NCBI RefSeq assembly: GCF_000559085.1
Contig: NZ_JALN02000001.1
Coordinates: forward strand, 3,100,001-3,164,000
DNA: 64,000 nt
Source: Mycolicibacterium aromaticivorans JS19b1 = JCM 16368
GTDB taxonomy: Bacteria; Actinomycetota; Actinomycetes; Mycobacteriales; Mycobacteriaceae
Reading direction: 5' to 3'
The position numbers were made by a program, and so were the translations under genes. Below are positions 1 through 64,000 of this stretch, in pieces. Below the pieces are notes generated by a model. That model was given only the letters and a program-made list of their open reading frames with translations, was not told where the DNA came from and made no database searches. Each line of letters starts with the position of its first letter. Within the stretch, counting starts at the first letter, position 1.

Positions 1-764
1 CGAGCGTCTCCGTCAGACTGCAGGGCACGGATGCGCGGAAGTAGCACCCGTACGTTGTAGGCACCGGCGCACAGCAGCAGCACCACTAGGACGAGCTTGA
101 CCGCGAGCGCGCGACCGTAGGAGGTGGTGAGCAATTGGCCCGGCGTTCCGACGTGGCTCCACGCCAGCCAGGAGCCGCTGACCACCAGTGCGCCGACGGC
201 GATCATCGCCACCAGACTGAACCGCTCCCAGATCTGCACCCAGTCTGCCGCCACGCCGTCGCCGGTTATGTTGCGCCGTCCTGCAATTCCTGTGGCGGCC
301 AGGACCACCAGCCCACCCACCCAGGTGATCGCACCGAGAACGTGCACCGCCGTCAACACGTTCGACATCGCTCGGCTCAGATTGACGAATTGGGCCGGAA
401 TTTCGGGGATCACCGCTGCGATGACCGCGACCGCGCCGACGCCGAGCGGCAGCGCCCGCGACTGACTCCATCGCATCGCGACCAACCCGCAGACGGCCAG
501 CGTCAGCGCGAAGAGCGGGGCGAGCGTCACAACGCTCAGGTGTGCGGCGGCACGGAATTGCAGCACGATACCAAGCAGCACCACAGTCGCGGCCGGAACG
601 GCCAGGGCGCGCACCTTGCGCGCGACGAGACCACCCTGCGACTCGGGTACGGCCAAAGCGCCGATGGTCAGCCCGATTCCGAGCGGAATCGACAAGCTCA
701 GGTAGTAGACCACCTGGGTGACAACGTCGATGGCGGCAGGAGCCGGGGGAGTGGGGCCAGGCAC
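1..764 (-). CDS. CopD-family copper resistance/transport membrane protein (3' end outside window)
   Basis: Reading from a GTG preceded by a purine-rich gatagga stretch, 254 residues are visible before the window edge cuts the gene. The protein is almost entirely hydrophobic, with about seven membrane segments. It carries the CopD-like block HVLGAITWVGGL (around residues 145-156), a later SGSWLAW segment and a YGRALAVKLVL segment, which are the conserved parts of PF05425. The family takes part in copper handling in the cytoplasmic membrane. In mycobacteria CopD domains are often fused to a CtaG-like domain downstream, and that part, if present, would lie outside the window. The start is well bounded: an in-frame stop lies a few codons upstream. 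No other frame in this stretch has a plausible protein. Confidence 0.8.
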   Translation of the reverse strand, partial: MPGPTPPAPAAIDVVTQVVYYLSLSIPLGIGLTIGALAVPESQGGLVARKVRALAVPAATVVLLGIVLQFRAAAHLSVVTLAPLFALTLAVCGLVAMRWSQSRALPLGVGAVAVIAAVIPEIPAQFVNLSRAMSNVLTAVHVLGAITWVGGLVVLAATGIAGRRNITGDGVAADWVQIWERFSLVAMIAVGALVVSGSWLAWSHVGTPGQLLTTSYGRALAVKLVLVVLLLCAGAYNVRVLLPRIRALQSDGDA

Positions 765-859
765 GCGAGACGTCCTATCTTCAGAGCTGCTATCGACTTA
801 CACGGTAGAGTTCGCGGCTTTGTTCACCCTGTGCGCGCACTGTGCGTCACATTTGGCGC

Positions 860-2068
860 TCAGGGCCGGCCCTGGCGTCCCGAATATCCTTCCCAGGGAC
901 TGTAATCCGCGACCAGCTCCTCCTGCGCCGGACGCTGATCCTCCGGAATGTGTTCGAGGTTGATCCGGATGCGGTACCAGATGGAGCTCGGCCCCCGCAT
1001 TCCGTCTACCAGGATGTCGGTTGGCTGCAGCGCCGTGGCGGCCTCCGGGTGACGGGCCCGCCAGACATCCAACGCCGCCATCGCCTCATCGCGGGTTTTG
1101 GTGCGGGCCACCTCGATCAGCGGCTTGCTGCCTTTCGGCGGCTTCTCAGCGGGGCCGAGCTCCTCGGCCAGCGCCAGCAGCGGGTCCAGCGAGCCGACCG
1201 CGTCGTCCATCGACTCCCAGGGATCGCCGCGCTCGGCGACGCGGGCGGGGACGGTCAGGATCGTGAACTCCTCGGCGCGGCAGCCGGGCACCTCATCCCA
1301 CGTCAACGGCGTCGACACCCGCGCGTCGGCGGTGGCCCGCACCGAATAGGCCGAGGCGACGGTGCGGTCCTTGGCGTTCTGATTGAAATCGACGAAAACC
1401 CGTTGTCCGCGTTCTTCCTTCCACCAGAGGCTGCTGGCCAGGTCCGGTGCGCGGCGTTGCACCTCGCGGGCAACGGTCTCGGCGGCCAGCCGAACCTGCT
1501 TGAACGGCCAGTGCGGTGCGATCCGGGCGTAAATGTGGAATCCGCGCGACCCCGACGTCTTGGGCCACGCCGTCAGCCCGTGGTCCTCGAGCACCTCGCG
1601 CGCCACCTGGGCCACATCCAAGATCTGCGGCCAGTCGACACCCGGCATCGGATCGAGGTCGATACGCAGCTCGTCGGGATGGTCGAGGTCACCGGAGCGG
1701 ACCGGGTGCGGATTGAGATCGACGCAGCCGAGGTTGATCGCCCACGCCAGCCCTGCGGGTTCGTGGAGCACCGCCTCCTTGGCCGACGTGCCCCGGGCGT
1801 AGCGCAGTTCGGCCACCTCGATCCAGTCCGGGCGCTTCTCCGGGGCACGCTTCTGGAAGATCGCTTCCTCGGCGATGCCTTTGACGAACCGCTTGAGGAT
1901 CATCGGCCGGTCGGCGACACCGCGCAGCGCCCCGTCGGCCACGGCAAGGTAGTAGCTGACGAGGTCGGCCTTGGTGACCGCAGCCCGTTCACCGACCGCG
2001 GGGAAGACCACTTTGTCGGGATGACTGATGGTGACCTGGCGGCCCCCGATCTTCATGGAGTCGGCCAT
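860..2068 (-). CDS. Stand-alone LigD-type primase-polymerase (PolDom), Rv0269c/PolD2-like
   Basis: This 402-residue protein is a single polymerase domain of the archaeo-eukaryotic primase superfamily, like the POL part of LigD but without ligase or nuclease domains. The metal-binding DLD lies at residues 137-139 (RIDLDP), the substrate-binding GSRGFHIY at 173-180 and the third metal aspartate in VDFNQN at 226-231. Mycobacterial stand-alone PolDom proteins add ribo- or deoxynucleotides at primed gaps during DNA repair. Its place beside fadD2 matches the neighbourhood of Rv0269c in M. tuberculosis. It is divergent from fadD2 across a 66-base gap. The assignment to the PolD2 rather than the Prim-PolC subgroup rests on gene order, so it is less certain than the fold. 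Confidence 0.88.
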   Translation of the reverse strand: MADSMKIGGRQVTISHPDKVVFPAVGERAAVTKADLVSYYLAVADGALRGVADRPMILKRFVKGIAEEAIFQKRAPEKRPDWIEVAELRYARGTSAKEAVLHEPAGLAWAINLGCVDLNPHPVRSGDLDHPDELRIDLDPMPGVDWPQILDVAQVAREVLEDHGLTAWPKTSGSRGFHIYARIAPHWPFKQVRLAAETVAREVQRRAPDLASSLWWKEERGQRVFVDFNQNAKDRTVASAYSVRATADARVSTPLTWDEVPGCRAEEFTILTVPARVAERGDPWESMDDAVGSLDPLLALAEELGPAEKPPKGSKPLIEVARTKTRDEAMAALDVWRARHPEAATALQPTDILVDGMRGPSSIWYRIRINLEHIPEDQRPAQEELVADYSPWEGYSGRQGRP

Positions 2069-2134
2069 GAAGCCATGGTAATTAGGCCGCTCGTTCGGTC
2101 TTGGCTGCGACGTGCGTCACCTAGGGTTGCAGAC

Positions 2135-3814
2135 ATGCCCAGTCTTTTCGATCTCCCCGCGCAAGCACTGGCCAAGGCTCAGCGATTGGCCGACCGTGGC
2201 TCGGCTGAGCTGCACTACCTGGCCAAGATGATCGAGTCGGGCGCATTCCGTCTCGAGCCGCCCCAAAATCTCATCGGGATGGTTGCCGACATCCGCCGCT
2301 GGGGCGAGATCGGGATGGTTCCGGCGCTCAACGCCCGCCGCACACCCAACAAGGCGGCGATCGTCGACGACGAGGGTTCGATGACCTTCAAAGAACTCGA
2401 CGACGCCGCCAACGCTGTCGCCAATGCGTTGCTGGCCAAGGGTGTCACCGGCGGCGACGGGGTGGCCATCCTGGCCCGGAACCACCGCTGGTTCGTGATC
2501 GCGAACTACGGCGCGGCACGGGTCGGCGCCCGGACGATCATGCTCAACACGGAGTTCTCCGGGCCGCAGATCCGGGACGTGTCCGAGCGTGAGGGCGCCA
2601 AGCTGATCATCTACGACGATGAGTACTCCGACGCCGTCAAGCTCGCCGAGCCCCCGCTGGGCAAGCTGCGGGCACTGGGGACCAACCCTGATGCCGACGG
2701 TCCATCGGGTAGCACCGACGAAACCCTGGCCGAGGTCATCGAGCGGAGCAGCACCGCACCCGCGCCGAAGGCCACCAAGCGGTCGTCGATCATCATCCTC
2801 ACCAGCGGCACCACCGGAACCCCGAAGGGAGCCACCAGGAACACCCCGCCGACCCTGGCGCCGATCGGCGGCATTCTGTCCGCCGTGCCGTTCCGTGCCG
2901 GCGAGGTCACGGCGCTGCCGTCGCCGATGTTCCACGCCCTCGGATACCTGCATGCGACGATCGCGCTGACCCTGGGGTCGACGCTGGTGCTGCATCGAAA
3001 GTTCAAGCCGGCCAACGTGTTGGAGGACGTGGCCAAGCACAAGGTGACCGCGATCGTGGTGGTCCCGGTGATGCTCGCGCGGATGCTCGACGCGCTGGAG
3101 GAGATGGAGACCAAGCCGGATCTGTCGTCGCTGCGGATCGTGTTCGTCTCCGGCTCTCAGCTTGGTGCGGAACTGGCCACCCGCGCACTGAAAGACATCG
3201 GCCCGGTCATCTACAACATGTACGGCTCAACTGAAGTCGCGTTCGCGACCATCGCAGGACCCAAGGATCTGCAGATGAATCCGGCCACCGTCGGACCTGT
3301 CGTCACTGGTGTCACCGTGAAGATCCTCGACGACAACGGCAACGAGCTACCGCAGGGCGAGGTCGGGCGGATCTTCGTCGGCAACAGCTTCCCGTTCGAG
3401 GGCTACACCGGTGGCGGTCACAAGCAGATCATCGACGGGTTGATGTCATCCGGTGACGTCGGCTATTTCGACCACAACGGCCTGCTGTTCGTCAGCGGCC
3501 GCGACGACGAGATGATCGTCTCCGGCGGTGAGAATGTCTTCCCGGCCGAGGTTGAAGACCTCATCAGCGGCCACCCCGACATCGTCGAGGCGACCGCGCT
3601 CGGCGTCGACGATCCCGACTGGGGTGCCCGGCTTCGCGCATTCGTGGTGCTGCGCGAAGAAGCCGAACTCACCGAGGACGCGATCAAGAACTACGTGCGC
3701 GAACACCTTGCGCGCTACAAGGTTCCGCGCGAGGTGGTGTTCCTCTCCGAGCTGCCGCGAAACCCGACCGGCAAGATCCTCAAGCGGGAATTGCGCGACA
3801 TCGAGGTGCAGTAG
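2135..3814 (+). CDS. fadD2: Fatty-acid-CoA ligase FadD2 (AMP-forming acyl-CoA synthetase)
   Basis: The enzyme activates fatty acids to acyl-CoA through an acyl-adenylate. The 559-residue product has the ANL-superfamily blocks in order: the phosphate loop LTSGTTGTPKG, the MYGSTE adenine/acyl block, SGDVGYFD, the hinge region GRDDEMIVSGGENV, and PTGKILKREL with the catalytic lysine near the C-terminus. The frame stays open far upstream, antisense to the polymerase gene. The ATG chosen (MPSLFDLPAQ) gives the family length, matches M. tuberculosis FadD2 (about 560 residues) and follows the divergent intergenic gap. Its position between the PolDom gene and fadE6 matches Rv0269c-Rv0271c, which supports a role in fatty-acid catabolism. 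The exact chain-length preference cannot be read from the sequence. Confidence 0.9.
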   Translation: MPSLFDLPAQALAKAQRLADRGSAELHYLAKMIESGAFRLEPPQNLIGMVADIRRWGEIGMVPALNARRTPNKAAIVDDEGSMTFKELDDAANAVANALLAKGVTGGDGVAILARNHRWFVIANYGAARVGARTIMLNTEFSGPQIRDVSEREGAKLIIYDDEYSDAVKLAEPPLGKLRALGTNPDADGPSGSTDETLAEVIERSSTAPAPKATKRSSIIILTSGTTGTPKGATRNTPPTLAPIGGILSAVPFRAGEVTALPSPMFHALGYLHATIALTLGSTLVLHRKFKPANVLEDVAKHKVTAIVVVPVMLARMLDALEEMETKPDLSSLRIVFVSGSQLGAELATRALKDIGPVIYNMYGSTEVAFATIAGPKDLQMNPATVGPVVTGVTVKILDDNGNELPQGEVGRIFVGNSFPFEGYTGGGHKQIIDGLMSSGDVGYFDHNGLLFVSGRDDEMIVSGGENVFPAEVEDLISGHPDIVEATALGVDDPDWGARLRAFVVLREEAELTEDAIKNYVREHLARYKVPREVVFLSELPRNPTGKILKRELRDIEVQ

Positions 3815-3954
3815 TCGCTGCTCGCAGCCCGCTGCCCAAGACAAAAACTACTAAGTGTTTCATCAGTAAGACGGAGTGCTCATACTGTTGCAGTGACGCT
3901 GTGATCTGTGCTACACCAAAGGTCCTGAGTGGCATATCCCACAGCGGAGGCATG

Positions 3955-5799
3955 ATGCACCAAGCGGCCCGTCCCGTCCGAGGTGTCGACGGTGGCTCGC
4001 CGCCGGGAACGAGTCACGCCAAGTACGTCGGCCGGGTAGGTGCATTGGCCCTGTTCCTTGGTGTCGGTGCGGCGATTGCCATGCCGACCGCGGAGGCCGA
4101 CACGGGCGGCTCGGCGCACCCGTCGGGTTCGGGTTCGGGCTCGTCCTCGCACGCTGCGAGTGCGAAGAAATCCGGCGGCGCTGCCGCGAGTCAGCGTGCT
4201 CCGGCGGGGTCGGCGCGTATCACGACCACATCTGCCCCGGCCACGGTGACCGCCCTGCCCCGCGCTGTCGCGTCGCCGCACCGCGTCCGGGCCACCGATC
4301 CGGCCGCTCCGGTTGTATCGCCCACCGATCTGGCCGCGGTCGCCTACACCCGTCGCCGCTCCGCTTCACTGCAGCAGGGCGCCGCGGGAACAATCACGGT
4401 CGAGTTGACCAACCAGGTCAGTCCGCTGGGCACCCAACAGCAGGTCTCGCGCGAGCAGCTCGCCATGCAGGCGGTCCGCACGCTACCGGTGCAGCTGATG
4501 AAATTCATTCTGCGCCAGGGCTTCCTCGCCGCAGCCAACAAGCAGTTCGCTCTGGTCGGCGGGCCCGACGCGGCGAATCTGGACGCGCTGAACAACGCGG
4601 TCGACGAGTACGCCCTGGCTTCGGCATTCTCCGAACAGATTCTCAACCCGATGAACCCTGCGGTGGTCACCCAGGTGGCGCCTCCGCACAGCTGGTACGG
4701 GGTTGATGTCGGTGGATCGCGGTTGCTCTACGACAACCCCGACACGATCTATCGGTTCATCCCGGTCAACAAGACATCGGAGTACGTGATCACCGGGCGC
4801 TTCTACGACGCGATTCCCGCCGACACCACATTCAGTGTGCTGGAGGGCAGTTCGGGTAAGACGTCGACGATCCTGAGCCTCAAAGACATCGATGTCAGCG
4901 ATGACGGTTCGTTCGTGATCACGGTCAGCGGTGAGCCGGCGACACCGGGGGAGAAGAATCATCTCCAGCTGACGTCAAGCTCCACACTGGTCGCGGTGCG
5001 AAACACGCTGGGCGACTGGAACACCGAAGAGCCGATGGATCTGGCGGTGCACAAGGTCAGTGGGCCGCCGAACAGTTTATTCGCCCAACTCGGAGGATTC
5101 CTGTTCTTCGGCTCGGTGGTCAACAACAACCCGACGCTGGCGAAGTTGGTCTCTTTGGTGCCGCCGTTGCCGATCGCCGACACACCGATCGTGCACGGAA
5201 CACTGACCGCGTTACTGATGGTCATTCGCGGCGCGAACCAGGAAGCCAAGTACATGGCGCTGGCTACCACCGATCCCGCGACCGGCTTGCCACACCAGCC
5301 CAACACGATGACAGAGCCGGCAAGTAACGCCGAGTTCTTGGCCAATCAGTTGCAGAGCAATGGCTACTTCCAGCTCGCCGATGACGAGGCGCTGGTTCTG
5401 ACGATCAATCCCGGCAACGCCAAATTCGTGAGCATTCCGGTATACAACGACTGGACGATCACCGACGACTACTGGAACGAGCCGACAAGCCTCAATTCCG
5501 ACCAGGCTGTGCAAAACGCCGACGGCACCTACACAGTGGTGATTTCCCCCACCGATCCGCTTGTAGCCAATTGGATCTCGACCGGAGGCCTGAATCAGGG
5601 CATCATTTCGATGCGATTCCAAAATCTGGACACCGGCGATCCGGCTCAGCCCAGCGTCCAGTCGCAGGTGGTCAAGCTCGACGAGCTCGCCCACAACACC
5701 AACGGCACCGCTGTCATCACGCAGGCCGAGCGTGATGAACAGCTTGTTCTGCGCAAGGCCGGCTTCGACAAGCGTTGGGCGCCCTACCCGCAGGCCTGA
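3955..5799 (+). CDS. Secreted DUF1214/DUF1254-like protein with mycobacterial GVGAA-type signal peptide
   Basis: The 614-residue product starts at one of two adjacent ATGs (3952 or 3955) just after a GCGGAGG ribosome site. The second ATG gives the better, though still short, spacing. A signal peptide (YVGRVGALALFLGVGAAIA, then a cut near TAEAD) is followed by about 80 Ser/Ala-rich residues. The folded part contains DNPDTIYRFIPVNKTSEYVI and, near the end, DGTYTVVISPTDP and VANWISTGGLNQG, which resemble DUF1214-type domains. These families are poorly characterised and are often secreted or envelope-associated. No catalytic residues can be assigned. The gene sits between fadD2 and fadE6, where M. 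tuberculosis has nothing equivalent, so it looks like a lineage-specific insertion. It converges on fadE6 with ten bases between the stops. Confidence 0.75.
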   Translation: MHQAARPVRGVDGGSPPGTSHAKYVGRVGALALFLGVGAAIAMPTAEADTGGSAHPSGSGSGSSSHAASAKKSGGAAASQRAPAGSARITTTSAPATVTALPRAVASPHRVRATDPAAPVVSPTDLAAVAYTRRRSASLQQGAAGTITVELTNQVSPLGTQQQVSREQLAMQAVRTLPVQLMKFILRQGFLAAANKQFALVGGPDAANLDALNNAVDEYALASAFSEQILNPMNPAVVTQVAPPHSWYGVDVGGSRLLYDNPDTIYRFIPVNKTSEYVITGRFYDAIPADTTFSVLEGSSGKTSTILSLKDIDVSDDGSFVITVSGEPATPGEKNHLQLTSSSTLVAVRNTLGDWNTEEPMDLAVHKVSGPPNSLFAQLGGFLFFGSVVNNNPTLAKLVSLVPPLPIADTPIVHGTLTALLMVIRGANQEAKYMALATTDPATGLPHQPNTMTEPASNAEFLANQLQSNGYFQLADDEALVLTINPGNAKFVSIPVYNDWTITDDYWNEPTSLNSDQAVQNADGTYTVVISPTDPLVANWISTGGLNQGIISMRFQNLDTGDPAQPSVQSQVVKLDELAHNTNGTAVITQAERDEQLVLRKAGFDKRWAPYPQA

Positions 5800-5809
5800 C
5801 GGCCGAGTT

Positions 5810-8008
5810 CTACGGATCGCGCGGCAGCCCCAGCAGGCGCTCGGCGATGATGTTGAGCTGCACCTCGGAGGTGCCACCGTAGATCGTCGTCGACCGGCTG
5901 CCGAGCAGGTACTCCGCCCATTTACCTTGCAGCTCTGCAGAATCGCCGATGGCGCCGTCGACGCCGAACGAAGACACCGCAAACTCGGCGTACCCCTGCC
6001 CGGTGCGCATCGACAGCAGCTTCGAGATAGCAGCCGACGGCATCGCATCGCCTCCGGCCAGGGTCAGCAGCGTCGAGCGCAGATTCAGCAGCTTGGCCGC
6101 GTGCCCCTCGGCGATCAGTTCGCCGGCCCGGTGATGGCCGATCTGGTCGAAGTGACCGTCGCTGACAAATTGCACGAACCCGTCGAGGTTGGCCAGGAAT
6201 CCCGGCTCGCTGCTTCCGATCGAAACCCGTTCGGCAGTCAGGGTATTGCGGCTGACCTCCCATCCGCGGTCCACATCGCCAAGCACCAGCTCGTCGGGGA
6301 CGAACACGTCGTCGATGAACACCGTGTTGAACATGGCGTGACCGGTGAGCTCACGCAGCGGTTTGACCTCGACGCCTTCGGCCTTCATGTCCAGCAAGAA
6401 GTAGGTGATGCCAGCATGTTTCGGCGCGCTCGGGTTGGTCCGCGCCAGAAGGGCGCCCCACTGGGCGTACTGGGCGCCGGTGGTCCAGATTTTTTGCCCG
6501 GTGATCCGCCAGCCGCCGTCGACCTTGGTGGCCTTGGTGGTCAGGCTGGCCAGGTCGGAGCCGGCGCCGGGCTCGGAAAACAGCTGGCACCAGATCATCT
6601 CGCCGCGGAACGTCGGCGGTAGGAAGCGCTGCTTCTGCTCCTCGTTGCCGAACGCCACGATGGACGGGATCAGCCAGGCCGCGATCCCCATCTGCGGTCG
6701 CTTGACCTGCCCGGCGGTGAACTCCTGAGCGATGATGATCTGCTCGATCGGCTTGGCGTCCCGGCCCCACGGCTTCGGTAGGTGCGGCTGCACCCAGCCG
6801 CCCTCGGCGATCGCGGTCTTGCGCTCCTCCCGCGGAATCGCTTTCAGGGCAGCCACTTCCGCGCGGATCTCGTCGCGCAGCTTCTCGGTCTCGGGGTCGA
6901 GATCGATGTTGATGGCCCGCATACCCATGCTGGTCGCGGTGTCGAACACCTTCTGCTGGTATTCGCTCGCGCGTCCGAATGCGGCGACCATACCCAGCGT
7001 GCGGCGGTAGTAGACGTTGGTGTCGTGCTCCCAGGTGAAGCCGATGCCACCGTGCACCTGGATGCAGTCCTGGGCGGTGTGCTGGGCGGCGGCAGGCGCC
7101 AGACTGGCTGCCACCGCGGTGGCGAACTCGTACGCCGTTTGCTCGTTCTCCCAACCCTTTTCGGCGGCTTCGTCCAATGCGCGCGCGGCGTCCCATACCG
7201 CTGCGGTAGCACGCTCGGTGGTGGCGATCATCTCGGCGCACTTGTGCTTGATGGCCTGGAACTGGCCGATCGGACGGCCGAACTGCTCGCGGATCTTCGC
7301 GTACGCCGCTGCCGTGTCGGTGGCCCAGCGGGCGATGCCAACTGCCTCAGCCGACAGCAGAGTGGTGAGGATCGCACGGCCGGCCGCCTGTGAAAGATTG
7401 GACAGCACCCGGTCGGCACTGACTTCGGCGGCATTGGCCCGGACATGCGCCACCGGACGTAACAGGTCCACCGATTTGACCGGCTCGATCTCGAGTTGGT
7501 CGGCATCGAGGATCACCCATTCCACGCCGCTCTCGATCGCCACCGGTAGCACCAGAACGGCGGCCTGCGCGGCAGCGGGCACCGAGCGGGCCTCCCCGCG
7601 GATCACCAGTGAGTCGTCCTGGCGGGTCGCGGTCAGACCCGACTCCAGCGCGCAGGTGGCGATCAACTCGCCGGAGGCCAGCTTGCCCAGCAGCCTGGCG
7701 TCGGGATCGTGGGCAGAGATGAGCGCACTGGCTATCGCGGAGGTCACGAACGGCCCAGGCGCGGCGCCGTAACCGAACTCGGCGATCACGATCGCAAGCT
7801 CCAACAGGCCGAACCCCTGGCCGTCGACGGACTCCGCCAGGTGCAGGCCGTGCAAGCCCTGCTCGGCCGCTGCTTTCCAGTACGGCGGCGGGTTGGGGAT
7901 CGGCGTCTCCAGGGCCTCGTGCAGGACTTCGGACGGCGCGACGCGTGCGACAAGAGACTTCACCGAATCGGCGAGGTCGTTGTGCTCCTGGGTGATGGCG
8001 ATGGGCAT
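5810..8008 (-). CDS. fadE6: Acyl-CoA dehydrogenase FadE6 (two fused ACAD domains)
   Basis: This 732-residue protein is a head-to-tail fusion of two acyl-CoA dehydrogenase domains (about residues 1-380 and 390-732), the same length as M. tuberculosis FadE6 (731). The first domain ends with the FAD/adenine-binding helices IREQFGRPIGQFQAIKHK and EHDTNVYYRR. The second has the substrate/FAD loop FSEPGAGSDLASL, the WTTGAQ segment and the C-terminal YGGTSEVQLNIIAERLLG. The enzyme would carry out the first, FAD-dependent step of beta-oxidation (or of a related acyl-CoA), passing electrons to ETF and then to EtfD, whose gene is also in this window. The start at MPIAITQEHN is the first ATG. No evidence in the sequence fixes the substrate. 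Confidence 0.92.
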   Translation of the reverse strand: MPIAITQEHNDLADSVKSLVARVAPSEVLHEALETPIPNPPPYWKAAAEQGLHGLHLAESVDGQGFGLLELAIVIAEFGYGAAPGPFVTSAIASALISAHDPDARLLGKLASGELIATCALESGLTATRQDDSLVIRGEARSVPAAAQAAVLVLPVAIESGVEWVILDADQLEIEPVKSVDLLRPVAHVRANAAEVSADRVLSNLSQAAGRAILTTLLSAEAVGIARWATDTAAAYAKIREQFGRPIGQFQAIKHKCAEMIATTERATAAVWDAARALDEAAEKGWENEQTAYEFATAVAASLAPAAAQHTAQDCIQVHGGIGFTWEHDTNVYYRRTLGMVAAFGRASEYQQKVFDTATSMGMRAINIDLDPETEKLRDEIRAEVAALKAIPREERKTAIAEGGWVQPHLPKPWGRDAKPIEQIIIAQEFTAGQVKRPQMGIAAWLIPSIVAFGNEEQKQRFLPPTFRGEMIWCQLFSEPGAGSDLASLTTKATKVDGGWRITGQKIWTTGAQYAQWGALLARTNPSAPKHAGITYFLLDMKAEGVEVKPLRELTGHAMFNTVFIDDVFVPDELVLGDVDRGWEVSRNTLTAERVSIGSSEPGFLANLDGFVQFVSDGHFDQIGHHRAGELIAEGHAAKLLNLRSTLLTLAGGDAMPSAAISKLLSMRTGQGYAEFAVSSFGVDGAIGDSAELQGKWAEYLLGSRSTTIYGGTSEVQLNIIAERLLGLPRDP

Positions 8009-8071
8009 GTCGGGTGCCTTCCCTATTAACCGGTGGGTTGGGAGCCAGGGTACCTGCCGCTCCAGGCCGCC

Positions 8072-9397
8072 TCAGTGACGGCTTGTATCCCGGTCAGGGG
8101 TGGCGCGCAGCACCACCACCACGACCGCGGAGATCACCATGAAGATGCCCACCGCCCACATGCCGGCCTTGTCGCTGCCGGTGAACTGGTTCAGCGCACC
8201 GGTCGCGTACGGGGCCGCGAATCCGCCGAGGTTGCCGATCGAGTTGATCAGCCCGATCCCGCCCGCTGCGGCGGCACCGGTGAGGAACTGCGCCGGAAGC
8301 GCCCAGAAGCTGGGGATCGCGCTGAACACTCCCATTGCGGCGACGCAGACCGGGATCATCACCAGCAGCGGGGAGTGCAGATACAGTGCGACCGGAATAG
8401 CCAAGCCGCCCAGCCCCATTGGGATCGCGACGTGCCAGACGTGTTCGTTCTGGCGGTCGGCGTGGCGCGACCACAGGTACATCGCGATCGCGGCCAGGGT
8501 GTAGGGCACCGCGCTGATGAGACCGACCTGCACGATTGACAGGTGCACGTCGAACGTCTTCTTGAAATCGGAGATGATCGACGGCAAGAAGAACGCCAGC
8601 GCGTACAGCCCATAGGCGACACCGAAGTACACCACGGCCAGCAACCAGATTCGTGGGCTGGTCAACGCCCGGCGCAGCGGGAAGTCGAAGCTGCCTGCGA
8701 CATCGCGTTCCTCGTCGGCCAGCACGTCGATCAGCCACTGGCGTTCGTCGGGCTGTAACCAGTGCGCCCCGGCCGGCCGGTCAGTCAGATAGAACCAGCA
8801 GATCACGCCGAGGATGATCGCGGGCAGTCCGACGCCGATCATCATGAATTGCCAGCCGGCCAGCCCGAAGGTTCCTTCACCGGCTTGGATCATCCACGCG
8901 GCCAACGGAGTTCCGACGGCCGCGGCGATCGGGCTGGCCATCATGAACATCGCCACGATCCGCGCCCGGTAGGCGGCCGGGAACCAGCGGGTCAGATAGA
9001 AGATCACCCCGGGAAACAGCCCCGCCTCGGCGACGCCGAGCAGGAATCGCAACGCCAGCAGGGTGGGCGCGTTGGGCGCGAATCCGATTGCGACGGCGAC
9101 GATTCCCCATGACACCGCGATGCGCGCCAGCCATCGGCGGGCGCCGAACCGTTCGAGTGCCAGATTGGACGGCACCTCGACCAGGACGTATCCGATGAAG
9201 AAGATGCCCGACGCCAGGCCGAACATGCTCGCCGTCAGCTGGAGGTGCTGGCTGATATCGGCTTTGGCGATCCCGAGGTTGGTGCGGTCGAGGTAGTTGA
9301 CGAAGTACAGCGCCATCAGGAAGGGCAGGGCGCGGATGGCCACCTTGCGCAGGGTGCGGGTTTCCAGTGACCGATCACTGGTGGACGCGACTGCCAT
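8072..9397 (-). CDS. MFS transporter, anion:cation symporter (ACS) type
   Basis: The 441-residue product has about twelve membrane segments and the first-loop signature YFVNYLDRTNLGIAK, which is typical of ACS-family importers for organic anions (phthalate, tartrate and glucarate types). The ATG lies inside the last codons of the upstream D-2-hydroxyacid dehydrogenase gene (23-base overlap), so the two are translated from one transcript. The preceding hydrolase gene overlaps the dehydrogenase in the same way. Co-transcription with a hydrolase and a 2-hydroxyacid dehydrogenase suggests import of a carboxylate or ester-derived hydroxy acid for catabolism. That is an inference from context; the substrate is unknown. 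Confidence 0.85.
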   Translation of the reverse strand: MAVASTSDRSLETRTLRKVAIRALPFLMALYFVNYLDRTNLGIAKADISQHLQLTASMFGLASGIFFIGYVLVEVPSNLALERFGARRWLARIAVSWGIVAVAIGFAPNAPTLLALRFLLGVAEAGLFPGVIFYLTRWFPAAYRARIVAMFMMASPIAAAVGTPLAAWMIQAGEGTFGLAGWQFMMIGVGLPAIILGVICWFYLTDRPAGAHWLQPDERQWLIDVLADEERDVAGSFDFPLRRALTSPRIWLLAVVYFGVAYGLYALAFFLPSIISDFKKTFDVHLSIVQVGLISAVPYTLAAIAMYLWSRHADRQNEHVWHVAIPMGLGGLAIPVALYLHSPLLVMIPVCVAAMGVFSAIPSFWALPAQFLTGAAAAGGIGLINSIGNLGGFAAPYATGALNQFTGSDKAGMWAVGIFMVISAVVVVVLRATPDRDTSRH

Positions 9398-10346
9398 CCG
9401 GCCTCCCGTTGACGACGTTGACCAGGTCGCGGCCGTCGTACAGACGACGGCAGTTGTCGACGGCGTTGATCAGGTAGCGCCGCATGGTGTCGACGGTGCA
9501 CCAGGTGACGTGGGGCGTCACGACGACATTGTCGAGCGCTAACAGCGGGCTGCCCGGGTCGACGGGTTCTTCGGTGAACACATCGAGGCCGGCGGCGGCC
9601 AGTCGGCCATCGCGCAGCGCATCGACCAGCGCGGGTTCGTCGACGACGCCGCCGCGAGATGTGTTGACCAGCACCGCATGCGGCTTCATCGTGTCCAGCG
9701 CAGCCCGGTTGATCAGCTTGTCGGTCGCGGCGGTCAGCGGCAGGTGCAGACTGATCACGTCGCTGGCGGCGAGCAGATCGGGCAGCGGACGCCAGGTGGC
9801 GGTGCTGTCGTCGGCGGTGCTGGTGTGCAAGACGGTGCCGCCCATCGCGACCACGATCCGCTCGACGCGTTTGGCGATATTGCCGTAGCCGACCAGGCCA
9901 ACGGTGCAACTGCCGATGTCGCGCACTGTCTCGACCAGGCTGGGATCCGTCGGCCAGCCCAGTCCCTGCCGGGTCAGGCGGTCCAGCGCGGGAAGCCGGC
10001 GCAGCGCGGCCAGCATCAGCAGCACTGCACCCTCCGCGACCGAGGGCGCGTTGGCACCGGGCATGTTTGCCACCGCGATCCCCAGCTCATCGGCTGTCTC
10101 GACGTCGATGGTGTTCACCCCCGCGCCCAGCTTGTGCACGAGTCGCAGCAGCGGTGCGCGGCGCAGGTCCTCGCCGGACAGCGGACGTAGCACGTGCCAG
10201 ATGACCTCGGCATCGGGCAGCTCGCGGTGCAGCGCCGCGTCGTCGTCTTCGTGGCACCAGTGAATGTCAAGCCAATCTGCCTCTGGCGCCACGATATCCA
10301 GCACCTTCTCGCCGGGGAGGAAGTGCGCCAGAACTCTTAGCGCCAC
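9375..10346 (-). CDS. D-isomer specific 2-hydroxyacid dehydrogenase (NAD-dependent)
   Basis: The gene is read from a GTG that overlaps the end of the hydrolase gene (GTGGCGCTAA), giving 323 residues. The longer open frame upstream is only antisense-like noise over the hydrolase. The protein has the Rossmann motif GLVGYGNIAKRV, the catalytic arginine in NTSRGGVVDE, and the TPHVTWCT segment with the catalytic histidine, in the order expected for the D-2-hydroxyacid dehydrogenase family. The reaction would be reduction or oxidation of a 2-oxo/2-hydroxy acid. It lies in a tightly overlapping trio with an alpha/beta hydrolase and an ACS transporter. In M. tuberculosis the flanking genes (fadE6 and Rv0272c homologues) are adjacent, so this gene and the transporter appear to be an insertion. 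Confidence 0.87.
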   Translation of the reverse strand: MALRVLAHFLPGEKVLDIVAPEADWLDIHWCHEDDDAALHRELPDAEVIWHVLRPLSGEDLRRAPLLRLVHKLGAGVNTIDVETADELGIAVANMPGANAPSVAEGAVLLMLAALRRLPALDRLTRQGLGWPTDPSLVETVRDIGSCTVGLVGYGNIAKRVERIVVAMGGTVLHTSTADDSTATWRPLPDLLAASDVISLHLPLTAATDKLINRAALDTMKPHAVLVNTSRGGVVDEPALVDALRDGRLAAAGLDVFTEEPVDPGSPLLALDNVVVTPHVTWCTVDTMRRYLINAVDNCRRLYDGRDLVNVVNGRPDGSRVHQ

Positions 10347-11458
10347 CGCTTGGCGATCCACTTCGCGATAGTGTCCGCCTGCTCGCCGCGCGCGCCCGGC
10401 GTGGTGAAGTAGTGGTCGGTGTCGATGGCGCAAAGAGTCTTGTCGGTACTGGCCAGCGCGTCGAAGATGCGCTGGGCATCCGATGGGAACACCCCGGTGT
10501 CCTGCTCGGCGTTGATCACCAATGCCGGGACGGTGACCCGGCCCAGATGTGGCTCGGCGCGGGTCTGGGCGGTCTTGAGGCTCCACATACCCAGCCAGCT
10601 TCGTAGCGTGCAGGCTGCGGCGATGCCGTGTGCGGAGCGGTTGGCCTTCACCGGAACACCGGCGTAGCAGAGGTTGGGCTGCCGTTTGGTGGGTTCGATG
10701 GCTGGGTCCACCATGCGCGGATCGGCCCAGGTGCGCATCACGGTGAACGGCCGATCCGTGAAGCCGGCGGCTTGCACCCGTTTGAGCTCGGTCTCCGCCC
10801 AGTCGGTGATGGCGTGATTGCGGGCTACCTGAGCCGCTCGGTAGCGAGCCAGGAAATCGTCGGAGAACGGTGGCCCGTTGCCCTCGTCGAACAGGTCAAG
10901 GCCGGGATCGGTGGCCACCGCGTCGTTTTCGTCGGTGACCGCGCCGTCCATCCAGGCGGTCAGGACGTCGGGTCTCCCGGGGTGGGCCGCACTGGCGATG
11001 TAACCGTCTGCAGCAGGCAGTTCGGTCAGCCCCGCGGCGGGGCGCATGCCCTCCAACGGGGTGACGTTGGGATCGACGGCCTGGGACTGATAGGCCGCCA
11101 TCAACGAGCCGCCGCCCGAATTACCCAGGAGCACAACTGTTTCCACGCCCTGGATGTCTCGCAGCCAGCGCACCCCGACGCCGATGTCGACCAGGGCGTG
11201 GTCGAGCATGAAGCTGCTTTCGAATCCGCGGAAGCGGGTGTTCCAGCCAAGGAAGCCCACGCCGCGGGTGGCCAGATAATCGGCGAGGTAGTGCTCGGAG
11301 AAGTCGATCTGGTAGTGGGTGGCGATGACGGCGACCTTCGGCTTGCGGCCCACTCCCCGGTGGTAAAGCCCCTGGCAGGGGTGGCCGCCGGCGCCGGCGC
11401 GGCGCGCGGTCGGCGAGGACATCCCGATGAATTCGCGCACGACTCCGGGGGTGGGCAT
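10337..11458 (-). CDS. Alpha/beta hydrolase (Rv0272c-like)
   Basis: The 373-residue product starts at an ATG preceded eight bases upstream by GAAGGAGG. A longer open frame adds 21 residues but has no such site. The nucleophile elbow is GNSGGGSL, following the beta strand VETVVLLG. A C-terminal DTDHYFTTPGA segment supplies the likely catalytic histidine, and DTGVFPSDAQ a candidate acid. This is a complete serine-hydrolase fold without signal peptide, so cytoplasmic. It is the first gene of the operon with the 2-hydroxyacid dehydrogenase and the MFS transporter, and divergent from the VOC gene across a 122-base control region. Gene order suggests it is the Rv0272c homologue. The substrate is unknown. 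Confidence 0.8.
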   Translation of the reverse strand: MPTPGVVREFIGMSSPTARRAGAGGHPCQGLYHRGVGRKPKVAVIATHYQIDFSEHYLADYLATRGVGFLGWNTRFRGFESSFMLDHALVDIGVGVRWLRDIQGVETVVLLGNSGGGSLMAAYQSQAVDPNVTPLEGMRPAAGLTELPAADGYIASAAHPGRPDVLTAWMDGAVTDENDAVATDPGLDLFDEGNGPPFSDDFLARYRAAQVARNHAITDWAETELKRVQAAGFTDRPFTVMRTWADPRMVDPAIEPTKRQPNLCYAGVPVKANRSAHGIAAACTLRSWLGMWSLKTAQTRAEPHLGRVTVPALVINAEQDTGVFPSDAQRIFDALASTDKTLCAIDTDHYFTTPGARGEQADTIAKWIAKRWR

Positions 11459-11580
11459 GTCGGTGGCCTCCTTCGGGTGTGGATCGCTGAGGAGACGATA
11501 TTCGTCAGCGTCGATGTGCATGCCTGAATCCGGTGTTAGGTTCGGTTGGGAGAGTCGACCAGGATCTGTGGGGGCACGCC

Positions 11581-12159
11581 GTGATCAAGCCGCACAACAC
11601 CAACCCAGAATTCGAGCTCGGGGGAATCAACCACGTCGCGCTGGTGTGCTCGGACATGGAGCGCACTGTCGATTTCTACTCGAATGTGCTGGGTATGCCG
11701 CTGGTCAAGTCGCTGAATCTGCCTGACGGACTGGGGCAGCACTTCTTTTTCGACGCGGGCAATGGCGATTGCGTGGCGTTCTTCTGGTTCGCCGAGGCGC
11801 CGGACGGCACGATGGGCAGCACCACCCCTGCAGCGCTGCCCGGTCTGGGTTCGATCGTCAGCGCGGTGGGCTCGATGAATCACTTGGCGTTTCACGTGCC
11901 CGAGGAGAAGTTCGACGAGTACCGCCAGCGGCTCAAGGACAAGGGTGTGCGGGTTGGGCCCGTGCTCAACCACGACGACAGTCCCCAGGGAGCCACTCGC
12001 GAACTCCACCCCGGGGTGTACGTACGGTCCTTCTACTTCAGCGATCCGGATGGCATCGTGCTGGAATTCGCTTGCTGGACACGGGAATTCACCGATCATG
12101 AAGCCGCAACTCCGCCCAAGACGGCGGCCGACCGCAAGCAGCCGATCGCCGCAGGCTAG
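11581..12159 (+). CDS. VOC-superfamily (glyoxalase/dioxygenase fold) protein, Rv0274-like
   Basis: This 192-residue protein contains paired beta-alpha-beta-beta-beta modules. The first metal histidine is in GGINHVALVCSDMERTVDFY, a second in MNHLAFHVPEE, and the glutamate is in GIVLEFACW. These fit a VOC-fold metalloenzyme acting on a small molecule (extradiol dioxygenase or glyoxalase type). The GTG start is preceded by a G-rich stretch; upstream in-frame codons lack a ribosome site. Length and neighbours agree with Rv0274 (193 residues). It ends on a CTAG whose other strand is the stop of the following TetR gene, so the two convergent genes share their stop-codon tetranucleotide. Specific function unknown. 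Confidence 0.8.
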   Translation: MIKPHNTNPEFELGGINHVALVCSDMERTVDFYSNVLGMPLVKSLNLPDGLGQHFFFDAGNGDCVAFFWFAEAPDGTMGSTTPAALPGLGSIVSAVGSMNHLAFHVPEEKFDEYRQRLKDKGVRVGPVLNHDDSPQGATRELHPGVYVRSFYFSDPDGIVLEFACWTREFTDHEAATPPKTAADRKQPIAAG

Positions 12160-12776
12160 TCGCGGAACAGCCGCGGATCGCCGAGTTCGTCGATGATTGC
12201 GGTGAGCTGATCGGCGAGCTCGGCGGGCGTCAGTGTGATCGCGCCGCCCAGCCAGGCGCTGATGGTCTGGCCGACGCCGCCCACAACGAAGTGCGCGAAC
12301 GCCTTGATCCGGTCGTTGGCGGGACGGTGCAGCAGCGCCTCGACGTGTTGGCCCGACAGCATCGCGAACAGCGCGCCGGACTCCTGTCGTTTGCGGACCA
12401 CCGTGGTGTTGGACAGCTGCGAGCTGAACATCAGCCGACCGACCCGCGGATCGAGTTCGATGGTCCGCACGATGTTGGCCATGGCGGCGCGGTTCTGCGC
12501 ATCGACCGGGGCTGTCGCCACCGCGGCCTGAGTGGTGGCGGCAAGCTCGGCGACCACCCAGTCGAAGACCGCCGCGACGAACTCGTCCTTGTCGGCGAAG
12601 CTCTCGTAGAAGTATCGGGTGGCGACGCCGGCCTCTCGGCAGATGCCCCGAACGGTGAGCTCAGCGGGGTCGACATTGCTGCCCAGCAGCTCCAGTCCGG
12701 CCTCCAGAAGACGGGCCCGTCTCCGGGCCAGCCGATCGGCGGCATCCACGCCGCCGTAGGGCCGTGCCTGCGTCAT
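12156..12776 (-). CDS. TetR-family transcriptional regulator (Rv0275c-like)
   Basis: The 206-residue protein has an N-terminal TetR helix-turn-helix (LTVRGICREAGVATRYFYES, about residues 45-65) and an all-helical ligand-binding domain. The ATG (MTQARPYGG) was chosen over an upstream in-frame ATG because the extension has no protein-like character. It is divergent from the DUF2236 gene (84-base gap), the usual arrangement of a TetR repressor with its target, and convergent with the VOC gene. The likely target is therefore the DUF2236 oxygenase-like gene or itself. The ligand cannot be inferred. Confidence 0.85.
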   Translation of the reverse strand: MTQARPYGGVDAADRLARRRARLLEAGLELLGSNVDPAELTVRGICREAGVATRYFYESFADKDEFVAAVFDWVVAELAATTQAAVATAPVDAQNRAAMANIVRTIELDPRVGRLMFSSQLSNTTVVRKRQESGALFAMLSGQHVEALLHRPANDRIKAFAHFVVGGVGQTISAWLGGAITLTPAELADQLTAIIDELGDPRLFRD

Positions 12777-12860
12777 TAGCCCATCTTGACATTGCTCAGG
12801 CCAGGGCGGCAATATTAGGAAACATTCGTTGTCAGATTCTCATCCGATAGGTGGCCCAGC

Positions 12861-13760
12861 GTGGCGATCCGCGAACCCGTCCTCAGCCACGTCGACCGGG
12901 CGGTGAGTGCGCCGCCGATGCCGTCGGCTCGCCGCCGGAAATGGGGACCGGGTTTCGACGACGGGCTGATGGGTGTTGCGCTGCTCGCCGGCCCCGCGAA
13001 CGTGATCATGGAGTTGGCCCTGCCGGGCGTCGGCTACGGCGTGATGGAAAGCCGGGTCGAGAGCGGCCGAGCCGACCGGCATCCGATCAAACGGGCCAGG
13101 ACGACCTTCACGTATTTGGCCGTGGCCACCCGGGGTACCGACGAGCAGAAGAAGGCGTATCGACGTGCGGTCAACAAGTCGCACGCGCAGGTGTATTCGA
13201 CGCCGGACAGCCCGGTGGAGTACAACGCGTTCGACAAGAACCTGCAGCTCTGGGTGGCTGCGTGCCTTTACAAGGGCGGCGTTGACGTGGCCCGGGTGTT
13301 CATCGGCGAGATGGACGACGAGACCGCCGACCGGCACTACCGGGAGAGCGCGGCATTGGCCACCACGTTGCAGGTGCCCGCCGAGATGTGGCCGGCCGAT
13401 CGAGCCGCGTTCGACCAGTACTGGCAGGAATCACTGCACAAGCTGCACATCGACGACACCATCCGCGAATATCTGTACCCGTTCGCGGTGTCGAGGATCC
13501 GGGGCGTGCGACTGCCGAAGCGCGTGCAGGAACCGCTCGAACAGTTCAACCTGCTGATCACCACGGGCTTCCTGCCGCAGCGCTTCCGCGACGAGATGCA
13601 CCTCGACTGGACACCGGACAAACAGCGCAAGTTCGACCGCTTGATGGCACGCATCCGGTTCGTCAACAACCTGACTCCCCGCGCCATCCGGGAGTTCCCG
13701 TTCAATTTGCTTCTGCGCGACGTGGATTGGCGGATCCGCACTGGTCGACCGCTCGTCTAG
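12861..13760 (+). CDS. DUF2236 / MpaB-type oxygenase-like protein (Rv0276-like)
   Basis: The 299-residue product starts at GTG ([15 protein letters not shown]). It has features of the DUF2236/MpaB family, which includes heme-dependent oxygenases such as latex clearing protein: an N-terminal [20 protein letters not shown] helix, the [16 protein letters not shown] block and a C-terminal helical domain. The family is common and multicopy in mycobacteria, mostly of unknown substrate. It is divergent from the TetR gene, which may repress it, and is followed by the EthD-like gene. Gene order fits Rv0276. No signal peptide is present. Confidence 0.78.
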
Positions 13761-13834
13761 CGCCAGCGACGTCCGGCCGACGATAATGACGACGAACCGT
13801 CAATGTTGTCTGCTGAAACGTCAGAGGAGATCAG

Positions 13835-14155
13835 GTGCCGGAAACCAAGATCACGGTCATCTACGACAACCCCACCGATCCAGATGCCTTCGAGGCTGCG
13901 TACGAGGCCGAACAACTCGACGCCGCCCGCAAGATTCCGGGCCACATCCGGTTCGAGGCCTCGAAGGTGTGGCCCAAGGAGGACGGCTCGCCGACTCCGG
14001 CCTACCGGATGATCGACCTGTACTACCCGGACTACGACGCGGCCAGCGCAGCGGTGGCCACCGCGGAGGCCGGCGCGTTCTTCGAGGCGATGGCACGGCT
14101 GTCGACCGGCGGTGTTCGAGTCCTCTTCTCGGACATCCAGATTCCCTCGCACTGA
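13835..14155 (+). CDS. EthD-family small protein
   Basis: A 106-residue protein beginning at GTG after an AGAGGAGA ribosome site. The ferredoxin-like dimeric alpha/beta-barrel pattern of EthD proteins is visible: [18 protein letters not shown] at the start, [10 protein letters not shown] in the middle and [16 protein letters not shown], ending with [10 protein letters not shown]. EthD-like proteins are small dimeric-barrel proteins found with oxygenases and catabolic genes; most have no known reaction. It lies downstream of the DUF2236 oxygenase-like gene on the same strand and 47 bases before the methyltransferase gene, so co-transcription is likely. Confidence 0.75.
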
Positions 14156-14202
14156 TACCTGTCGCCTACGCGTTGCCAGATTCCGCGAGTACCCTCGCGG
14201 CA

Positions 14203-15102
14203 GTGCGAAGTGACAACGACACCTGGGACATCACCACCAGCGTCGGTTCGACGGCTTTGTTCGTCGCCGCCGCCCGCGCGCTCGAGGCGCAGAAACCCGA
14301 CCCGCTGGCGGTCGACCCGTTCGCCGAGGTGTTCTGTCGGGCCGTGGGTGGTCCGTGGGCTGCAGTCCTCGACGGGCAGGCGCCCGACCATCCGCTGAAG
14401 ACCCCGGAGTTCGGGCAACACTTCGTTACCTTCCAGGCGGCGCGGACCCGGTACTTCGACGCGTACTTCCGTGCGGCGGCACAGGCGGGCGTGCGTCAGA
14501 TCGTCCTGCTCGCCGCGGGCCTCGATTCTCGCGCCTACCGGCTGGACTGGCCGGCAGGCACGACTGTCTACGAACTCGACCAGCCGCAAGTGCTGGGGTT
14601 CAAGCGCGAGACCATGGCCGCGCACGGCGCCACCGCGAAAGCCGAGCGCAAGGAGATCGCCATCGATTTGCGGGACGACTGGGCGCAAGCTTTGCGCGAC
14701 AGCGGTTTCCGGCCCGGCGAGCCTTCGGCGTGGATCGCCGAAGGCCTGCTCATCTATCTGCCGGCCAGTGCCCAGGAGCAGCTGTTCACCGGGATCGACG
14801 CGCTGGCTGCTGCGGGCAGCCACGCCGCGGTCGAGGAGGGGCGACCGATGGATCGCGCTGCGTTCCGCGAGAAGGTCGACGAAGCGAAGGCAAGCGACGA
14901 CGAGCGGGGCCAGTGGTGGCAGCTTGTGTACAACGAGCAGCACGCACCTGCCGCGCAGTGGTTCGCCGAGCGCGGATGGACCGCGCAGGACACCACATTG
15001 ATCGACTACCTGAAGACCGTTGGCCGTTCGGTCGAGTCGGCGGACGCCGAAGCGGCCAACATGCTGTCCAGCATCACGCTGGTGAGCGCGATCAAACGCT
15101 AG
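14203..15102 (+). CDS. SAM-dependent methyltransferase, TIGR00027/LCMT family (Rv0281-like)
   Basis: The 299-residue protein begins at GTG ([18 protein letters not shown]), the standard N-terminus of the mycobacterial TIGR00027 family. The SAM-binding site is [15 protein letters not shown] followed by [10 protein letters not shown], and [15 protein letters not shown] lies downstream. These are O-methyltransferase-like enzymes related to leucine carboxyl methyltransferases; mycobacteria have about ten paralogues with mostly unknown substrates. The open frame extends upstream over the EthD-like gene in another frame, but only this start gives the family length. Its stop is three bases from the stop of the convergent hydrolase. 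In M. tuberculosis the Rv0281 position is immediately followed by ESX-3. Confidence 0.87.
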
Positions 15103-15105
15103 GCG

Positions 15106-16299
15106 CTAGTCCCACATCACCGGCCGGAGAAACCGATTGATGCGGCGCAGATACTCGGGCTGGCTGACATGCAGGATGTGGTTGCCCGGGAACCAGTGCA
15201 GCGCACAACGATCCCAGTGCTCCCAGAGCGCCTGGGCCTGCTCGGGCGGCGCAAGCCGATCGCCGAGGCCGGTGATGATCAGTCGCCGATCCCGCGGCAC
15301 CAACGGCTCGTAGTTCAGCGCGCAGTGGTAGGCCGAGGCGGCCGCCGACTCGTCACGGCCGATGGTGCCGAACTTGCGGCCCATCTCGATCAGTTTGTTG
15401 GCCGGCCACCACTCGTCGAACGTCGACTCCGGAGTGACCACCGGAACGTTGGGGATCACCGCCTCCAACCGGTCATCCGCCGAGGCGACCAGCGCTGAGG
15501 TGTAGCCGCCCAACGACATGCCGGTGAGCGCGATGCGGTCGACTCCAGTGTCGCGTAACCAGTTCACGACCGACCGGAAGTCGTGGACCGCCTGGCCCAT
15601 GGTCTCGGCGAATCCGGCCATGCCTTGAGAGAAGAAGCCGTATCCGCTGAAGGGCGAGCCTCTTTCTGCGCGACGGCCGTGAAACGGCAGTGTGTAGAGC
15701 AGTACGTCGTATCCGGTCTTGTAGAACCACGGCAGCGAGAAGAACAGCCCGTTGAACAGATAGGGCGAACCCATGAAACCGTGGATGACGCACAACGTCG
15801 GCCGCGGCCCATCGTCGTGGCGCCAATGCTGTGCCCACACAACGTTGTTGCGCTCCAGGCGCGTCCACTGCTTACGCATGTCCGGATTGACGGGTACGAA
15901 GCTGCTCTCGAACCGGAGATTCTCCACGTTGCCGTGCGCGAGGTACTGCGCGACGGGGTTGGCCGGGCGGGTCGTCACGGCGGGCACGTCGGTGGGTGCG
16001 GGAAAGGATGCCGTCGGGTCGCGGCGCGCGGCGAGTTCGGCGTAGAACTCCAGATTGCTGCGCTCGCGGTGCAGGTCCGACCGGCGCACGATGCTCTTGG
16101 CGACGGTTGGCAGCATGGACGCCCCGACCAGTGACGCGATCGCGGTGCGCAGGCCGATATCGGCCACCGCCGAGGCGTCGACGGTGAGCCGCTGAAGCGC
16201 GGTCAGATCGGAGCGGTCGGGCAGCCCCTCGTATCCGGCGTCGGCACCCGGCACATCGGGCACCGGCACCGGAATGGGCAGGTCGACGTTCGACGTCAT
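15106..16299 (-). CDS. Alpha/beta hydrolase (Rv0293c-like)
   Basis: The 397-residue protein starts at the ATG of MTSNVDLPIP, preceded by a GAAAGG site; 25 further codons upstream are open but not protein-like. The oxyanion region is VIHGFMGSPYLF, the nucleophile elbow is TGMSLGGYTSAL, and FPGNHILHVSQ supplies the probable catalytic histidine. GLGDRLAPPEQA may provide the acid. No signal peptide. The gene follows the GT39-like gene by 55 bases on the same strand. Length and neighbours match Rv0293c, which in M. tuberculosis lies at the far side of ESX-3. Substrate unknown. Confidence 0.8.
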   Translation of the reverse strand: MTSNVDLPIPVPVPDVPGADAGYEGLPDRSDLTALQRLTVDASAVADIGLRTAIASLVGASMLPTVAKSIVRRSDLHRERSNLEFYAELAARRDPTASFPAPTDVPAVTTRPANPVAQYLAHGNVENLRFESSFVPVNPDMRKQWTRLERNNVVWAQHWRHDDGPRPTLCVIHGFMGSPYLFNGLFFSLPWFYKTGYDVLLYTLPFHGRRAERGSPFSGYGFFSQGMAGFAETMGQAVHDFRSVVNWLRDTGVDRIALTGMSLGGYTSALVASADDRLEAVIPNVPVVTPESTFDEWWPANKLIEMGRKFGTIGRDESAAASAYHCALNYEPLVPRDRRLIITGLGDRLAPPEQAQALWEHWDRCALHWFPGNHILHVSQPEYLRRINRFLRPVMWD

Positions 16300-16354
16300 T
16301 GTCGCGGCCTTTCGAGGTCGGCATCTGTCATCGGATGCTAACGGGGCGCGCGCT

Positions 16355-18187
16355 TCACAACAGGTGATACACAATCGCGCCGCCGACCTTCACCGGTCGG
16401 TAATGCTGTTGTACCCAGTCGGCGATCTGCCCACTGACGCGGTCGCGGCTGCGCATCCGGCCGCTGTCGACGTAGTAGCTGATCTTCTGGGCGTGGACGT
16501 CGTCGATGAACTGCGCCAGCGTGGGCACCGGGTCGTTGCTCCAGCCGCCGATCGCCATGACCGCGGTGCCGGACGCGATTTCCAGCGAGGCCGCCGCCTG
16601 TGAGCCGGAGGTGGCCGCCGACCACTGGGTCCGGGTGGCGGCCAGCATCTCGGCCAGATGCGGGTCGACTCTGTCCGAGCTGGCGCCCATCATCAGGGTC
16701 TTGCCGAAGCGGTTGCCGACGGTCGGCCACACGTCGGCAGTGTGGGCGGCGTTGGGTATGGAACCGTTGTGCGGGGTGGCGGCGGTGGCCACCGAGAATA
16801 TTGCGGTGCCGGTGAGACCAGCGACGAGCGAGACCGCCAGCGCGACGGGCGTGAGCCGCGGCCAGCGGGTCAGCGCCGCGGCCAGCAGAACTATGGCCGC
16901 AACGGCTGTGCATTCGATGAGCGTGCGGGTCCAGGTCGGGCCCAATTGTGCTCGATTCAGCAGAATGACCGCCCACCATGCGGCGGCGACCACCATGATG
17001 ATCGCCGCTGATCTGCTCCACACCGCGGCGAGACCGATCAAAGCCCCGGCCGCGGGCGCCAAGGCGATGGTGTAGTACGGATGCACCATGCCGGTCATAT
17101 AGCTGAACACGCCTGTGCACACGGCCAGCCAGCCGGTCCACATGGTGAAGCTGGCTGCCTCGATGCGGCTTAGCTTGCGGCGCAACGCAAGATACGCGCC
17201 TGCCAGCACGGCGACGACGACGGAGGGCAGCAGCCAGGACGCCTCGTAACCCATCTCTGCGGAGAGAAGTCGAAGCACCCCGGCGTGGGTGCTCCACCCG
17301 CTGGGGTGCCCGTGGGATACCGCGTTGCCGCCTCCGACGATACGGTCGACGCCGTTGTACCCCAGTGCGAGATTGAGCACCGAGTTGTCCGTCGAGCTGC
17401 CTATGTAAGGGCGCGCGGCGGCCGGCCACATCTGGACCACCGCCACCCACCAACCACCGGAAATCGCCAGCGCGGCAGTGGCACTCAACAGATGCAGCAG
17501 TCGTCGCCACCAATTCGTCGGTGCGAACAGCAGATAGGCGAGACCGAAGGCGGGCAGCACCATCAGCCCGGCCAGCATCTTGGTGAGGAATGCCAGCCCC
17601 AGCGCGACGCCCGCGAGCATCAGCCATTGCCAGGACGCGCGGGGGATGGCGCGAATCAGAAAGTAGGCGCCCGCGACCATCAACAGGACCATGAGTGCGT
17701 CAGGGTTGTTGTAGCGAAACATCAACGTGGCGGCCGGCGTGAGCGCCAAGACGGCGCCTGCGATCAAGCCCGCCACCGCACCGCGCGCGGGGTCCGTCAC
17801 GACCCGACGCACCGCAGCGTAGAGCAGCGCGACAGCCCCGACCCCCATCAACGCTTGCGGCACCAGGACCGCCCAGCTGTTCATCCCGAACAAGCGCACC
17901 GACAACCCTGTCACCCACAACGCGGCAGGCGGTTTGTCGACAGTGATGAAGTTGTTGGGATCCAGTGAGCCGAAGAACCACGCGTCCCAGTTCTTGGCGC
18001 CGGACTGCGCGGCGGCCGCATAAAAGGCGTTGCCGTAGCCGTTGATCGGCAGATTCCAGAGATACAGCGCCGCGGTGGCGACCAGAAGTGCGGTCACAGC
18101 GAAGCCCGGCCACCGGGGCGCGGCGCGCACCGGGGCGTCAGCGATGGCCGCACCGAGTAATTCGGTGTGGTCGGCGGTGGCGGTCAC
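16355..18187 (-). CDS. GT39/ArnT-like membrane glycosyltransferase
   Basis: The 610-residue integral membrane protein has about eleven to thirteen hydrophobic segments and the family signature after the first one: an acidic, aromatic lumenal loop NWDAWFFGSLDPNNFITVD followed by KPPAALWVTG. This places it with PMT/ArnT-type transferases that use polyprenyl-phosphate-linked sugars and act on the outer face of the membrane. A soluble C-terminal domain follows. GTG at 18187 gives a short cytoplasmic N-terminus; an ATG at 18268 is an alternative, but neither has a clear ribosome site. It is divergent from the trans-aconitate methyltransferase gene. Acceptor and donor are unknown; an arabinose or mannose transfer role would fit a mycobacterial envelope but is only a guess. 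Confidence 0.82.
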   Translation of the reverse strand: MTATADHTELLGAAIADAPVRAAPRWPGFAVTALLVATAALYLWNLPINGYGNAFYAAAAQSGAKNWDAWFFGSLDPNNFITVDKPPAALWVTGLSVRLFGMNSWAVLVPQALMGVGAVALLYAAVRRVVTDPARGAVAGLIAGAVLALTPAATLMFRYNNPDALMVLLMVAGAYFLIRAIPRASWQWLMLAGVALGLAFLTKMLAGLMVLPAFGLAYLLFAPTNWWRRLLHLLSATAALAISGGWWVAVVQMWPAAARPYIGSSTDNSVLNLALGYNGVDRIVGGGNAVSHGHPSGWSTHAGVLRLLSAEMGYEASWLLPSVVVAVLAGAYLALRRKLSRIEAASFTMWTGWLAVCTGVFSYMTGMVHPYYTIALAPAAGALIGLAAVWSRSAAIIMVVAAAWWAVILLNRAQLGPTWTRTLIECTAVAAIVLLAAALTRWPRLTPVALAVSLVAGLTGTAIFSVATAATPHNGSIPNAAHTADVWPTVGNRFGKTLMMGASSDRVDPHLAEMLAATRTQWSAATSGSQAAASLEIASGTAVMAIGGWSNDPVPTLAQFIDDVHAQKISYYVDSGRMRSRDRVSGQIADWVQQHYRPVKVGGAIVYHLL

Positions 18188-18285
18188 CGCACCACCGTGC
18201 CTGAAAGTGCTGGCTGACGCGCGTTCACAGAGCTGGGAAATCGCTGTGTATTCAGGATTCCCGGACATGTGGTGAAGTTGGCGGC

Positions 18286-19062
18286 ATGTGGAACCCGCAG
18301 ACTTACCTGACGTTCGCCGACCAGCGCGGTAGGCCGTTCTTCGACCTGCTGGGGCGGGTAGGCGCCGAGTCACCGCGACGGGTAGCCGACCTGGGCTGCG
18401 GCCCGGGTAATCTCACCCAACACCTGGCTCAGCGCTGGCCGGAGGCGGTGCTGGAGGCCGTGGACAGCTCTGCGGAGATGGTCACCGCCGCACGGGAGCG
18501 CGGAATCGACGCCAAGCTGGCCGATATCACCGCGTGGACACCGCACCCGGACACCGACGTCGTATTCAGTAACGCGGCGCTGCAATGGATTCCGGGGCAT
18601 CCCGAACTGATGGTGCGCTGGGCCGGTCAGCTGGATGCCGGTGCCTGGATCGCAGTCCAGGTGCCAGGCAACTTCGACGCGCCGTCCCATGTCTCGGTGC
18701 GCCGGCTGGCAGACCAGGAGCATTGGTCAAACATCCTGGGTGACTTTGCTTTCCGCACCGCCAACGTCGTCGAGACGCCGATCCGGTATGCCGAGATCCT
18801 CACCGAGGCGGGCTGCCACGTCGACGTCTGGGAGACCACCTATATCCATGAGCTCGAGGGAGAGAACGCCGTGCTCAACTGGATCACCGGCACGGCGCTC
18901 ACCGCCGTGCGTGATCGACTCGACGACGACCAGTGGCAGCAGTTTCGGACCGAATTGGTCCCAATGCTCGACCAGGCCTACCCCTCCCGGCCCGACGGGC
19001 GCACGTACTTCCCGTTCCGCCGGATCTTCGTCGTCGCTCAGGTGGGCAGTCCGTCGCGGTGA
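18286..19062 (+). CDS. tam: Trans-aconitate 2-methyltransferase
   Basis: The 258-residue protein begins [14 protein letters not shown], the typical N-terminus of Tam. The SAM-binding site [16 protein letters not shown] is at about residues 33-48, [10 protein letters not shown] follows, and [10 protein letters not shown] is the conserved post-motif II segment. The enzyme methylates trans-aconitate, an inhibitor of the citric acid cycle formed spontaneously from cis-aconitate. Position and length match Rv0294. The only ATG fits the family start exactly, and the gene is divergent from the GT39-like gene. Confidence 0.9.
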
Positions 19063-19275
19063 GACCGGGTTCTCAACCGCCGCCGGAACGAAACCGCCTG
19101 CGACACAACGTCGGGCAGTCTAGGTGGAACAGCGTGGGATCGCTGCCGACCAGGTCGAGGGTGGCGGGCAGTGGCCCTGATCCGGAGCGCGCGGAGGATT
19201 ACCGATTCCGAACGTCGTCGTAGCAGCGCGGCCACTTCGACGATCGTGCCAGGATTTCGTGGTACTGAAGAACAG

Positions 19276-19944
19276 ATGGCATCGAAGAAAACCTGGCTGA
19301 CCGCCTCGATCGTCGTCGCCGTGGCGGTCTACACGACGATGTGGGTCGGATACGCGCTCAACTGGGGATGGCTGGATTCGGTCGACACCGACTCGCTCCA
19401 GGCATTCCACAACATCGGTGCTTCGCGCCCGGGTTGGGTTTCCTTCTGGGTGGTGTTCTGCGTCGTGTTCGGACCGAACGGCTTCCGGGTGGCGGCGTTG
19501 ATATTGCTGATCATCGCGTTGGTGCGCCGCAGGGTGCCTACCGCGTTGTTCCTGGTGATCAGCGTCGGGCTGATGGGACTTGTGACCGAGGGCGCGAAGT
19601 TCCTCGCGGGCCGGCCCCGCCCGGCATCGGCGCTGGTCTACGGCCAGGGATCGTCGTTTCCATCCGGTCACGCACTGGGGGTGATGGTCGGTGTGCTGGC
19701 CTTGCTCACGGTGTTGTGGCCGCACCTCAGTCCCCGGCTGAGGCGGGCACTGGCCGTTGTCGGTGGCCTGTTGATCGTGACGGTCGGGATCGCGCGAGTG
19801 GTGCTCAATGTCCACCACCCGTCCGACGTGCTGGCGGGGTGGGCACTGGGCTACGTGTACTACCTGCTATGCCTGCGGCTGGTACAGCCGATACCGCTCA
19901 CAGCAGCGGCCGAAACACCGGCAGCACTCGGTACTTTGCGCTGA
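19276..19944 (+). CDS. PAP2-family membrane phosphatase (Rv0308-like)
   Basis: The 222-residue protein starts at the ATG of MASKKTWL. It has six membrane segments and the three phosphatase motifs: KFLAGRPRP (KX6RP), FPSGHA (PSGH) and ARVVLNVHHPSDV (SR-X5-H-X3-D type, with Ala in place of the Ser). Members dephosphorylate lipid phosphates such as phosphatidate or polyprenyl diphosphate at the membrane. Its last 47 bases overlap, on the opposite strand, the end of the PAP2-diacylglycerol kinase gene, so the two lipid-phosphate genes are convergent and physically interlocked. The 213 bases upstream hold no recognisable gene. Confidence 0.88.
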   Translation: MASKKTWLTASIVVAVAVYTTMWVGYALNWGWLDSVDTDSLQAFHNIGASRPGWVSFWVVFCVVFGPNGFRVAALILLIIALVRRRVPTALFLVISVGLMGLVTEGAKFLAGRPRPASALVYGQGSSFPSGHALGVMVGVLALLTVLWPHLSPRLRRALAVVGGLLIVTVGIARVVLNVHHPSDVLAGWALGYVYYLLCLRLVQPIPLTAAAETPAALGTLR

Positions 19945-21388
19945 AGCTGGCTTTGTCATACGTGTTGCCGACCTCGCCGTCGCGGGCCAGCGGCGTCGGC
20001 CCGTCGACGGCCTCGAACGAGAATTCCGGCGCTTGGATCTCGTGGTAGAGCGGACTGCGTTCGAGGCGGCCGAGCGCTACCGCGGTGAGAATGCGCAGCC
20101 GGCTGAAACGCTTGCCGGTTTCCAGGATGCGGACGTCGATGAGCCCGTCATCCATGCGGGTCCGCCGGGCCGGGGCGAAACCCGACGGTAGATAGACGGA
20201 GTTACCGAGGAAGAACAGCGAGGTCTGAATTGTCTTGTTGTCGAATCGGATTCGAACCGGGGTCCCGCGGCGCAGCGTGTGCAGCATCGCATACATCCCC
20301 GCCAGTGGCTTGCCGACCTTGTGCTCGAGCTTCTCCCGGGTCTGGACGAACAACGGGTACGCGCCGATGCTGGCGGTGTTGATCACCATCTGGTCCTCGT
20401 TGAGGCACACCAGGTCTACGCACGAGACGTTGCCATTGCGGATGGCCGAGACGGTGCGCTCAACGGTGTCGCAGCCGATGTCCTTGGCGAAGTGGTTGAA
20501 CGTTCCGGCGGGAAACACCGCCAGCGGCAGCCCCGTGGAGACCGCCACCGAAGCCGCAGCGGACACGGTGCCGTCGCCGCCGCCCACTCCGAGCACCTCG
20601 GCGCGCCGGGCGGCCTCCCTCAAAACGGTCTCCGGGTTGTCATCCGGACCGAGTTCGACGATCTCGGCCTTCGGCAGCTTTTCGCGCACCTCGTCGATGA
20701 CCCGAGTTCCGGTGCCGCTGCCCGAGGCCGGGTTGATGACCAGGACGACGCCGTCGCCCTCGGGACGCTCCGGGGTGTCGATCACCAAAGGCTCAGTCGA
20801 GGGCAGCTTGGCCGGCACGATCGGCGGAACCAGCCGACCACCCAGGACGGCGATCGCGGCGCCGATGCCGAATCCGGCGAAGACGTCGCCGGGGTAGTGC
20901 GCGCCGGTTGCCACCCGGGACAGGCCCACCAAGCCCGCGAGCAGCGCCAGGCCCAGGCCCAGCGGCGGGTTCTCCAGACCGACGCCGACGGCGAAGGCAG
21001 CGGCGCTGGCCGAGTGCCCGGAAGGCAGCGAGTTCGACGTCGGGACTCGACGTGACCGTCGCACCAGCGGAACCAGGGTGCGGTTAGGGCGCGCGCGCTT
21101 CCACACCCGCTTGGCGCCCTGGTTGGTCGCCAGGCTGGTGAAGGCCAGCGTGATCACCCCGCGGCCGGCGCCCCGGCGCGCCGACGGCGAGCCCGTCGCA
21201 GCCAGGACCGCGGCGATCGCGAACCACAGCTTCGAGTGGTCGGCGGCGCGCGTGAGCACCGGCATGGCCTTGTCGAGAAGCATGCTCGGGGATTCGGCAA
21301 CGGCCTCGAAGACCTCGCGGTCCAGCGTGCCGAGCCCGCCGGTGATCTGACGGACGCCTTGACCTTCTAGCAAGCTTCGCGATGTCAT
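19898..21388 (-). CDS. Bifunctional PAP2 phosphatase / diacylglycerol kinase-like protein
   Basis: This 496-residue protein joins an N-terminal PAP2 domain to a C-terminal DAGK domain. PAP2 motifs are KRVWKRARP, SLPSGHSASAAA and SRVATGAHYPGDV. Kinase motifs, from about residue 215, are LVINPASGSGTG, GVGGGDGTVSAA and FPAGTFNHFAKD. One part would remove phosphate from a lipid and the other add it, so the pair could set the diacylglycerol/phosphatidate balance or act on polyprenol or glycolipid intermediates. This fusion is known in actinobacteria, usually without assigned physiology. It begins 19 bases after the stop of the Esp-like gene cluster on the same strand, so it may be the last gene of that transcript. 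Confidence 0.88.
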   Translation of the reverse strand: MTSRSLLEGQGVRQITGGLGTLDREVFEAVAESPSMLLDKAMPVLTRAADHSKLWFAIAAVLAATGSPSARRGAGRGVITLAFTSLATNQGAKRVWKRARPNRTLVPLVRRSRRVPTSNSLPSGHSASAAAFAVGVGLENPPLGLGLALLAGLVGLSRVATGAHYPGDVFAGFGIGAAIAVLGGRLVPPIVPAKLPSTEPLVIDTPERPEGDGVVLVINPASGSGTGTRVIDEVREKLPKAEIVELGPDDNPETVLREAARRAEVLGVGGGDGTVSAAASVAVSTGLPLAVFPAGTFNHFAKDIGCDTVERTVSAIRNGNVSCVDLVCLNEDQMVINTASIGAYPLFVQTREKLEHKVGKPLAGMYAMLHTLRRGTPVRIRFDNKTIQTSLFFLGNSVYLPSGFAPARRTRMDDGLIDVRILETGKRFSRLRILTAVALGRLERSPLYHEIQAPEFSFEAVDGPTPLARDGEVGNTYDKASFSAKYRVLPVFRPLL

Positions 21389-21407
21389 CGCTCCACGGTA
21401 TCGGGGT

Positions 21408-22370
21408 TCAGGACTTGGGCTCGCCGGATGCCTCGTCTGCTGGCTTGCTGTCGGGCAGGATGATGCGCCGCGTCGCGACGGGCTTGCCGTCGACCTTCTT
21501 GGTGACCTGAGGGTTGGCGGGCGGCGGGGTCGTGATGCGGCCCTGGACCGGCGCGCCGTTCTTCACGGTTGGCACGGACACCCGCTTGGTGTCCGCCTTG
21601 GCGTCTTTCTCCGATCCGCCCGCACCATGCATTGCCCCGGGCGGGATCATCGGCATGCCACCCATGCCACCGGCGGGCGCCGACATCGGCGCGGCCATCC
21701 GCGGCGCCGGCATTTGTGTATTTGCCGCTGATGGCGACGTGCCTGCGGCAGGCACGGGCGGCGGCCCGAGCATGGCGGTCGGCGAGGTCCCGCCGATTCC
21801 GCCGCCGCCACCGCCGGATCCGCCTCCGCCAGAACCCATTTCGCCGGGTGTCTCGCCGAACTCGCCAAGCGGGTCGGTCAGGCTGGCTTTGTCGAGTTCT
21901 GCGGAGGCGCCACCGGCTTGCTGCATCATGCCCATGCCGGCCTGCATCATCTGTTGGGCGCCTTGCGCGACCTGTTGCGGGAGCTGGGCCAGCGGCTGCA
22001 GTGCGCCGCCCATCGCACCGGCCATGGCGCCGGCGAGCTGAGAGGCCATCTGCGGGAGTTGTTGGGCCATCTGATCGGCTTGGCCCTGCCCGGCAACGCC
22101 TTTCATCTCGGCGCCGGCTTGCTCGTCCTGGGCGGGGAACTTCGCGGCGGCCTCGGCGGTCTTGGAGTCGCGCTTGGCGTGTTCCTCGGCGCTTTCGGTG
22201 TTGTCTTTGGGGTCACCGAGATTGGCGGCCAGCCCGAGGACGCGGAGCAGTTGTTCGATGGGGGTCGCACCGGTGACGAGCGGATCGGAGGTGATAGGTG
22301 GTGGTGGCATGTTCCCAGCGTTGGCCGACTGGTAACCGCCATCGGTGACGTTGAGCTGTCCGCCACTCAT
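21408..22370 (-). CDS. Gly/Met/Pro-rich ESX secretion-associated-like protein
   Basis: The 320-residue product has a short folded N-terminal part (a helix around TPIEQLLRVLGLAANLG), a Gln/Met/Ala-rich helical middle (MAQQLPQMASQLAGAM), a glycine run near residue 190 and a Pro-rich C-terminus ending in basic and acidic residues. This composition resembles small Esp-type partners of ESX systems (EspJ/EspL-like), but no diagnostic motif is visible, so the call is tentative. Translation is coupled to the preceding gene through an ATGA overlap, with AGGGAGAGG upstream of the ATG. It is the third gene of an operon with a single-pass membrane protein and an EspK-like protein. Confidence 0.6.
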   Translation of the reverse strand: MSGGQLNVTDGGYQSANAGNMPPPPITSDPLVTGATPIEQLLRVLGLAANLGDPKDNTESAEEHAKRDSKTAEAAAKFPAQDEQAGAEMKGVAGQGQADQMAQQLPQMASQLAGAMAGAMGGALQPLAQLPQQVAQGAQQMMQAGMGMMQQAGGASAELDKASLTDPLGEFGETPGEMGSGGGGSGGGGGGIGGTSPTAMLGPPPVPAAGTSPSAANTQMPAPRMAAPMSAPAGGMGGMPMIPPGAMHGAGGSEKDAKADTKRVSVPTVKNGAPVQGRITTPPPANPQVTKKVDGKPVATRRIILPDSKPADEASGEPKS

Positions 22371-24628
22371 CGGTGCACCTCTCCCTTCAGCGTCAGGTTC
22401 AGGACCTGAAACCACGCGAAGTGGTAGTTGGCAGCGGTCTTTTCGCCCCTGATCAGGGCGTCAATGGTCGCCAAGAGCTGCCAGTTGCCGACACTAGCGG
22501 TGTCGACATGATCGGGGTAGTCACCCAGGACCTTGGTTGCGACTTTGGCGAGATGTTCGCGGAGGAGTTCGACTTCGGAGTCCAGGTACCCGGTACCGGT
22601 CGATGCGGCTTTGGCCAAGGTGTGGGCGAGGCGGGGCAGGCCATCGCGCCACTTGGTGGCTTGCGCGAGTTCCCAGCCAAGGTCTTCGACTTCCGGGGTG
22701 TCGCGCGCACGGATGGACATCTGCGTGGGTTGTGCGTCTTCCTCGGGCGGAAGGTACTGGCCGGGGGTGTAGGCGGCGGTCACTGTCGTCTCGCCGAGTA
22801 GAGCGTCGAGTGGCCTGTTGCGGCTTCCCGGCCTGAGAAGCTTGATGCCGGTGGGGATTTCGACGTGCGGCGGGATCCAGCCGCTGGCCAGATCCGTGGC
22901 CAGCACGGTGGTGACGTCGTCGCGGTCGCCAATGGCCCAGCGCAACTTGGGTTCCTGCCTGGCGACGGCGTCGAGCAGTCTGTTGAGGCGCTGCTGGGCT
23001 TGCGTTTGAACGGCGCTGGCGCCAGCCATTGCACCGGTAGTGGTTGCTGCGACGGCATTTTCGGTGAGTCCGGCGGGTGCTGGGCTTGCGGATGCGGCGG
23101 TTGTCGGAGCTTGGCGGACCACGCCGGGCTGATTGAGTTGGGTGCCGGCGGACGGGTGGACCGGTGCCGATCCGGGGGAAGCGGCGGTCGGCATGGCGAG
23201 GGGGCTTGCTGGTGCCGTTGCGGCAGGCGGACGAAGGTCCGCGCCGTACGCGGGGAGCGGACCTTGGGGCGCGGGGGAGGCGGTCGATGGCATGACGGGC
23301 GCTTGGGCTGCCGGGGCAGCGACGTAGGTCTGAGGGGTGTCTGCCGGGGGAGCAACGGGCGCCTGAGTGGCTTCGTAAGTCGGTGTGGCGTGGGCTTTTT
23401 CGAAGAGCGGCGTGCCTGCGGTCGGGGCTGTGGGCGCCATCGGCGGTGCGGCCATGCCCTCGGAGTGAAGGGGCGCCTGCGGCTGCATAGCGTGGGCCGC
23501 GGTGTTCGAGAGACCTTCAGCGCCAGAGGACACCGGGCCGCCTGCTTGAGAGCCCGCGTTGAAGTTTTGGGCGAAGCCTTCGGGGGAGAGTGCGTTAGTG
23601 GGGGCAGAGGTTGAAGGAAGCGCGGATTGGGGTGTGGATGGCGAGACGTTCGGCGTGGCCAAGGACCCGCCCTGGCCCATGCTGATTCCGCCACCTGGCA
23701 TGGACGTGCCGGGCATGGAGGGGGTTGCCGCCTTGGGCGCACCTATAGGAACGCCAGGCCCCACGGGTGCAGGGGCACTTCCAGGTGTGATCGGCGTCTT
23801 CAGAGGGGCGTAGACATCGGGCTGTCGCGGGCTACCTGAAGGAATTGCTTCGCCGCCCCCCGTCGCATGAGCGAGCGGAGAATCGGCTGCGACCGGCGGC
23901 GGGGCGTGTGGCGTCTCGCCCGAATTGACTAGATGCGAGAGGGATCCAGAGGTATCGCTTGGGTTTGGCAGTGTTGCGGATCCCGGTGTCGGGGTTGAAT
24001 TCTTTGGATCTAGCCGAGCGGTAACACCTTTTCGTATGGAGCTCTCAGATGGCGACGAGAACGCATGGTCGAGATCGACGTTACTGGACTTCGCAAATTC
24101 CCTCGCCGACACATCCACGCCTGATGCTTGCAGAACTTTTTGTACCGCGTTGAGCACACTGTCCGAGTGAAGTCCAGCACTCGTATTCGCCTGTGTTTGA
24201 GCCGTCATCACAACTTTGGTGATCCGCGAAATCTTCAGCGCGAGTGGATCCTTCGAAGCTTGAATCTGCTTAATTTCAGAGTTGCCCGCCTCCGCTACGG
24301 CGCGAAGCTCATCACGCAATTGGGTGGTCGATCTGGCAGCAGCCTCGTAGGCGGACTTCTTCGCAAGGCTGACCTCGGCCAATTCCCGGGCCTTGCCCTC
24401 TCCACGTTCGAAAGCATCCTGTGTGTCTTGGGCGGTGACTCCTTCTTGGAGACTTAGAGGTCCCGTGCGCACCGACTGAAGAGCATCTCCATAGGCATCA
24501 AAGGAAAGACCTATACGACCTCGGTTGGCCGCCGCGGATGTGATTAAGCCAATCGATATACCGTCCGGCCACTGGTGACCGACTAATAGATCGGTCCAGC
24601 CTCCTCCAGGCACGTCCGTCATCCGCAA
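22367..24628 (-). CDS. EspK-like ESX secretion-associated protein
   Basis: The 753-residue protein has three parts. Residues 1-170 are helical, with QDTQDAFERGEGKARELAEV and a long charged helix, suggesting a PE/WXG-like or EspB-like bundle. Residues 170-560 are Pro/Ala/Ser/Thr-rich and disordered. The C-terminal 190 residues are folded, with LRWAIGDRDDVTTVLATDL, SGWIPPHVEIPTG and a closing helical region. The last part resembles the C-terminal DUF5632/DUF5631-type region of EspK, a chaperone-like ESX-1 substrate partner. EspK similarity is from memory of the family pattern. Base composition in the 5' half is clearly lower in G+C than the surroundings (32 of 60 in 24241-24300), pointing to transfer. 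No ESX core gene lies nearby. Confidence 0.62.
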   Translation of the reverse strand: MRMTDVPGGGWTDLLVGHQWPDGISIGLITSAAANRGRIGLSFDAYGDALQSVRTGPLSLQEGVTAQDTQDAFERGEGKARELAEVSLAKKSAYEAAARSTTQLRDELRAVAEAGNSEIKQIQASKDPLALKISRITKVVMTAQTQANTSAGLHSDSVLNAVQKVLQASGVDVSAREFAKSSNVDLDHAFSSPSESSIRKGVTARLDPKNSTPTPGSATLPNPSDTSGSLSHLVNSGETPHAPPPVAADSPLAHATGGGEAIPSGSPRQPDVYAPLKTPITPGSAPAPVGPGVPIGAPKAATPSMPGTSMPGGGISMGQGGSLATPNVSPSTPQSALPSTSAPTNALSPEGFAQNFNAGSQAGGPVSSGAEGLSNTAAHAMQPQAPLHSEGMAAPPMAPTAPTAGTPLFEKAHATPTYEATQAPVAPPADTPQTYVAAPAAQAPVMPSTASPAPQGPLPAYGADLRPPAATAPASPLAMPTAASPGSAPVHPSAGTQLNQPGVVRQAPTTAASASPAPAGLTENAVAATTTGAMAGASAVQTQAQQRLNRLLDAVARQEPKLRWAIGDRDDVTTVLATDLASGWIPPHVEIPTGIKLLRPGSRNRPLDALLGETTVTAAYTPGQYLPPEEDAQPTQMSIRARDTPEVEDLGWELAQATKWRDGLPRLAHTLAKAASTGTGYLDSEVELLREHLAKVATKVLGDYPDHVDTASVGNWQLLATIDALIRGEKTAANYHFAWFQVLNLTLKGEVHR

Positions 24629-25170
24629 ACCTGTTTGATTTTCGCGGTGGCTTCGTCGCCGGAGGTATAGAGAGGGTCGATCTTTTCGTGGGGGGCATCA
24701 CCGAGTTGGAGTATCGCAATTTCCTGGTAGGTCTTTGCCAGGTCCCGGATAGGTTTCGCAAGCTCTTGTGGCGTAGCCGGGTTAGCGTCCAGACCCTGAA
24801 TTAGGTACGAACTTGCCGCGCTGAGTGCGAGGCGGACATTGACGGCAACGGCCAGAACTGCGGTTGGGTCATCTCCACCCGTTCTGCCGCCTGCGGCCTG
24901 AATTCCAGTACTCGCCTCCTTGAAGGTCTCGCAGACCGCCTTCTTCGCGTCGGCAACTTCCTGCTCGCTATACGTCTTTGCCGCGGGAGTTTCGGGCTTG
25001 GGTGCGGGCCGAAACCACGCACCGATGGCGACGGCAACGGCTATTACTGCAATGACGATCGCGATGATGCTCGGCAACCGCGATGGGCCTCCCGACGGGC
25101 CTCCCGATGGGGGAGGTCCCTGCCATGGAGCTGGTCCTGAAGGCCCGGGTCCGTACGGCACTTGCGACAT
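24619..25170 (-). CDS. Single-pass membrane protein of the Esp-like operon
   Basis: The 183-residue protein has a Pro/Gly-rich cytoplasmic N-terminus (MSQVPYGPGPSGPAPWQGPP), one membrane helix (PSIIAIVIAVIAVAVAIGAW) and an extracytoplasmic domain of about 125 residues with two cysteines (near residues 80 and 182) that may pair. Such N-terminal Pro-rich, single-pass proteins often accompany ESX-associated gene clusters. It is the first gene of the operon, and its end overlaps the start of the EspK-like gene by ten bases. The start is the first ATG, with a loosely spaced AAGGGA upstream. Function unknown. Confidence 0.65.
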   Translation of the reverse strand: MSQVPYGPGPSGPAPWQGPPPSGGPSGGPSRLPSIIAIVIAVIAVAVAIGAWFRPAPKPETPAAKTYSEQEVADAKKAVCETFKEASTGIQAAGGRTGGDDPTAVLAVAVNVRLALSAASSYLIQGLDANPATPQELAKPIRDLAKTYQEIAILQLGDAPHEKIDPLYTSGDEATAKIKQVCG

Positions 25171-25376
25171 GTCGGAATCGTATCCCTTGCGTTTGCCGGT
25201 CCGCTATTCACCAACAATGCCAATACCCGCTCTCACCTGCCAGTACACGCAGTTCAAGCGCTTCTGCAGCCAATACCAATTCGCCCACGCCGACCAATGA
25301 TCGTTAGCTGGCCCAGACGCAACCGTCACCGAACCTTGACTTGACCCGCCAGGAACCCCACGGGGACCATGAACCG

Positions 25377-26039
25377 ATGCGCCGAGCCGTCGTTTCGATC
25401 TGTGCTGCCTTCAGTGCAGCGCTGCTCGCGCTGTCCTCGGCACCGCCCAGCCACGCCGAAACCCCCTGGTTCCAGCCCAACGTCGGCAACGCGACCCAGG
25501 TGCTCTCCGTCGTCAGCACGGGCGGCGCCACCGCCAAAATGGACGTCTGGCAGCGCGGCGCCAACGGCTGGCAGCCCGTCCTCGTCGGAGTCCCCACCCA
25601 TGTCGGCGCCAACGGTATGACCCCGCAATCTCACGACGGCGAGTCGAAAACACCGATGGGCATCTTCACCCTTGACTTCGCGTTCGGCACTCAGCCCAAT
25701 CCGGGCGGCGGTCTGCAATACGTCCAGGTCACGAAAGACCACTGGTGGGACGGCGATATGAAGAGCCCGACCTACAACACCATGCAGGTCTGCAAGAAAG
25801 CCGACTGCCCGTTCGACACGAACCCTGCCAGCGGCACCGAGAACCTCTACATCCCGCAGTACGCCCACGCGATCGTGATGGGCGTCAACAAGGCTCGCGT
25901 TCCCGGCAACGGCGGCGCCTTCTTCGTCCACACCACCGACGGCGGCCCCACCGCGGGATGCGTCTCGCTTGACGACGACACCCTCGTCAAGATCATGCGC
26001 TGGCTTCAGCCTGGCGCGCTGATCGCTGTCGCCAAATAG
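25377..26039 (+). CDS. Exported L,D-transpeptidase-like (YkuD-fold) protein, Rv0309-like
   Basis: The 220-residue product has a signal peptide (MRRAVVSICAAFSAALLALS, cut near SHAE) and a YkuD-like domain. The catalytic region is HTTDGGPTAGCVSL, with His185 and Cys195. The usual basic residue after the GC pair is replaced by serine, so activity and specificity may differ from classical Ldt enzymes. KTPMGIFTL, the substrate-gate strand of the family, is present upstream. If active it would act on peptidoglycan stem peptides outside the membrane. The ATG chosen is the second in frame, directly before the signal peptide. Order and length match Rv0309. Confidence 0.82.
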   Translation: MRRAVVSICAAFSAALLALSSAPPSHAETPWFQPNVGNATQVLSVVSTGGATAKMDVWQRGANGWQPVLVGVPTHVGANGMTPQSHDGESKTPMGIFTLDFAFGTQPNPGGGLQYVQVTKDHWWDGDMKSPTYNTMQVCKKADCPFDTNPASGTENLYIPQYAHAIVMGVNKARVPGNGGAFFVHTTDGGPTAGCVSLDDDTLVKIMRWLQPGALIAVAK

Positions 26040-26110
26040 CGGTTATCGAGCGTGCGGGTTGTCGCTGAAACTTGCGACGATCGTCGACGACAAGTCCCAC
26101 GCTCGACGAG

Positions 26111-26593
26111 CTAAGGGTTCGGGTTGATCGCGGCGCCAGGCGTCGCCTTGAAGTTCAGCGCCTCGGTCGACATCGTGAACTCGTAGGTCCGGTCGTAGCC
26201 GGTTTTGCTGATCTTCCAGCCGTCGGGCGTCTTGCGGTAGCGATCGCGATAGAACGCCGCGCCCTCCAGCACGAAATTGAACTCGGGAACAATCACCCGG
26301 TCCTGCAGGTACCAGATGGCCTCGGCCTCGTCGCCGTCCACGCTGATCTCCGGATGGGTGACGCGGTGCTCGGTCAGCACGCCGGACGGCATCGACTTGC
26401 GCATGAACTCCACCAGATCCTTGCGGTTGGTGAAGCGGTGCTCCTCACCGAGTGACGAGCCGTAGTCACCGACGATGTCCTCGGTCAGAGTGTCGGCGAA
26501 ATCGTCCCAATGCTTGGTGTCCAGCGCCCGCAGATAGCGGTACTTGACTTGTTTGATCGCTTCGATTGCTTCCGCATCAGCCATGCCGGTCAT
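26111..26593 (-). CDS. SnoaL/NTF2-like protein (Rv0310c-like)
   Basis: The 160-residue protein has the NTF2-like alpha+beta cone: an N-terminal helix pair (AIKQVKYRYLRALDTKHWDDF) and strands such as VTHPEISVDGDEAEAIWYL and AFYRDRYRKTPDGWKISKTGY. The arrangement is the one seen in small mycobacterial isomerase/hydratase-like proteins of the bile-acid dehydratase type, but no catalytic pair can be assigned. ATG 26593 and ATG 26584 are both possible starts; neither has a clear ribosome site. It is divergent from the following membrane protein gene. Confidence 0.78.
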   Translation of the reverse strand: MTGMADAEAIEAIKQVKYRYLRALDTKHWDDFADTLTEDIVGDYGSSLGEEHRFTNRKDLVEFMRKSMPSGVLTEHRVTHPEISVDGDEAEAIWYLQDRVIVPEFNFVLEGAAFYRDRYRKTPDGWKISKTGYDRTYEFTMSTEALNFKATPGAAINPNP

Positions 26594-26646
26594 TGCAGCA
26601 CACCGAATCTGTCGCCGGGGGCGGTTGTCCCGGTGACAATGTGCCC

Positions 26647-27486
26647 ATGGCTGAATCGGACAAGGCCGACGCCGCCGTCCCGCGAACCAACTTCATCGAC
26701 GGCTTCCTGCGGTCGCCGTTCTCTGGGATCGCGCCCTGGATCCTCATGGCCATCATGTCGGGGCCAGGCCGCTTCGGGCAGTCTGCGGCCACCGCGCTGG
26801 CCCTCACGCTCATCGTCATGTGGGCGGGCAGCCGCCGCGGCATCAAGGTGCATTCCCTCGAAGTCTTCGGCGCCGTGGTCTTCGCGGTGTTTGTCGCCTT
26901 GGGCATCTTCGGCTCACCGGCGCTCATCAACTGGCTCGAGCTGTGGGCCGGTGAGATCACCAACGGCCTGTTGGCCGCCTACGCACTGGCCACTCTGGCG
27001 ATCCGCCGCCCGTTCACTATCGCCTACGCCCGCGACACCGTCGACCCCGAACACTGGAACAGCCCACTGTTCATTCGAGTCAACTACGCGCTGAGCGCGG
27101 TGTGGGCCGGCGCATTCGTGATCAATACGGCGGTCGGTACGTTCGGCGATGCGGTGCTGCACGACGGCGACAACTTCTGGACCGGCTGGATCGTCCAGCT
27201 TGCCGTGACGTTGGTCGCCGTCGCGCTCACCGAGTTCTACCCTGACTATGCGCGAGCGAGATTCTTGGCGGCCAGCGGCGAATCCTCCGAACCCCCACCA
27301 TCTTTCGGGAAGCTTCTGGATTGGCTTCCCGGATTCGTGATCGGCATCGGCATCGCCGGCTGGGTCAGCGGCTCGCTTCCCGCCGGAGTGGGTATCGCGT
27401 TGATCGTGGTCGGCATCCTTGCCGGCGCTGTGATACGAAAGCTGTTCCCCGAGAAGGGATCAGATCAGCCAAGCTCGTTTTCGTAG
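26647..27486 (+). CDS. Multi-pass membrane protein of unknown function
   Basis: The 279-residue protein has a hydrophilic N-terminus (MAESDKADAAVPRTNFIDG) and seven to eight predicted membrane helices in two groups, with a short cytoplasmic loop near residue 205. The last helix pair is Gly-rich (IGIGIAGWVSGSLPAGVGIA). I do not recognise a transporter or enzyme motif. A GTG six bases upstream of the ATG is an alternative start. The 3' end overlaps an antisense small gene by 22 bases, and a terminator-like hairpin lies 144 bases downstream on the same strand. Confidence 0.7.
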   Translation: MAESDKADAAVPRTNFIDGFLRSPFSGIAPWILMAIMSGPGRFGQSAATALALTLIVMWAGSRRGIKVHSLEVFGAVVFAVFVALGIFGSPALINWLELWAGEITNGLLAAYALATLAIRRPFTIAYARDTVDPEHWNSPLFIRVNYALSAVWAGAFVINTAVGTFGDAVLHDGDNFWTGWIVQLAVTLVAVALTEFYPDYARARFLAASGESSEPPPSFGKLLDWLPGFVIGIGIAGWVSGSLPAGVGIALIVVGILAGAVIRKLFPEKGSDQPSSFS

Positions 27487-27611
27487 CGCTGCGCGATGGC
27501 CACGAGCTCTTCGCGGACCGTTGACGGCGGCATAGCGCTGATACGTGCGTACAGACGGCGACGCGTCATGGCCCGCTTCATGTCTTTGCGGAACTGCGCA
27601 ATCGACGACAT
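27465..27611 (-). CDS. Small basic protein (48 aa), antisense-overlapping the membrane gene
   Basis: A 48-residue frame with an AAGGAG ribosome site nine bases before its ATG. The product starts MSSIAQFRKDMKRAMTRRRL and ends REELVAIAQRYENELG; it is basic at the front, acidic at the back and predicted helical, with no membrane segment. The strong ribosome site, the protein-like composition and the clean start argue that it is real. Its last 22 bases overlap the end of the membrane protein gene on the other strand. I do not recognise the family. A small regulatory or ribosome-associated peptide is possible but unsupported. Confidence 0.6.
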   Translation of the reverse strand: MSSIAQFRKDMKRAMTRRRLYARISAMPPSTVREELVAIAQRYENELG

Positions 27612-27629
27612 TCTCTCAACTCCTTGATG

Positions 27630-27659
27630 TCCCCCGGTTCAGCAGGGGATTTGTTTTTT
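27630..27659 (+). terminator. Candidate Rho-independent terminator downstream of the membrane protein gene
   Basis: A TCCCC/GGGGA stem with a ten-base loop is followed directly by TTTGTTTTTT. On the plus strand this has intrinsic terminator form, which is rare in this genome type. It would end transcripts coming through the membrane protein gene. On the minus strand the same bases lie in the 5' leader of the small 48-residue gene. Confidence 0.5.
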
Positions 27660-27854
27660 GCTGTAGACGTCCATCAATCAGGGATCGCCTGTTTGAAGGA
27701 ACCCCTCGATGCTCCTTGTTAATTTCAGGTAAATCAACTTTGGCCCTGTGAGATTCGTGACAGTCGGACGCGAATGCGCATATTTGTGGCGTAGGCCATG
27801 TGACGGCGCACACGATGGATGACGACGGCTGACGGCGTTCGCTGGCGCGGGCGC

Positions 27855-28448
27855 TCAATCCTGCAGATACCGGGTGACCATGTCCACCAATAGCTGACGC
27901 TCGCGGTGCCACTCCAGGTGCGAGTTCACGATCATCTCGACCAGCACCATCCCGCGCAGCGACGACCAGATCACTTCGGCCACGCCGGGATCGTCGGAGA
28001 TCAGCCGACCCAGTTGGTTGATCGCGGTATTGATCTCCAACAGGTGGCGTGTGGCGCTGTCGCCGTGGGTGCCGCGAGTGGCCCGCAGGATCTCGAATGC
28101 CGCTAACGACGTCGGGCTGCGGTAGCAGCGGAATGCGGTGTCGACGACGACCTCGATGCGCTCCCGCAATTCGAGATCGGCGACATCGGCTTCGCCGAGG
28201 CTTTTGAGCAAGCCGGCCACACCTTCGTCGACGACGGCCATCAGCAACCCGTTGCGATCGCCGAAGTGATACTGAATGACTCCCCAGGTGACCCCGGCAC
28301 GCTCGGCGACATGTTTGGCGGTGGCGGCCTGGAAACCCTCTTCGACCACGCAGCGCACCGTCTCGTCGATGATCAACGCCCTGGTGTCGTCGCCCCGCTT
28401 ACGCGGCGCCTGAGTCTGCCGCGTCGGGGGAGTGCCCAGCGCTTTCAC
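27855..28448 (-). CDS. TetR-family transcriptional regulator
   Basis: The 197-residue protein has the DNA-binding domain TAKHVAERAGVTWGVIQYHFG at about residues 43-63 and a helical effector domain. It is divergent from the conserved gene at 28478 with only 29 bases between the two start codons, so repressor binding there would control both. That AT-rich gap (TTTATAACATT) must contain promoters for both genes. It therefore probably regulates the downstream pair with the DapB-like dehydrogenase. Ligand unknown. Confidence 0.85.
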   Translation of the reverse strand: MKALGTPPTRQTQAPRKRGDDTRALIIDETVRCVVEEGFQAATAKHVAERAGVTWGVIQYHFGDRNGLLMAVVDEGVAGLLKSLGEADVADLELRERIEVVVDTAFRCYRSPTSLAAFEILRATRGTHGDSATRHLLEINTAINQLGRLISDDPGVAEVIWSSLRGMVLVEMIVNSHLEWHRERQLLVDMVTRYLQD

Positions 28449-28477
28449 ATCGTTGACTTTATAACATTGAGCCGACT

Positions 28478-29725
28478 ATGTTTCGCGGTATGAGCCAGCC
28501 CCTCAGCCACTATGCCCAGTTGTCCCGGGCCGAACTCGCCACCGTGGTTCCCGAACTGCTGTTGATCGGCCAGATGATCGACCGCTCCGGAATGGCGTGG
28601 TGCATTCAGTCGTTCGGCCGGCCCGAGATGCTGCAGATCGCTATCGAGGAATGGGCCGGCGCCAGCCCGATCTACACCAAGCGCATGCAGAAGGCCCTGA
28701 AGTACGAGGGCGTCGACATCTTCACGATCTTCAAGGGTCTGCAGCTCGACATCGGCGCCCCGCCGCAATTCATGGACTTCCGCTACACCGTCCACGACCG
28801 CTGGCACGGTGAATTTCACCTCGACCACTGCGGAGCCCTGCTCGACGTCGAACCGATGGGCCCCGACTACGTCAAGGGCATGTGTCACGACATCGAGGAC
28901 CCGACGTTCGACGCGACCGCCGTCGCCACCAATGCCAAGGCGCAGGTGCGTCCGATCCACCGCCCGCCGCGGACGCCCGCCGACCGTCAGCCGCACTGCG
29001 CTTGGACCGTCATCATCGACGAGTCCTATCCCGAGGTGACTGGTATCCCCGCGCTGGACATCGTGGCCAAGACCAAGGCCGCCAACTGGGAACTCGGTCC
29101 GATCGATCCGAATGACGAAGGCCAAGCGGACTATTCGGGCGTGCTGGTGTCCGACGTCGACTTCGGGGCGTTCTCGCACTCCGCGCTGGTGCGCATTGCC
29201 GACGAGGTGGTGCTGCAGATGCACCTGTTGAACCTGTCCTTCGGTATCGCGGTGCGTGCCCGCGCCGGCGACAACGCTGAGCTGGCGACCGACATCTGCA
29301 CCAAGCAGCTCGTCGGCATCGCCGGTGTGGCCGCCGAGCGCATCAAGCGAGCACTGAAGCTGCCCAACGACTTTGACGGTCTGGCCAAGGTCATCGAACT
29401 GCACCCGCTGTTCAACCCGGCCGGTTACGTCGTCGCCGAGGTCGAAGGCGGCAGGCTGCATGTGCACCCCTCGCCGGCGCACGACGACGGCTCGTGGGTA
29501 CCGCTGTGCTCGCCGGCGTCCCCGGGACCGTTGCAGGCCATCGCCACGGCCGTCGATCCGTACATCGCGGTGAGCATCACCGGCACCGCTGACGACTGGA
29601 CTGCCGAGTTCGAGAAGAGCGAGACCGCCGCCAAGGATTCGCCCGAGGTGGAGGTCACCAAGTTCAGTCAGGGCGTCACCTTCGAGTTCGAAGAGCGCCT
29701 CTCCCTGCCGCTGACGGTGGTGTAG
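28478..29725 (+). CDS. Conserved mycobacterial protein of unknown function, paired with a DapB-like dehydrogenase
   Basis: The 415-residue soluble protein has no signal peptide. Conserved-looking segments are IYTKRMQKALKYEGVDIFTI, QFMDFRYTVHDRWHGEFHLD, and a Cys/His-rich stretch around HCGALLDVEPMGPDYVKGMC that could bind a metal. I do not recognise the family with certainty. A second ATG, four codons in (MSQPLSHYAQ), is an equally good start. It forms an operon with the next gene (three bases between stop and start) and is divergent from a TetR gene, which suggests ligand-induced expression of a two-gene catabolic or detoxifying unit. Confidence 0.72.
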   Translation: MFRGMSQPLSHYAQLSRAELATVVPELLLIGQMIDRSGMAWCIQSFGRPEMLQIAIEEWAGASPIYTKRMQKALKYEGVDIFTIFKGLQLDIGAPPQFMDFRYTVHDRWHGEFHLDHCGALLDVEPMGPDYVKGMCHDIEDPTFDATAVATNAKAQVRPIHRPPRTPADRQPHCAWTVIIDESYPEVTGIPALDIVAKTKAANWELGPIDPNDEGQADYSGVLVSDVDFGAFSHSALVRIADEVVLQMHLLNLSFGIAVRARAGDNAELATDICTKQLVGIAGVAAERIKRALKLPNDFDGLAKVIELHPLFNPAGYVVAEVEGGRLHVHPSPAHDDGSWVPLCSPASPGPLQAIATAVDPYIAVSITGTADDWTAEFEKSETAAKDSPEVEVTKFSQGVTFEFEERLSLPLTVV

Positions 29726-29728
29726 TCG

Positions 29729-30772
29729 ATGGCCTACCGCGTCGTGCAATGGGGCACTGGGGCGGTGGGGGTCGAAGCCGTCCGCGGCATCCTGAGCCAT
29801 CCCGATCTGGAATTGGTTGGCGTCAAGGTCTATTCGGAGGCCAAGGCCGGAACCGACGCCGGTGTGTTGGCCGGGCGGGATCCGGTCGGCGTCACCGCGG
29901 CGATCGACGTCGACACTGCGTCGGTCGATGCCGTCGTGTATGCGCCTCGGCACCCGTCGGTTGACGACGCGGTCGCTATCCTGGCGTCGGGCGCCAACCT
30001 GATCACCACCGCCTTCGCGTTCCACCCCGCGCGGATGGAACCGGCCGATCGCGACAGGCTTCGGCAGGCCTGCGTTGACGGAGGCAGCTCGCTGCACGGA
30101 ACCGGTCTGAACCCCGGCAACCTAGGAGCGGTTGTTCCGTTGGCGCTGACCGGTATGTCGCGCAGCGTCGAGCACGTCACTGTGCAGGAACGTGCCGACT
30201 GGTCTGTGTATGACAGCACGGAGATCACGTTCGGCCAGATGAAGTTCGGCAGCCCGATCGACGAGGTGGACGCCCATACCGACGGATTGAGCTTCACGAG
30301 TCAGCTTTTCCAGGAACAAGTTTGGCTGCTGGGTGATGCACTGAACCTGGGTGTCGATGAGGTCACCACCGAATTGGAAGTGATTCCCGCCAGTGCCGAC
30401 CGTGACGTGTGCGGGCGGACGCTGCGCGCGGGCACCGTCGCCGCTCAGCGCTGGCAGTGGACCGGCCTGTGCAAGGGAGTTCCGGTCGTCGAGGTGGAAA
30501 CGCTTTGGACCGTAGGCGAACCGCAGCCGACGTACTGGCCGGCGCCCCGGCACGGGTGGACCGTCACCATCGAAGGAACTCCGTCGATGCAGGCGCATCT
30601 GATGACGCTTGCCAGTTTTCGTCGCGACGTTCCACTGGACGAGCATGTTCGGTCAGCCAGTGTGGCGACCGCGATGCAGGCGGTGAACGCTGTCGGTGCG
30701 GTGTGCGACGCCGCTGCTGGTTTCGTCACGATGGCGGATCTGCCGCTGAGTCTTTATCGAGGAGCTCGCTGA
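29729..30772 (+). CDS. DapB-fold NAD(P)-dependent dehydrogenase (amine dehydrogenase-like)
   Basis: The 347-residue protein has an N-terminal Rossmann fold, VVQWGTGAVGVEAVRGIL, followed by HPDLELVGVKVYSEAKAGTD, which is characteristic of dihydrodipicolinate reductase-like and 2,4-diaminopentanoate dehydrogenase-like proteins common in mycobacteria. A central GLNPGNLGAVVPLAL segment matches the substrate-domain hinge of the group. It would oxidise or reduce a small, possibly amino or oxo, substrate. It is co-transcribed with the unknown gene directly upstream. Exact reaction unknown. Confidence 0.8.
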   Translation: MAYRVVQWGTGAVGVEAVRGILSHPDLELVGVKVYSEAKAGTDAGVLAGRDPVGVTAAIDVDTASVDAVVYAPRHPSVDDAVAILASGANLITTAFAFHPARMEPADRDRLRQACVDGGSSLHGTGLNPGNLGAVVPLALTGMSRSVEHVTVQERADWSVYDSTEITFGQMKFGSPIDEVDAHTDGLSFTSQLFQEQVWLLGDALNLGVDEVTTELEVIPASADRDVCGRTLRAGTVAAQRWQWTGLCKGVPVVEVETLWTVGEPQPTYWPAPRHGWTVTIEGTPSMQAHLMTLASFRRDVPLDEHVRSASVATAMQAVNAVGAVCDAAAGFVTMADLPLSLYRGAR

Positions 30773-30844
30773 AAATCGGGCGTCACGCTGTCAGCGAAGT
30801 TCAACTTGTCGACGGGGCCGCGAACTGCGCGCACACTGGCAGTC

Positions 30845-31246
30845 ATGGATAACAACGGACCGTTCGGGTTCGATCCCGACGACATCGATCGCGTGGTGCG
30901 CCAGGCCAGCGAAGGGCTTCGCGAGGCCTTCGGGCAGTTCCTCAACAGCTCGGGGCAGGGTGCGGGGTTCGGAGTGCTGTTCGACGAGTTCAACCGCCGC
31001 ACACGGCCCCGCTCAGAACCAGAGACCGCGGGGGAAGCCGGCGACGGGGTGTGGACGGTTTACACGACCGACGCTCACGGTAAAGCCCACGTCGAACAGG
31101 TGTACCGAAGCGAGCTCGACGCACTGCGCGCGAACAAGCACAACACGGACCCCACGCGGAACGTCCGGTTCCTGCCCTACGGCATCGACGTCAGCGTCCT
31201 CGACGCGTCCGAGAACGCCGCCCCAACCGAGGACCAGCCCGAGTAG
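30845..31246 (+). CDS. Small hypothetical protein
   Basis: A 133-residue hydrophilic protein starting at MDNNGPFGFDPDDIDRVVRQ. The N-terminal half is an amphipathic helix region; the second half has strands (GVWTVYTTDAHGKAHVEQVY and NVRFLPYGIDVSVL). No signal peptide or membrane segment. I do not recognise a family. Gene order leaves room for it to be a homologue of a small Rv0313-type gene, but that is a guess. Its stop codon is immediately next to the stop of the convergent alcohol dehydrogenase gene. Confidence 0.65.
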   Translation: MDNNGPFGFDPDDIDRVVRQASEGLREAFGQFLNSSGQGAGFGVLFDEFNRRTRPRSEPETAGEAGDGVWTVYTTDAHGKAHVEQVYRSELDALRANKHNTDPTRNVRFLPYGIDVSVLDASENAAPTEDQPE

Positions 31247-32260
31247 CTACATCGTCAGGACCATGCGGTAGCGCGCACGGCCCTCGTCCATGTCTGCGTA
31301 CGCCTCGGCGGCCTCGGCCAGCGGCCGCTCTTGGATGCGGGCCCGCACCCCGGACTGCAGCGCGAAGTGCAGCGTGTCTTCGACGTCGGCTGAAGTGCCC
31401 GACGGATGCCCGAGCACGCTGAAGTTGCCGAAGATCAGATCGCCCGGAGCGATGGGCAGCGGATCGAACGTGGCTCCGACGATCACCAGCTCGCCTTGCG
31501 GCGCCAGCCCGGGGACCGTGGCCGCCATGGCTGCCGAGTTGGCCGCGGTGGCCAACACCACCTGTGCGCCCCCGAGCTTCTGCAGCGCCTCGCCGACGTC
31601 ACTGGCCGTGGAGTCCACGTAGTGGTGGGCGCCGAGTTCTTTGGCGTCGTCGGCCTTGCCGGCGCCGCGCGCGATCGCGATGGTCTCGAACCCCATGGCG
31701 CGGGCCCACTGCACACCAAGGTGCCCTAGGCCGCCGATGCCCAGGATGGCAACCCGGTCCCCGGCCACGGCGCGCGTGGTGCGCAGGGCGTTGTAGGTCG
31801 TCACCCCGGCGCATCCCATCGGGGCGGCTTCGGCGAACGACAGTCCGTCGGGGATGCGGGCCAACGCGGTGCGGGGCACGATGACGGATTCGACGTAGCC
31901 GCCCGGATAGTTCCAGCTCGGCACTTCCAGTTTCACGCACTGCATGAACTGGCCCTTACGACAGGGCAGGCAGGTGTTGCAGTTGCCGCCGAACCAGCCC
32001 ACCGCCACCCGGTCACCGACCGCGAATCCTTCGACGCCCGAGCCGAGTTCGGCGATCGTGCCGGCGATCTCGTGGCCAGGAGTGATGGGCCAGGTGAGGT
32101 TCGGGAACGACCCGGTGACGAAGGCATGGTCAGTGCCGCACACCCCGCAGGCGTTGACCGCGATGCGCACATGGTCCGGCGGGGGTGACGTGGTCTCCAC
32201 TTCCGTCAGCTCCAGCGGGGCATTGGCTGATTTCACGTGTACGGCGCGATGCGTGGCCAT
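31247..32260 (-). CDS. Zinc-dependent alcohol dehydrogenase (MDR superfamily)
   Basis: The 337-residue protein shows both zinc sites of medium-chain alcohol dehydrogenases. The catalytic ligands are in VNACGVCGTDH (Cys), TPGHEIAG (His) and AAPMGCAGVTTY (Cys). The structural site has four cysteines in NCNTCLPCRKGQFMQC. The coenzyme site is ILGIGGLGHLGVQWA. It should oxidise alcohols or reduce aldehydes with NAD(P). The ATG follows an AAGGGAG ribosome site. It is the next gene after poxB on the same strand (120-base gap), so a joint role in acetate, acetaldehyde or ethanol metabolism is possible. Confidence 0.9.
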   Translation of the reverse strand: MATHRAVHVKSANAPLELTEVETTSPPPDHVRIAVNACGVCGTDHAFVTGSFPNLTWPITPGHEIAGTIAELGSGVEGFAVGDRVAVGWFGGNCNTCLPCRKGQFMQCVKLEVPSWNYPGGYVESVIVPRTALARIPDGLSFAEAAPMGCAGVTTYNALRTTRAVAGDRVAILGIGGLGHLGVQWARAMGFETIAIARGAGKADDAKELGAHHYVDSTASDVGEALQKLGGAQVVLATAANSAAMAATVPGLAPQGELVIVGATFDPLPIAPGDLIFGNFSVLGHPSGTSADVEDTLHFALQSGVRARIQERPLAEAAEAYADMDEGRARYRMVLTM

Positions 32261-32380
32261 GGCACTCCCTTGAGTCGTCGCATTGCTAGGTTCACTGAAC
32301 TTGACCCAGCATAGCGGTGGTAATCCTGATTCTGCCTCGCCGGGTCCTGTTTGAGAACGGTTGCGCGCCGATCGGACGAA

Positions 32381-34117
32381 CTAGTCGAGGATGCGCCGGG
32401 CGACGTTGGTGCTCACCAGATCGAGCAGCTCATCGGCCCGGCCGGCCAGAATGGTGCGGATCGCGTAGACGGTGAAACCCTTGGCCTGTTCCGCGGAAAT
32501 CGCTGGCGGAATGGACAATTCCTGCCGCGCCACCACCACATCGACCAGAGCCGGTCCGTTGTGGGCCAGCGCGTCGGCGACGGCCTGTTCCAGGTCCGCG
32601 GGCTGCTCGACTCGCCGGCCGAACATACCGATCGCCTGGGCGACGGCACCGAAATCGGGGTTCTTCAGCTCGGTGCCGAAGTTCACCACCCCTGCGGCCT
32701 TCATCTCCAGCTCGACGAAGTTCAGCGAGGAGTTGTTGAAGACGATCACCTTCACCGGCAGGTTGTTCTGCACCAAGGTGAGCAGCTCGCCGAATCCCAT
32801 GGCCAGCCCGCCGTCACCGGCGAGGGCGATCACCTGACGTCCCGGGTATGCGGTCTGCGCGCCGATCGCATGCGGCAGCGCGCACGCCATCGTGCCGTGG
32901 GTGAACGATCCCGTGAGCCGTCTCCTGCCATTCATGGTCAGGTACCGCGCGGCCCAGATGGTGGGTGAGCCGACGTCGAAGGTGAACACGGTGTCGTCGT
33001 GAGCGAGCTGATTGACCACGCCCGCAACGTATTCCGGACGGATCGGGGTGCGGTCGCGGTCGTTGAGGGCCAGCGAGTCCAGCGACTTGCGGGTGCGCTG
33101 ATAGTGGTTCAACGACCGGTCCAGGTGCGTCCGGTCCGCCTTGCGGGTCAGCAGCGGCAGCAGCACGTCGATGGTGTCCTTCACCGAACCGACCAAGCCG
33201 AGATCCACCGGGGTACGCCGGCCGAGGTGGCTGCCGCGGATGTCGACCTGGATGACCTCAGCGTTGTCCGGGTAGAACTGCGAGTACGGGAAGTCTGTGC
33301 CCAGCATCAGCAGGACGTCGGCTTCCTTGATGGCTTTGTAGCCCGATGCGAAACCGAGCAGCCCAGTCATCCCGACATCGAACGGGTTCTCGTATTCGAT
33401 GTGCTCTTTGCCGCGGAAGGCATGCACGATAGGCGAATTCAGGGTCTCGGCAAGCCGGAGCAGCTCAGTGTGCGCGCCCGCCGTACCGGCGCCACCGAGG
33501 ATCGTCACGCGTGAACCTGCGTTGAGAATGTCTGCCGCGCGGCGCAGCGACTCGTCGTCAGGGCGCAGCACCGACCGGGTCGGCACGACCGCTTTGGTGT
33601 TCCAGTCACGGTCGGGAAGCTTGGCCAGGAACACCTCACCCGGGATCACCAGGACCGCGACTCCGTTTTCCTCAATCGCGGTGCGCATTGCGATTTCGAC
33701 CAGGCGTGGGGCCATTTCCGGAGTGCTGACCAACTCGCAGTAGACGCTGCACTCCCGGAACAACTCCTGCGGATGAGTCTCCTGGAAGTAGCCGGTGCCG
33801 ACCTCGCTGAGCGGGATGTGCGCCGCGATCGCCAGCACCGGCACTCGGGTGCGTTGGGCGTCATAGAGACCGTTGATGAGGTGGGTGTTGCCGGGACCGC
33901 AGCTACCGGCACAGACCGCCAATTGACCGGTTAATGCTGCATCGGCAGTCGCGGCGAACGCGGCCGTCTCCTCGTGGCGTACGTGCTCCCACGCCATGTC
34001 CTCAGAACGTCGGATCGCATCGGTGAACCCGTTGAGACTGTCACCCGGTAGGCCGTAGACGCGGTTGATACCACTCGATTTCAGGGCCGCGATGAGATGC
34101 TGGGCGACGGTCGGCAC
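32381..34117 (-). CDS. poxB: Pyruvate dehydrogenase (quinone), PoxB-type ThDP/FAD enzyme
   Basis: The 578-residue protein is close to the E. coli PoxB length (572). It has the catalytic glutamate region VRHEETAAFAATADA near residue 50, a central FAD-type domain, the ThDP/Mg motif GDGGLAMGFGEL near residue 430 with NNSSLNF at its end, and a C-terminal tail (GFTVYAIRTILAGRADEL) resembling the membrane-binding peptide of PoxB. The reaction is oxidative decarboxylation of pyruvate to acetate and CO2, with electrons going to quinone at the membrane. Other ThDP family members such as acetolactate synthase are less likely because of the tail. It follows a small membrane protein gene by nine bases. 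Confidence 0.88.
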   Translation of the reverse strand: MPTVAQHLIAALKSSGINRVYGLPGDSLNGFTDAIRRSEDMAWEHVRHEETAAFAATADAALTGQLAVCAGSCGPGNTHLINGLYDAQRTRVPVLAIAAHIPLSEVGTGYFQETHPQELFRECSVYCELVSTPEMAPRLVEIAMRTAIEENGVAVLVIPGEVFLAKLPDRDWNTKAVVPTRSVLRPDDESLRRAADILNAGSRVTILGGAGTAGAHTELLRLAETLNSPIVHAFRGKEHIEYENPFDVGMTGLLGFASGYKAIKEADVLLMLGTDFPYSQFYPDNAEVIQVDIRGSHLGRRTPVDLGLVGSVKDTIDVLLPLLTRKADRTHLDRSLNHYQRTRKSLDSLALNDRDRTPIRPEYVAGVVNQLAHDDTVFTFDVGSPTIWAARYLTMNGRRRLTGSFTHGTMACALPHAIGAQTAYPGRQVIALAGDGGLAMGFGELLTLVQNNLPVKVIVFNNSSLNFVELEMKAAGVVNFGTELKNPDFGAVAQAIGMFGRRVEQPADLEQAVADALAHNGPALVDVVVARQELSIPPAISAEQAKGFTVYAIRTILAGRADELLDLVSTNVARRILD

Positions 34118-34126
34118 AGCGGAAGT

Positions 34127-34384
34127 CTAGACCTCAGCGGCCACGGTTACCGGGCTGGCGGCAGGTCCGTAAGCCTCTTCTTCGGTGCGGCGGCGGTCGA
34201 TCGCGAAGCAGGCCAGGCTGGCTAGGAACGCGACTACGGTAATCGCCGCTGCCAGTGCTGACGGACCAGGGCCACCCGGACCAAGCGTGCTCAGGAACAG
34301 CGCAAACGCCACGATTGCCGACAGATTGAGCATCAGGCCCAGCGTGCGGAGAATCTCTCCGGTGCCGCCATCCTGATCGTTCAT
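34127..34384 (-). CDS. Small two-helix membrane protein upstream of poxB
   Basis: The 85-residue protein has two membrane helices (LMLNLSAIVAFALFLSTLG and AAAITVVAFLASLACFAI) separated by a Gly/Pro loop, with a hydrophilic N-terminus and an acidic C-terminal tail. A G-rich ribosome site precedes the ATG. Nine bases separate it from poxB, so the two are surely one transcript; it may help to attach or regulate the membrane-bound oxidase. The ribosome site is part of a long inverted repeat (see the element just upstream). No known family is recognised. Confidence 0.68.
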   Translation of the reverse strand: MNDQDGGTGEILRTLGLMLNLSAIVAFALFLSTLGPGGPGPSALAAAITVVAFLASLACFAIDRRRTEEEAYGPAASPVTVAAEV

Positions 34385-34390
34385 GATCGC

Positions 34391-34433
34391 CCCCAGGTGT
34401 CGAGTTGTGCTGGCTTAATATCCCCACCTGGGG
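34391..34433 (-). promoter_or_regulatory. Inverted repeat flanking a promoter-like element upstream of the poxB operon
   Basis: Perfect nine-base arms CCCCAGGTG and CACCTGGGG are separated by 25 bases that contain TAATAT (ATATTA on the gene strand, a possible -10). One arm includes the G-rich ribosome site of the small membrane protein gene. It could be a DNA operator or, if transcription starts further upstream, an RNA stem hiding the ribosome site. Confidence 0.45.
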
Positions 34434-34552
34434 ACCGGTCGAAACCATCAGGGAGCAACTCGGTCATGGAGGAGTCCGCCATGAGCGCAGCAAGCGGCCC
34501 GACCCTTCGGTTCCGTACGGGTCGGGTGCTCCTGCGGGGCTTGCTGGACGGC

Positions 34553-36007
34553 TTAGACCGTTGCAAGTCCGGACTGGCCGGGCACGTGCAGGTAGCCGTT
34601 GGGGTCGGCCTGGTCCCACACCGCGGCGTAGATCTGCACCTTGAGCGCCTGCGCCGCTGCTTCGACGTTGAGTACGTCCGCCAACTCGTCGTAGCCGTAG
34701 TACAGGATCGACAGAGCGGTGGTGGCCAGGAGCACGTTGTTGATGGCGACCTGTGCGGCCTCCCGGTTGCCGAGCGCGGCCTGGTAGAGAGCCGGCAGCA
34801 GATTGGCGATCGGCACCGCGGCGCTCAGGCCCGGCACCATCTGCGAGACGCGCCAGCTGGCTTCGTAGAGCTCACGCACCACGGGCTGAGCCTCGACGGG
34901 AAACGCTGCCACCAAACCTTTTTCGGCGTTGTACACCGCGGTCGGCATGCCGTATGGCTTCGGGTCGTTGGCGGGGAACGGGTTGATTACATCCGGCAGC
35001 TGAATGTCCGGCAGGGTGACGTCGCTGGCCGACGGGGTCACCGCAGCGGCGAGCGTGGCCGTCGCTTGCGGAGTGACCTGGTCGGGCGGCGGGGTCGTCG
35101 TCGCCAGCGGCAACCCGGCCTCGCCACGGTTGTGCAGCAAGGCAAACGGGTCGAAGAGGTTCCACAACGAGGAAATGAACCAGGTTTGCAGCTGCAGGGC
35201 AGGCGCTTCCAGGTTGAGCACGTCGGCGACTTCGTTGTAGCCGTAGTACAGCACCGCGATCGGGTTGATCGTGACGATCAGGTTGTTGATGACGCGTTGG
35301 GCGGCCGCCTTGTCGCCTTGAAAAGCTGAGGGCAGGTCGGACACGATATTCGTCAAGGGCACGACCACGTTGACCCACGGAATCATCTGGGTGAGGCGGT
35401 AACCCAGTTCGAATCCCTCACGGGCGACCGGCTTTAGGAGGTCGGGGAACACGGCCATGAAGGATTGCTCAAGAGTCCAGATCGGGCCGGGCATGTCCTG
35501 CGGCGCCGGCTCGGGCGGCATCCACCGGAACGGGTTCCAGAACGCCGTCGCGGGCGTGACGGCGGCGGTCGGCGTTGCAGCAGCTTTCGGCGTCGCGGCA
35601 GCATCGGCCGTCGACGTTGCCGTGGTCACCGTGGCAGCGGCCGGTCGGGGCGCGGCATGTCCGGTGCCCTTGAACAGGCCCTCAAGTTTCGTGACCTGAG
35701 CGGACTCGAACTCCGCGGCGGCGGTGGTAACCGATTTCAGTGCCGACGCGGCGGGCTTGGAGTCGGAAGACGCTGTGCTGCTGACCTTGTCGGCAGGCTT
35801 CGACACCGCCGTGGTGCGCTTCGTGGTGCCGGTCGTGGACTTCTTCGGCCCGGCGTTGGGTTTGGCCGAATTCGACGCGCTCGATGATGAATCCGATTTG
35901 CCGGTATCAGCGCTTGCCACGCCTTGGCTTGCTGCGGCAACAGCCGCGCCCACCCCGACCGCAACCGCGAGACCGCCAACGTACCCGACGCATTTGTTTG
36001 ACCCCAT
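34553..36007 (-). CDS. Secreted protein with internal duplication and GVGAA-type signal peptide
   Basis: The 484-residue product starts at ATG after a GAAGGG site; an open extension of 19 codons upstream looks spurious. The signal peptide (YVGGLAVAVGVGAAVAAAS, cut near VASAD) is of the same type as in the DUF1214-like gene at 3955. A Ser/Thr/Lys/Ala-rich linker follows to about residue 165. Then come two homologous repeats of roughly 130 residues, each with a MPGPIWTLEQSF/GMPTAVYNAEKG start, an RLTQMIPWVNVVVPLTNI/RVSQMVPGLSAAVPIANL core and a LYYGYNEVADVLN/LYYGYDELADVLN end. Function unknown. It is a secreted, probably envelope-associated protein of a mycobacterium-specific family. Confidence 0.75.
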   Translation of the reverse strand: MGSNKCVGYVGGLAVAVGVGAAVAAASQGVASADTGKSDSSSSASNSAKPNAGPKKSTTGTTKRTTAVSKPADKVSSTASSDSKPAASALKSVTTAAAEFESAQVTKLEGLFKGTGHAAPRPAAATVTTATSTADAAATPKAAATPTAAVTPATAFWNPFRWMPPEPAPQDMPGPIWTLEQSFMAVFPDLLKPVAREGFELGYRLTQMIPWVNVVVPLTNIVSDLPSAFQGDKAAAQRVINNLIVTINPIAVLYYGYNEVADVLNLEAPALQLQTWFISSLWNLFDPFALLHNRGEAGLPLATTTPPPDQVTPQATATLAAAVTPSASDVTLPDIQLPDVINPFPANDPKPYGMPTAVYNAEKGLVAAFPVEAQPVVRELYEASWRVSQMVPGLSAAVPIANLLPALYQAALGNREAAQVAINNVLLATTALSILYYGYDELADVLNVEAAAQALKVQIYAAVWDQADPNGYLHVPGQSGLATV

Positions 36008-36393
36008 TTGCTGACCCTTCGTTAGCTCTAGGGCATCGTAAAGGAGCGGGCAGGTCAGGGCCACCCCAAAGGGTGAACGGCACGGTTCCGCATGCTTGCC
36101 CTTGGGCGACGCCAGGGTTACCCGGCCGGGGGTCGGAAAGCCGCCGTAAGCGGGCCGCCAGAACAGAATCCGAGGTCATCGCATGTTTGCGCGACTGGCT
36201 TGTTACGGCGACGGTCGTATCGAAATCAACTGCCGAAAATTAGCGGCGGCGTAAGGGTGTCGTCGGCGTGGCGGCGTGCGCTCGCCCCGGCTTGCGTCGC
36301 GACACCCGCGGGGAAGCCAACTTTCGTTGGCCAGATCGTTTATGCAGGTAAATTAGCCGTTCACCGGGAGTTCGGCGGGGCGGAGTAGAAGAG
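36008..36393. other. 386-base intergenic region between divergent genes
   Basis: This gap separates the secreted duplicated protein gene (minus) from the GH16 gene (plus) and must hold promoters for both. It is GC-rich near 36060-36170, with short self-complementary stretches, and AT-richer near 36215-36245 and 36320-36360. A weak plus-strand promoter can be drawn from TTGGCC at 36328 to TAAATT sixteen bases later. Short open frames here lack ribosome sites. I compared it by eye with c-di-AMP, cobalamin and other riboswitch consensus blocks and found no convincing match. Confidence 0.5.
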
Positions 36394-37278
36394 ATGGCCC
36401 CGGTTACGCATCCGGCCAGGATTCCACTCTATGGTTTAGCCGTGCCAGAAATTGATCGTCGAAGCCTGATGCTCATGGCGGGGTTCGGCGCGGTCGCCGC
36501 CGCCCTGCCGATGCCGGTGGCAGGTGCCACGCCCACCCGCCCGCAAGCGCCGGCGCCGAATGCCGCGGCGCCCGCATATCTCTTCCACGACGAGTTCGAC
36601 GGACCGGCCGGCTCAGCCCCGGATCCCTCCAAGTGGCGCATCGCCAAGGCGCGCGAGACCATCAAGAACCCGGTGTTCTGGGATCGGCCCGAGAACATGG
36701 GGCAGTACCGTGACGATCGTCAGCACGTCTTCCTCGACGGCAATTCCAACCTGGTGATCCGTGCGACCCGCGACAACAACAACAAGTACGTCAGCGGCAA
36801 GGTCCTGGGGAACTGGTGGGGCGGGATCGGGACCACCTGGGAAGCCCGGATCAAGTTCAACTGCTTGACCGCGGGCTGCTGGCCGGCCTGGTGGCTGATG
36901 AACGATCACCCCGAAGTCGGCGGCGAAGTGGACCTCGCAGAGTGGTACGGCAATGGCGACTGGCCCTCGGGCACAACCGTTCACGCGCGTCTGGATGGGA
37001 CGTCCTTTGCCACCCAACCGATTCCGATCGACGGCAACTGGCACACCTGGCGAGTCACGTGGAACGACTCCGGGATGTACTTCTGGAAGGACTACGTCGA
37101 CGGCGCCGAGCCGTACTTCACGGTTCCGGCCAACTCCCTCGACGACTGGCCGTTCAACTTCCCTGATTATCGGATGTTCCCGGTGCTGAACCTGGCCGTC
37201 AGCGGCTCGGGCGGTGGCGATCCGCGGCCCGGCACCTACCCCGCCGACATGCTCGTCGACTACGTTCGGGTCTGGTAG
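36394..37278 (+). CDS. GH16 endo-beta-glucanase-like exported enzyme (Rv0315-like)
   Basis: The 294-residue protein has a twin-arginine-like export signal (DRRSLMLMAGFGAVAAALPM) and a GH16 beta-jelly-roll domain. The catalytic pattern E-x-D-x-x-E appears as EVDLAE at residues 178-183, with Glu178 as nucleophile and Glu183 as acid/base. WPAWWLMND and WHTWRVTWNDSGMYFW are the conserved flanking strands. The family hydrolyses beta-1,3 or mixed glucans outside the cell. Length and neighbours match Rv0315. The ATG has a GAAGAG site; a GTG 16 codons later (VPEIDRRS) is an alternative that leaves a standard Tat signal. Confidence 0.88.
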   Translation: MAPVTHPARIPLYGLAVPEIDRRSLMLMAGFGAVAAALPMPVAGATPTRPQAPAPNAAAPAYLFHDEFDGPAGSAPDPSKWRIAKARETIKNPVFWDRPENMGQYRDDRQHVFLDGNSNLVIRATRDNNNKYVSGKVLGNWWGGIGTTWEARIKFNCLTAGCWPAWWLMNDHPEVGGEVDLAEWYGNGDWPSGTTVHARLDGTSFATQPIPIDGNWHTWRVTWNDSGMYFWKDYVDGAEPYFTVPANSLDDWPFNFPDYRMFPVLNLAVSGSGGGDPRPGTYPADMLVDYVRVW

Positions 37279-37346
37279 CAGACTCGGCTGAGCCACCGCG
37301 GCGTCGCGGCGACACCGCGGACATCGGTTCTCTGCTCGGGGTCGGC

Positions 37347-38447
37347 CTAGCTCATGCCGGCCGCGATTACCTCATCGACCTCGGTGGCACGGGCCGCCAT
37401 TTCGGCGTGCGCCTTGTCCAGCGACTCGGCCTGATCTTCGTCGGCTTTCATGAGTGCCTCGATGTTGAGGTCGGCCATGTCGTGAACACCCATGTCCCTG
37501 AACGCTTTTTGGACCCTGTCGCCCCACAGCCCGATGTCCTTGACGATCGGCACGATGCGGCTGAAGAGGTGCGAGCGGAACTGGATCATCAGTGGCGAAT
37601 GATCGACCCACTCGGCGCATTCCTTGACGTTGAGACCAAGCGTCTCCATGACTTCCTCGCCTCGGAACCGGTCGCGCATCAGGTAGCAGGCATCCACCAC
37701 GAATTCCTCCCGGTCGTCGCGCTCGGCCGTTGTCAATTCGGAGTAGTAGTCCTTCAACGAAATTCGGCCGAAGGCGACATGCCGGGCCTCGTCCTGCATG
37801 ACATAGGCGAGCAGCTGCTTGGCCAACGAGCCCTCAGGCGCCAGATCGCGCTGCACCCCGAAAGCTGCGAGTGCCAGTCCTTCGATGAGGACCTGCATGC
37901 CCAGATACGGCATGTCCCAGCGTGAGTCGCTGAGGGTGTCCGCCAGCAGAGCGGAAAGGTTGGAGTTGATCGGGTAGACCAGACCGATCTTCTCCTGCAG
38001 GAATCGGGAGAAAGCTTCGACGTGCCTGGCCTCGTCCATGGTCTGAGTCGCGGCGTAGAACTTGGCGTCCAGATCCGGGACAACCTCGACGATCTTGGCC
38101 GCACACACCATCGCCCCCTGCTCCCCGTGTAGGAACTGCGAGAAGTTCCAAGCTTGGTTGTGCTGGCGCATCTCGGCGCGGCGCTTCTCGTCCGCCGACT
38201 CCCACGCCGGGCTGCCGAACAGCGGGTGGAACTCGTCGGGCATCCCGACCGGGTTCATCGGGTCGACGTCCAAGCTCCAGTCGATGCGCGACTGCGCGTC
38301 CCACTGCTTGTCCTTGCCCTTCTGGTACAGCGACAGAAGTCGGGACCGTCCCTCATCGTATTCCCAAGTGAAGCGGGCGTCGCCGGCGCTGGGGACCTCC
38401 CATGCGTAGGGCTCGGGCACCTGGGTGTACTTGTCTTTAGTGGTCAC
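37347..38447 (-). CDS. Ferritin-like di-iron protein with two ExxH motifs
   Basis: The 366-residue soluble protein has a four-helix di-iron site: Glu109 (HGEQGA), Glu139/His142 (DEARH), Glu189 (LIEGLA) and Glu220/His223 (DEARH). This complete set matches ferritin-like oxidases and oxygenases of the R2/AurF-like type rather than storage ferritins. It should activate oxygen on an unknown substrate. RBS-like sequence GGCGACAA before the ATG is weak, but the ATG is the only start consistent with the N-terminal segment. It lies downstream of the DUF4344 lipoprotein gene on the same strand, with a 124-base gap. Substrate and partner reductase are not visible here. Confidence 0.82.
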   Translation of the reverse strand: MTTKDKYTQVPEPYAWEVPSAGDARFTWEYDEGRSRLLSLYQKGKDKQWDAQSRIDWSLDVDPMNPVGMPDEFHPLFGSPAWESADEKRRAEMRQHNQAWNFSQFLHGEQGAMVCAAKIVEVVPDLDAKFYAATQTMDEARHVEAFSRFLQEKIGLVYPINSNLSALLADTLSDSRWDMPYLGMQVLIEGLALAAFGVQRDLAPEGSLAKQLLAYVMQDEARHVAFGRISLKDYYSELTTAERDDREEFVVDACYLMRDRFRGEEVMETLGLNVKECAEWVDHSPLMIQFRSHLFSRIVPIVKDIGLWGDRVQKAFRDMGVHDMADLNIEALMKADEDQAESLDKAHAEMAARATEVDEVIAAGMS

Positions 38448-38571
38448 GAGTTGTCGCCTTTCGCCCCGGTCTTATGACTTGAATCACACAGTGCGCCCGG
38501 TTCGGCGGCCCCGTCAAGCGACATGGTCTGATCAGGGAAATTGAGGTAGACGAATACCTGAACCGCGCTCG

Positions 38572-39435
38572 TTACTTCCAGTGCTCGTCGAGCAATGTCG
38601 ACCAGGCGTGGCTGAGCTGCTTCCACTCGTCTGGGCAGCCCTGCGCACGTTCTTGGGGGAGTCCACCGTCGGTGATCATGTCGGCGTTGGCGTCAGGGTT
38701 GGACCCGTAGATCCAGCACTGCAGGTTGTAGACCCGCTGTTGGTCCAGTGAGTGGACGTCGGCCATATCCGCCGCGCCGAGTTCGGTGCGTGCCGCGGCG
38801 GAGGCCTGGAAGGCGCGCGCGAAGTTGGTGATGGCTTTCAGCGACTCGGCATCGACTTTGCCGTTGTCGCCGGGTGTCAGCAGTATGTAGGCGGCCAGCT
38901 GATCGGCGGCGTCCTCTTCCTTGCCGGTGATCGGCAGGTTGTAGAGGCTGATCGTCATGTGGCCGGTCTCGTGATAGAACGTCGCGTCCTCGGAACCGAT
39001 GGCAGACGCAATGGGGTCTTTGTCGCCGGCTTTCGTGAAGATCTTCTGGCCCAGATCCGCGTCTTCGTAGCAGATGGTGACGGTCTTGTCGCTGGGGCTC
39101 CAGAAGGCGTTCGCCTGATTGCATTGCGAACCGTGCAGCGGGATGTCGATGGGCAACTTCAACGACGAGTTGATGTCATCGGCGAGGTCTTCGAGGACTT
39201 TGTTGTCCTGCAACAGCTTTTTGCCGTTCTGCGCTTCAGGAGTGGTGGCGTCGTCGTAGGTGACGGTCATCTTCCCGCCGGCGTCCGCTGACGCAGTGTC
39301 CTCGGGGCCCTTGGCTTTTGGGGTCTCCGACGCCGAGGAGCTGCCCGAGGATTCGGCCTTCTCCGCGGTCCCGCCCCCACCGCATGCGGCCACTACCAAC
39401 CCAACCGCCAACACCGGCAGAATTCGAGTTCTCAT
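38572..39435 (-). CDS. Lipoprotein with DUF4344 zinc-metallopeptidase-like domain
   Basis: The 287-residue precursor has a lipoprotein signal with lipobox VAAC (Cys18), an acidic Ser/Glu-rich linker and a domain with the zinc motif HETGH (His155, Glu156, His159). An EEDAADQLAAY helix follows about 14 residues later and could give the third ligand. This is the pattern of DUF4344, a family of putative metallopeptidases. Four cysteines after the motif and around residue 105 could form disulfides, consistent with an extracytoplasmic position. The ATG follows a GGAGGTCGG site. Substrate unknown; it is anchored on the outer face of the membrane. Confidence 0.82.
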   Translation of the reverse strand: MRTRILPVLAVGLVVAACGGGGTAEKAESSGSSSASETPKAKGPEDTASADAGGKMTVTYDDATTPEAQNGKKLLQDNKVLEDLADDINSSLKLPIDIPLHGSQCNQANAFWSPSDKTVTICYEDADLGQKIFTKAGDKDPIASAIGSEDATFYHETGHMTISLYNLPITGKEEDAADQLAAYILLTPGDNGKVDAESLKAITNFARAFQASAAARTELGAADMADVHSLDQQRVYNLQCWIYGSNPDANADMITDGGLPQERAQGCPDEWKQLSHAWSTLLDEHWK

Positions 39436-39516
39436 TTCCCGACCTCCGTCAACGCCACTAGTAATTTGACACGGTCGCAGATCGGGGGCCTGGGCGTAGC
39501 TTCTTGGCGCGATTGG

Positions 39517-39888
39517 TCAGCCCCGGGAGGCTTCGCGTTCGGCGAGCTTGAGCTGCCTGGCGATCAGAAACAGCGGCAACGAGACGCTGATCGCGATCAC
39601 GAAGCCGGCCGCGACGTACGCCCACAGATAGCGAACTCCGAGTCGACGGCCCTCGGCGATCATCAGCACGGTTGCCGCCAACGCGACGATCAACAGATCG
39701 TTCGTCAAAGACGACGTCGCATAGTTGACGTACCCGGCCGCGAAGAAGCCCGTCAGGCCGCCGTTGTCGTCGCTGAGCATGTAGGCAACGGTGTTCCCGA
39801 ATGCGAACACCAGCGCGGCGATTGCCAGGACGAGGTAGATGGCGCAGAGCAGCTTGTCTGTTCGCGATAGGCGCGAAATCGTCGTCAT
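39517..39888 (-). CDS. DUF2834-like small membrane protein
   Basis: The 123-residue protein has three membrane helices (LLCAIYLVLAIAALVFAF, TNDLLIVALAATVLMIAEG, YLWAYVAAGFVIAISVSLPL) and the FFAAGYVNYATSSLTNDL loop characteristic of DUF2834 proteins. The family has no assigned function. It is divergent from the DUF4393-like gene with a 124-base gap. No clear ribosome site precedes the ATG, so it may be leaderless. Confidence 0.75.
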   Translation of the reverse strand: MTTISRLSRTDKLLCAIYLVLAIAALVFAFGNTVAYMLSDDNGGLTGFFAAGYVNYATSSLTNDLLIVALAATVLMIAEGRRLGVRYLWAYVAAGFVIAISVSLPLFLIARQLKLAEREASRG

Positions 39889-40012
39889 CGACGGATTATG
39901 CGCTGATCGAGCAAGCCAGCGACGCCGATCTCAGGTCCATCGCGCGATTGCGACACCGATCAATCGACGCCTCATACGTCTCCAGAGAGGTGCGGCGGGC
40001 TATTTTTTGCGG

Positions 40013-40699
40013 ATGGCTTTCTCATACGACCCTCGAGGACTGATCGGGCGCGCGGTGGACGCCGCCCGTGTGGGTCTCGACATCTACAGCTGGGCCGAGG
40101 AACAAGTCGTCGGTGCAATTCGGCACGGACTCGATTCGCTGGACCCCGCCGAGGCTCTCGAGGATGCCGCCCCCGACGCACTGTCGGAGGCATCGGTGCC
40201 GGACCCCGATTCGCTGTCCGGGAAGATGGGCCGGCTGTTGGACCGCGCGCTCGACCAGAACACCAAGGGGAGTGAGGTCGAGCTCTACCACCACCTGCTC
40301 GATCAACTCGTCGCCGACGAGGCGCGCATCCTGGGGGCGCTGTCGGACGGGTCGTCGTCGCCGATGGTGAACGTCTACACCTGGCTCAGTCCACGTGTTC
40401 CGGGGCGGGCGGCGCTGGAGAATGCCTCGTTGATCGGGCGGACCGCGAATGTGGCTCTGCCGCAGATGGTTCCGCAATATGTCAGCCACCTGCTGTCACT
40501 CGGCCTCGTCGAAGCCGGGCCCGAAGACCCCTCGCTGGCCACAGAGTACGAGGTGCTGATGGCCGAGACATCGGTGCTCGCGGCCATCAAAAGTGCGTCG
40601 CGAGGACCGCTGACCGCCAAGGTCGAAAAGTCGACATTGACGCTGTCGCCGCTCGGCGCGTCGCTGTGGGCGGCCGCCACAGGGGAACTCGGTCAGTGA
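40013..40699 (+). CDS. DUF4393 (Abi-alpha)-like protein
   Basis: The 228-residue protein starts at the ATG of MAFSYDPRGLIGRAVDAARV; the longer open frame upstream is not protein-like. After an amphipathic N-terminal region, residues 90-228 show the DUF4393 pattern: a helical YHHLLDQLVADEARILGAL block, QYVSHLLSLGLVE with its winged-helix-like character, and the closing LTLSPLGASLWAA. The family is named after lactococcal Abi-alpha abortive-infection proteins, though a defence role is not shown for actinobacterial members. It overlaps the DUF445 membrane protein gene by GTGA, so the two are translationally coupled and probably work together at the membrane. Confidence 0.7.
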   Translation: MAFSYDPRGLIGRAVDAARVGLDIYSWAEEQVVGAIRHGLDSLDPAEALEDAAPDALSEASVPDPDSLSGKMGRLLDRALDQNTKGSEVELYHHLLDQLVADEARILGALSDGSSSPMVNVYTWLSPRVPGRAALENASLIGRTANVALPQMVPQYVSHLLSLGLVEAGPEDPSLATEYEVLMAETSVLAAIKSASRGPLTAKVEKSTLTLSPLGASLWAAATGELGQ

Positions 40700-41961
40700 G
40701 CTCAGTATCCGTGCTGGCTATCTCCAGCTGGACTGAGATCAAGGCCGACTTCAGCGCCTATTGGATGGTGTACCTGTCGATGCCGTTCGTGGCGGCGTTC
40801 GTCGGGTGGAGCACGAAAATCGTGGCGCTCGAAATGCTCTATCGCCCGATCGAATTCAGGGGGTGGGGCCCGTTCGGATGGCAGGGCATCGTGCCGCGGC
40901 GGGCGGGCAAGGTCGGCTCGAAGACCATCGATCTGCTGACGTCCAATCTGCTGAAACCCGAAGAGTTGCTGGACCGCATCGACGCCAACGAAGCGGTCGA
41001 CGCGCTGCGCGGTCCGCTCGCGGCGGCGATCGACGACATCTCCCGGGACCTTGCCGACGAGATTCGCCCGGGCCTGTGGGATGCGCTGCCGGAATCCGCC
41101 AGGCGCGGCATCCAGGAGCGAATGCACAGGCAGGCGCCTCACATCGTCGAGAACATGCTGACCGAGATGAAGGCCGATCTGCCGCGCTACCTTGATCTGC
41201 ACTTCATGGCGGTGACGACGCTGGTGCGCAACAAAGAGAAGCTCGTGAAGCTAATGCGCAGCGTCACAACCGATGCCATGGCGTTCGTGCGACGCAGCGG
41301 CATCTACTTCGGTCTGGTGATCGGGCTGGTCCAGATGGTGGCGTGGGCGCTGTTCAAGAACCCGTGGATCATGCCGGCGTTCGGCTTCGCGGTGGGTTTC
41401 ATCAGCGACTACATCGCGTTGAACATGCTGTTCCGACCGATGCACCCGCGAAAGTTCCTCGGTTTCATCCCCTTTCAGGGACTGCTGCATGCCGAGCGCG
41501 ACAAGATCACTCGCGACTACGCCAAGATCCTGGCCGACGATCTGTTCTCGCCCGAGCTTATGTTCGACGCGATCATCAAAGGCCCCGGCTCGGACAAGCT
41601 GTTCGCGTTGGCCGCCAAGGAAATCGACGCCGCCATCGACGCCCAGACCGCCGTCGCGCGCCCGATGGTCACACTGGCGGTCGGCACGAAGCGATACCGG
41701 GCGCTGAAGGACCGCGTCGTCACCCTGGTGTTGGAGCGGCTGCCGGACACCTTGCTGGAAGCCCAGGAGTACGCCGCCAACGCGTTGAACCTCGAGCAGG
41801 TCGTCATCGACAAGATGAGTCAACTGACCGAGGAGGAGTACGAGTCGATCCTGCGTCCGGTGTTCAAGGACGACGAGCCGTTGATGATCGCGGTCGGCGC
41901 GGTGCTCGGTGGTGTGGTCGGTGAGCTTCAGGTGCAGATCATCGAATTCTTCACGCACTGA
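40696..41961 (+). CDS. DUF445-family membrane protein
   Basis: The 421-residue protein begins at a GTG inside the stop of the preceding gene. It has membrane helices near the start (YWMVYLSMPFVAAFVGW), two in the middle (IYFGLVIGLVQMVAWALF and GFAVGFISDYIALNML) and one at the C-terminus (MIAVGAVLGGVVGELQV). The paired motifs VALEMLYRPIEF and IALNMLFRPMHP, each followed by a GWQGIVPRR/GFIPFQGLL segment, are the DUF445 repeat signature. Between them lie long charged helical stretches. The family (YheB type) is poorly understood. It is the partner of the DUF4393-like gene. Confidence 0.85.
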   Translation: MSSVSVLAISSWTEIKADFSAYWMVYLSMPFVAAFVGWSTKIVALEMLYRPIEFRGWGPFGWQGIVPRRAGKVGSKTIDLLTSNLLKPEELLDRIDANEAVDALRGPLAAAIDDISRDLADEIRPGLWDALPESARRGIQERMHRQAPHIVENMLTEMKADLPRYLDLHFMAVTTLVRNKEKLVKLMRSVTTDAMAFVRRSGIYFGLVIGLVQMVAWALFKNPWIMPAFGFAVGFISDYIALNMLFRPMHPRKFLGFIPFQGLLHAERDKITRDYAKILADDLFSPELMFDAIIKGPGSDKLFALAAKEIDAAIDAQTAVARPMVTLAVGTKRYRALKDRVVTLVLERLPDTLLEAQEYAANALNLEQVVIDKMSQLTEEEYESILRPVFKDDEPLMIAVGAVLGGVVGELQVQIIEFFTH

Positions 41962-41968
41962 GTGCCGG

Positions 41969-42334
41969 TTACAGCGCCGGAGTGGTCGGCTGCAGAACCG
42001 CGGTAGCGACGGCCTCCGCCCGCAGATGCTCGAAGGCTTGGTAGTCCGGATCGTTGACCATGTCGACGAAGTGCCGCCGAGTTGGGTAGCTGAACAACGC
42101 CACGAGATCCCAGTCGCCGCCCGCGTCGGCAACCAGGGACGGATGCCCGGCACCGCCGTACACAATCGTCACCCCGTAGCGCTCTTTGATCCCGGAGCTG
42201 CTGAAGTGCTCGATGTACTCGCTGTACTTGTCCGCGCCGCCGGGCGCGAACCGTACGAGGTTGAGCATCACCACCGGTGCGCTCGGATCGGCGTCGACGA
42301 ACTGCTTGAGTGCGGACGCGTCGAGAACAGACAT
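41969..42334 (-). CDS. DUF1330-like dimeric alpha/beta-barrel protein
   Basis: The 121-residue protein starts at an ATG with AAGGGAGAG six bases before it; the open frame continues upstream only antisense to the TetR gene. Conserved features are VVMLNLVRFAPGGADKYSEYI, a central VTIVYGGAGHPSLV and FSYPTRRHFVDMVNDPDYQA, as in DUF1330/dimeric-barrel proteins of small-molecule metabolism. It is divergent from a TetR gene across 87 bases that contain an inverted repeat, so it is the likely regulated target. Confidence 0.8.
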   Translation of the reverse strand: MSVLDASALKQFVDADPSAPVVMLNLVRFAPGGADKYSEYIEHFSSSGIKERYGVTIVYGGAGHPSLVADAGGDWDLVALFSYPTRRHFVDMVNDPDYQAFEHLRAEAVATAVLQPTTPAL

Positions 42335-42353
42335 GTCTCTCCCTTGGTAAGGT

Positions 42354-42375
42354 ACTTGCTGAACAACACGCAAGT
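42354..42375. promoter_or_regulatory. Candidate TetR operator between the DUF1330 and TetR genes
   Basis: Arms ACTTGC and GCAAGT are separated by ten bases and extend imperfectly outward (GTA on the left, TAC on the right). The repeat lies 20 bases upstream of the DUF1330 start and 47 upstream of the TetR start, in the usual position for autoregulation of a divergent pair. Confidence 0.5.
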
Positions 42376-42421
42376 TACATGTCGACTCCGACAAGTTCGG
42401 TCTCAGGCAGGATGACCAGGC

Positions 42422-43033
42422 ATGGAGGAGTTGCGAGCGGCCCGCCGAACACAGGCCGAACGGCGCGAAGAAGCCCGACAGCGCGTACTGCAAGCCGCCA
42501 CGGCGTTGGTTGCGATACATGGATCGCGCGCGGTGTCGCTGGCTGCAGTCGGCGAGGCCGCCGGATATAGCCGCGGCATCGTCCACCACCATTTCGGCAG
42601 CAAGGCGCAGTTGCTCGAGGAGCTGATCAAGTACACCCAGACGTTCGACGTCCCGGCTGACTCGGCGACCGGGCTCAGCCGGCTGACGGATTTCGCCGGG
42701 GCCTACCTGGGGGGCCTGCATGAGCGCTCGCCGCGCTCGGAAGCGTTCCTCAAACTGTGGACCGAGTCGGCGGGTGCCGAACCCTCGCTGGCCGAGTTCT
42801 TCGCCGAGCGCGACGGACACTTCCGAGAAGTCCTCGCGCAGTACATCGTCGACGGGATCGGCGACGGGTCCATCCGACCCGATCTCGACCCTCAGACGGC
42901 CGCCGTCGCGATCATCGGGCTCCTGCGCGGCAGCGCCCTGATGGCGTTCTCGACGGCGCGTGATGTGTCGGCCGGGGATTTGGCGTCGGTCGCGGTGGGA
43001 GGTCTCGAGCGGAGCTTGGCAGCCGACGACTGA
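42422..43033 (+). CDS. TetR-family transcriptional regulator
   Basis: The 203-residue protein has an N-terminal basic helix followed by the HTH VSLAAVGEAAGYSRGIVHHHFG (about residues 39-60) and a helical effector domain ending LERSLAADD. It is divergent from the DUF1330 gene with an operator-like inverted repeat between them. ATG is the first start and fits the family N-terminus. Ligand unknown. Confidence 0.85.
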   Translation: MEELRAARRTQAERREEARQRVLQAATALVAIHGSRAVSLAAVGEAAGYSRGIVHHHFGSKAQLLEELIKYTQTFDVPADSATGLSRLTDFAGAYLGGLHERSPRSEAFLKLWTESAGAEPSLAEFFAERDGHFREVLAQYIVDGIGDGSIRPDLDPQTAAVAIIGLLRGSALMAFSTARDVSAGDLASVAVGGLERSLAADD

Positions 43034-43082
43034 CGCCGGTTTCCAAGATTCGCCTGGCCTTGCCGCGTGGGCGGCATCGGGT

Positions 43083-43697
43083 TCAGCGAGGGAGAACGGC
43101 GAGCCACACGTGGGTCAACGTCTCGGCCGCGTCGTCCAGCGCGGCCTTTCGCTTGGCGGCGGCGTAGAAGTGCCGCTCGGTCATGGATACCAGGGCGGCA
43201 CTGATAGCGGCCGCGCCCAGAGGGCTGGCATCATCCGGTACACCGGCTTTGACCAACAACCGTCGCGTTGCACGACCCGTGGCCGAGACCGCTGCCTGCC
43301 AAGATGCCTCGATCTCTGGGACGGCAGGTGCCAACTCCACCGCCACCTTCATAACGGCGCCGTGCTCCGTCCACATCCGCGCAGTCTGAGTTACTGCTTC
43401 GCGCAGTGCTTCTCGCGGATCCTCAGGTGCCTGTGTCTCGGCGCGGTCGACAGCCTCCACGACGCTGGTGGCAGTCCTGCTGACCAACGCAGCCAGGACG
43501 GCGTTCTTCGAGCCGAAATAGAAGTACAGGCCACCGCGTGTGATTCCGGCCGCCGTCGCGATCGTCTCGACGGTCATGCGCTCCAGGCCGTCCTCGGCGA
43601 GTTGACGTTCCGCCGCATCGAGAATCGCGAGCTCGCGCTGGTCTCCCTTGGATGGTGAGGTCCGGCGCCTGGTTGAGCGCGCCTTCGGTCCAGGCAT
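43083..43697 (-). CDS. TetR-family regulator, EthR-like
   Basis: The 204-residue protein shows the N-terminal block KGDQRELAILDAAERQLAED and the HTH MTVETIATAAGITRGGLYFYFG. Together with a NAVLAAL helix these resemble EthR of M. tuberculosis (RELAIL, YFYF, KEAVL). EthR controls the monooxygenase EthA; here the divergent neighbour is a short-chain dehydrogenase instead, so ligand and target are probably different. A long inverted repeat lies in the 73-base gap between the two genes. It is convergent with the TetR gene at 42422. Confidence 0.84.
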   Translation of the reverse strand: MPGPKARSTRRRTSPSKGDQRELAILDAAERQLAEDGLERMTVETIATAAGITRGGLYFYFGSKNAVLAALVSRTATSVVEAVDRAETQAPEDPREALREAVTQTARMWTEHGAVMKVAVELAPAVPEIEASWQAAVSATGRATRRLLVKAGVPDDASPLGAAAISAALVSMTERHFYAAAKRKAALDDAAETLTHVWLAVLPR

Positions 43698-43726
43698 GAC
43701 CGGACTTTACAGGGCGCAGATGATTT

Positions 43727-43762
43727 TCTACGTAGTGTTGGTTTTAATCAACGTCATGTAGA
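43727..43762. promoter_or_regulatory. Long imperfect inverted repeat, candidate operator of the EthR-like regulator
   Basis: Arms TCTACGTAGTGTTG and CAACGTCATGTAGA flank an AT-rich eight-base centre (GTTTTAAT). Ten of the fourteen arm positions pair. It occupies half of the gap between the regulator and the divergent SDR gene, nine bases before the SDR start codon, so binding would block both promoters. Confidence 0.6.
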
Positions 43763-43770
43763 TTCGCGCT

Positions 43771-44637
43771 ATGTCGCCACAGCACAACCGACGGACCTTC
43801 TTCATCACCGGCGTCAGCTCGGGACTGGGACGTGCCTTCGCCCAAGCTGCGCTCGACGACGGCCACTCCGTTGTCGGCACGGTTCGGAAGTCGGCAGACG
43901 CGGATGCCTTCAGCGCTACGGCGCCGGGGCGGGCGATAGCCCGCGAGCTCGACGTGACCGACGACGACGCCGTGTTCGCCGTCGTCGACGATGTCGAGTC
44001 CACCGTCGGCCCCATCGATGTCGCGATCGCCAATGCCGGCTACGGGCACGAAGGGGTCTTCGAAGAGTCCTCGATGGCTGAACTGCGAGCGCAGTTCGAC
44101 GCCAACGTGTTTGGTGCGGTTGCGACCATCAAAGCGGTGCTACCGCACATGCGTCGACGTCGCTCGGGGCACATCTTCGGCGTCACTTCGATGGGTGGTT
44201 TGATGACCGTTCCCGGCTTGGCCTACTACCACGGAAGCAAGTACGCCCTCGAAGGCATTCTCGAAACCGTCGGCAAAGAGGTCAAGGCACTCGGGATCCA
44301 CGTCACTGCCATCGAGCCCGGCTCTTTCCGCACCGATTGGGCGGGCCGGTCGATGGTGCGGACCCAGCGCAGCATCAGCGACTACGACGCGCTCATGGAT
44401 CCTGTGCGCGCGAACCGAATCGCGGCCAGCGGCAATCAGCTTGGTGACCCTGTGAAGGCCGGTCGCGCCCTCTTGACCGTCATCGACTCTCCAAACCCGC
44501 CCGCGCACCTCATCCTCGGCTCCGACGCGCTCCGGCTGGTGACGAATGGGCGCGCCGCGGTTGATAAGGAGATTGCGGCGTGGGCCGACTTGTCGCGCTC
44601 GACTGATTTTCCGGACGGCGCGCAGATCGCGAACTGA
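43771..44637 (+). CDS. Short-chain dehydrogenase/reductase (SDR)
   Basis: The 288-residue protein is a classical SDR: cofactor motif FITGVSSGLGRAFA, structural NAG in AIANAGYGHE, catalytic Ser in GVTSMGGL and YHGSK as the YxxxK pair, followed by the IEPGSFRTDW segment. It should oxidise or reduce a hydroxyl/keto group with NAD(P). The divergent EthR-like regulator and the inverted repeat between them suggest induction by a substrate-like ligand. It ends just before the tRNA-Gly gene on the other strand. ATG is the only reasonable start. Confidence 0.88.
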   Translation: MSPQHNRRTFFITGVSSGLGRAFAQAALDDGHSVVGTVRKSADADAFSATAPGRAIARELDVTDDDAVFAVVDDVESTVGPIDVAIANAGYGHEGVFEESSMAELRAQFDANVFGAVATIKAVLPHMRRRRSGHIFGVTSMGGLMTVPGLAYYHGSKYALEGILETVGKEVKALGIHVTAIEPGSFRTDWAGRSMVRTQRSISDYDALMDPVRANRIAASGNQLGDPVKAGRALLTVIDSPNPPAHLILGSDALRLVTNGRAAVDKEIAAWADLSRSTDFPDGAQIAN

Positions 44638-44658
44638 ACGGCGTAATCGCCGCTCACG

Positions 44659-44732
44659 TGGAGCCGATGACGGGAATCGAACCCGCGTATTCAGCTTGGG
44701 AAGCTGATGTTCTGCCATTGAACTACATCGGC
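44659..44732 (-). tRNA. tRNA-Gly (anticodon CCC)
   Basis: Read on the minus strand, the sequence folds into a cloverleaf: acceptor GCCGATG pairing with CATCGGC, a D-arm with TAGTTCAATGGCA, anticodon stem TCAGC/GCTGA around loop TTCCCAA (anticodon CCC, glycine), T-arm GCGGGTTCGATTCCCGT, discriminator T, and an encoded CCA at 44659-44661. A tRNA-Gly also lies just before dcd in M. tuberculosis as I recall. Confidence 0.95.
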
Positions 44733-44790
44733 ATGGTGCTGACGAAGGATAGCAACCGCACCGCAGACCGTGCGCCAGTACGCTCGTCGC

Positions 44791-45372
44791 GTGCTGCTCT
44801 CCGATCGTGATATCCGCGCCGCCATCAACGACGGTCGACTGGGCATCGACCCGTTCGACGACGCCCTGGTGCAACCGTCGAGCGTCGACGTCCGGCTGGA
44901 CAGCCTGTTCCGGGTGTTCAACAACACCCGCTACACCCACATTGACCCCGCCAAGCAGCAGGACGAGCTGACCAGCCTGGTCGAGCCCGACAAAGGCGAG
45001 CCGTTCGTCCTGCACCCCGGTGAGTTCGTGCTCGGCTCGACACTCGAGTGCTGCACCCTGCCCGACGACCTCGCGGGCCGGCTGGAAGGCAAGTCGTCGC
45101 TGGGCCGTCTCGGCCTGCTGACCCACTCCACCGCAGGCTTCATCGACCCCGGCTTCTCGGGGCACATCACGCTGGAACTGTCGAACGTCGCGAACCTGCC
45201 CATCACGCTCTGGCCGGGGATGAAGATCGGCCAGCTGTGCCTGTTACGCCTGACCAGCCCCGCCGAAAATCCCTACGGCAGCGCCAGCGTCGGCTCCAAA
45301 TACCAGGGGCAACGCGGCCCGACCCCATCGCGGTCATATCAGAACTTTCTTCAATCCGAAGCGGGCGCGTAA
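44791..45372 (+). CDS. dcd: dCTP deaminase (bifunctional dCTP deaminase/dUTPase type)
   Basis: The 193-residue protein starts at GTG ([20 protein letters not shown]), which aligns with the start of M. tuberculosis Dcd (190 residues). The active-site block [20 protein letters not shown], the [14 protein letters not shown] segment with the catalytic glutamate and the C-terminal [15 protein letters not shown] flap are all present. The mycobacterial enzyme converts dCTP to dUMP, combining deamination and dUTP hydrolysis, to supply thymidylate synthesis. It follows the tRNA-Gly gene and precedes the DUF7159-like gene, in an order close to Rv0321-Rv0322. Confidence 0.95.
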
Positions 45373-45528
45373 CCTCGAAGCTCCAGGGTCAGGCACCGCC
45401 CACCAGCTAATCCGTTTGGCTGTAACAGCGCCGCTAGCTGCGGCGATGAACTCTACGGTTGAGCGGCTCTATCCAGGTGGAGCGCAGTAACGGGTCGGGG
45501 AGATCCAGCAAATAACCTTGGAGGGGTA

Positions 45529-47268
45529 GTGGACATCGCACTCGGTGTGTCCATGACACCGACGACGGTGCGCATGGTGCTGGTCGAAGGCGAGAAAGCA
45601 GACGGCGTGACCGTCGATCACGATGCCTTCGACATCCAGACCGGCGACGGCGCAGCAACCGCGGCCGATCAGGTGGTCGCGGCGATTCTCGGTACCCGGG
45701 AAAGCGCGGCCGAAGGCGGACACCGTCTGGTGTCGACTGGCGTCACCTGGACCGATTATGCGGCGGCGGCCGGACTGCGCGATGCCCTCGCGGCCCGCAA
45801 GATCGACGACGTCGCCCTGGTGTCCGAACTGCATGCCGCCGGTTCGCTGGCGCAAGCCGTCGGCCAGACCGTCGGCTACGACCGCACCGCCTTGATGTTC
45901 CTGGAGCGCGACACCGCGACCGTCTCGGTGGTGGACACCGCGACCGGCGACATCGTCAAGGTGCAGACCGAGCACCTGCACTCTCAGGACGCGGTCGCCG
46001 AACTGCAGCGGATGATCGCCGGCCTGGAGGCCATCGCCGAACCGCCGCAGGGTGTCTTCGTGCTCGGCTCCGGCGTCGACGTCGCGGCGGTCAAATCACA
46101 GCTAGCGCTGGGCACAGTGCTGCCGGTGCACGCTCCCGACGAAGCCGAACTCGCGCTGGCCCGCGGCGCCGCACTGGCGTCCGCGACGGCACCGCGTTAT
46201 GACGCGTCCACCGTCGGCCTGGCCTACGCTCAGGACCCCGACGGCACGACAGCAGGCAAGGTCTATCCGGCCGCCGGTGTGTACCCCGCAGCCGCGAGCA
46301 CCGAAATGTCCGAAGCGGGGACCCAGATGGCCGCCGCCGGCTACATGGCGCCGCTCGGCTACAGCGAAGTGCTCGACGAGATGGAGGGCGACCTCGGCTA
46401 CGACTCGGTGCCGTACGAATCGGTTCCTGAGGAGCTCGACTTCGCTCCCGACGACTCCGGCCGCAAGCCGTTCCTGCTGGTCGGTAGCGCGCTGACGTCG
46501 ATCTTCGTTGTCGGTGTGGTGGCGTTGGTGATCTCGCTGGCAGTCAGCATCCGACCGACCGTCGATCAGCGGCCCAGCCCGGCCGAGAGCGTGATCGTGC
46601 CCAGCAGTCAGCCGGCCGGACCCGCCGTCGAGCAGGCCGCGCCGCCGGCCCCGCCATCAGCTCCCTCGGTGCCCGACACCATCCAGGAGCCGATCCCGGT
46701 GGTGCAGCAGGCCCCCCGGACCGTCTTCGTGACCCCGGCCCCGCAAGCCCCGGCACCGGCCCCAGCACCAGCTGCCCCGCCGCCTGCTCCCGAGGCTCCC
46801 GCCCCGGTTCCGGAGGCGCCGGCTCCCGCGCCGGCTCCGATCGCCCCGGTGATCCCGGCTCCGATCCTGCCGCCGCCGATCATCGTGTTGCCGCAACCAC
46901 TGCTGCCGCCGTTCCTGCGGCCGCCGCGGCAGCGGGACTACCCGTCGTACCCCTCGTCGCCGAACTACCCGTCGTACCCGTCGTCGCCGCAGACGCCGAC
47001 CTACCCGTCGTCGCCTCCCGCGCAGCAGCCGCCTTCGCAGCAGCCGCAGGCACCGGTCACGGAAGCGCCGAGTGATCCCCCTCCCGCTGCTGGTGGCTCA
47101 GGCGGGTATGGCGCGGGCGGCTATGGTGGCGGCTCGGGCTCGGGTGGTTACGGTGGCGGCTCGGGTTCGGGTTCCGACGGTGGTTCCCGGTCGGGTGATT
47201 CCGGTGGCTCGCGCAGCGGTCGGGGATCGCAGAACCCGTTGTGGCCCTGGCCCAGTTTCGGCCACTGA
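45529..47268 (+). CDS. DUF7159-like membrane protein: actin-fold-like N-domain, one TM, Pro/Ser/Gly-rich tail
   Basis: The 579-residue protein begins at GTG after TTGGAGGGGTA. Residues 1-230 look like one or two ribonuclease-H/actin-type lobes (MDIALGVSMTPTTVRMVLVE and TALMFLERDTATVSVVDTAT, a phosphate-loop-like pair), then an acidic linker, one membrane helix (FLLVGSALTSIFVVGVVALV) and a tail that is first Pro/Ala-rich, then has Tyr-Pro-Ser repeats, then Gly/Ser/Tyr repeats. The topology should be N-inside, tail outside, probably reaching into the cell wall. The family is mycobacterial and uncharacterised. It has the same general plan as the Hsp70-like protein at 59489. Confidence 0.68.
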   Translation: MDIALGVSMTPTTVRMVLVEGEKADGVTVDHDAFDIQTGDGAATAADQVVAAILGTRESAAEGGHRLVSTGVTWTDYAAAAGLRDALAARKIDDVALVSELHAAGSLAQAVGQTVGYDRTALMFLERDTATVSVVDTATGDIVKVQTEHLHSQDAVAELQRMIAGLEAIAEPPQGVFVLGSGVDVAAVKSQLALGTVLPVHAPDEAELALARGAALASATAPRYDASTVGLAYAQDPDGTTAGKVYPAAGVYPAAASTEMSEAGTQMAAAGYMAPLGYSEVLDEMEGDLGYDSVPYESVPEELDFAPDDSGRKPFLLVGSALTSIFVVGVVALVISLAVSIRPTVDQRPSPAESVIVPSSQPAGPAVEQAAPPAPPSAPSVPDTIQEPIPVVQQAPRTVFVTPAPQAPAPAPAPAAPPPAPEAPAPVPEAPAPAPAPIAPVIPAPILPPPIIVLPQPLLPPFLRPPRQRDYPSYPSSPNYPSYPSSPQTPTYPSSPPAQQPPSQQPQAPVTEAPSDPPPAAGGSGGYGAGGYGGGSGSGGYGGGSGSGSDGGSRSGDSGGSRSGRGSQNPLWPWPSFGH

Positions 47269-47347
47269 TTCGCGAGTTCACCCGGCGTTAGCTTCGCGCT
47301 CAGTGTCGCGATGCGGTCCCATCATCGGGGCTGCGTACAGAGGCAGT

Positions 47348-48676
47348 ATGCGTTGCACTGTCTTCGGCACCGGGTATCTGGGCGCGACTCACGCCGCCGG
47401 AATGGCCGAGCTCGGTCACGAGGTCGTCGGGATCGACATCGACCCCGGCAAGATCGCGAAACTGTCCGCCGGGGACATCCCGTTCTATGAGCCTGGACTG
47501 GCAAAGATGTTGCAGGACAACCTCTCTGCCGGTCGCCTGCAGTTCACCACCGATTACGACGTGGCAGCCGATTTCGCCGACGTGCACTTCCTCGGCGTCG
47601 GAACTCCGCAGAAGAAGGGCGAGTACGGCGCCGATCTGCGCCACGTCAACGCCGTCATCGACGAACTGGTGCCGCGGCTGACCCGGCCGTCGGTAATCGT
47701 CGGAAAGTCAACGGTTCCAGTCGGGACGGCGGCTGCGCTGAGCCGGCGCGCCAAGGCGCTGGCGTCCGATGGCGTTGACGTCGAAGTCGCCTGGAATCCC
47801 GAGTTCCTGCGCGAGGGTTTCGGGGTGCAGGACACCCTGCACCCCGATCGCATCGTCGTTGGCGTACAACCCGATTCGCAACGCGCCGAGGCAGTGTTGC
47901 GGGAGATGTACGCATCCCTGCTCGCCGAAGGTGTGCCGTTCCTGCTGACCGACCTGCAGACCGCTGAGCTGGTCAAGGTCTCCGCCAATGCTTTTCTGGC
48001 CACCAAGATCTCGTTCATCAACGCGATCTCCGAGGTGTGTGAGGCGGCCGGCGCCGACGTTCGCGTCCTGGCCGACGCACTGGGTCACGACCCGCGGATC
48101 GGACGGCGATTCCTCAACGCGGGACTGGGTTTTGGCGGGGGCTGCCTGCCCAAGGACATCCGTGCCTTCATGGCACGTGCCGGCGAGCTCGGCGCCAACC
48201 ACGCGTTGACCTTCCTGCGTGAGGTGGACAGCATCAACATGCGCAGGCGCACCCGCATGGTCGAGCTGGCCACCACCGCATGCGGAGGATCGCTGCTGGG
48301 CGCCAACGTTGCCGTGCTCGGAGCCGCGTTCAAGCCCGAATCCGACGATGTCCGGGATTCGCCGGCGCTCAACGTCGCCGGCTTGCTGCAACTCAACGGC
48401 GCCACCGTGAACGTGTACGACCCGAAGGCGATGGAGAACTCCCAGCGCCTCTTTCCGACGCTGAACTATTCGACCTCCGCCCTGGAGGCCTGCGACCGCG
48501 CCGACGCTGTCCTGCTGCTCACCGAATGGCAGGAGTTCGTGGACATCGATCCCGACGAGCTGGCCCAGACAGTGCGGGCCAGAGTTGTTGTCGACGGCCG
48601 CAATTGCCTGGACACGGCCCGGTGGGCCACCGCGGGATGGAAGGTTTACGCCTTGGGCCGCCCGGTGTTGACGTAG
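47348..48676 (+). CDS. udgA: UDP-glucose 6-dehydrogenase
   Basis: The 442-residue enzyme oxidises UDP-glucose twice with NAD to UDP-glucuronate, a precursor for wall and capsule polysaccharides. The N-terminal Rossmann motif is CTVFGTGYLGATHAAGM, the middle has the conserved WNPEFLREG, the catalytic cysteine is in GFGGGCLPKDIRAF near residue 260, and the C-terminal domain contains LGAAFKPESDDVRDSP. ATG at 47348 gives the M. tuberculosis UdgA (Rv0322) length; the open frame upstream is Gly-rich overlap with the previous gene and is not used. The 79-base gap upstream may hold its promoter. Confidence 0.95.
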   Translation: MRCTVFGTGYLGATHAAGMAELGHEVVGIDIDPGKIAKLSAGDIPFYEPGLAKMLQDNLSAGRLQFTTDYDVAADFADVHFLGVGTPQKKGEYGADLRHVNAVIDELVPRLTRPSVIVGKSTVPVGTAAALSRRAKALASDGVDVEVAWNPEFLREGFGVQDTLHPDRIVVGVQPDSQRAEAVLREMYASLLAEGVPFLLTDLQTAELVKVSANAFLATKISFINAISEVCEAAGADVRVLADALGHDPRIGRRFLNAGLGFGGGCLPKDIRAFMARAGELGANHALTFLREVDSINMRRRTRMVELATTACGGSLLGANVAVLGAAFKPESDDVRDSPALNVAGLLQLNGATVNVYDPKAMENSQRLFPTLNYSTSALEACDRADAVLLLTEWQEFVDIDPDELAQTVRARVVVDGRNCLDTARWATAGWKVYALGRPVLT

Positions 48677-48685
48677 GTTTCCTTC

Positions 48686-49450
48686 GTGGAGTTCACAACA
48701 GCCCTGATTGCCGAAAACGCCGCGCTCGCGGACCTTCTCCGTGACGCCGACCTCTCGACTCCGGTGCCGACCTGCCCGGAGTGGACGCTCGAGCAGTTGA
48801 TGCGCCACGTCGGGCGCGGCGACCGCTGGTGCGCCCATATCGTGGCTGAGCAGTCGATGGAGTTCATCGATCCGCGCACGGTCGACGGTGGCAAGCCCCC
48901 GGCCAGCCGCGACAACGAGATCGCCTGGCTGCAGGCGGGTCCGCAGCAACTCATCGACGCCGTTGCCGCCACCGGCGCCGACACCCCGGTGTGGACATTC
49001 CTGGGCCCGCGTCCCGCCGCCTGGTGGATCCGGCGGCGCTTGCACGAGGCCGTTGTCCATCGCGCCGACGCCGCCATCGCGTTGGGCGTCGAGTTCGAGG
49101 TCGAGCCCGCCGTGGCGGCGGACGCGATCAGCGAATGGCTGGAGAGGTGCGAGGAGCGTGCGAACGCGGAGGGTCCCGCCGGCGGCGACCGGCCGGTGGC
49201 CGACGAACACTCGTTGCATCTGCACGCGACCGACCCCGGCCTCGGGGAAGCCGGAGAGTGGACCATCCTCGGGCGTCCCGACGGCATCGGGCTCGACCAC
49301 GAACACGGCAAGGCCACGGTGGCGCTGCGCGGCCCGGCACGCGACCTGCTGCTGGCCGTCGTGCGCCGGCGCAGCGCCGCCGAGCAAGGCCTGGAGGTCT
49401 TCGGTGACGCGGGTGTCTGGGACACCTGGCTGGCACGCACGCCTTTCTAG
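48686..49450 (+). CDS. Maleylpyruvate isomerase-family mycothiol-dependent protein (DinB-like)
   Basis: The 254-residue protein has the MDMPI/DinB four-helix fold with the metal ligands His (LMRHVGRGD, near residue 40) and a Glu/His pair (RRLHEAVVHRADAAI), plus the C-terminal beta domain of the actinobacterial family. These proteins use mycothiol in isomerisation, conjugation or detoxification reactions; the precise one here is not known. The GTG start follows udgA by nine bases, which makes co-transcription with udgA likely. Confidence 0.82.
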   Translation: MEFTTALIAENAALADLLRDADLSTPVPTCPEWTLEQLMRHVGRGDRWCAHIVAEQSMEFIDPRTVDGGKPPASRDNEIAWLQAGPQQLIDAVAATGADTPVWTFLGPRPAAWWIRRRLHEAVVHRADAAIALGVEFEVEPAVAADAISEWLERCEERANAEGPAGGDRPVADEHSLHLHATDPGLGEAGEWTILGRPDGIGLDHEHGKATVALRGPARDLLLAVVRRRSAAEQGLEVFGDAGVWDTWLARTPF

Positions 49451-49468
49451 ACCGGTAGTTTTAGCCGA

Positions 49469-49843
49469 ATGAGCACTTCAGAGATCGCCACCGTGCTGGC
49501 CTGGCACGACGCGTTGAGCACCTCGGACCTGGACACGCTGATCTCGCTGTCCAGCGAGGACATCGAGATCGGTGACGCCGACGGCGCCGCGCAGGGCCAT
49601 GCCGCCCTGAGGGACTGGGCGCAGCGCGTGGCGGCGAGCATCGAGGTGGGCCAGATCTACTACCGCGACGGCGTCGTCGTCGTGCAAGAGCGGTTGACCT
49701 CCAACACCGACCCGTCCGACGTCCGCACCACGGCCGCGGCGTTCCGGGTGGTGCACGACCATGTCACCTCGGTGTTCCGCCACGACGACCTGGCAGCGGC
49801 CCTGGCGGCCACCGACATGTCCGACGAAGACCTGCAGGTCTGA
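49469..49843 (+). CDS. SnoaL/NTF2-like small protein
   Basis: The 124-residue protein has the NTF2-like pattern: an N-terminal helix ([20 protein letters not shown]), acidic DIEIGDADG loop, and strands [14 protein letters not shown] and [17 protein letters not shown]. It could be an isomerase-like or ligand-binding protein. It sits 18 bases after the mycothiol-dependent protein gene and five bases before rmlA, in a plus-strand gene row from udgA to rmlA. Confidence 0.8.
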
Positions 49844-49848
49844 CCGAC

Positions 49849-50715
49849 TTGCGCGGGATCATCCTGGCCGGTGGGTCGGGGACGCGGTTGTATCCGATCA
49901 CCCAAGGTGTGAGTAAGCAGCTGCTGCCCGTCTACGACAAGCCGATGATCTACTACCCGCTGTCCACTCTGTTGATGGCGGGCATCCGCGACATCCTGGT
50001 GATCACCACCGGCCACGACGCCCCGGCGTTCCACCGCCTGCTCGGCGACGGCTCCCAACTCGGTGTCACCATCAGCTACGCCGTGCAGGACCGGCCCGAC
50101 GGGCTCGCCCAGGCGTTCCTGATCGGCGCCGAGCACATCGGCACCGGAACCGTCGCACTTGTGCTGGGCGACAACATCTTCTACGGCCCTGGCGTCGGCA
50201 CCAGCCTCAACCGCTTCCGCGATCTGCAGGGGGCGGCGATCTTCGCCTATCGGGTGGCCGACCCGACCGCGTACGGCGTCGTCGAATTCGCCCCCGACGG
50301 CACCGCGCTGTCCCTGGAGGAGAAGCCCTCCACACCGAAGTCGAGCTACGCCGTGCCAGGGCTGTACTTCTACGACAACGACGTCATCGAGATCGCGCGC
50401 GGGCTTCGGCCGTCGCCGCGCGGCGAGCTGGAGATCACCGAGGTCAACCAGACGTACCTGGACCAGGGCCGGTTGACCGTCGAGGTACTACCCCGCGGTA
50501 GCGCATGGCTGGACACCGGAACCTTCGATTCACTTTTGGACGCAAGCGATTTCGTGCGCACCATCGAATACCGCCAAGGGCTCAAGGTGTCCTGCCCCGA
50601 GGAGGTGGCCTGGCGGATGGGTTTCATCGACGACGAGCAGCTGGCCAAACGCGCGGCGGCGCTGGTCAAGTCAGGCTATGGCGGTTATTTGATGAAACTG
50701 CTGGACCAGGGGTAG
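49849..50715 (+). CDS. rmlA: Glucose-1-phosphate thymidylyltransferase
   Basis: The 288-residue enzyme makes dTDP-glucose, the first step toward dTDP-rhamnose for the arabinogalactan linker of the mycobacterial wall. The nucleotide-binding signature [15 protein letters not shown] is at residue 4, and [38 protein letters not shown] and [13 protein letters not shown] follow in family order. The start is TTG (LRGIILAGG), five bases after the preceding stop and giving the same length as M. tuberculosis RmlA (Rv0334). Its last 50 bases overlap the YibE/F gene on the other strand. Confidence 0.96.
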
Positions 50716-51910
50716 CCAACACCGCGGCGATGGCAGTCGTCAGCGGCACCGACAACGCCAGCGCGATGCCGCCGACCGCTGAGCGCGCGATCTCGATCGC
50801 CACACTCTCGCTGGTCAGCACATCCGACAGCGAGCGGTTGGCCACACTGAACAACAGCAGCAGCGGCAGTGAGCTGCCGGCGTAGGCCAGCACCAAGGTG
50901 TACACCGTGCTGGCGATGTGGTCGCTGCCGATCCGCATGGCGCTCACGAAGATCTGCTTGCGGGAACCGTGGCCCGAGTGTGCGAGCTCGAACACCGCCG
51001 ACGCCTGGGTGATCGTCACGTCGTTGAGCACACCCAGGGAGCCGATGATGAACCCGGCCAGCAGCAAGCCCTGAATGGACACGTGCCCCATGTAGGCGGC
51101 GACTTCGTTGTTCTGTTCCTCCGAGAGCCCGGTCAGGTGCGCGAGTTCGATTGCCGTCCAAGACAAGCCGCCGGCCAACAGCATCGCGGTCAACGTGCCG
51201 AGCAGGGCGGCACTGGTACGCAAGCTGATGCCGTGCGCCAAGTAGATGACGGCGTAGAGGATCGCTGCTGAGGCCACCAGAGCCAGCGGCACCGCGGGGG
51301 CGCCGTCCCTCAAGGCCGGAAGCAGGAACACCACCAGAACCACGAAGGCCACGACGATCCCGACCAGGGCGCGCAGCCCCCGCCATCGGGCGACCGCCAC
51401 GATCACGATTGCGAACACCGCCGCGATGGCGATCAGCGGCCAGGTGCGCTCGTAGTCGTAGAACGCGTAGCTGGTCGCCCCCTGTTGGTCGACCTGCCGG
51501 AAGATCCGAATCGGATCGCCTGCCAACAGGTTTGGCTGACCCGGGCCGGGCGAGAACTCCAACATCGTCGACGCACCCCGGTTGGGTCCGCTGTCGATCG
51601 TCACCACGGTCTGCACACAGGTGCCGCTGCCCGCGACGCCCGGTGCCGGGGCTGCGGTGAGCACCTGGCCCGCCGACGGGCTGCCGCAGGCGGCCAGGCT
51701 GCTGGACGTCACGTGACCACCCTCGGTGGTGACCGCACCACCCGCGCTGTTCTGGAACGGCAGCGGGATGTCGGCCTTCGACCCGCTCGGCCACAGCAGC
51801 GCCGCGCCGATCACCACCGCGAGACCGATCACGGCCAGGAGAACCACGACGATGCGGGCCGCCAGAGGGCTCAGCGGCGCCGGGCCGGTGTGCGAATGCG
51901 AATGCGCCAC
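50666..51910 (-). CDS. YibE/F-family membrane protein
   Basis: The 414-residue protein has one N-terminal membrane helix, an extracytoplasmic domain of about 120 residues with two cysteines (SLAACGSPS and [10 protein letters not shown]), and then seven or more helices with the YibE/F core: [36 protein letters not shown] and [19 protein letters not shown]. The family is predicted to be a transporter but is not characterised. The GTG start (VAHSHSHTG) is 31 bases after the aspC stop on the same strand. The 3' end runs 50 bases into the rmlA gene. Confidence 0.87.
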
Positions 51911-51941
51911 CCGGACAGGGTAGAGGCGTTCGACTGTGTGG

Positions 51942-53207
51942 TTACTGCCGGTAGCTCGCCAGAAAGTTGCCGAGCCGTTCGATGGCGCTGCTGAGGTCGC
52001 GTGCCCACGGCAGGGTCACGATTCGCAGATGATCGGGTGCCGGCCAGTTGAAACCGGTGCCCTGAGTGACCAGGATCTTCTCCTGCAGAAGAAGATCCAG
52101 CACGAGCTGCTCGTCGTCGTGGATGTCGTGGACCTCGGGGTCCAGCCGCGGGAACGCATAGAGTGCGCCGGTCGGCTTGACGCACGACACCCCGGGGATC
52201 TCGTTGAGCTTGTTCCAGGCGACATCGCGCTGCTCGAGCAGGCGTCCACCCGGCAGGACCAGGTCGTCGATGCTTTGGTGACCGCCCAGTGCGACCTGAA
52301 TGGCATGCTGCGCAGGAACATTCGGGCACAGGCGCATGTTGGCCAGCAGGCTGATGCCCTCGATGAAGCTGCTGGCGTGCTCCTTGGGGCCGGTGATGAC
52401 CAGCCAGCCCGACCGGTAGCCGGCCACCCGGTAGGCCTTGGACAACCCGTTGAAGGTCAGCGTCAGCAGATCGGGCGCCAGCGTGGCCAGGCTGATGTGC
52501 TTGGCCTCGTCGTACAGGATCTTGTCGTAGATCTCGTCGGCGAGCAGCAGCAGTTGATGCTTGCGCGCCAATTCGACCATCTGCTCGAGGACTTCGCGGC
52601 TGTATACCGCGCCGGTGGGATTGTTCGGGTTGATCACGACGAGCGCCTTGGTGCGATCGGTGATCTTGGACTCCAGGTCGGCGACGTCGGGCATCCAGCC
52701 GTTGGTCTCGTCGCACAGATAGTGCACGGGGGTTCCGCCGGCCAGTGCGGTCGACGCCGTCCACAGCGGGTAGTCGGGCGCGGGAATGAGCACCTGGTCG
52801 CCGTTGTCGAGGAGCGCCTGCAGCGTCATCGTGATGAGCTCGGAAACGCCGTTGCCGAGGTAGACGTCGTCGATGTCGAAGCGGGGGAAGCCGTCGACGA
52901 GTTCGTAGCGGGTGAACACGGCGCGGCGCGCGCTGGGAATGCCTTTGGAGTCGGAGTAGCCCTGGGCGTCGGGCAAAGCGGCGATCATGTCGCGCATGAT
53001 CACGTCGGGGGCCTCGAAGCCGAACGGCGCGGGGTTGCCGATATTGAGCTTGAGGATCCGATGACCCTCGTTCTCCAGGCGGTTGGCGTGCTCGTGGATC
53101 GGTCCGCGGATCTCGTAGAGAACGTCCTGCAGCTTGGTGGACTGCGTGAACGTACGTTGCCGGGGGTGCTGGCTGGTGCCGTGCCACGGTAACTGGTGCG
53201 TACTCAC
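51942..53207 (-). CDS. aspC: PLP-dependent class I/II aminotransferase (AspC/AlaT-like)
   Basis: The 421-residue enzyme has the fold-type I aminotransferase landmarks: LNIGNPAPFGFEAP, the cofactor-region NGVSELITM, VVINPNNPTGAVYS with the substrate asparagine, DEIYDKILY, the PLP-lysine in FNGLSKAYRVAGYRSGW and the final substrate arginine in PDHLRIVTLP. M. tuberculosis Rv0337c in the same position is annotated AspC; sequence type is that of alanine/aspartate aminotransferases, so the true amino donor could be alanine (AlaT). The ATG is the first in frame. Confidence 0.9.
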   Translation of the reverse strand: MSTHQLPWHGTSQHPRQRTFTQSTKLQDVLYEIRGPIHEHANRLENEGHRILKLNIGNPAPFGFEAPDVIMRDMIAALPDAQGYSDSKGIPSARRAVFTRYELVDGFPRFDIDDVYLGNGVSELITMTLQALLDNGDQVLIPAPDYPLWTASTALAGGTPVHYLCDETNGWMPDVADLESKITDRTKALVVINPNNPTGAVYSREVLEQMVELARKHQLLLLADEIYDKILYDEAKHISLATLAPDLLTLTFNGLSKAYRVAGYRSGWLVITGPKEHASSFIEGISLLANMRLCPNVPAQHAIQVALGGHQSIDDLVLPGGRLLEQRDVAWNKLNEIPGVSCVKPTGALYAFPRLDPEVHDIHDDEQLVLDLLLQEKILVTQGTGFNWPAPDHLRIVTLPWARDLSSAIERLGNFLASYRQ

Positions 53208-53407
53208 CGGTTAAGTGTCCCATTGGTATGCAACTTGGTTTCCGCCGTGCCGATTTGTGCCTTTGCTGTGACGTGAGAAGTCACGGTTCGAATTCAATTG
53301 TGGGACGCCTCGGACACAACTGTGATTTCGCTGAACAGCAGCGGTGATTGCCGGGTGAATCGGCTGTTAACTTGGGGCTTCACTACTGACGGCACAAAGG
53401 GATGAAC

Positions 53408-53830
53408 GTGAAGATCGCACGCACTTTGACGACCGCTGCTGCTGCGGCGGCGGTTACCGCGCTGGGATTTGCTGTCTCCGCGTCTGCCGATCCGGCACTG
53501 ATAAACGGAACGTACGCCGTCCGCGGCGGGGACGACGGCGCTATGGTGACGGCCTCGTCGAGTTGTCCTGCAGCCGTCAACGGCTGTACCGCCAACCTCA
53601 GGAGCACCCTGGGCTGGACCAGCGTCGCGACCTTCACGGATGGCCGGTGGAACTTCACGGTGACCAAGCCCAACGGAGTGGTATGCGACGACGGCAGCTA
53701 TGCGGCCGTCCGCATCGCCTACTCGGTCGATGCCGCGACGATGACCGGCACGGTGACCGCCGACTCCAACGGTGACTGCCCGGGCGGGCAGATCACCCAG
53801 GCACCCTTCCAGCTGATCAAGGTCGGCTGA
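53408..53830 (+). CDS. Small secreted protein with signal peptide
   Basis: The precursor of about 140 residues has a signal peptide (KIARTLTTAAAAAAVTALGF, cut near SASAD) and a mature domain of about 110 residues with four cysteines and beta-strand character (NGTYAVRGGDDGA, WTSVATFTDGRWNFTVTKP). An AAAGGG site is seven bases before GTG 53408; an ATG two codons earlier is too close to it. The pattern is common among small exported mycobacterial proteins with no assigned function. It converges on etfD with a 15-base gap. Confidence 0.78.
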   Translation: MKIARTLTTAAAAAAVTALGFAVSASADPALINGTYAVRGGDDGAMVTASSSCPAAVNGCTANLRSTLGWTSVATFTDGRWNFTVTKPNGVVCDDGSYAAVRIAYSVDAATMTGTVTADSNGDCPGGQITQAPFQLIKVG

Positions 53831-53845
53831 GCCTCGCGTGAGTGA

Positions 53846-56800
53846 CTAGCGCTTGCCCGGTGGCCGGGCGCCCCTGGCAATGCCGAGGCCCTTCACCGGA
53901 GGCTGCTCCGCCTTCGGGGCTTCGTCTTTCGGCTCCTCGGCCTTCGGTTCAGTCGCTGCGGCCGGCTCAGGTGCCTCGGCAGGAGCAGCAGCCGGTGCCG
54001 CGGCCGCAGGTGTGGTGGGCGCCGACTTCTTGGCGCCGGGTCGCTTGGCGCCCGCGGCGATGCCGAGGCCTTTGACCGGAGGCTCGGCCTTGGCCGGCGC
54101 CTCAGCCGCGGGGGCTTCCGCAGGTGCCTCGGCAGCCGGCGTAGGTGCCGCGGCCGCAGGTGCAGCAGGCGCCGACTTCTTGGCGCCGGGTCGCTTGGCG
54201 CCGGAAGCGATGCCGAGCCCCCTGACCGGAGCTTCGGCCGCAGGCGCTTCCGCCGGTGCCTCAGCGGCGGAAGCGGCAGTCGACGCCTCGGCGGCCGGCG
54301 CTGCAGCCTTCTTGGCGCCCGGTCGCTTTGCCCCGCCTGCGATGCCGAGTCCCTTGACGGGCTGAGCGGCTGGAGCTTCGGCAGCGGGCGCTTCAGCGGC
54401 AGGAGCTGCGGCGGCGGCCTTCTTGGCGCCGGGGCGCTTGGCGCCGCCAGCGATGCCCAGCCCCGTGACCGGCGCGGCTTCCTTGGCCGGTGCCGACGGC
54501 GCGGCCGCGGCAGGCTCGGCCGCCTCGGGCTTCGGCGCGGGAGGTGCCTCCGCTGGTGCCGAAGCGGCGGCAGCCTCGGCCTCTCGTGCGGCCGTGCCCT
54601 TCTCCGGCAGCGTGACACTGCTCAGATCCAGCGAGCCAAGCAGCAGCTGTGCGACGTCGAGCACCTCGACCTCGTCGGCCTTCTCACGGTCACCGACACC
54701 GTCGGTGATCATGACGCGGCAGAACGGGCAGCCGGTGGCGATCTTGGCCGGATCCAACGTCAGCGCCTCGTCGACGCGCTCGTGGTTCACGCGCTTACCG
54801 ATGTGCTCTTCCATCCACATCCGCGCGCCACCGGCACCGCAGCACAGGCCGCGATCGGCGTGCCGTGGCATTTCCTTCAGCGTCACGCCCGAGGCATCGA
54901 TCAGCTCACGCGGTGCGTCGTAGACCTTGTTGTGCCGGCCCAGGTAGCAGGGATCGTGATAGGTGACGTTGGCCCCTCCATCCACGGCCTTGACCGGAAC
55001 CAGCTTCTTGTCGCGTACCAGGCGGTTGAGCAGCTGGGTGTGGTGGACCACGGTGTAGTTGCCGCCGACCTGTGGGTATTCGCGACCCAGGGTGTTGAAG
55101 CAGTGCGGGCACGTCACGACGATCTTGCGGTCGACCCGCTCGACGCCCTCGAACAGGTCGTTCAGCGTCTCGACGTTCTGCGAGGCCAGCTGCTGGAACA
55201 GGAACTCGTTGCCGGAGCGGCGAGCCGAGTCACCGTTGCAGGTCTCGCCGTCGCCGAGAACCAGGAACTTCACGCCGGCCGCGGCCAGCAGTTCGGCCAC
55301 GGCCTTCGTGGTCTTCTTGGCGCGATCCTCGTAGGCACCGGCGCAACCAACCCAGAACAGGTACTCGAAGCCCGCGAACGACTCGACGTCCTTGCCGTAG
55401 ACGGGGATGTCGAACTCGACCTCGTCGATCCAGGTGAGGCGCTCCTTGGCGTTCTGACCCCACGGATTGCCCTTGGCTTCAAGGTTCTTGTAGAGCACGC
55501 CGAGTTCGCCGGGGAACTCCGACTCCATCATCACCTGGTACCGGCGCATGTCGACGATGTGGTCGATGTGCTCGATGTCCACCGGGCACTGCTCGACGCA
55601 CGCACCGCAGGTGGTGCACGACCACAGCACGTCGGGATCGATCACGCCGAGCTGTTCGGCGGTACCCACCAGCGGGCGGGTCGCCTGCGCCGGGCCGGAG
55701 CCCAGCACCCGCTCGAAGCCTGACTCCGGAACATGGTCGTGCGCGTCGTGCTTGGTCTCGACGAAACCGCCCTCGGCGGAGGCGAACTGTTCGGCCTCGT
55801 TCTCACCACTGGGGATCGGCTTCCCGCCGATGATGTACGGCGCCTTCGCGAACAGATGATCGCGCAGGTTCATGATCACGAGCTTGGGCGACAACGGCTT
55901 TCCGGTGTTCCATGCCGGGCACTGCGACTGGCAGCGACCACACTCGGTGCACGTGGTGAGGTCGAGGTAGCCCTTCCAGGTGAAGTCCTCGATCTTGCCG
56001 CGACCGAGCACCGCATCCTCGGCGGGATCCTCGAAGTTGATCGGTTCGCCCTTGTACTCCACGGGCAGCAGCGGGCCCAGGCCGTTCGGCAGCCGCTTGA
56101 AGGTGACGTTGATCGGGGCCAGGCCGATGTGCAGGTGCTTGGAGTGCAGCACTATCAGCAGGAAGGCCAGCATGACGCCGATGTGGCCCATCAGCGCGAT
56201 GGTTTCGATCCACACGTTGGCGGTGTGTCCCAGCGGAGCCAGTGCTGCGGCCATACCGTGCGAGAAGAAGGCACCCCAGCCGTAGGGGAACGCCTCACCG
56301 AGGGCGTTGACCGAAGCGCCGCGGAAGAACGCGTAGGTCAGGATGACCAGGAAGATCATCAGCAGGATCAGCCAGGCGCCGCCGGTGTGCGAGCCGTAGA
56401 ACCGGGAATCGCGACCGTACTCCTTGGGCTCGGAACGCAACCGGATGATCGAGAAGACGATGATGCCGAGAAGCACCGCGACAGCGAAGAAGTCCTGCAG
56501 GAAGCCCAGCGCATTCCACCTGCCGACCAACGGGATGTGGAATTCGGGGTTGAAGAGGACGCCGTAGGCCTCGAGGTACACCGTCGCGAGGATGAAGAAG
56601 CCCCACATGGTGAAGAAGTGGGCGATACCGGGGATGGACCACTTCAGCAGCTTCTTCTGGCCGAAGACTTCGGTGAACTGCGCTTTGATGCGGTCCGGGA
56701 TGTTGTCCTTGCGGCCGCTCTCGTCGCTGATCGGTTGACCGGACCGGATCAGGTGGGTGAGGAACAATACGCGCCGTGCGGCAAACACCAACACGATGGC

Positions 56801-56848
56801 GGTGGCCAGCAGGCCGATGATCAGTCGACCCCAGTCGAGAGCGGTCAC
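53846..56848 (-). CDS. etfD: Membrane iron-sulfur oxidoreductase EtfD (Rv0338c homologue)
   Basis: The 1000-residue protein passes electrons from the electron-transfer flavoprotein to the membrane quinone pool in beta-oxidation, the role shown for Rv0338c. The N-terminal 235 residues have five to six membrane helices. Two CxxCxxCxxxCP clusters lie at Cys300-310 and Cys411-421. Two CCG-type domains follow (CPHCFNTLGREYP and RGLCCGAGGARMW), as in heterodisulfide reductase-like enzymes. The last 250 residues are Ala/Pro-rich with five copies of GLGIA.GAKRPGAKK. The GTG start follows AGGGAGG. A double dyad operator lies 18-68 bases upstream. It is longer than the M. tuberculosis protein (882 residues), mainly in the tail. 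Confidence 0.93.
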   Translation of the reverse strand: MTALDWGRLIIGLLATAIVLVFAARRVLFLTHLIRSGQPISDESGRKDNIPDRIKAQFTEVFGQKKLLKWSIPGIAHFFTMWGFFILATVYLEAYGVLFNPEFHIPLVGRWNALGFLQDFFAVAVLLGIIVFSIIRLRSEPKEYGRDSRFYGSHTGGAWLILLMIFLVILTYAFFRGASVNALGEAFPYGWGAFFSHGMAAALAPLGHTANVWIETIALMGHIGVMLAFLLIVLHSKHLHIGLAPINVTFKRLPNGLGPLLPVEYKGEPINFEDPAEDAVLGRGKIEDFTWKGYLDLTTCTECGRCQSQCPAWNTGKPLSPKLVIMNLRDHLFAKAPYIIGGKPIPSGENEAEQFASAEGGFVETKHDAHDHVPESGFERVLGSGPAQATRPLVGTAEQLGVIDPDVLWSCTTCGACVEQCPVDIEHIDHIVDMRRYQVMMESEFPGELGVLYKNLEAKGNPWGQNAKERLTWIDEVEFDIPVYGKDVESFAGFEYLFWVGCAGAYEDRAKKTTKAVAELLAAAGVKFLVLGDGETCNGDSARRSGNEFLFQQLASQNVETLNDLFEGVERVDRKIVVTCPHCFNTLGREYPQVGGNYTVVHHTQLLNRLVRDKKLVPVKAVDGGANVTYHDPCYLGRHNKVYDAPRELIDASGVTLKEMPRHADRGLCCGAGGARMWMEEHIGKRVNHERVDEALTLDPAKIATGCPFCRVMITDGVGDREKADEVEVLDVAQLLLGSLDLSSVTLPEKGTAAREAEAAAASAPAEAPPAPKPEAAEPAAAAPSAPAKEAAPVTGLGIAGGAKRPGAKKAAAAAPAAEAPAAEAPAAQPVKGLGIAGGAKRPGAKKAAAPAAEASTAASAAEAPAEAPAAEAPVRGLGIASGAKRPGAKKSAPAAPAAAAPTPAAEAPAEAPAAEAPAKAEPPVKGLGIAAGAKRPGAKKSAPTTPAAAAPAAAPAEAPEPAAATEPKAEEPKDEAPKAEQPPVKGLGIARGARPPGKR

Positions 56849-56865
56849 GGACAGCCTCCCTGTCG

Positions 56866-56916
56866 TAAGTTACCCAATAGTAACTTAAGTTAAGTTACCG
56901 ACCGGTAACTTAACTT
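56866..56916. promoter_or_regulatory. Two tandem dyads AAGTTAC-N6-GTAACTT upstream of etfD
   Basis: Half-sites AAGTTAC (56867, 56892) and GTAACTT (56880, 56905) form two identical dyads with six-base spacers, 25 bases apart. The second is the core of a larger palindrome with 14-base perfect arms (56887-56900 and 56903-56916), and TAACTTAAGTTA at 56881-56892 is itself a perfect palindrome. The block begins 18 bases upstream of the etfD start codon, where a repressor would block transcription. Confidence 0.75.
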
Positions 56917-56996
56917 CAATCCAGCTCATAGTTGCATCTCGGCATTTGGCGCCGCTACAAAGGCTGTCCTAACTAGTCCCGCGCGGGGCTGTGGTC

Positions 56997-59483
56997 TCAG
57001 CTCTGCGGCGACAGGATCGCGCGAAGCATCGACAGCATTTCCGAGCGGGACTCCGCGCCGAGACGACGCCGGATCCTGGCGACGTGGTGCTCGACGGTCT
57101 TCGCGGAGATGAAGAGCTGCGCACCGATATCGCGGTAGGGCATGCCCAGCAACAGCAGTTCGGCTACCTCGCGCTCGCGATCCGACAGCGGGGAGGACGC
57201 CTGTCGTGCACCCGCGGCCGCGGGCCCCGACGCCTCGGACACCAGCGGCTGCTGGCCGTCCTCGCCCCCGCTGTCGCCGGCTGACAGCTTCAGGTCACGG
57301 GCGACCTGCAGCATGAGTCCCGACACCTTGGGGTCGGAGGTCTGCAGCGCTGCCTGACCGGCGAGCCGGGTGGCATCAGCAGTCAGGCCGAACTGGGCCA
57401 GTCCGCGCGCGGCGGCGCCGACCTCGTCGCCGTCGATCTGTCCGGCAAGCACACGCAACCAGGTCCGGCCGGCGACGGCCAGCGCCTTGGCGAACGGGCT
57501 GTGCGCCGCCGAGGCGGTCAGCGCCTGCCCATGCGGGGCCACCGCGGCCGGGTCACTGGCCAGGATCCCGGCGTGCACGCCGGACCAGCGCAGCGGCACC
57601 GACCAGGTGGGCGGGTTGCCCAGCGACTCCAGCAGCCCGAACGCCAGGTCGAGAGCGGGCGCCAGCCGGTCCTGCTGGCCGAGTCGTGCCGACGCCACCC
57701 ACAGCTCACCCAGCGGCAGCAACGAGAACAGGTCGACCGAATACTCGACCAACACTTCCATCGCGGCGTACCAGTGCTTTTGCAGGGCGCCGGCATCGCC
57801 ACCGCGGCGGGCGAGCGCAGTGCGCAGTGCCGCGGTCCACAACGCATCCCGACGATGCGTTCCGTCGAGTCCGGCGATGTCGGCGGCAGCCGCCGTGAAT
57901 TGACCGTCCTGCATCTTGGTCCAGGCGAGCAGGAGGCGGTGCCGATGGCCGTACAGCGGTTCGTCGACGTCCCGATCGGCGCGCACCGCGCGGGCGATCA
58001 CACTGCGCGCGCGGACGGGGTCACCGCCGTGCAGCGCGGCCAGCGTGACCAGAGCCGCCGGGCTGTCCGGCAGGACCTGGGCCGCCGAATACTCCGCGGC
58101 CATCGCCGCGCCGAGTTTGGTTGCCGCGGTCGAATAGGGGCCCTGCAACGTCGCCAGCAGTCCCTCGGCCAGGGTGCGCGCTGCGCGGGAGGCCGCGGTC
58201 GGGGGGCCCGCGCTGGGCACGGCCAGCGCACGTTCGGCGCCGGCGGCATCGCCCGTCCCGGTGAGAACGATCGTCGCTGCCGCGCTGACCGATGTGTCCG
58301 GGTAGGGGCCGAGCCAGCTGAAGAGTTCGGACGCCTGTGCCGAGTTGCCGTTGAGCATCGCGACACTGGCGGCCACCCGGACCGCCGCTGCTCGCTCAGC
58401 AGGATCTTCCGACGCCAAAAGGCTGTCCGCTTCACTTGCGGCTGCCGAGGATTCGCCGGCCAGAGCCAGCGCATCGGCCAGCTGAGCCCGCAGTTCGACC
58501 GCGCCGGCGTCGACTGCGGCGCGCAGCAGGGCCGGGTCGGCCCGTCCTGCGCCGGCCTGGCGACGCAGGACCTCGGCCAGCTGCTCGTCACGCACACCGT
58601 GTTCGGCCAACCGCAGCGCCAAGTCCGGCGACAGGGTGGACATCGCGATCTGCGAGCGCAGCAGCGCGGTCTCGACGTCGTGGTGGCGCGCGTTACCGAG
58701 AATCTGCGCGACGGCCCGGTGCACCGCGCGCAGGAAGTGCGGACTGTGCGCGGGTTCGATCAGTCCTGTGGCGCGGGCCCGATCGATCAGCAGCCTGGCC
58801 TCATCGGGCGGAACCTGAAGTGTCGCCGCCAGATCAGCGGCACCGAGATCGCGGCTGAGCGAGGCGATCAGCAATGCGTCGAGGTCGGGTTCGTTGAGCC
58901 GGCGCAGCCGATCGTTGAGCGCGAAGAGCGCAGCTTGTCCGATCGACGCTGCCGAGTACGGGCGAGTGGAGGCCAGCGCGGCGTCGACCAGGAACGGGAT
59001 GCCAGCCGTCGCGACGACAATGCTGATCACCAACTCGGTGCGCGGCGGATGGCCGGACGGGTCGGTCATCCGCCGGGATATCTCGGCAGATGTCATCGGG
59101 CCCAGGGTAATTCGAGGCCGCTCACGTTCGATCGCCGTCATCAGCGCCTGCAGGTCCTCGTCGTGGTCGCGCGGCTGCGCCGCTACCACGACTGTCGACG
59201 ACGGATCGGTGGCAACCTCGGCGAGCCGCTGCAACTCGACCGCGGGCAGCAGGTGTGCGTCGTCGACCACCACGGCGGCATCGGCAGGGTCGCCGTCCGC
59301 CGGTGCACGGGTCACGACCGCGGAACCTGCACCGCGCAGAGCGTCGCGAACCGCGCCGAGCAGCGTGCTCTTGCCTGTGCCGACCCCTCCGGTCACCAGC
59401 ATCTTGACCGGCTCCGACCCCAGGACGCTGAACGCCTCGTGGGCGGTCGGCGAAAGGCCGTGCGCTGGAATCGAATCGGGCAC
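56997..59483 (-). CDS. iniR: IniR-type STAND/LuxR regulator (Rv0339c homologue)
   Basis: The 828-residue regulator has an N-terminal P-loop ATPase (GGVGTGKST, residues 32-40; Walker B VVVDDAHLLP), a long helical-repeat sensor region and a C-terminal LuxR helix-turn-helix (LSDREREVAELLLLGMPYRD through SAKTVEHHVARIRRRL). IniR is known to activate iniBAC under cell-envelope stress in response to trehalose; Rv0339c is the homologue (832 residues). The start is a GTG after the stop of the Hsp70-like gene; the open frame above it is antisense-like Thr/His repeat noise. It is co-transcribed with the Hsp70-like gene (five-base gap). Targets are the two control regions around 61434-61473 and 62204-62242. 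Confidence 0.9.
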   Translation of the reverse strand: MPDSIPAHGLSPTAHEAFSVLGSEPVKMLVTGGVGTGKSTLLGAVRDALRGAGSAVVTRAPADGDPADAAVVVDDAHLLPAVELQRLAEVATDPSSTVVVAAQPRDHDEDLQALMTAIERERPRITLGPMTSAEISRRMTDPSGHPPRTELVISIVVATAGIPFLVDAALASTRPYSAASIGQAALFALNDRLRRLNEPDLDALLIASLSRDLGAADLAATLQVPPDEARLLIDRARATGLIEPAHSPHFLRAVHRAVAQILGNARHHDVETALLRSQIAMSTLSPDLALRLAEHGVRDEQLAEVLRRQAGAGRADPALLRAAVDAGAVELRAQLADALALAGESSAAASEADSLLASEDPAERAAAVRVAASVAMLNGNSAQASELFSWLGPYPDTSVSAAATIVLTGTGDAAGAERALAVPSAGPPTAASRAARTLAEGLLATLQGPYSTAATKLGAAMAAEYSAAQVLPDSPAALVTLAALHGGDPVRARSVIARAVRADRDVDEPLYGHRHRLLLAWTKMQDGQFTAAAADIAGLDGTHRRDALWTAALRTALARRGGDAGALQKHWYAAMEVLVEYSVDLFSLLPLGELWVASARLGQQDRLAPALDLAFGLLESLGNPPTWSVPLRWSGVHAGILASDPAAVAPHGQALTASAAHSPFAKALAVAGRTWLRVLAGQIDGDEVGAAARGLAQFGLTADATRLAGQAALQTSDPKVSGLMLQVARDLKLSAGDSGGEDGQQPLVSEASGPAAAGARQASSPLSDREREVAELLLLGMPYRDIGAQLFISAKTVEHHVARIRRRLGAESRSEMLSMLRAILSPQS

Positions 59484-59488
59484 CGGCG

Positions 59489-61396
59489 TTAGGCCCCCGG
59501 CGGCGACGTCACACCAGTGATGATGTCGCGGGTGGTCGGCGGTGCGACGGTTGTGGTGATGGGCTTGACGGTGGTGGTCGGCGGCGGCTGCGTCGTCGTC
59601 GGCGGTTGGGTCGTGGTGGTCGTCGGCGGTTGGGTCGTGGTGGTCGGCGGCTGGGTGGTGGTGGTCGTGGTGGTCGGCGGCGTGGTGGTGGTCGTCGTTG
59701 TCGTGGTGGTGGTTGTCGTTGTCGTTGTGGTGGTCGACGGTGTGGTGGTCGTGGTGGGCGGGGTCGTCGTGGTCGTCTGGATGACCGTGGTGGTCGCCGG
59801 GATCGTCGACTCGGTGGGCTGCCCGTCGTTGCCGGTGATCGTAACCGTCTGTGGCGGAACGACACTCGTGACCGGTGCCGCTGTGGGATCGCCGGGCTTG
59901 GTGACTCGGGTGGTCGTGGTCGTCGGTGTGCTGTCGGCACTCGTGAGGGTGATCGCCAGTCCGCCGACCGCCACCGCCGCGAGCGCCGCGGCGATACCGA
60001 ACAGCAGCGGAGGGCGCCGGTACCACGGCACCGGCGCGGCGACCAGTTCGGTTTCCTCGTCCGGCGGCTCGAACTCGACCATCGGGCGCATCCCGGTGGC
60101 CTGCGCCTGCTGGGCGTAGTCGAAGGTGTAATCCTCACCGGAATACGGCACCGGCTCCGCTCCGGGCGCATCGTCCTGCGACCAGGCCAGCGCGCGGAAC
60201 GTCGCCGACGGCGAGCCGTCGGTGGCCGATTCGGTCGCGGCCGATCCCGCAGTCCCGGCCGCCCACGCCGCCGGAGCCAGTCCGGTCGGTGCATCGGCCG
60301 CGGCCACCGCCATCCCCGTCGGCGCATCCGGTGCGCCGCCGCGCGCGGCGAGCACGGCCGATCCGATGGCCGCGTTGAGACCCGGCAACGGTGTGGTGAT
60401 CACCGGAACACGCAGCTCTTCGGAAAGCCGTTGCGTGAGAAGCGGTATCGCGGCACCGCCGCCGACAGTGGCGACCGCGGCCAGGTTGGCGGCAGGGATC
60501 CTGTTGCGCTCCAGCACATCTCCGAGGGCATCCAGAAAACCGGCGAGCGGCTCGGCGATCAACGCCTCCAATTCCGGTCGGGTGACCCGGATATCGGAGC
60601 GGAAGCCGGGCAGTTCGGCAGGTACCACCGTCGCGGTCTCCGAGGACAGCCGCTCCTTGGCCTGGCGACACTCGTCACGCAGCCGGGTCAGCGCACCGAC
60701 CGCGTTGGTGCTGGCCGGGTCGATGTTGGCTTGATCGCGGATGCCGCCGAGCACCTGCGTCAGCAGCGCCTGGTCGAGATGGTCACCGGAGAGGTCGGTG
60801 AAGCGCACCGTCTCGCCGATCGGCGCCAGATTCGCGCCGGCGTCGGCGAGCGTGATGTTGGCACCGCTGCCGCCGAAGTCGCACAGTGCCACCACCCCTT
60901 GCGACGGCAGACCCGGATCAGCCTGCAAGGCCGCCAGCGCGGCCGTCGCGTCGGAAATCAATGTCGGTGGAATACCGTTGGGGGACAGGGCGGGTCGGGT
61001 GCGCAGCGCGCCACGCAGGGCGCCGACGGCGCCGGCACCCCAGTACGCGGGGACCGCGACGACCACAGTGGAGGCCGGTGTGCCGTCGTCGGCGGCGCGG
61101 GCCATCGCCTCGAGCGCGTCGGCAATCAAGTCCTCGCCGCGATGCGGCGAACCATCGGCGGCCACCAACGGCACCGGATCGCCCGCCCGCTCGACGAAGC
61201 CGCGGAACACCTGGCCGGCCTCGGTGAGATTCGGGCTAGTCAGCTCCGGGTTCTGGGAGGGAACGCCGACTTCGGGAGGCCGGTTGTCCCACAACGTCAA
61301 CACCGACCGGCGGGTCATCGGCCGGCGGCCCGGACGTGCCGCCGCCAGGTTGGTCGCTCCGATCGACAACCCCAGCGAGTCGCTCAATTCGCACAT
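59489..61396 (-). CDS. Hsp70/actin-fold-like membrane protein with Thr/Pro-rich tail (Rv0312-like)
   Basis: The 635-residue protein has an N-terminal domain with Hsp70-like features: DSLGLSIGATNLAAAR (phosphate 1-like), VVALCDFGGSGANITL (phosphate 2-like), and AAVATVGGGAAIPLLTQRL (adenosine-like). One membrane helix (LLFGIAAALAAVAVGGLAIT) follows near residue 485. The rest is a Thr/Pro-rich low-complexity tail with a run of 19 consecutive threonines, pointing outward. Rv0312 has the same plan. A GGAGGG site sits one base before ATG 61396 but nine bases before TTG 61387, so translation may begin at the TTG. It precedes iniR by five bases, so it may feed envelope information to IniR. Confidence 0.82.
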   Translation of the reverse strand: MCELSDSLGLSIGATNLAAARPGRRPMTRRSVLTLWDNRPPEVGVPSQNPELTSPNLTEAGQVFRGFVERAGDPVPLVAADGSPHRGEDLIADALEAMARAADDGTPASTVVVAVPAYWGAGAVGALRGALRTRPALSPNGIPPTLISDATAALAALQADPGLPSQGVVALCDFGGSGANITLADAGANLAPIGETVRFTDLSGDHLDQALLTQVLGGIRDQANIDPASTNAVGALTRLRDECRQAKERLSSETATVVPAELPGFRSDIRVTRPELEALIAEPLAGFLDALGDVLERNRIPAANLAAVATVGGGAAIPLLTQRLSEELRVPVITTPLPGLNAAIGSAVLAARGGAPDAPTGMAVAAADAPTGLAPAAWAAGTAGSAATESATDGSPSATFRALAWSQDDAPGAEPVPYSGEDYTFDYAQQAQATGMRPMVEFEPPDEETELVAAPVPWYRRPPLLFGIAAALAAVAVGGLAITLTSADSTPTTTTTRVTKPGDPTAAPVTSVVPPQTVTITGNDGQPTESTIPATTTVIQTTTTTPPTTTTTPSTTTTTTTTTTTTTTTTTTPPTTTTTTTQPPTTTTQPPTTTTTQPPTTTQPPPTTTVKPITTTVAPPTTRDIITGVTSPPGA

Positions 61397-61433
61397 CCCT
61401 CCGTTGCCTGGTCGGCAGCCGTCATCACCATAT

Positions 61434-61473
61434 CCCCTAATGTCTTCCGAACCCCTAAGGCTGCACCCCCTAA
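61434..61473. promoter_or_regulatory. Three direct CCCCTAA boxes in the iniR/ini divergent control region
   Basis: CCCCTAA occurs at 61434, 61452 and 61467 (spacings 18 and 15). The region lies between the Hsp70-like-iniR operon (minus) and the iniB-like gene (plus). The same box recurs upstream of iniB at 62214. Candidate binding sites for IniR, whose gene is adjacent. Confidence 0.6.
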
Positions 61474-61591
61474 TGGTGCCGCGGTTCGAGTGGCTTCGAC
61501 ACCGATCACGGCACGCGTGTCCGCCGATAACATTCTTGGCAGCAGCTGGGATTCCACTGTGACTATCGGTGGTAGGAGAGAAGGCGTTTCC

Positions 61592-62146
61592 ATGGCAAAT
61601 TCGTTGCTCGACTTCGTGATGTCGCTCGTGCGAGATCCCGACGCCGCCGCACGCTACGCCGCGGACCCGGGCGGCGCCATCGCCGACGCCCACCTGACCG
61701 ATGTGACCAGCGCCGACGTCAACCACCTGATTCCGATGGTCGCCGACTCGCTGTCGGGCCCGCTCTCGGGAGCCGGGTTCGGCCCCGCGGCCGGCGCGGG
61801 CGACGGCAATGTGTGGGCGAGCGGAGCGGCGACGGCGGCATTCGACGCCTTCGATCACCTGCCCGCGGCCACCACCGCACCCGACGTCCACTCGGTGATC
61901 ACCGATGTCGCCCAGCACGCGGATCAGGCTCCGGCGTTGATCACCGATCTCGGCGCCGACCCCGGTGCGCTGAACCTGCCGGACACCGCATCGCAGCTCA
62001 GTCATACCGTGCTCGACCACGGCGTCACCCCCGACGCGGGCCAGGACTGGGCGGATCCGTCCGCGTGGGATCACGGCCACGTCGACGACAACCATGGCGC
62101 CAGCCTTGCGGCGCCGGAAGACCACGCCGGCTTCGAGTTGTTCTGA
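61592..62146 (+). CDS. IniB N-domain-like protein (Rv0340-like)
   Basis: The 184-residue protein begins at ATG after TAGGAGAGAAGG. Residues 1-55 (MANSLLDFVMSLVRDPDAAA, YAADPGGAIADAHLTDVTSA) share the helical IniB N-domain pattern with the following iniB gene. The remainder is Ala/Asp/His-rich, of low complexity. Gene order matches Rv0340 (179 residues). It lies upstream of iniB but is separated from it by a strong terminator and an additional boxed control region, so it is probably expressed partly independently. Confidence 0.82.
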   Translation: MANSLLDFVMSLVRDPDAAARYAADPGGAIADAHLTDVTSADVNHLIPMVADSLSGPLSGAGFGPAAGAGDGNVWASGAATAAFDAFDHLPAATTAPDVHSVITDVAQHADQAPALITDLGADPGALNLPDTASQLSHTVLDHGVTPDAGQDWADPSAWDHGHVDDNHGASLAAPEDHAGFELF

Positions 62147-62155
62147 TCCGCCGGC

Positions 62156-62190
62156 AAATCCCCACGTCCCAGTGACGTGGGGATTTTCTG
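62156..62190 (+). terminator. Rho-independent terminator between the Rv0340-like gene and iniB
   Basis: A perfect 12-base stem AAATCCCCACGT/ACGTGGGGATTT with a seven-base loop (CCCAGTG) is followed by T-rich sequence (TTTCTGTTT). It begins 10 bases after the stop of the Rv0340-like gene and ends its transcript before the iniB promoter. Confidence 0.82.
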
Positions 62191-62203
62191 TTTCCAGAGC
62201 TCT

Positions 62204-62242
62204 CCCTAGGGACCCCCTAATCCCCTACATAACTACCCCTGG
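62204..62242. promoter_or_regulatory. CCCCTAA-type boxes upstream of iniB
   Basis: CCCTAGGG (62204), CCCCTAA (62214), CCCCTAC (62222) and CCCCTGG (62236) form a cluster about 120-160 bases before the iniB start, after the terminator. The boxes match those at 61434-61473. Probable activator site and iniB promoter region. Confidence 0.55.
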
Positions 62243-62362
62243 CGGGCCCTAGTGGGGGCTTGGCGAAGACGGGTTTCGACCCCGTTTTCGCTCGACCGTG
62301 GCGTCCATAACGTGGTCTCCAGATCGCCGGAGTCACCGGCGAACACACCGAAAGGTCCGACC

Positions 62363-63346
62363 ATGCTCTCTCTCCTCGACTGGATCCTCGGCCTGTTCCG
62401 CAACGAGGACGCCGCACGTGCGTTCGTCGCCGCGCCGGAGCAGACCATGCGCGACGCCGGGTTCGCCGGTGTGTCCGCCGCGCAGGTTTCGACGCTGGCC
62501 GCCACCGCGGTTCCCGGCCTGGTGCTCGGCGACGGCGACCCGGTCGCCGGCCTGCAGCGCGCGGTATCAGACCAGTACGGCTTCGCGCCCGCCTACCAGC
62601 CGGTCTACGCGCCGTCACCGACCTTCGCGCCGCAGACCGACCTGGCCAGCCACAACGACACCTCGCTGCTGAGCCCGGACCAGAACGCCGGCGGCAACGC
62701 CCAGCAGGGTGGCTTCAACCTCGGCTTCGGCGACATCACCTTCGGCAACAAGACCACGAACACCGCCACCAATGGCGGGGTAGTGGTCGACGGCCACAAC
62801 AAGGGCGACATCGTCAGCGGAGACGGCGCGGTCCTGGGCAACGGCAACGACGTGAACAACGGGCAGGTGGTCGCCGGAACCGGCTCGAACGTCGCGATCG
62901 GCCACAGCAACATCCACGATGACGGCACCACCGCCACCGGCGGAAGCACCGTGATCAAGGACAACAGCGGCACGGTCCTGCACGACGTCGACGCCGGCGG
63001 TGGCAACGGCGGCGGAGCGTCGGCCGGCGGCAGCCTGATCGGCCTCGGCGGCGGGCACGCCTCCGGTGGCAACGCAGGCGGCGGCGGGATCACGATCGTC
63101 GACAACCACCCGTCGACCAACAGTGGCAATACGGCCGGCTCGCCGGTCAACACCGCGACCCACACCGCCACCACGGTGACCGACCACTCCGACAACTCGG
63201 TGCACCAGACGTACGACAGCTCGACACACGACTCGTCGAGCCACTCGCTGTTCGATGCGGGTCACGACACCACGCTGGTGAACAGTGGGCTCGACAACAG
63301 CCACGACATGGCGTTGGCGTCTGGCAACCACCTGCTGGGTTTGTAG
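62363..63346 (+). CDS. iniB: IniB, isoniazid/ethambutol-inducible cell-wall stress protein
   Basis: The 327-residue product starts at ATG after GAAAGG. The N-terminal domain (MLSLLDWILGLFRNEDAARA, VPGLVLGDGDPVAGLQRAV) matches IniB of M. tuberculosis. The rest is Gly/Asn/Asp/Thr/His-rich, with alternating strands (GVVVDGHNKGDIVSGDGAVL, GQVVAGTGSNVAIGHSNI) that look like a beta-solenoid rather than the long Gly-Ala repeats of the M. tuberculosis protein. The C-terminus has HDSSSHSLFDAGHD. It is induced by inhibitors of cell-wall synthesis and is co-transcribed with iniA. The function of IniB itself is unknown. Confidence 0.9.
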   Translation: MLSLLDWILGLFRNEDAARAFVAAPEQTMRDAGFAGVSAAQVSTLAATAVPGLVLGDGDPVAGLQRAVSDQYGFAPAYQPVYAPSPTFAPQTDLASHNDTSLLSPDQNAGGNAQQGGFNLGFGDITFGNKTTNTATNGGVVVDGHNKGDIVSGDGAVLGNGNDVNNGQVVAGTGSNVAIGHSNIHDDGTTATGGSTVIKDNSGTVLHDVDAGGGNGGGASAGGSLIGLGGGHASGGNAGGGGITIVDNHPSTNSGNTAGSPVNTATHTATTVTDHSDNSVHQTYDSSTHDSSSHSLFDAGHDTTLVNSGLDNSHDMALASGNHLLGL

Positions 63347-63432
63347 AGCAATCCGGCGACGGCGGGGACCTTCAGCAAGTCTGGAGGTTCCCGCCGCTTG
63401 CCTGCGCATACGGTGGACCACAGGGAGGACAC

Positions 63433-64000
63433 GTGACGCAACCACAGCAAGACCCGCGCCGGGTGAAGGTGATCGTCGAGCTGATCGATCACACCAGCGC
63501 GATCGCCGAACTCAATGACCGCGGCGATCTGGTTGCCCGGCTGGCGGTCGCCAAGGAGCGCATCACCGACCCGCAGATCCGGGTGGTCATCGCGGGTCAG
63601 CTCAAGCAGGGCAAGAGCCAGCTGCTGAACTCGCTGCTCAACATGCCGGTGGCCCGGGTCGGCGACGACGAGACCACCGCGCTGGTCACCGTGATCAGCT
63701 ACGCCGAGCAGCCGTCGGCCCGGTTGATCGTCTCGGTCGGCGAGGGTATGCCACCGCAGAGCATCGACATCCCGATCGACGACATCCGCCACGACCTGCG
63801 CCGCGCCCCGCAGGCGCAGGGCCGGGAGGTGTTGCGGGTCGAGGTCGGCGCACCAAGCCCTCTCCTGCAGGGCGGTCTGGCGTTCATCGACACCCCCGGT
63901 GTCGGCGGCCACGGCCAGCCGCACCTGTCGTCCACTCTGGGGCTGCTCCCGGATGCGGACGCGATGCTGATGATCAGCGACACCAGCCAGGAATTCACCG
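63433..64000 (+). CDS. iniA: IniA, dynamin-like GTPase (5' part only)
   Basis: The first 189 residues are visible; the window ends inside the GTPase domain. A GTG start follows AGGGAGGA. The G1 loop is GQLKQGKSQLL (residues 55-65), the G2 region DDETTALVT and the G3 motif FIDTPGVGG. IniA is a bacterial dynamin-like protein that acts on the membrane and supports tolerance to cell-wall drugs. It is downstream of iniB by 86 bases, and iniC would be expected next outside the window. Confidence 0.92.
   Translation, partial: MTQPQQDPRRVKVIVELIDHTSAIAELNDRGDLVARLAVAKERITDPQIRVVIAGQLKQGKSQLLNSLLNMPVARVGDDETTALVTVISYAEQPSARLIVSVGEGMPPQSIDIPIDDIRHDLRRAPQAQGREVLRVEVGAPSPLLQGGLAFIDTPGVGGHGQPHLSSTLGLLPDADAMLMISDTSQEFT

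Follow-up and report, generated by a model that had tools for sequence, protein, structure and literature searches.

The window, that is the whole stretch of 64,000 nucleotides which we have analysed, contains the place where ESX-3, with its genes eccA3 to eccE3, has its canonical position. In this genome the two flanking genes face each other directly, as it is apparent in the following list of features (positions in the window, strand).

1–764, minus: right part of a CopD-type gene (C1:3099745–3100764; PF05425, 70 bits), between eccE3 and the LigD-like gene
860–2068, minus: LigD-type primase-polymerase protein (PF21686, 297 bits), presumably Rv0269c-like; right flank of the new mycobactin/ESX-3 site
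2114–3814, plus: acyl-CoA ligase (PF00501, 250 bits), which we take to be FadD2-like by its position; in the stretch between the present ESX-3 and the old site
5810–8008, minus: acyl-CoA dehydrogenase (PF00441, 134 bits), assumed to be FadE6-like by its position; conserved neighbour, order kept in G012, G041, G055 and others
11533–12159, plus: glyoxalase/VOC gene (PF00903, 69.6 bits); left neighbour, order kept in the canonical loci L054, L060 and L063
12156–12812, minus: TetR-type regulator (PF00440, 27.8 bits); left neighbour, order kept in the same three loci
12861–13760, plus: PF09995 gene (223 bits), a family which we take to be the former DUF2236; left neighbour, order kept in the same three loci
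14203–15102, plus: SAM-dependent methyltransferase (TIGR00027, 273 bits), orthologue at the Rv0281 position; left flank of the vacated site
15103–15105: vacated canonical ESX-3 site, three bases between converging stops, read directly in the sequence
15106–16299, minus: alpha/beta hydrolase-type gene, orthologue at the Rv0293c position; right flank of the vacated site
18286–19062, plus: trans-aconitate 2-methyltransferase (tam; NF010703, 425 bits); right neighbour, on the same side of the hydrolase in canonical loci

The closed junction

The methyltransferase ends with TAG at 15100–15102, then comes GCG, and the hydrolase stop reads CTA on the plus strand at 15106–15108. The convergence with three bases between the stops, which the first-pass annotation had described, is thus found in the sequence. 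The conserved flank order which it had reported is also present: the VOC, TetR and DUF2236 genes and tam are all recognised by family match on the expected sides, with a PMT-type gene and tam to the right of the hydrolase.

The two flanking genes were correctly named as the positional orthologues of Rv0281 and Rv0293c. We took from canonical loci the best match of the window methyltransferase up to 6 kb before eccA3, 50 genes in total; all 50 find their best match in the window gene among the ten TIGR00027-type genes of its genome, which rules out that it is another paralogue of this family. In the five comparisons printed the identity is 69–70%, against 47% at most for the next paralogue. The hydrolase has a match at E ≤ 1e-60 in 128 of the 148 genomes of the genus (a single one in 127, three pieces in G039) and lies 11.3–15.9 kb from eccB3 in 82 of the 94 testable genomes.

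Methyltransferase and hydrolase also adjoin in G098, G004, G136 and G009 and in the outgroup genomes G088 and G050. In G053 and G018 a gene of about 3 kb lies between them and encodes a protein of 918–974 residues. A remnant of ESX-3 at the old site was considered for these two genomes and rejected: the G053 protein is not an ESX-3 component and gave no match in Pfam.

ESX-3 behind the mycobactin genes

A complete eccA3–eccE3 locus is found on the same contig, at C1:3085062–3099346 on the plus strand. It ends about 650 bases to the left of window base 1, some 15 kb upstream of the closed junction. EccA (801 bits), EccB (556) and EccE (161) form a single plus-strand run, with EccC at C1:3089746; EccCb, EccD and the mycosin are above their cut-offs, and PE, PPE, WXG100 and EspG genes are also present. 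The EccCa half, which lies partly inside the scanned stretch, is below its cut-off. The locus is of type 3 and not of another ESX type, since EspG3 and EccB3 are the nearest solved relatives by wide margins (EspG: 2.9e-96 for EspG3, 5e-24 for EspG1; EccB: 1e-199 for EccB3, 8e-87 for EccB5). EsxG gave no match in the Pfam and NCBIfam scans; its identity with the G012, G041 and G009 copies is 88–90%. The locus thus holds EccA to EccE and the mycosin together, with EsxG-EsxH and PE-PPE genes within it; it does not lie between the Rv0281 and Rv0293c orthologues, which is a matter of position and not of function.

The first-pass annotation had spoken of a missing ESX-3 locus, through deletion or relocation. 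The canonical site is indeed vacated and its flanks are as named, but ESX-3 was not lost from the genome: the complete locus, which precedes the junction by about 15 kb, shows the reading as a loss to be wrong. The search for EccC3, MycP3 and EspG3 which it had proposed leads to the EccC, mycosin and type 3 EspG genes just left of the window.

A peculiarity of the new site is its left-hand side. There eccA3 starts 82 bases past the stop of mbtH, the last mycobactin gene, in tandem with it. The mycobactin genes occupy C1:~3064104–3084979, just left of ESX-3, in the order mbtK-X-mbtI-mbtA-mbtB-mbtE-mbtF-mbtG-mbtH. Both systems make up a block of about 36 kb, with an SRPBCC-type gene on one side and the LigD-like gene on the other. 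MbtE was located by tblastn; family scans found a salicylate synthase (552 bits) and the GNAT, adenylation, NRPS, lysine monooxygenase-type and MbtH families. The mycobactin core set is therefore present (salicylate synthase, salicyl-AMP ligase, the NRPS MbtB/E/F, MbtG and MbtH), and MbtA/B/E/F/G match those of G012 at 56–71%. No thioesterase or PKS gene (MbtT, MbtC/MbtD) was found between mbtB and mbtE in this block, and G012 MbtT as query had no match at 1e-20 in our genome (G000) or in G053. We also inspected in our genome the usual site of these genes, between a radical-SAM hemW-type gene and hrcA: mycobactin genes are absent from it. The small gene beside hrcA is VapB-like according to Pfam.

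The surroundings of the block are largely shared. The LigD-like gene is to the right of eccE3 in nine of the ten named relocated loci, and the CopD-type gene adjoins eccE3 in six of them, as well as in G004 and G009. In canonical G012, too, the acyl-CoA ligase adjoins the LigD-like gene. On the left the neighbours are sulfatase, SRPBCC and mbtK, which we did not see in G043 or G018.

The best explanation overall, which we consider very probable, is that ESX-3 has been joined behind the mycobactin genes, with the usual mycobactin site vacant, as a single iron-acquisition locus. This is the main point beyond the first reading: ESX-3 adjoins the mycobactin genes, and their usual site is vacant too.

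A conserved IdeR-like box lies between mbtH and eccA3. In all 16 loci compared (16/16) the box agrees at 16–17 of 19 positions with what we take to be the IdeR consensus; a score of at least 16 was reached in 1 of 4000 shuffles of our own stretch. The mbtA–mbtB region has a weaker best match, 14/19, reached in 1 of 2000 shuffles. ESX-3 is known to be required for mycobactin iron. A single iron-acquisition locus of this kind might work as follows: low iron would release IdeR from the mycobactin and ESX-3 promoters, MbtI/A/B/E/F/G/K would make a mycobactin-type siderophore, and ESX-3 would export EsxG-EsxH and PE-PPE substrates, allowing use of the iron-loaded siderophore.

Distribution in the genus and possible history

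EccB3 and the hydrolase share a contig in 94 genomes: 82 canonical ones, nine of the relocated clade and three which look M. abscessus-like. In eight of the nine the distance from mbtG to eccA3 is 269–284 bases. Among the 80 EccC3 loci retained, 10 have mbtF-G-H before eccA3 and 65 have the canonical flank. The relocated clade is that of M. rhodesiae and M. sphagni, and the arrangement is common to this species group. Its sister is G098, where the searches gave no match for EccA3, EccB3 or MbtG. All three sites are closed in G098 (ESX-3, mycobactin and SRPBCC–LigD), with about 24 bases between the SRPBCC-type and the LigD-like genes.

EccA3 and EccB3 are both without a match in 24 genomes, and in all 24 the MbtG match is also missing. 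The Fisher value for this joint absence is 6e-20, with kinship ignored. After correction for relatedness the starred branches leave only three independent pairs, and all branches taken together five; of the 3, an average of 2.7 go in the same direction and none in the opposite one, with p 0.25 at best. We propose tentatively, with slightly less than even confidence, that siderophore synthesis and ESX-3 form one evolutionary unit, lost together and regained in the M. rhodesiae / M. sphagni clade as a portable block of about 36 kb.

In the core tree the relocated clade (98/97; 100/100 together with G098) is nested among canonical species. Canonical G084 and G012 branch off before it with starred support (96/97 and 97/97), so that the relocated state is derived. 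The first-pass annotation had considered that related species might show the same junction as an ancestral state. This is true in part: G088 and G050, of the M. abscessus-like outgroup, share the junction and have ESX-3 more than 2 Mb away, but the branching of G084 and G012 makes the state of our clade a derived one within this radiation. The separation of the clade from G012/G084 is not firm in the AU test of the core data (p 0.041 with the outgroup, 0.137 without), and without the outgroup a grouping with G065, G090, G099 and allies is not rejected either (0.422). The ESX-3 data reject the alternative topologies (2.2e-06 and 0.002, plain LG model). In the MbtG/MbtH tree the clade stands beside G105, G117 and G094 (96/95), a different neighbour from that of the ESX-3 tree; the backbone of the rpoB tree is without resolution. 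In the trees G094, with its hydrolase on a separate contig, is canonical by label only. G032, which fills 20% of the core columns, is in the first core tree and the joint-loss test, and was dropped from the supported core tree and the core AU tests.

Since the core separation is weak, the conflict between core and ESX-3 trees is no proof of transfer, and we did not accept a horizontal gain from it alone. A donor was not found; the ESX-3 and MbtG/MbtH trees differ in neighbours, so that we name none, and one donor of a joined block is not favoured.

The history which we favour, with about an even chance of being right, is that both systems were first lost and later regained as a joined block. 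The loss, from the two old sites, would have taken place in the common ancestor with G098, much like the apparent losses in several other lineages; the regain of both together would belong to the M. rhodesiae / M. sphagni clade, and G009 may later have lost the mycobactin half. A single deletion of an assembled block could equally explain G098, which counts against this history.

It is possible, but on balance somewhat improbable, that two rearrangements inside the genome united both systems at the SRPBCC–LigD site, with no loss or horizontal gain, and that one deletion followed in G098. The number of events is about the same as in the favoured history; ESX-3 now lies close to its old site and on the same strand, the genes in between have kept their order, and core and ESX-3 trees each give a single relocated clade. 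The three closed sites of G098, with its lack of matches, speak against such movement, as do the differences of the mycobactin block from G012, the one canonical cluster compared (no thioesterase/PKS between mbtB and mbtE, mbtK at the left end), and the rejection by the ESX-3 tree of relocated copies grouped with G065/G090/G099 and allies (AU p 0.002).

That the clade simply kept a linked mycobactin/ESX-3 arrangement and a closed junction from a common ancestor is quite improbable. Such linkage is found in the M. abscessus-like genomes, mbtG being 21–22 kb from eccB3 in G088, G092, G050 and G147, two of them with the closed junction, and Segniliparus rotundus offers a further case, described below. 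However, canonical G084 and G012 branch earlier, the relocated ESX-3 stands apart from G088/G050 in its tree, and in G088 mbtI and mbtG are not on the strand of eccA3 and are separated from it by about 11 and 18 kb. A mis-assembled join or junction has a negligible probability: our genome is in six contigs, but the join recurs in 10 named records and 8 genomes (our own included; at least two are the same strains) and the closed junction in the one-contig G098, G136, G009, G088 and G050. The same holds for the view that this genome has lost ESX-3 outright, which the empty junction suggests and the complete type 3 locus on the same contig contradicts.

Relation to known systems

The siderophore maker and ESX-3, placed end to end and missing together across the genus sample, provide evolutionary evidence which ties the selected role of ESX-3 in these species to mycobactin. 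They also offer environmental species in which one deletion can take out both systems.

The canonical ESX-3 locus has, like ours, the core genes, PE/PPE, EsxG/EsxH, EspG3 and the mycosin in a single run, and the IdeR-like box before eccA3; here, however, the locus is in another chromosomal place, joined to mbtH, and only three bases are left at its old place. The mbt-1 cluster of G012 (L224+L223), at the hemW-type gene and hrcA, likewise has mbtA divergent from mbtB, followed by mbtE, F, G and H. It differs from ours, which is at the SRPBCC–LigD site, has no thioesterase/PKS between mbtB and mbtE, has mbtK at the left end and is followed downstream by ESX-3.

In M. abscessus ESX-3 corresponds to MAB_2224c–2234c and mbtI/mbtA/mbtE' to MAB_2245–2248 (PMC9505556). 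Mycobactin genes are thus also near ESX-3, and the junction is closed in G088 and G050, which we take as its kin. In G088 the mycobactin genes are on the opposite strand, about 11–18 kb away, whereas here they are in tandem, and its ESX-3 is a separate lineage in the tree; mbtB was not recognised in the G088 stretch read. For Segniliparus rotundus three mycobactin genes are reported within ESX-3 (PMC4791881); in contrast with our block they are few, and the species is outside the genus. We found no report of the joined arrangement in the literature searched.

ESX-3 and its mycobactin neighbours

The methyltransferase and hydrolase genes, which in M. tuberculosis stand on either side of ESX-3, abut in the window, with their stops three bases apart. 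The methyltransferase (TIGR00027 match, 273 bits) is the positional orthologue: it was picked among the paralogues of this genome by 50 of the 50 canonical pre-eccA3 methyltransferases tested. The same hydrolase gene is found 11.3–15.9 kb from eccB3 in canonical species, and the neighbours named in the first-pass annotation were confirmed by family matches. ESX-3, whose loss that annotation had considered, has not been lost: a full ESX-3 locus is present on the same contig (C1), outside the window, which spans C1:3100001–3164000. The genome also has four TIGR00027-type methyltransferase genes in tandem at C1:3698001–3702600 (L107).

The order on the plus strand is eccA3, eccB3, eccC3, PE, PPE, EsxG, EsxH, EspG, EccD, mycosin and eccE3. 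Family matches agree with these assignments; gene starts are approximate, being mechanical ORF start codons. The main features are:

C1:3085062–3086900, plus strand, eccA3
C1:3088318–3092418, plus strand, EccC gene (eccC3)
C1:3092415–3092726, plus strand, PE
C1:3094275–3094568, plus strand, EsxG
C1:3094859–3095698, plus strand, EspG
C1:3098468–3099346, plus strand, eccE3

The locus is of ESX-3 type, since its EspG matches EspG3 best (2.9e-96; EspG1 5e-24, EspG5 2e-8) and its EccB matches EccB3 best (1e-199; EccB5 8e-87). Further EccC/FtsK-type genes are found at C2:269181–271076 and C3:142854–145205, on contigs of 444 kb and 241 kb which may be plasmids.

Read from left to right, the genes before eccA3 are an mbtK-type GNAT gene, a gene X with no Pfam match, mbtI (salicylate synthase, 552 bits), mbtA (minus strand), mbtB, mbtE, mbtF, mbtG and mbtH. 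The families come from searches; the mbt names are presumed. The mbtH stop (C1:3084977–3084979) is separated from the eccA3 start (3085062) by 82 bases. This spacer has a 16/19 match to the IdeR box consensus at C1:3085007–3085025. A box of 16–17 of 19 is found at the same place in 16/16 clade loci. In two sets of 2000 shuffles of a 330-base stretch of this genome, 16 was reached once and 14 three times; the best match in the mbtA–mbtB region is 14, reached in 1/2000 shuffles. The joined mbt and ESX-3 genes are likely to be one regulated iron locus. ESX-3 is said, in later papers that credit Siegrist 2009, to have a role in mycobactin iron use. Iron boxes before eccA3 are described in PMC9505556 for M. 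abscessus, M. smegmatis and M. tuberculosis.

The mycobactin cluster (C1:3064104–3084979, left of the window) contains the mbtK-type gene and, unlike the canonical G012, has no thioesterase/PKS between mbtB and mbtE. The G012 thioesterase used as a query has no match in this genome or in G053. Judged by gene content, the product of the joined block may be a variant siderophore, other than classical mycobactin.

Distribution of the arrangement and the sites involved

An EccC3 relative is encoded in 321 stretches, of which the best 80 were kept. In ten of these best 80, mbtF-G-H precede eccA3: M. rhodesiae DSM 44223 and JS60, two M. sphagni, ENV421, D4_Bin_10, M26, BK086, shizuoka-1 and UC10. 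A LigD-like gene follows eccE3 in nine of the ten (the exception is L032). Another 65 of the best 80 have a canonical flank, with at least one of the methyltransferase, the DUF2236-type gene, the hydrolase and tam. The remaining five have neither: four short contigs (L059, L072, L088, L102) and L092, the second ESX-3 of M. pinniadriaticum. Besides its relocated ESX-3 this species has a second, diverged one (L165), with EccA3–C3 identical to those of L092. Second loci distant from the hydrolase are also found in G022 (L179) and G143 (L221); in L179 the esxG/esxH-like genes adjoin eccA3 and do not come after eccC3.

The genus sample has 148 genomes drawn evenly, our own included, and shares strains with the named loci: G053 is M. 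rhodesiae DSM 44223, G024 is ENV421 and G018 is M. pinniadriaticum. EccB3 is present in 122 of the 148, and in 94 of the 122 it shares a contig with the hydrolase: 82 are canonical, 9 relocated (25–87 kb) and 3 more than 2 Mb apart, which we take for M. abscessus kin. The hydrolase is on another contig in 15 genomes and has no match in 13. In 52 genomes MbtG is on the same contig as EccB3; the two lie at most 60 kb apart in 12 of them, 8 from the relocated clade (3.4–3.6 kb) and 4 M. abscessus-like (21–22 kb). In G009, the ninth of the relocated genomes, ESX-3 is likewise found at the new place and MbtG has no match; a PPE gene (L161:11900–13339, 207 bits) precedes eccA3, in the position that mbt takes in the other clade members. 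The arrangement itself, a clade-wide relocation bringing ESX-3 and the mycobactin genes together, is nearly certain.

Next to the start of the block are a sulfatase gene and one of SRPBCC type (polyketide cyclase family). This holds for our genome and, of seven others whose sequence was retrieved to this point, for five (G024, G053, G136, G093, G004); in the other two, G043 and G018, the sulfatase, the SRPBCC-type gene and mbtK were not seen there. In G098, a single contig where searches for EccA3, EccB3 and MbtG gave no match, about 24 bases separate the SRPBCC-type match from the LigD-like one. The usual mbt site, defined from G012 alone, lies between a radical-SAM gene, presumably of hemW type, and a VapB-like gene with hrcA. 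No mbt genes are found at this site in our genome, G009 or G098: in ours it is filled by a sulfate permease–carbonic anhydrase gene and others, and in G098 the two flanking genes abut. As both the canonical ESX-3 site and this one are vacant, the two systems have gone from their usual places in our genome. Two clade members, unlike our genome, encode a protein of 918–974 residues between methyltransferase and hydrolase (L159:9205–11961, with no Pfam match, and L158:5311–8235).

Joint absence and history

EccA3 is absent from 24 of the 148 genomes (1e-170, eight candidates scored per genome), EccB3 from 26 (1e-125; the same 24 with G078 and G097) and MbtG from 30 (1e-70; the same 24 with G009, G075, G076, G083, G089 and G115). 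MbtG is thus missing in 24/24 genomes without both EccA3 and EccB3. With kinship ignored, EccB3 and MbtG are both present in 116 genomes, ESX-3 alone in 6, MbtG alone in 2 and neither in 24; the two with MbtG alone, G078 and G097, have EccA3 matches. Completeness is at least 90% and contamination at most 5% in 16 of the 24. From these three markers we infer that the whole ESX-3 and mbt systems are absent in each of the 24. On a tree of 28 genomes, ESX-3 loss takes five changes, with just three independent joint-loss pairs on well-supported branches.

Methyltransferase and hydrolase also abut in the ESX-3-less G098, G055 and G067. About 470 bases separate them in G144 and just part of the methyltransferase is seen in G032. 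In G106, G054, G123 and G019 the hydrolase is beside a DUF2236-type gene, with no methyltransferase match. The junction is closed in G088 and G050 too; theirs looks like the condition that preceded the first arrival of ESX-3 at the canonical site.

In a core tree (rpoB, rpoC and neighbours, 4397 columns, M. abscessus-like outgroup) the canonical G084 and then G012 branch first (supports 96/97 and 97/97); this makes the canonical place ancestral to the radiation, with relocation as the derived state. All nine relocated genomes group in a single clade (98/97), whose sister is G098 (100/100), and similarly in a second core tree; the placing of this group among the remaining ones is less sure (83/83).

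The relocated copies are also one clade (100/100) in the EccA3+B3+C3 tree, within a group (100/99) containing canonical G012, G041, G084, M. komossense and the second copy of M. pinniadriaticum. The ESX-3 data reject forcing G012, G041, G084 and M. komossense with the outgroup (AU p 2.2e-06), and joining the relocated copies to G065, G090, G099 and allies (p 0.002). The core data are weakly against the ESX-3 topology (p 0.041; 0.137 without outgroup). In the MbtG/MbtH tree the relocated clade is beside G105, G117 and G094 (96/95); we regard these three as slow growers, since G105 falls with M. gordonae and the whole trio lies in its ESX-3-tree group. The gene trees hint at horizontal transfer and do not prove it. 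The two halves of the block have different neighbours in their trees. Loss followed by regain as one block is the history which we favour, with about an even chance of being right.

Comparison with known systems

The joined arrangement was not found in titles and abstract openings among the papers listed in searches of the open-licence PMC literature, nor is it mentioned in the accessible parts of PMC10667711, PMC6418233 and PMC8190616. According to PMC4791881, ESX-3 of Segniliparus rotundus contains three mycobactin genes and M. chubuense is missing ESX-3. In M. abscessus, ESX-3 corresponds to MAB_2224c-2234c and mbtI, mbtA and mbtE' to MAB_2245-2248 (PMC9505556); these positions fit the M. 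abscessus-like genomes of our sample.
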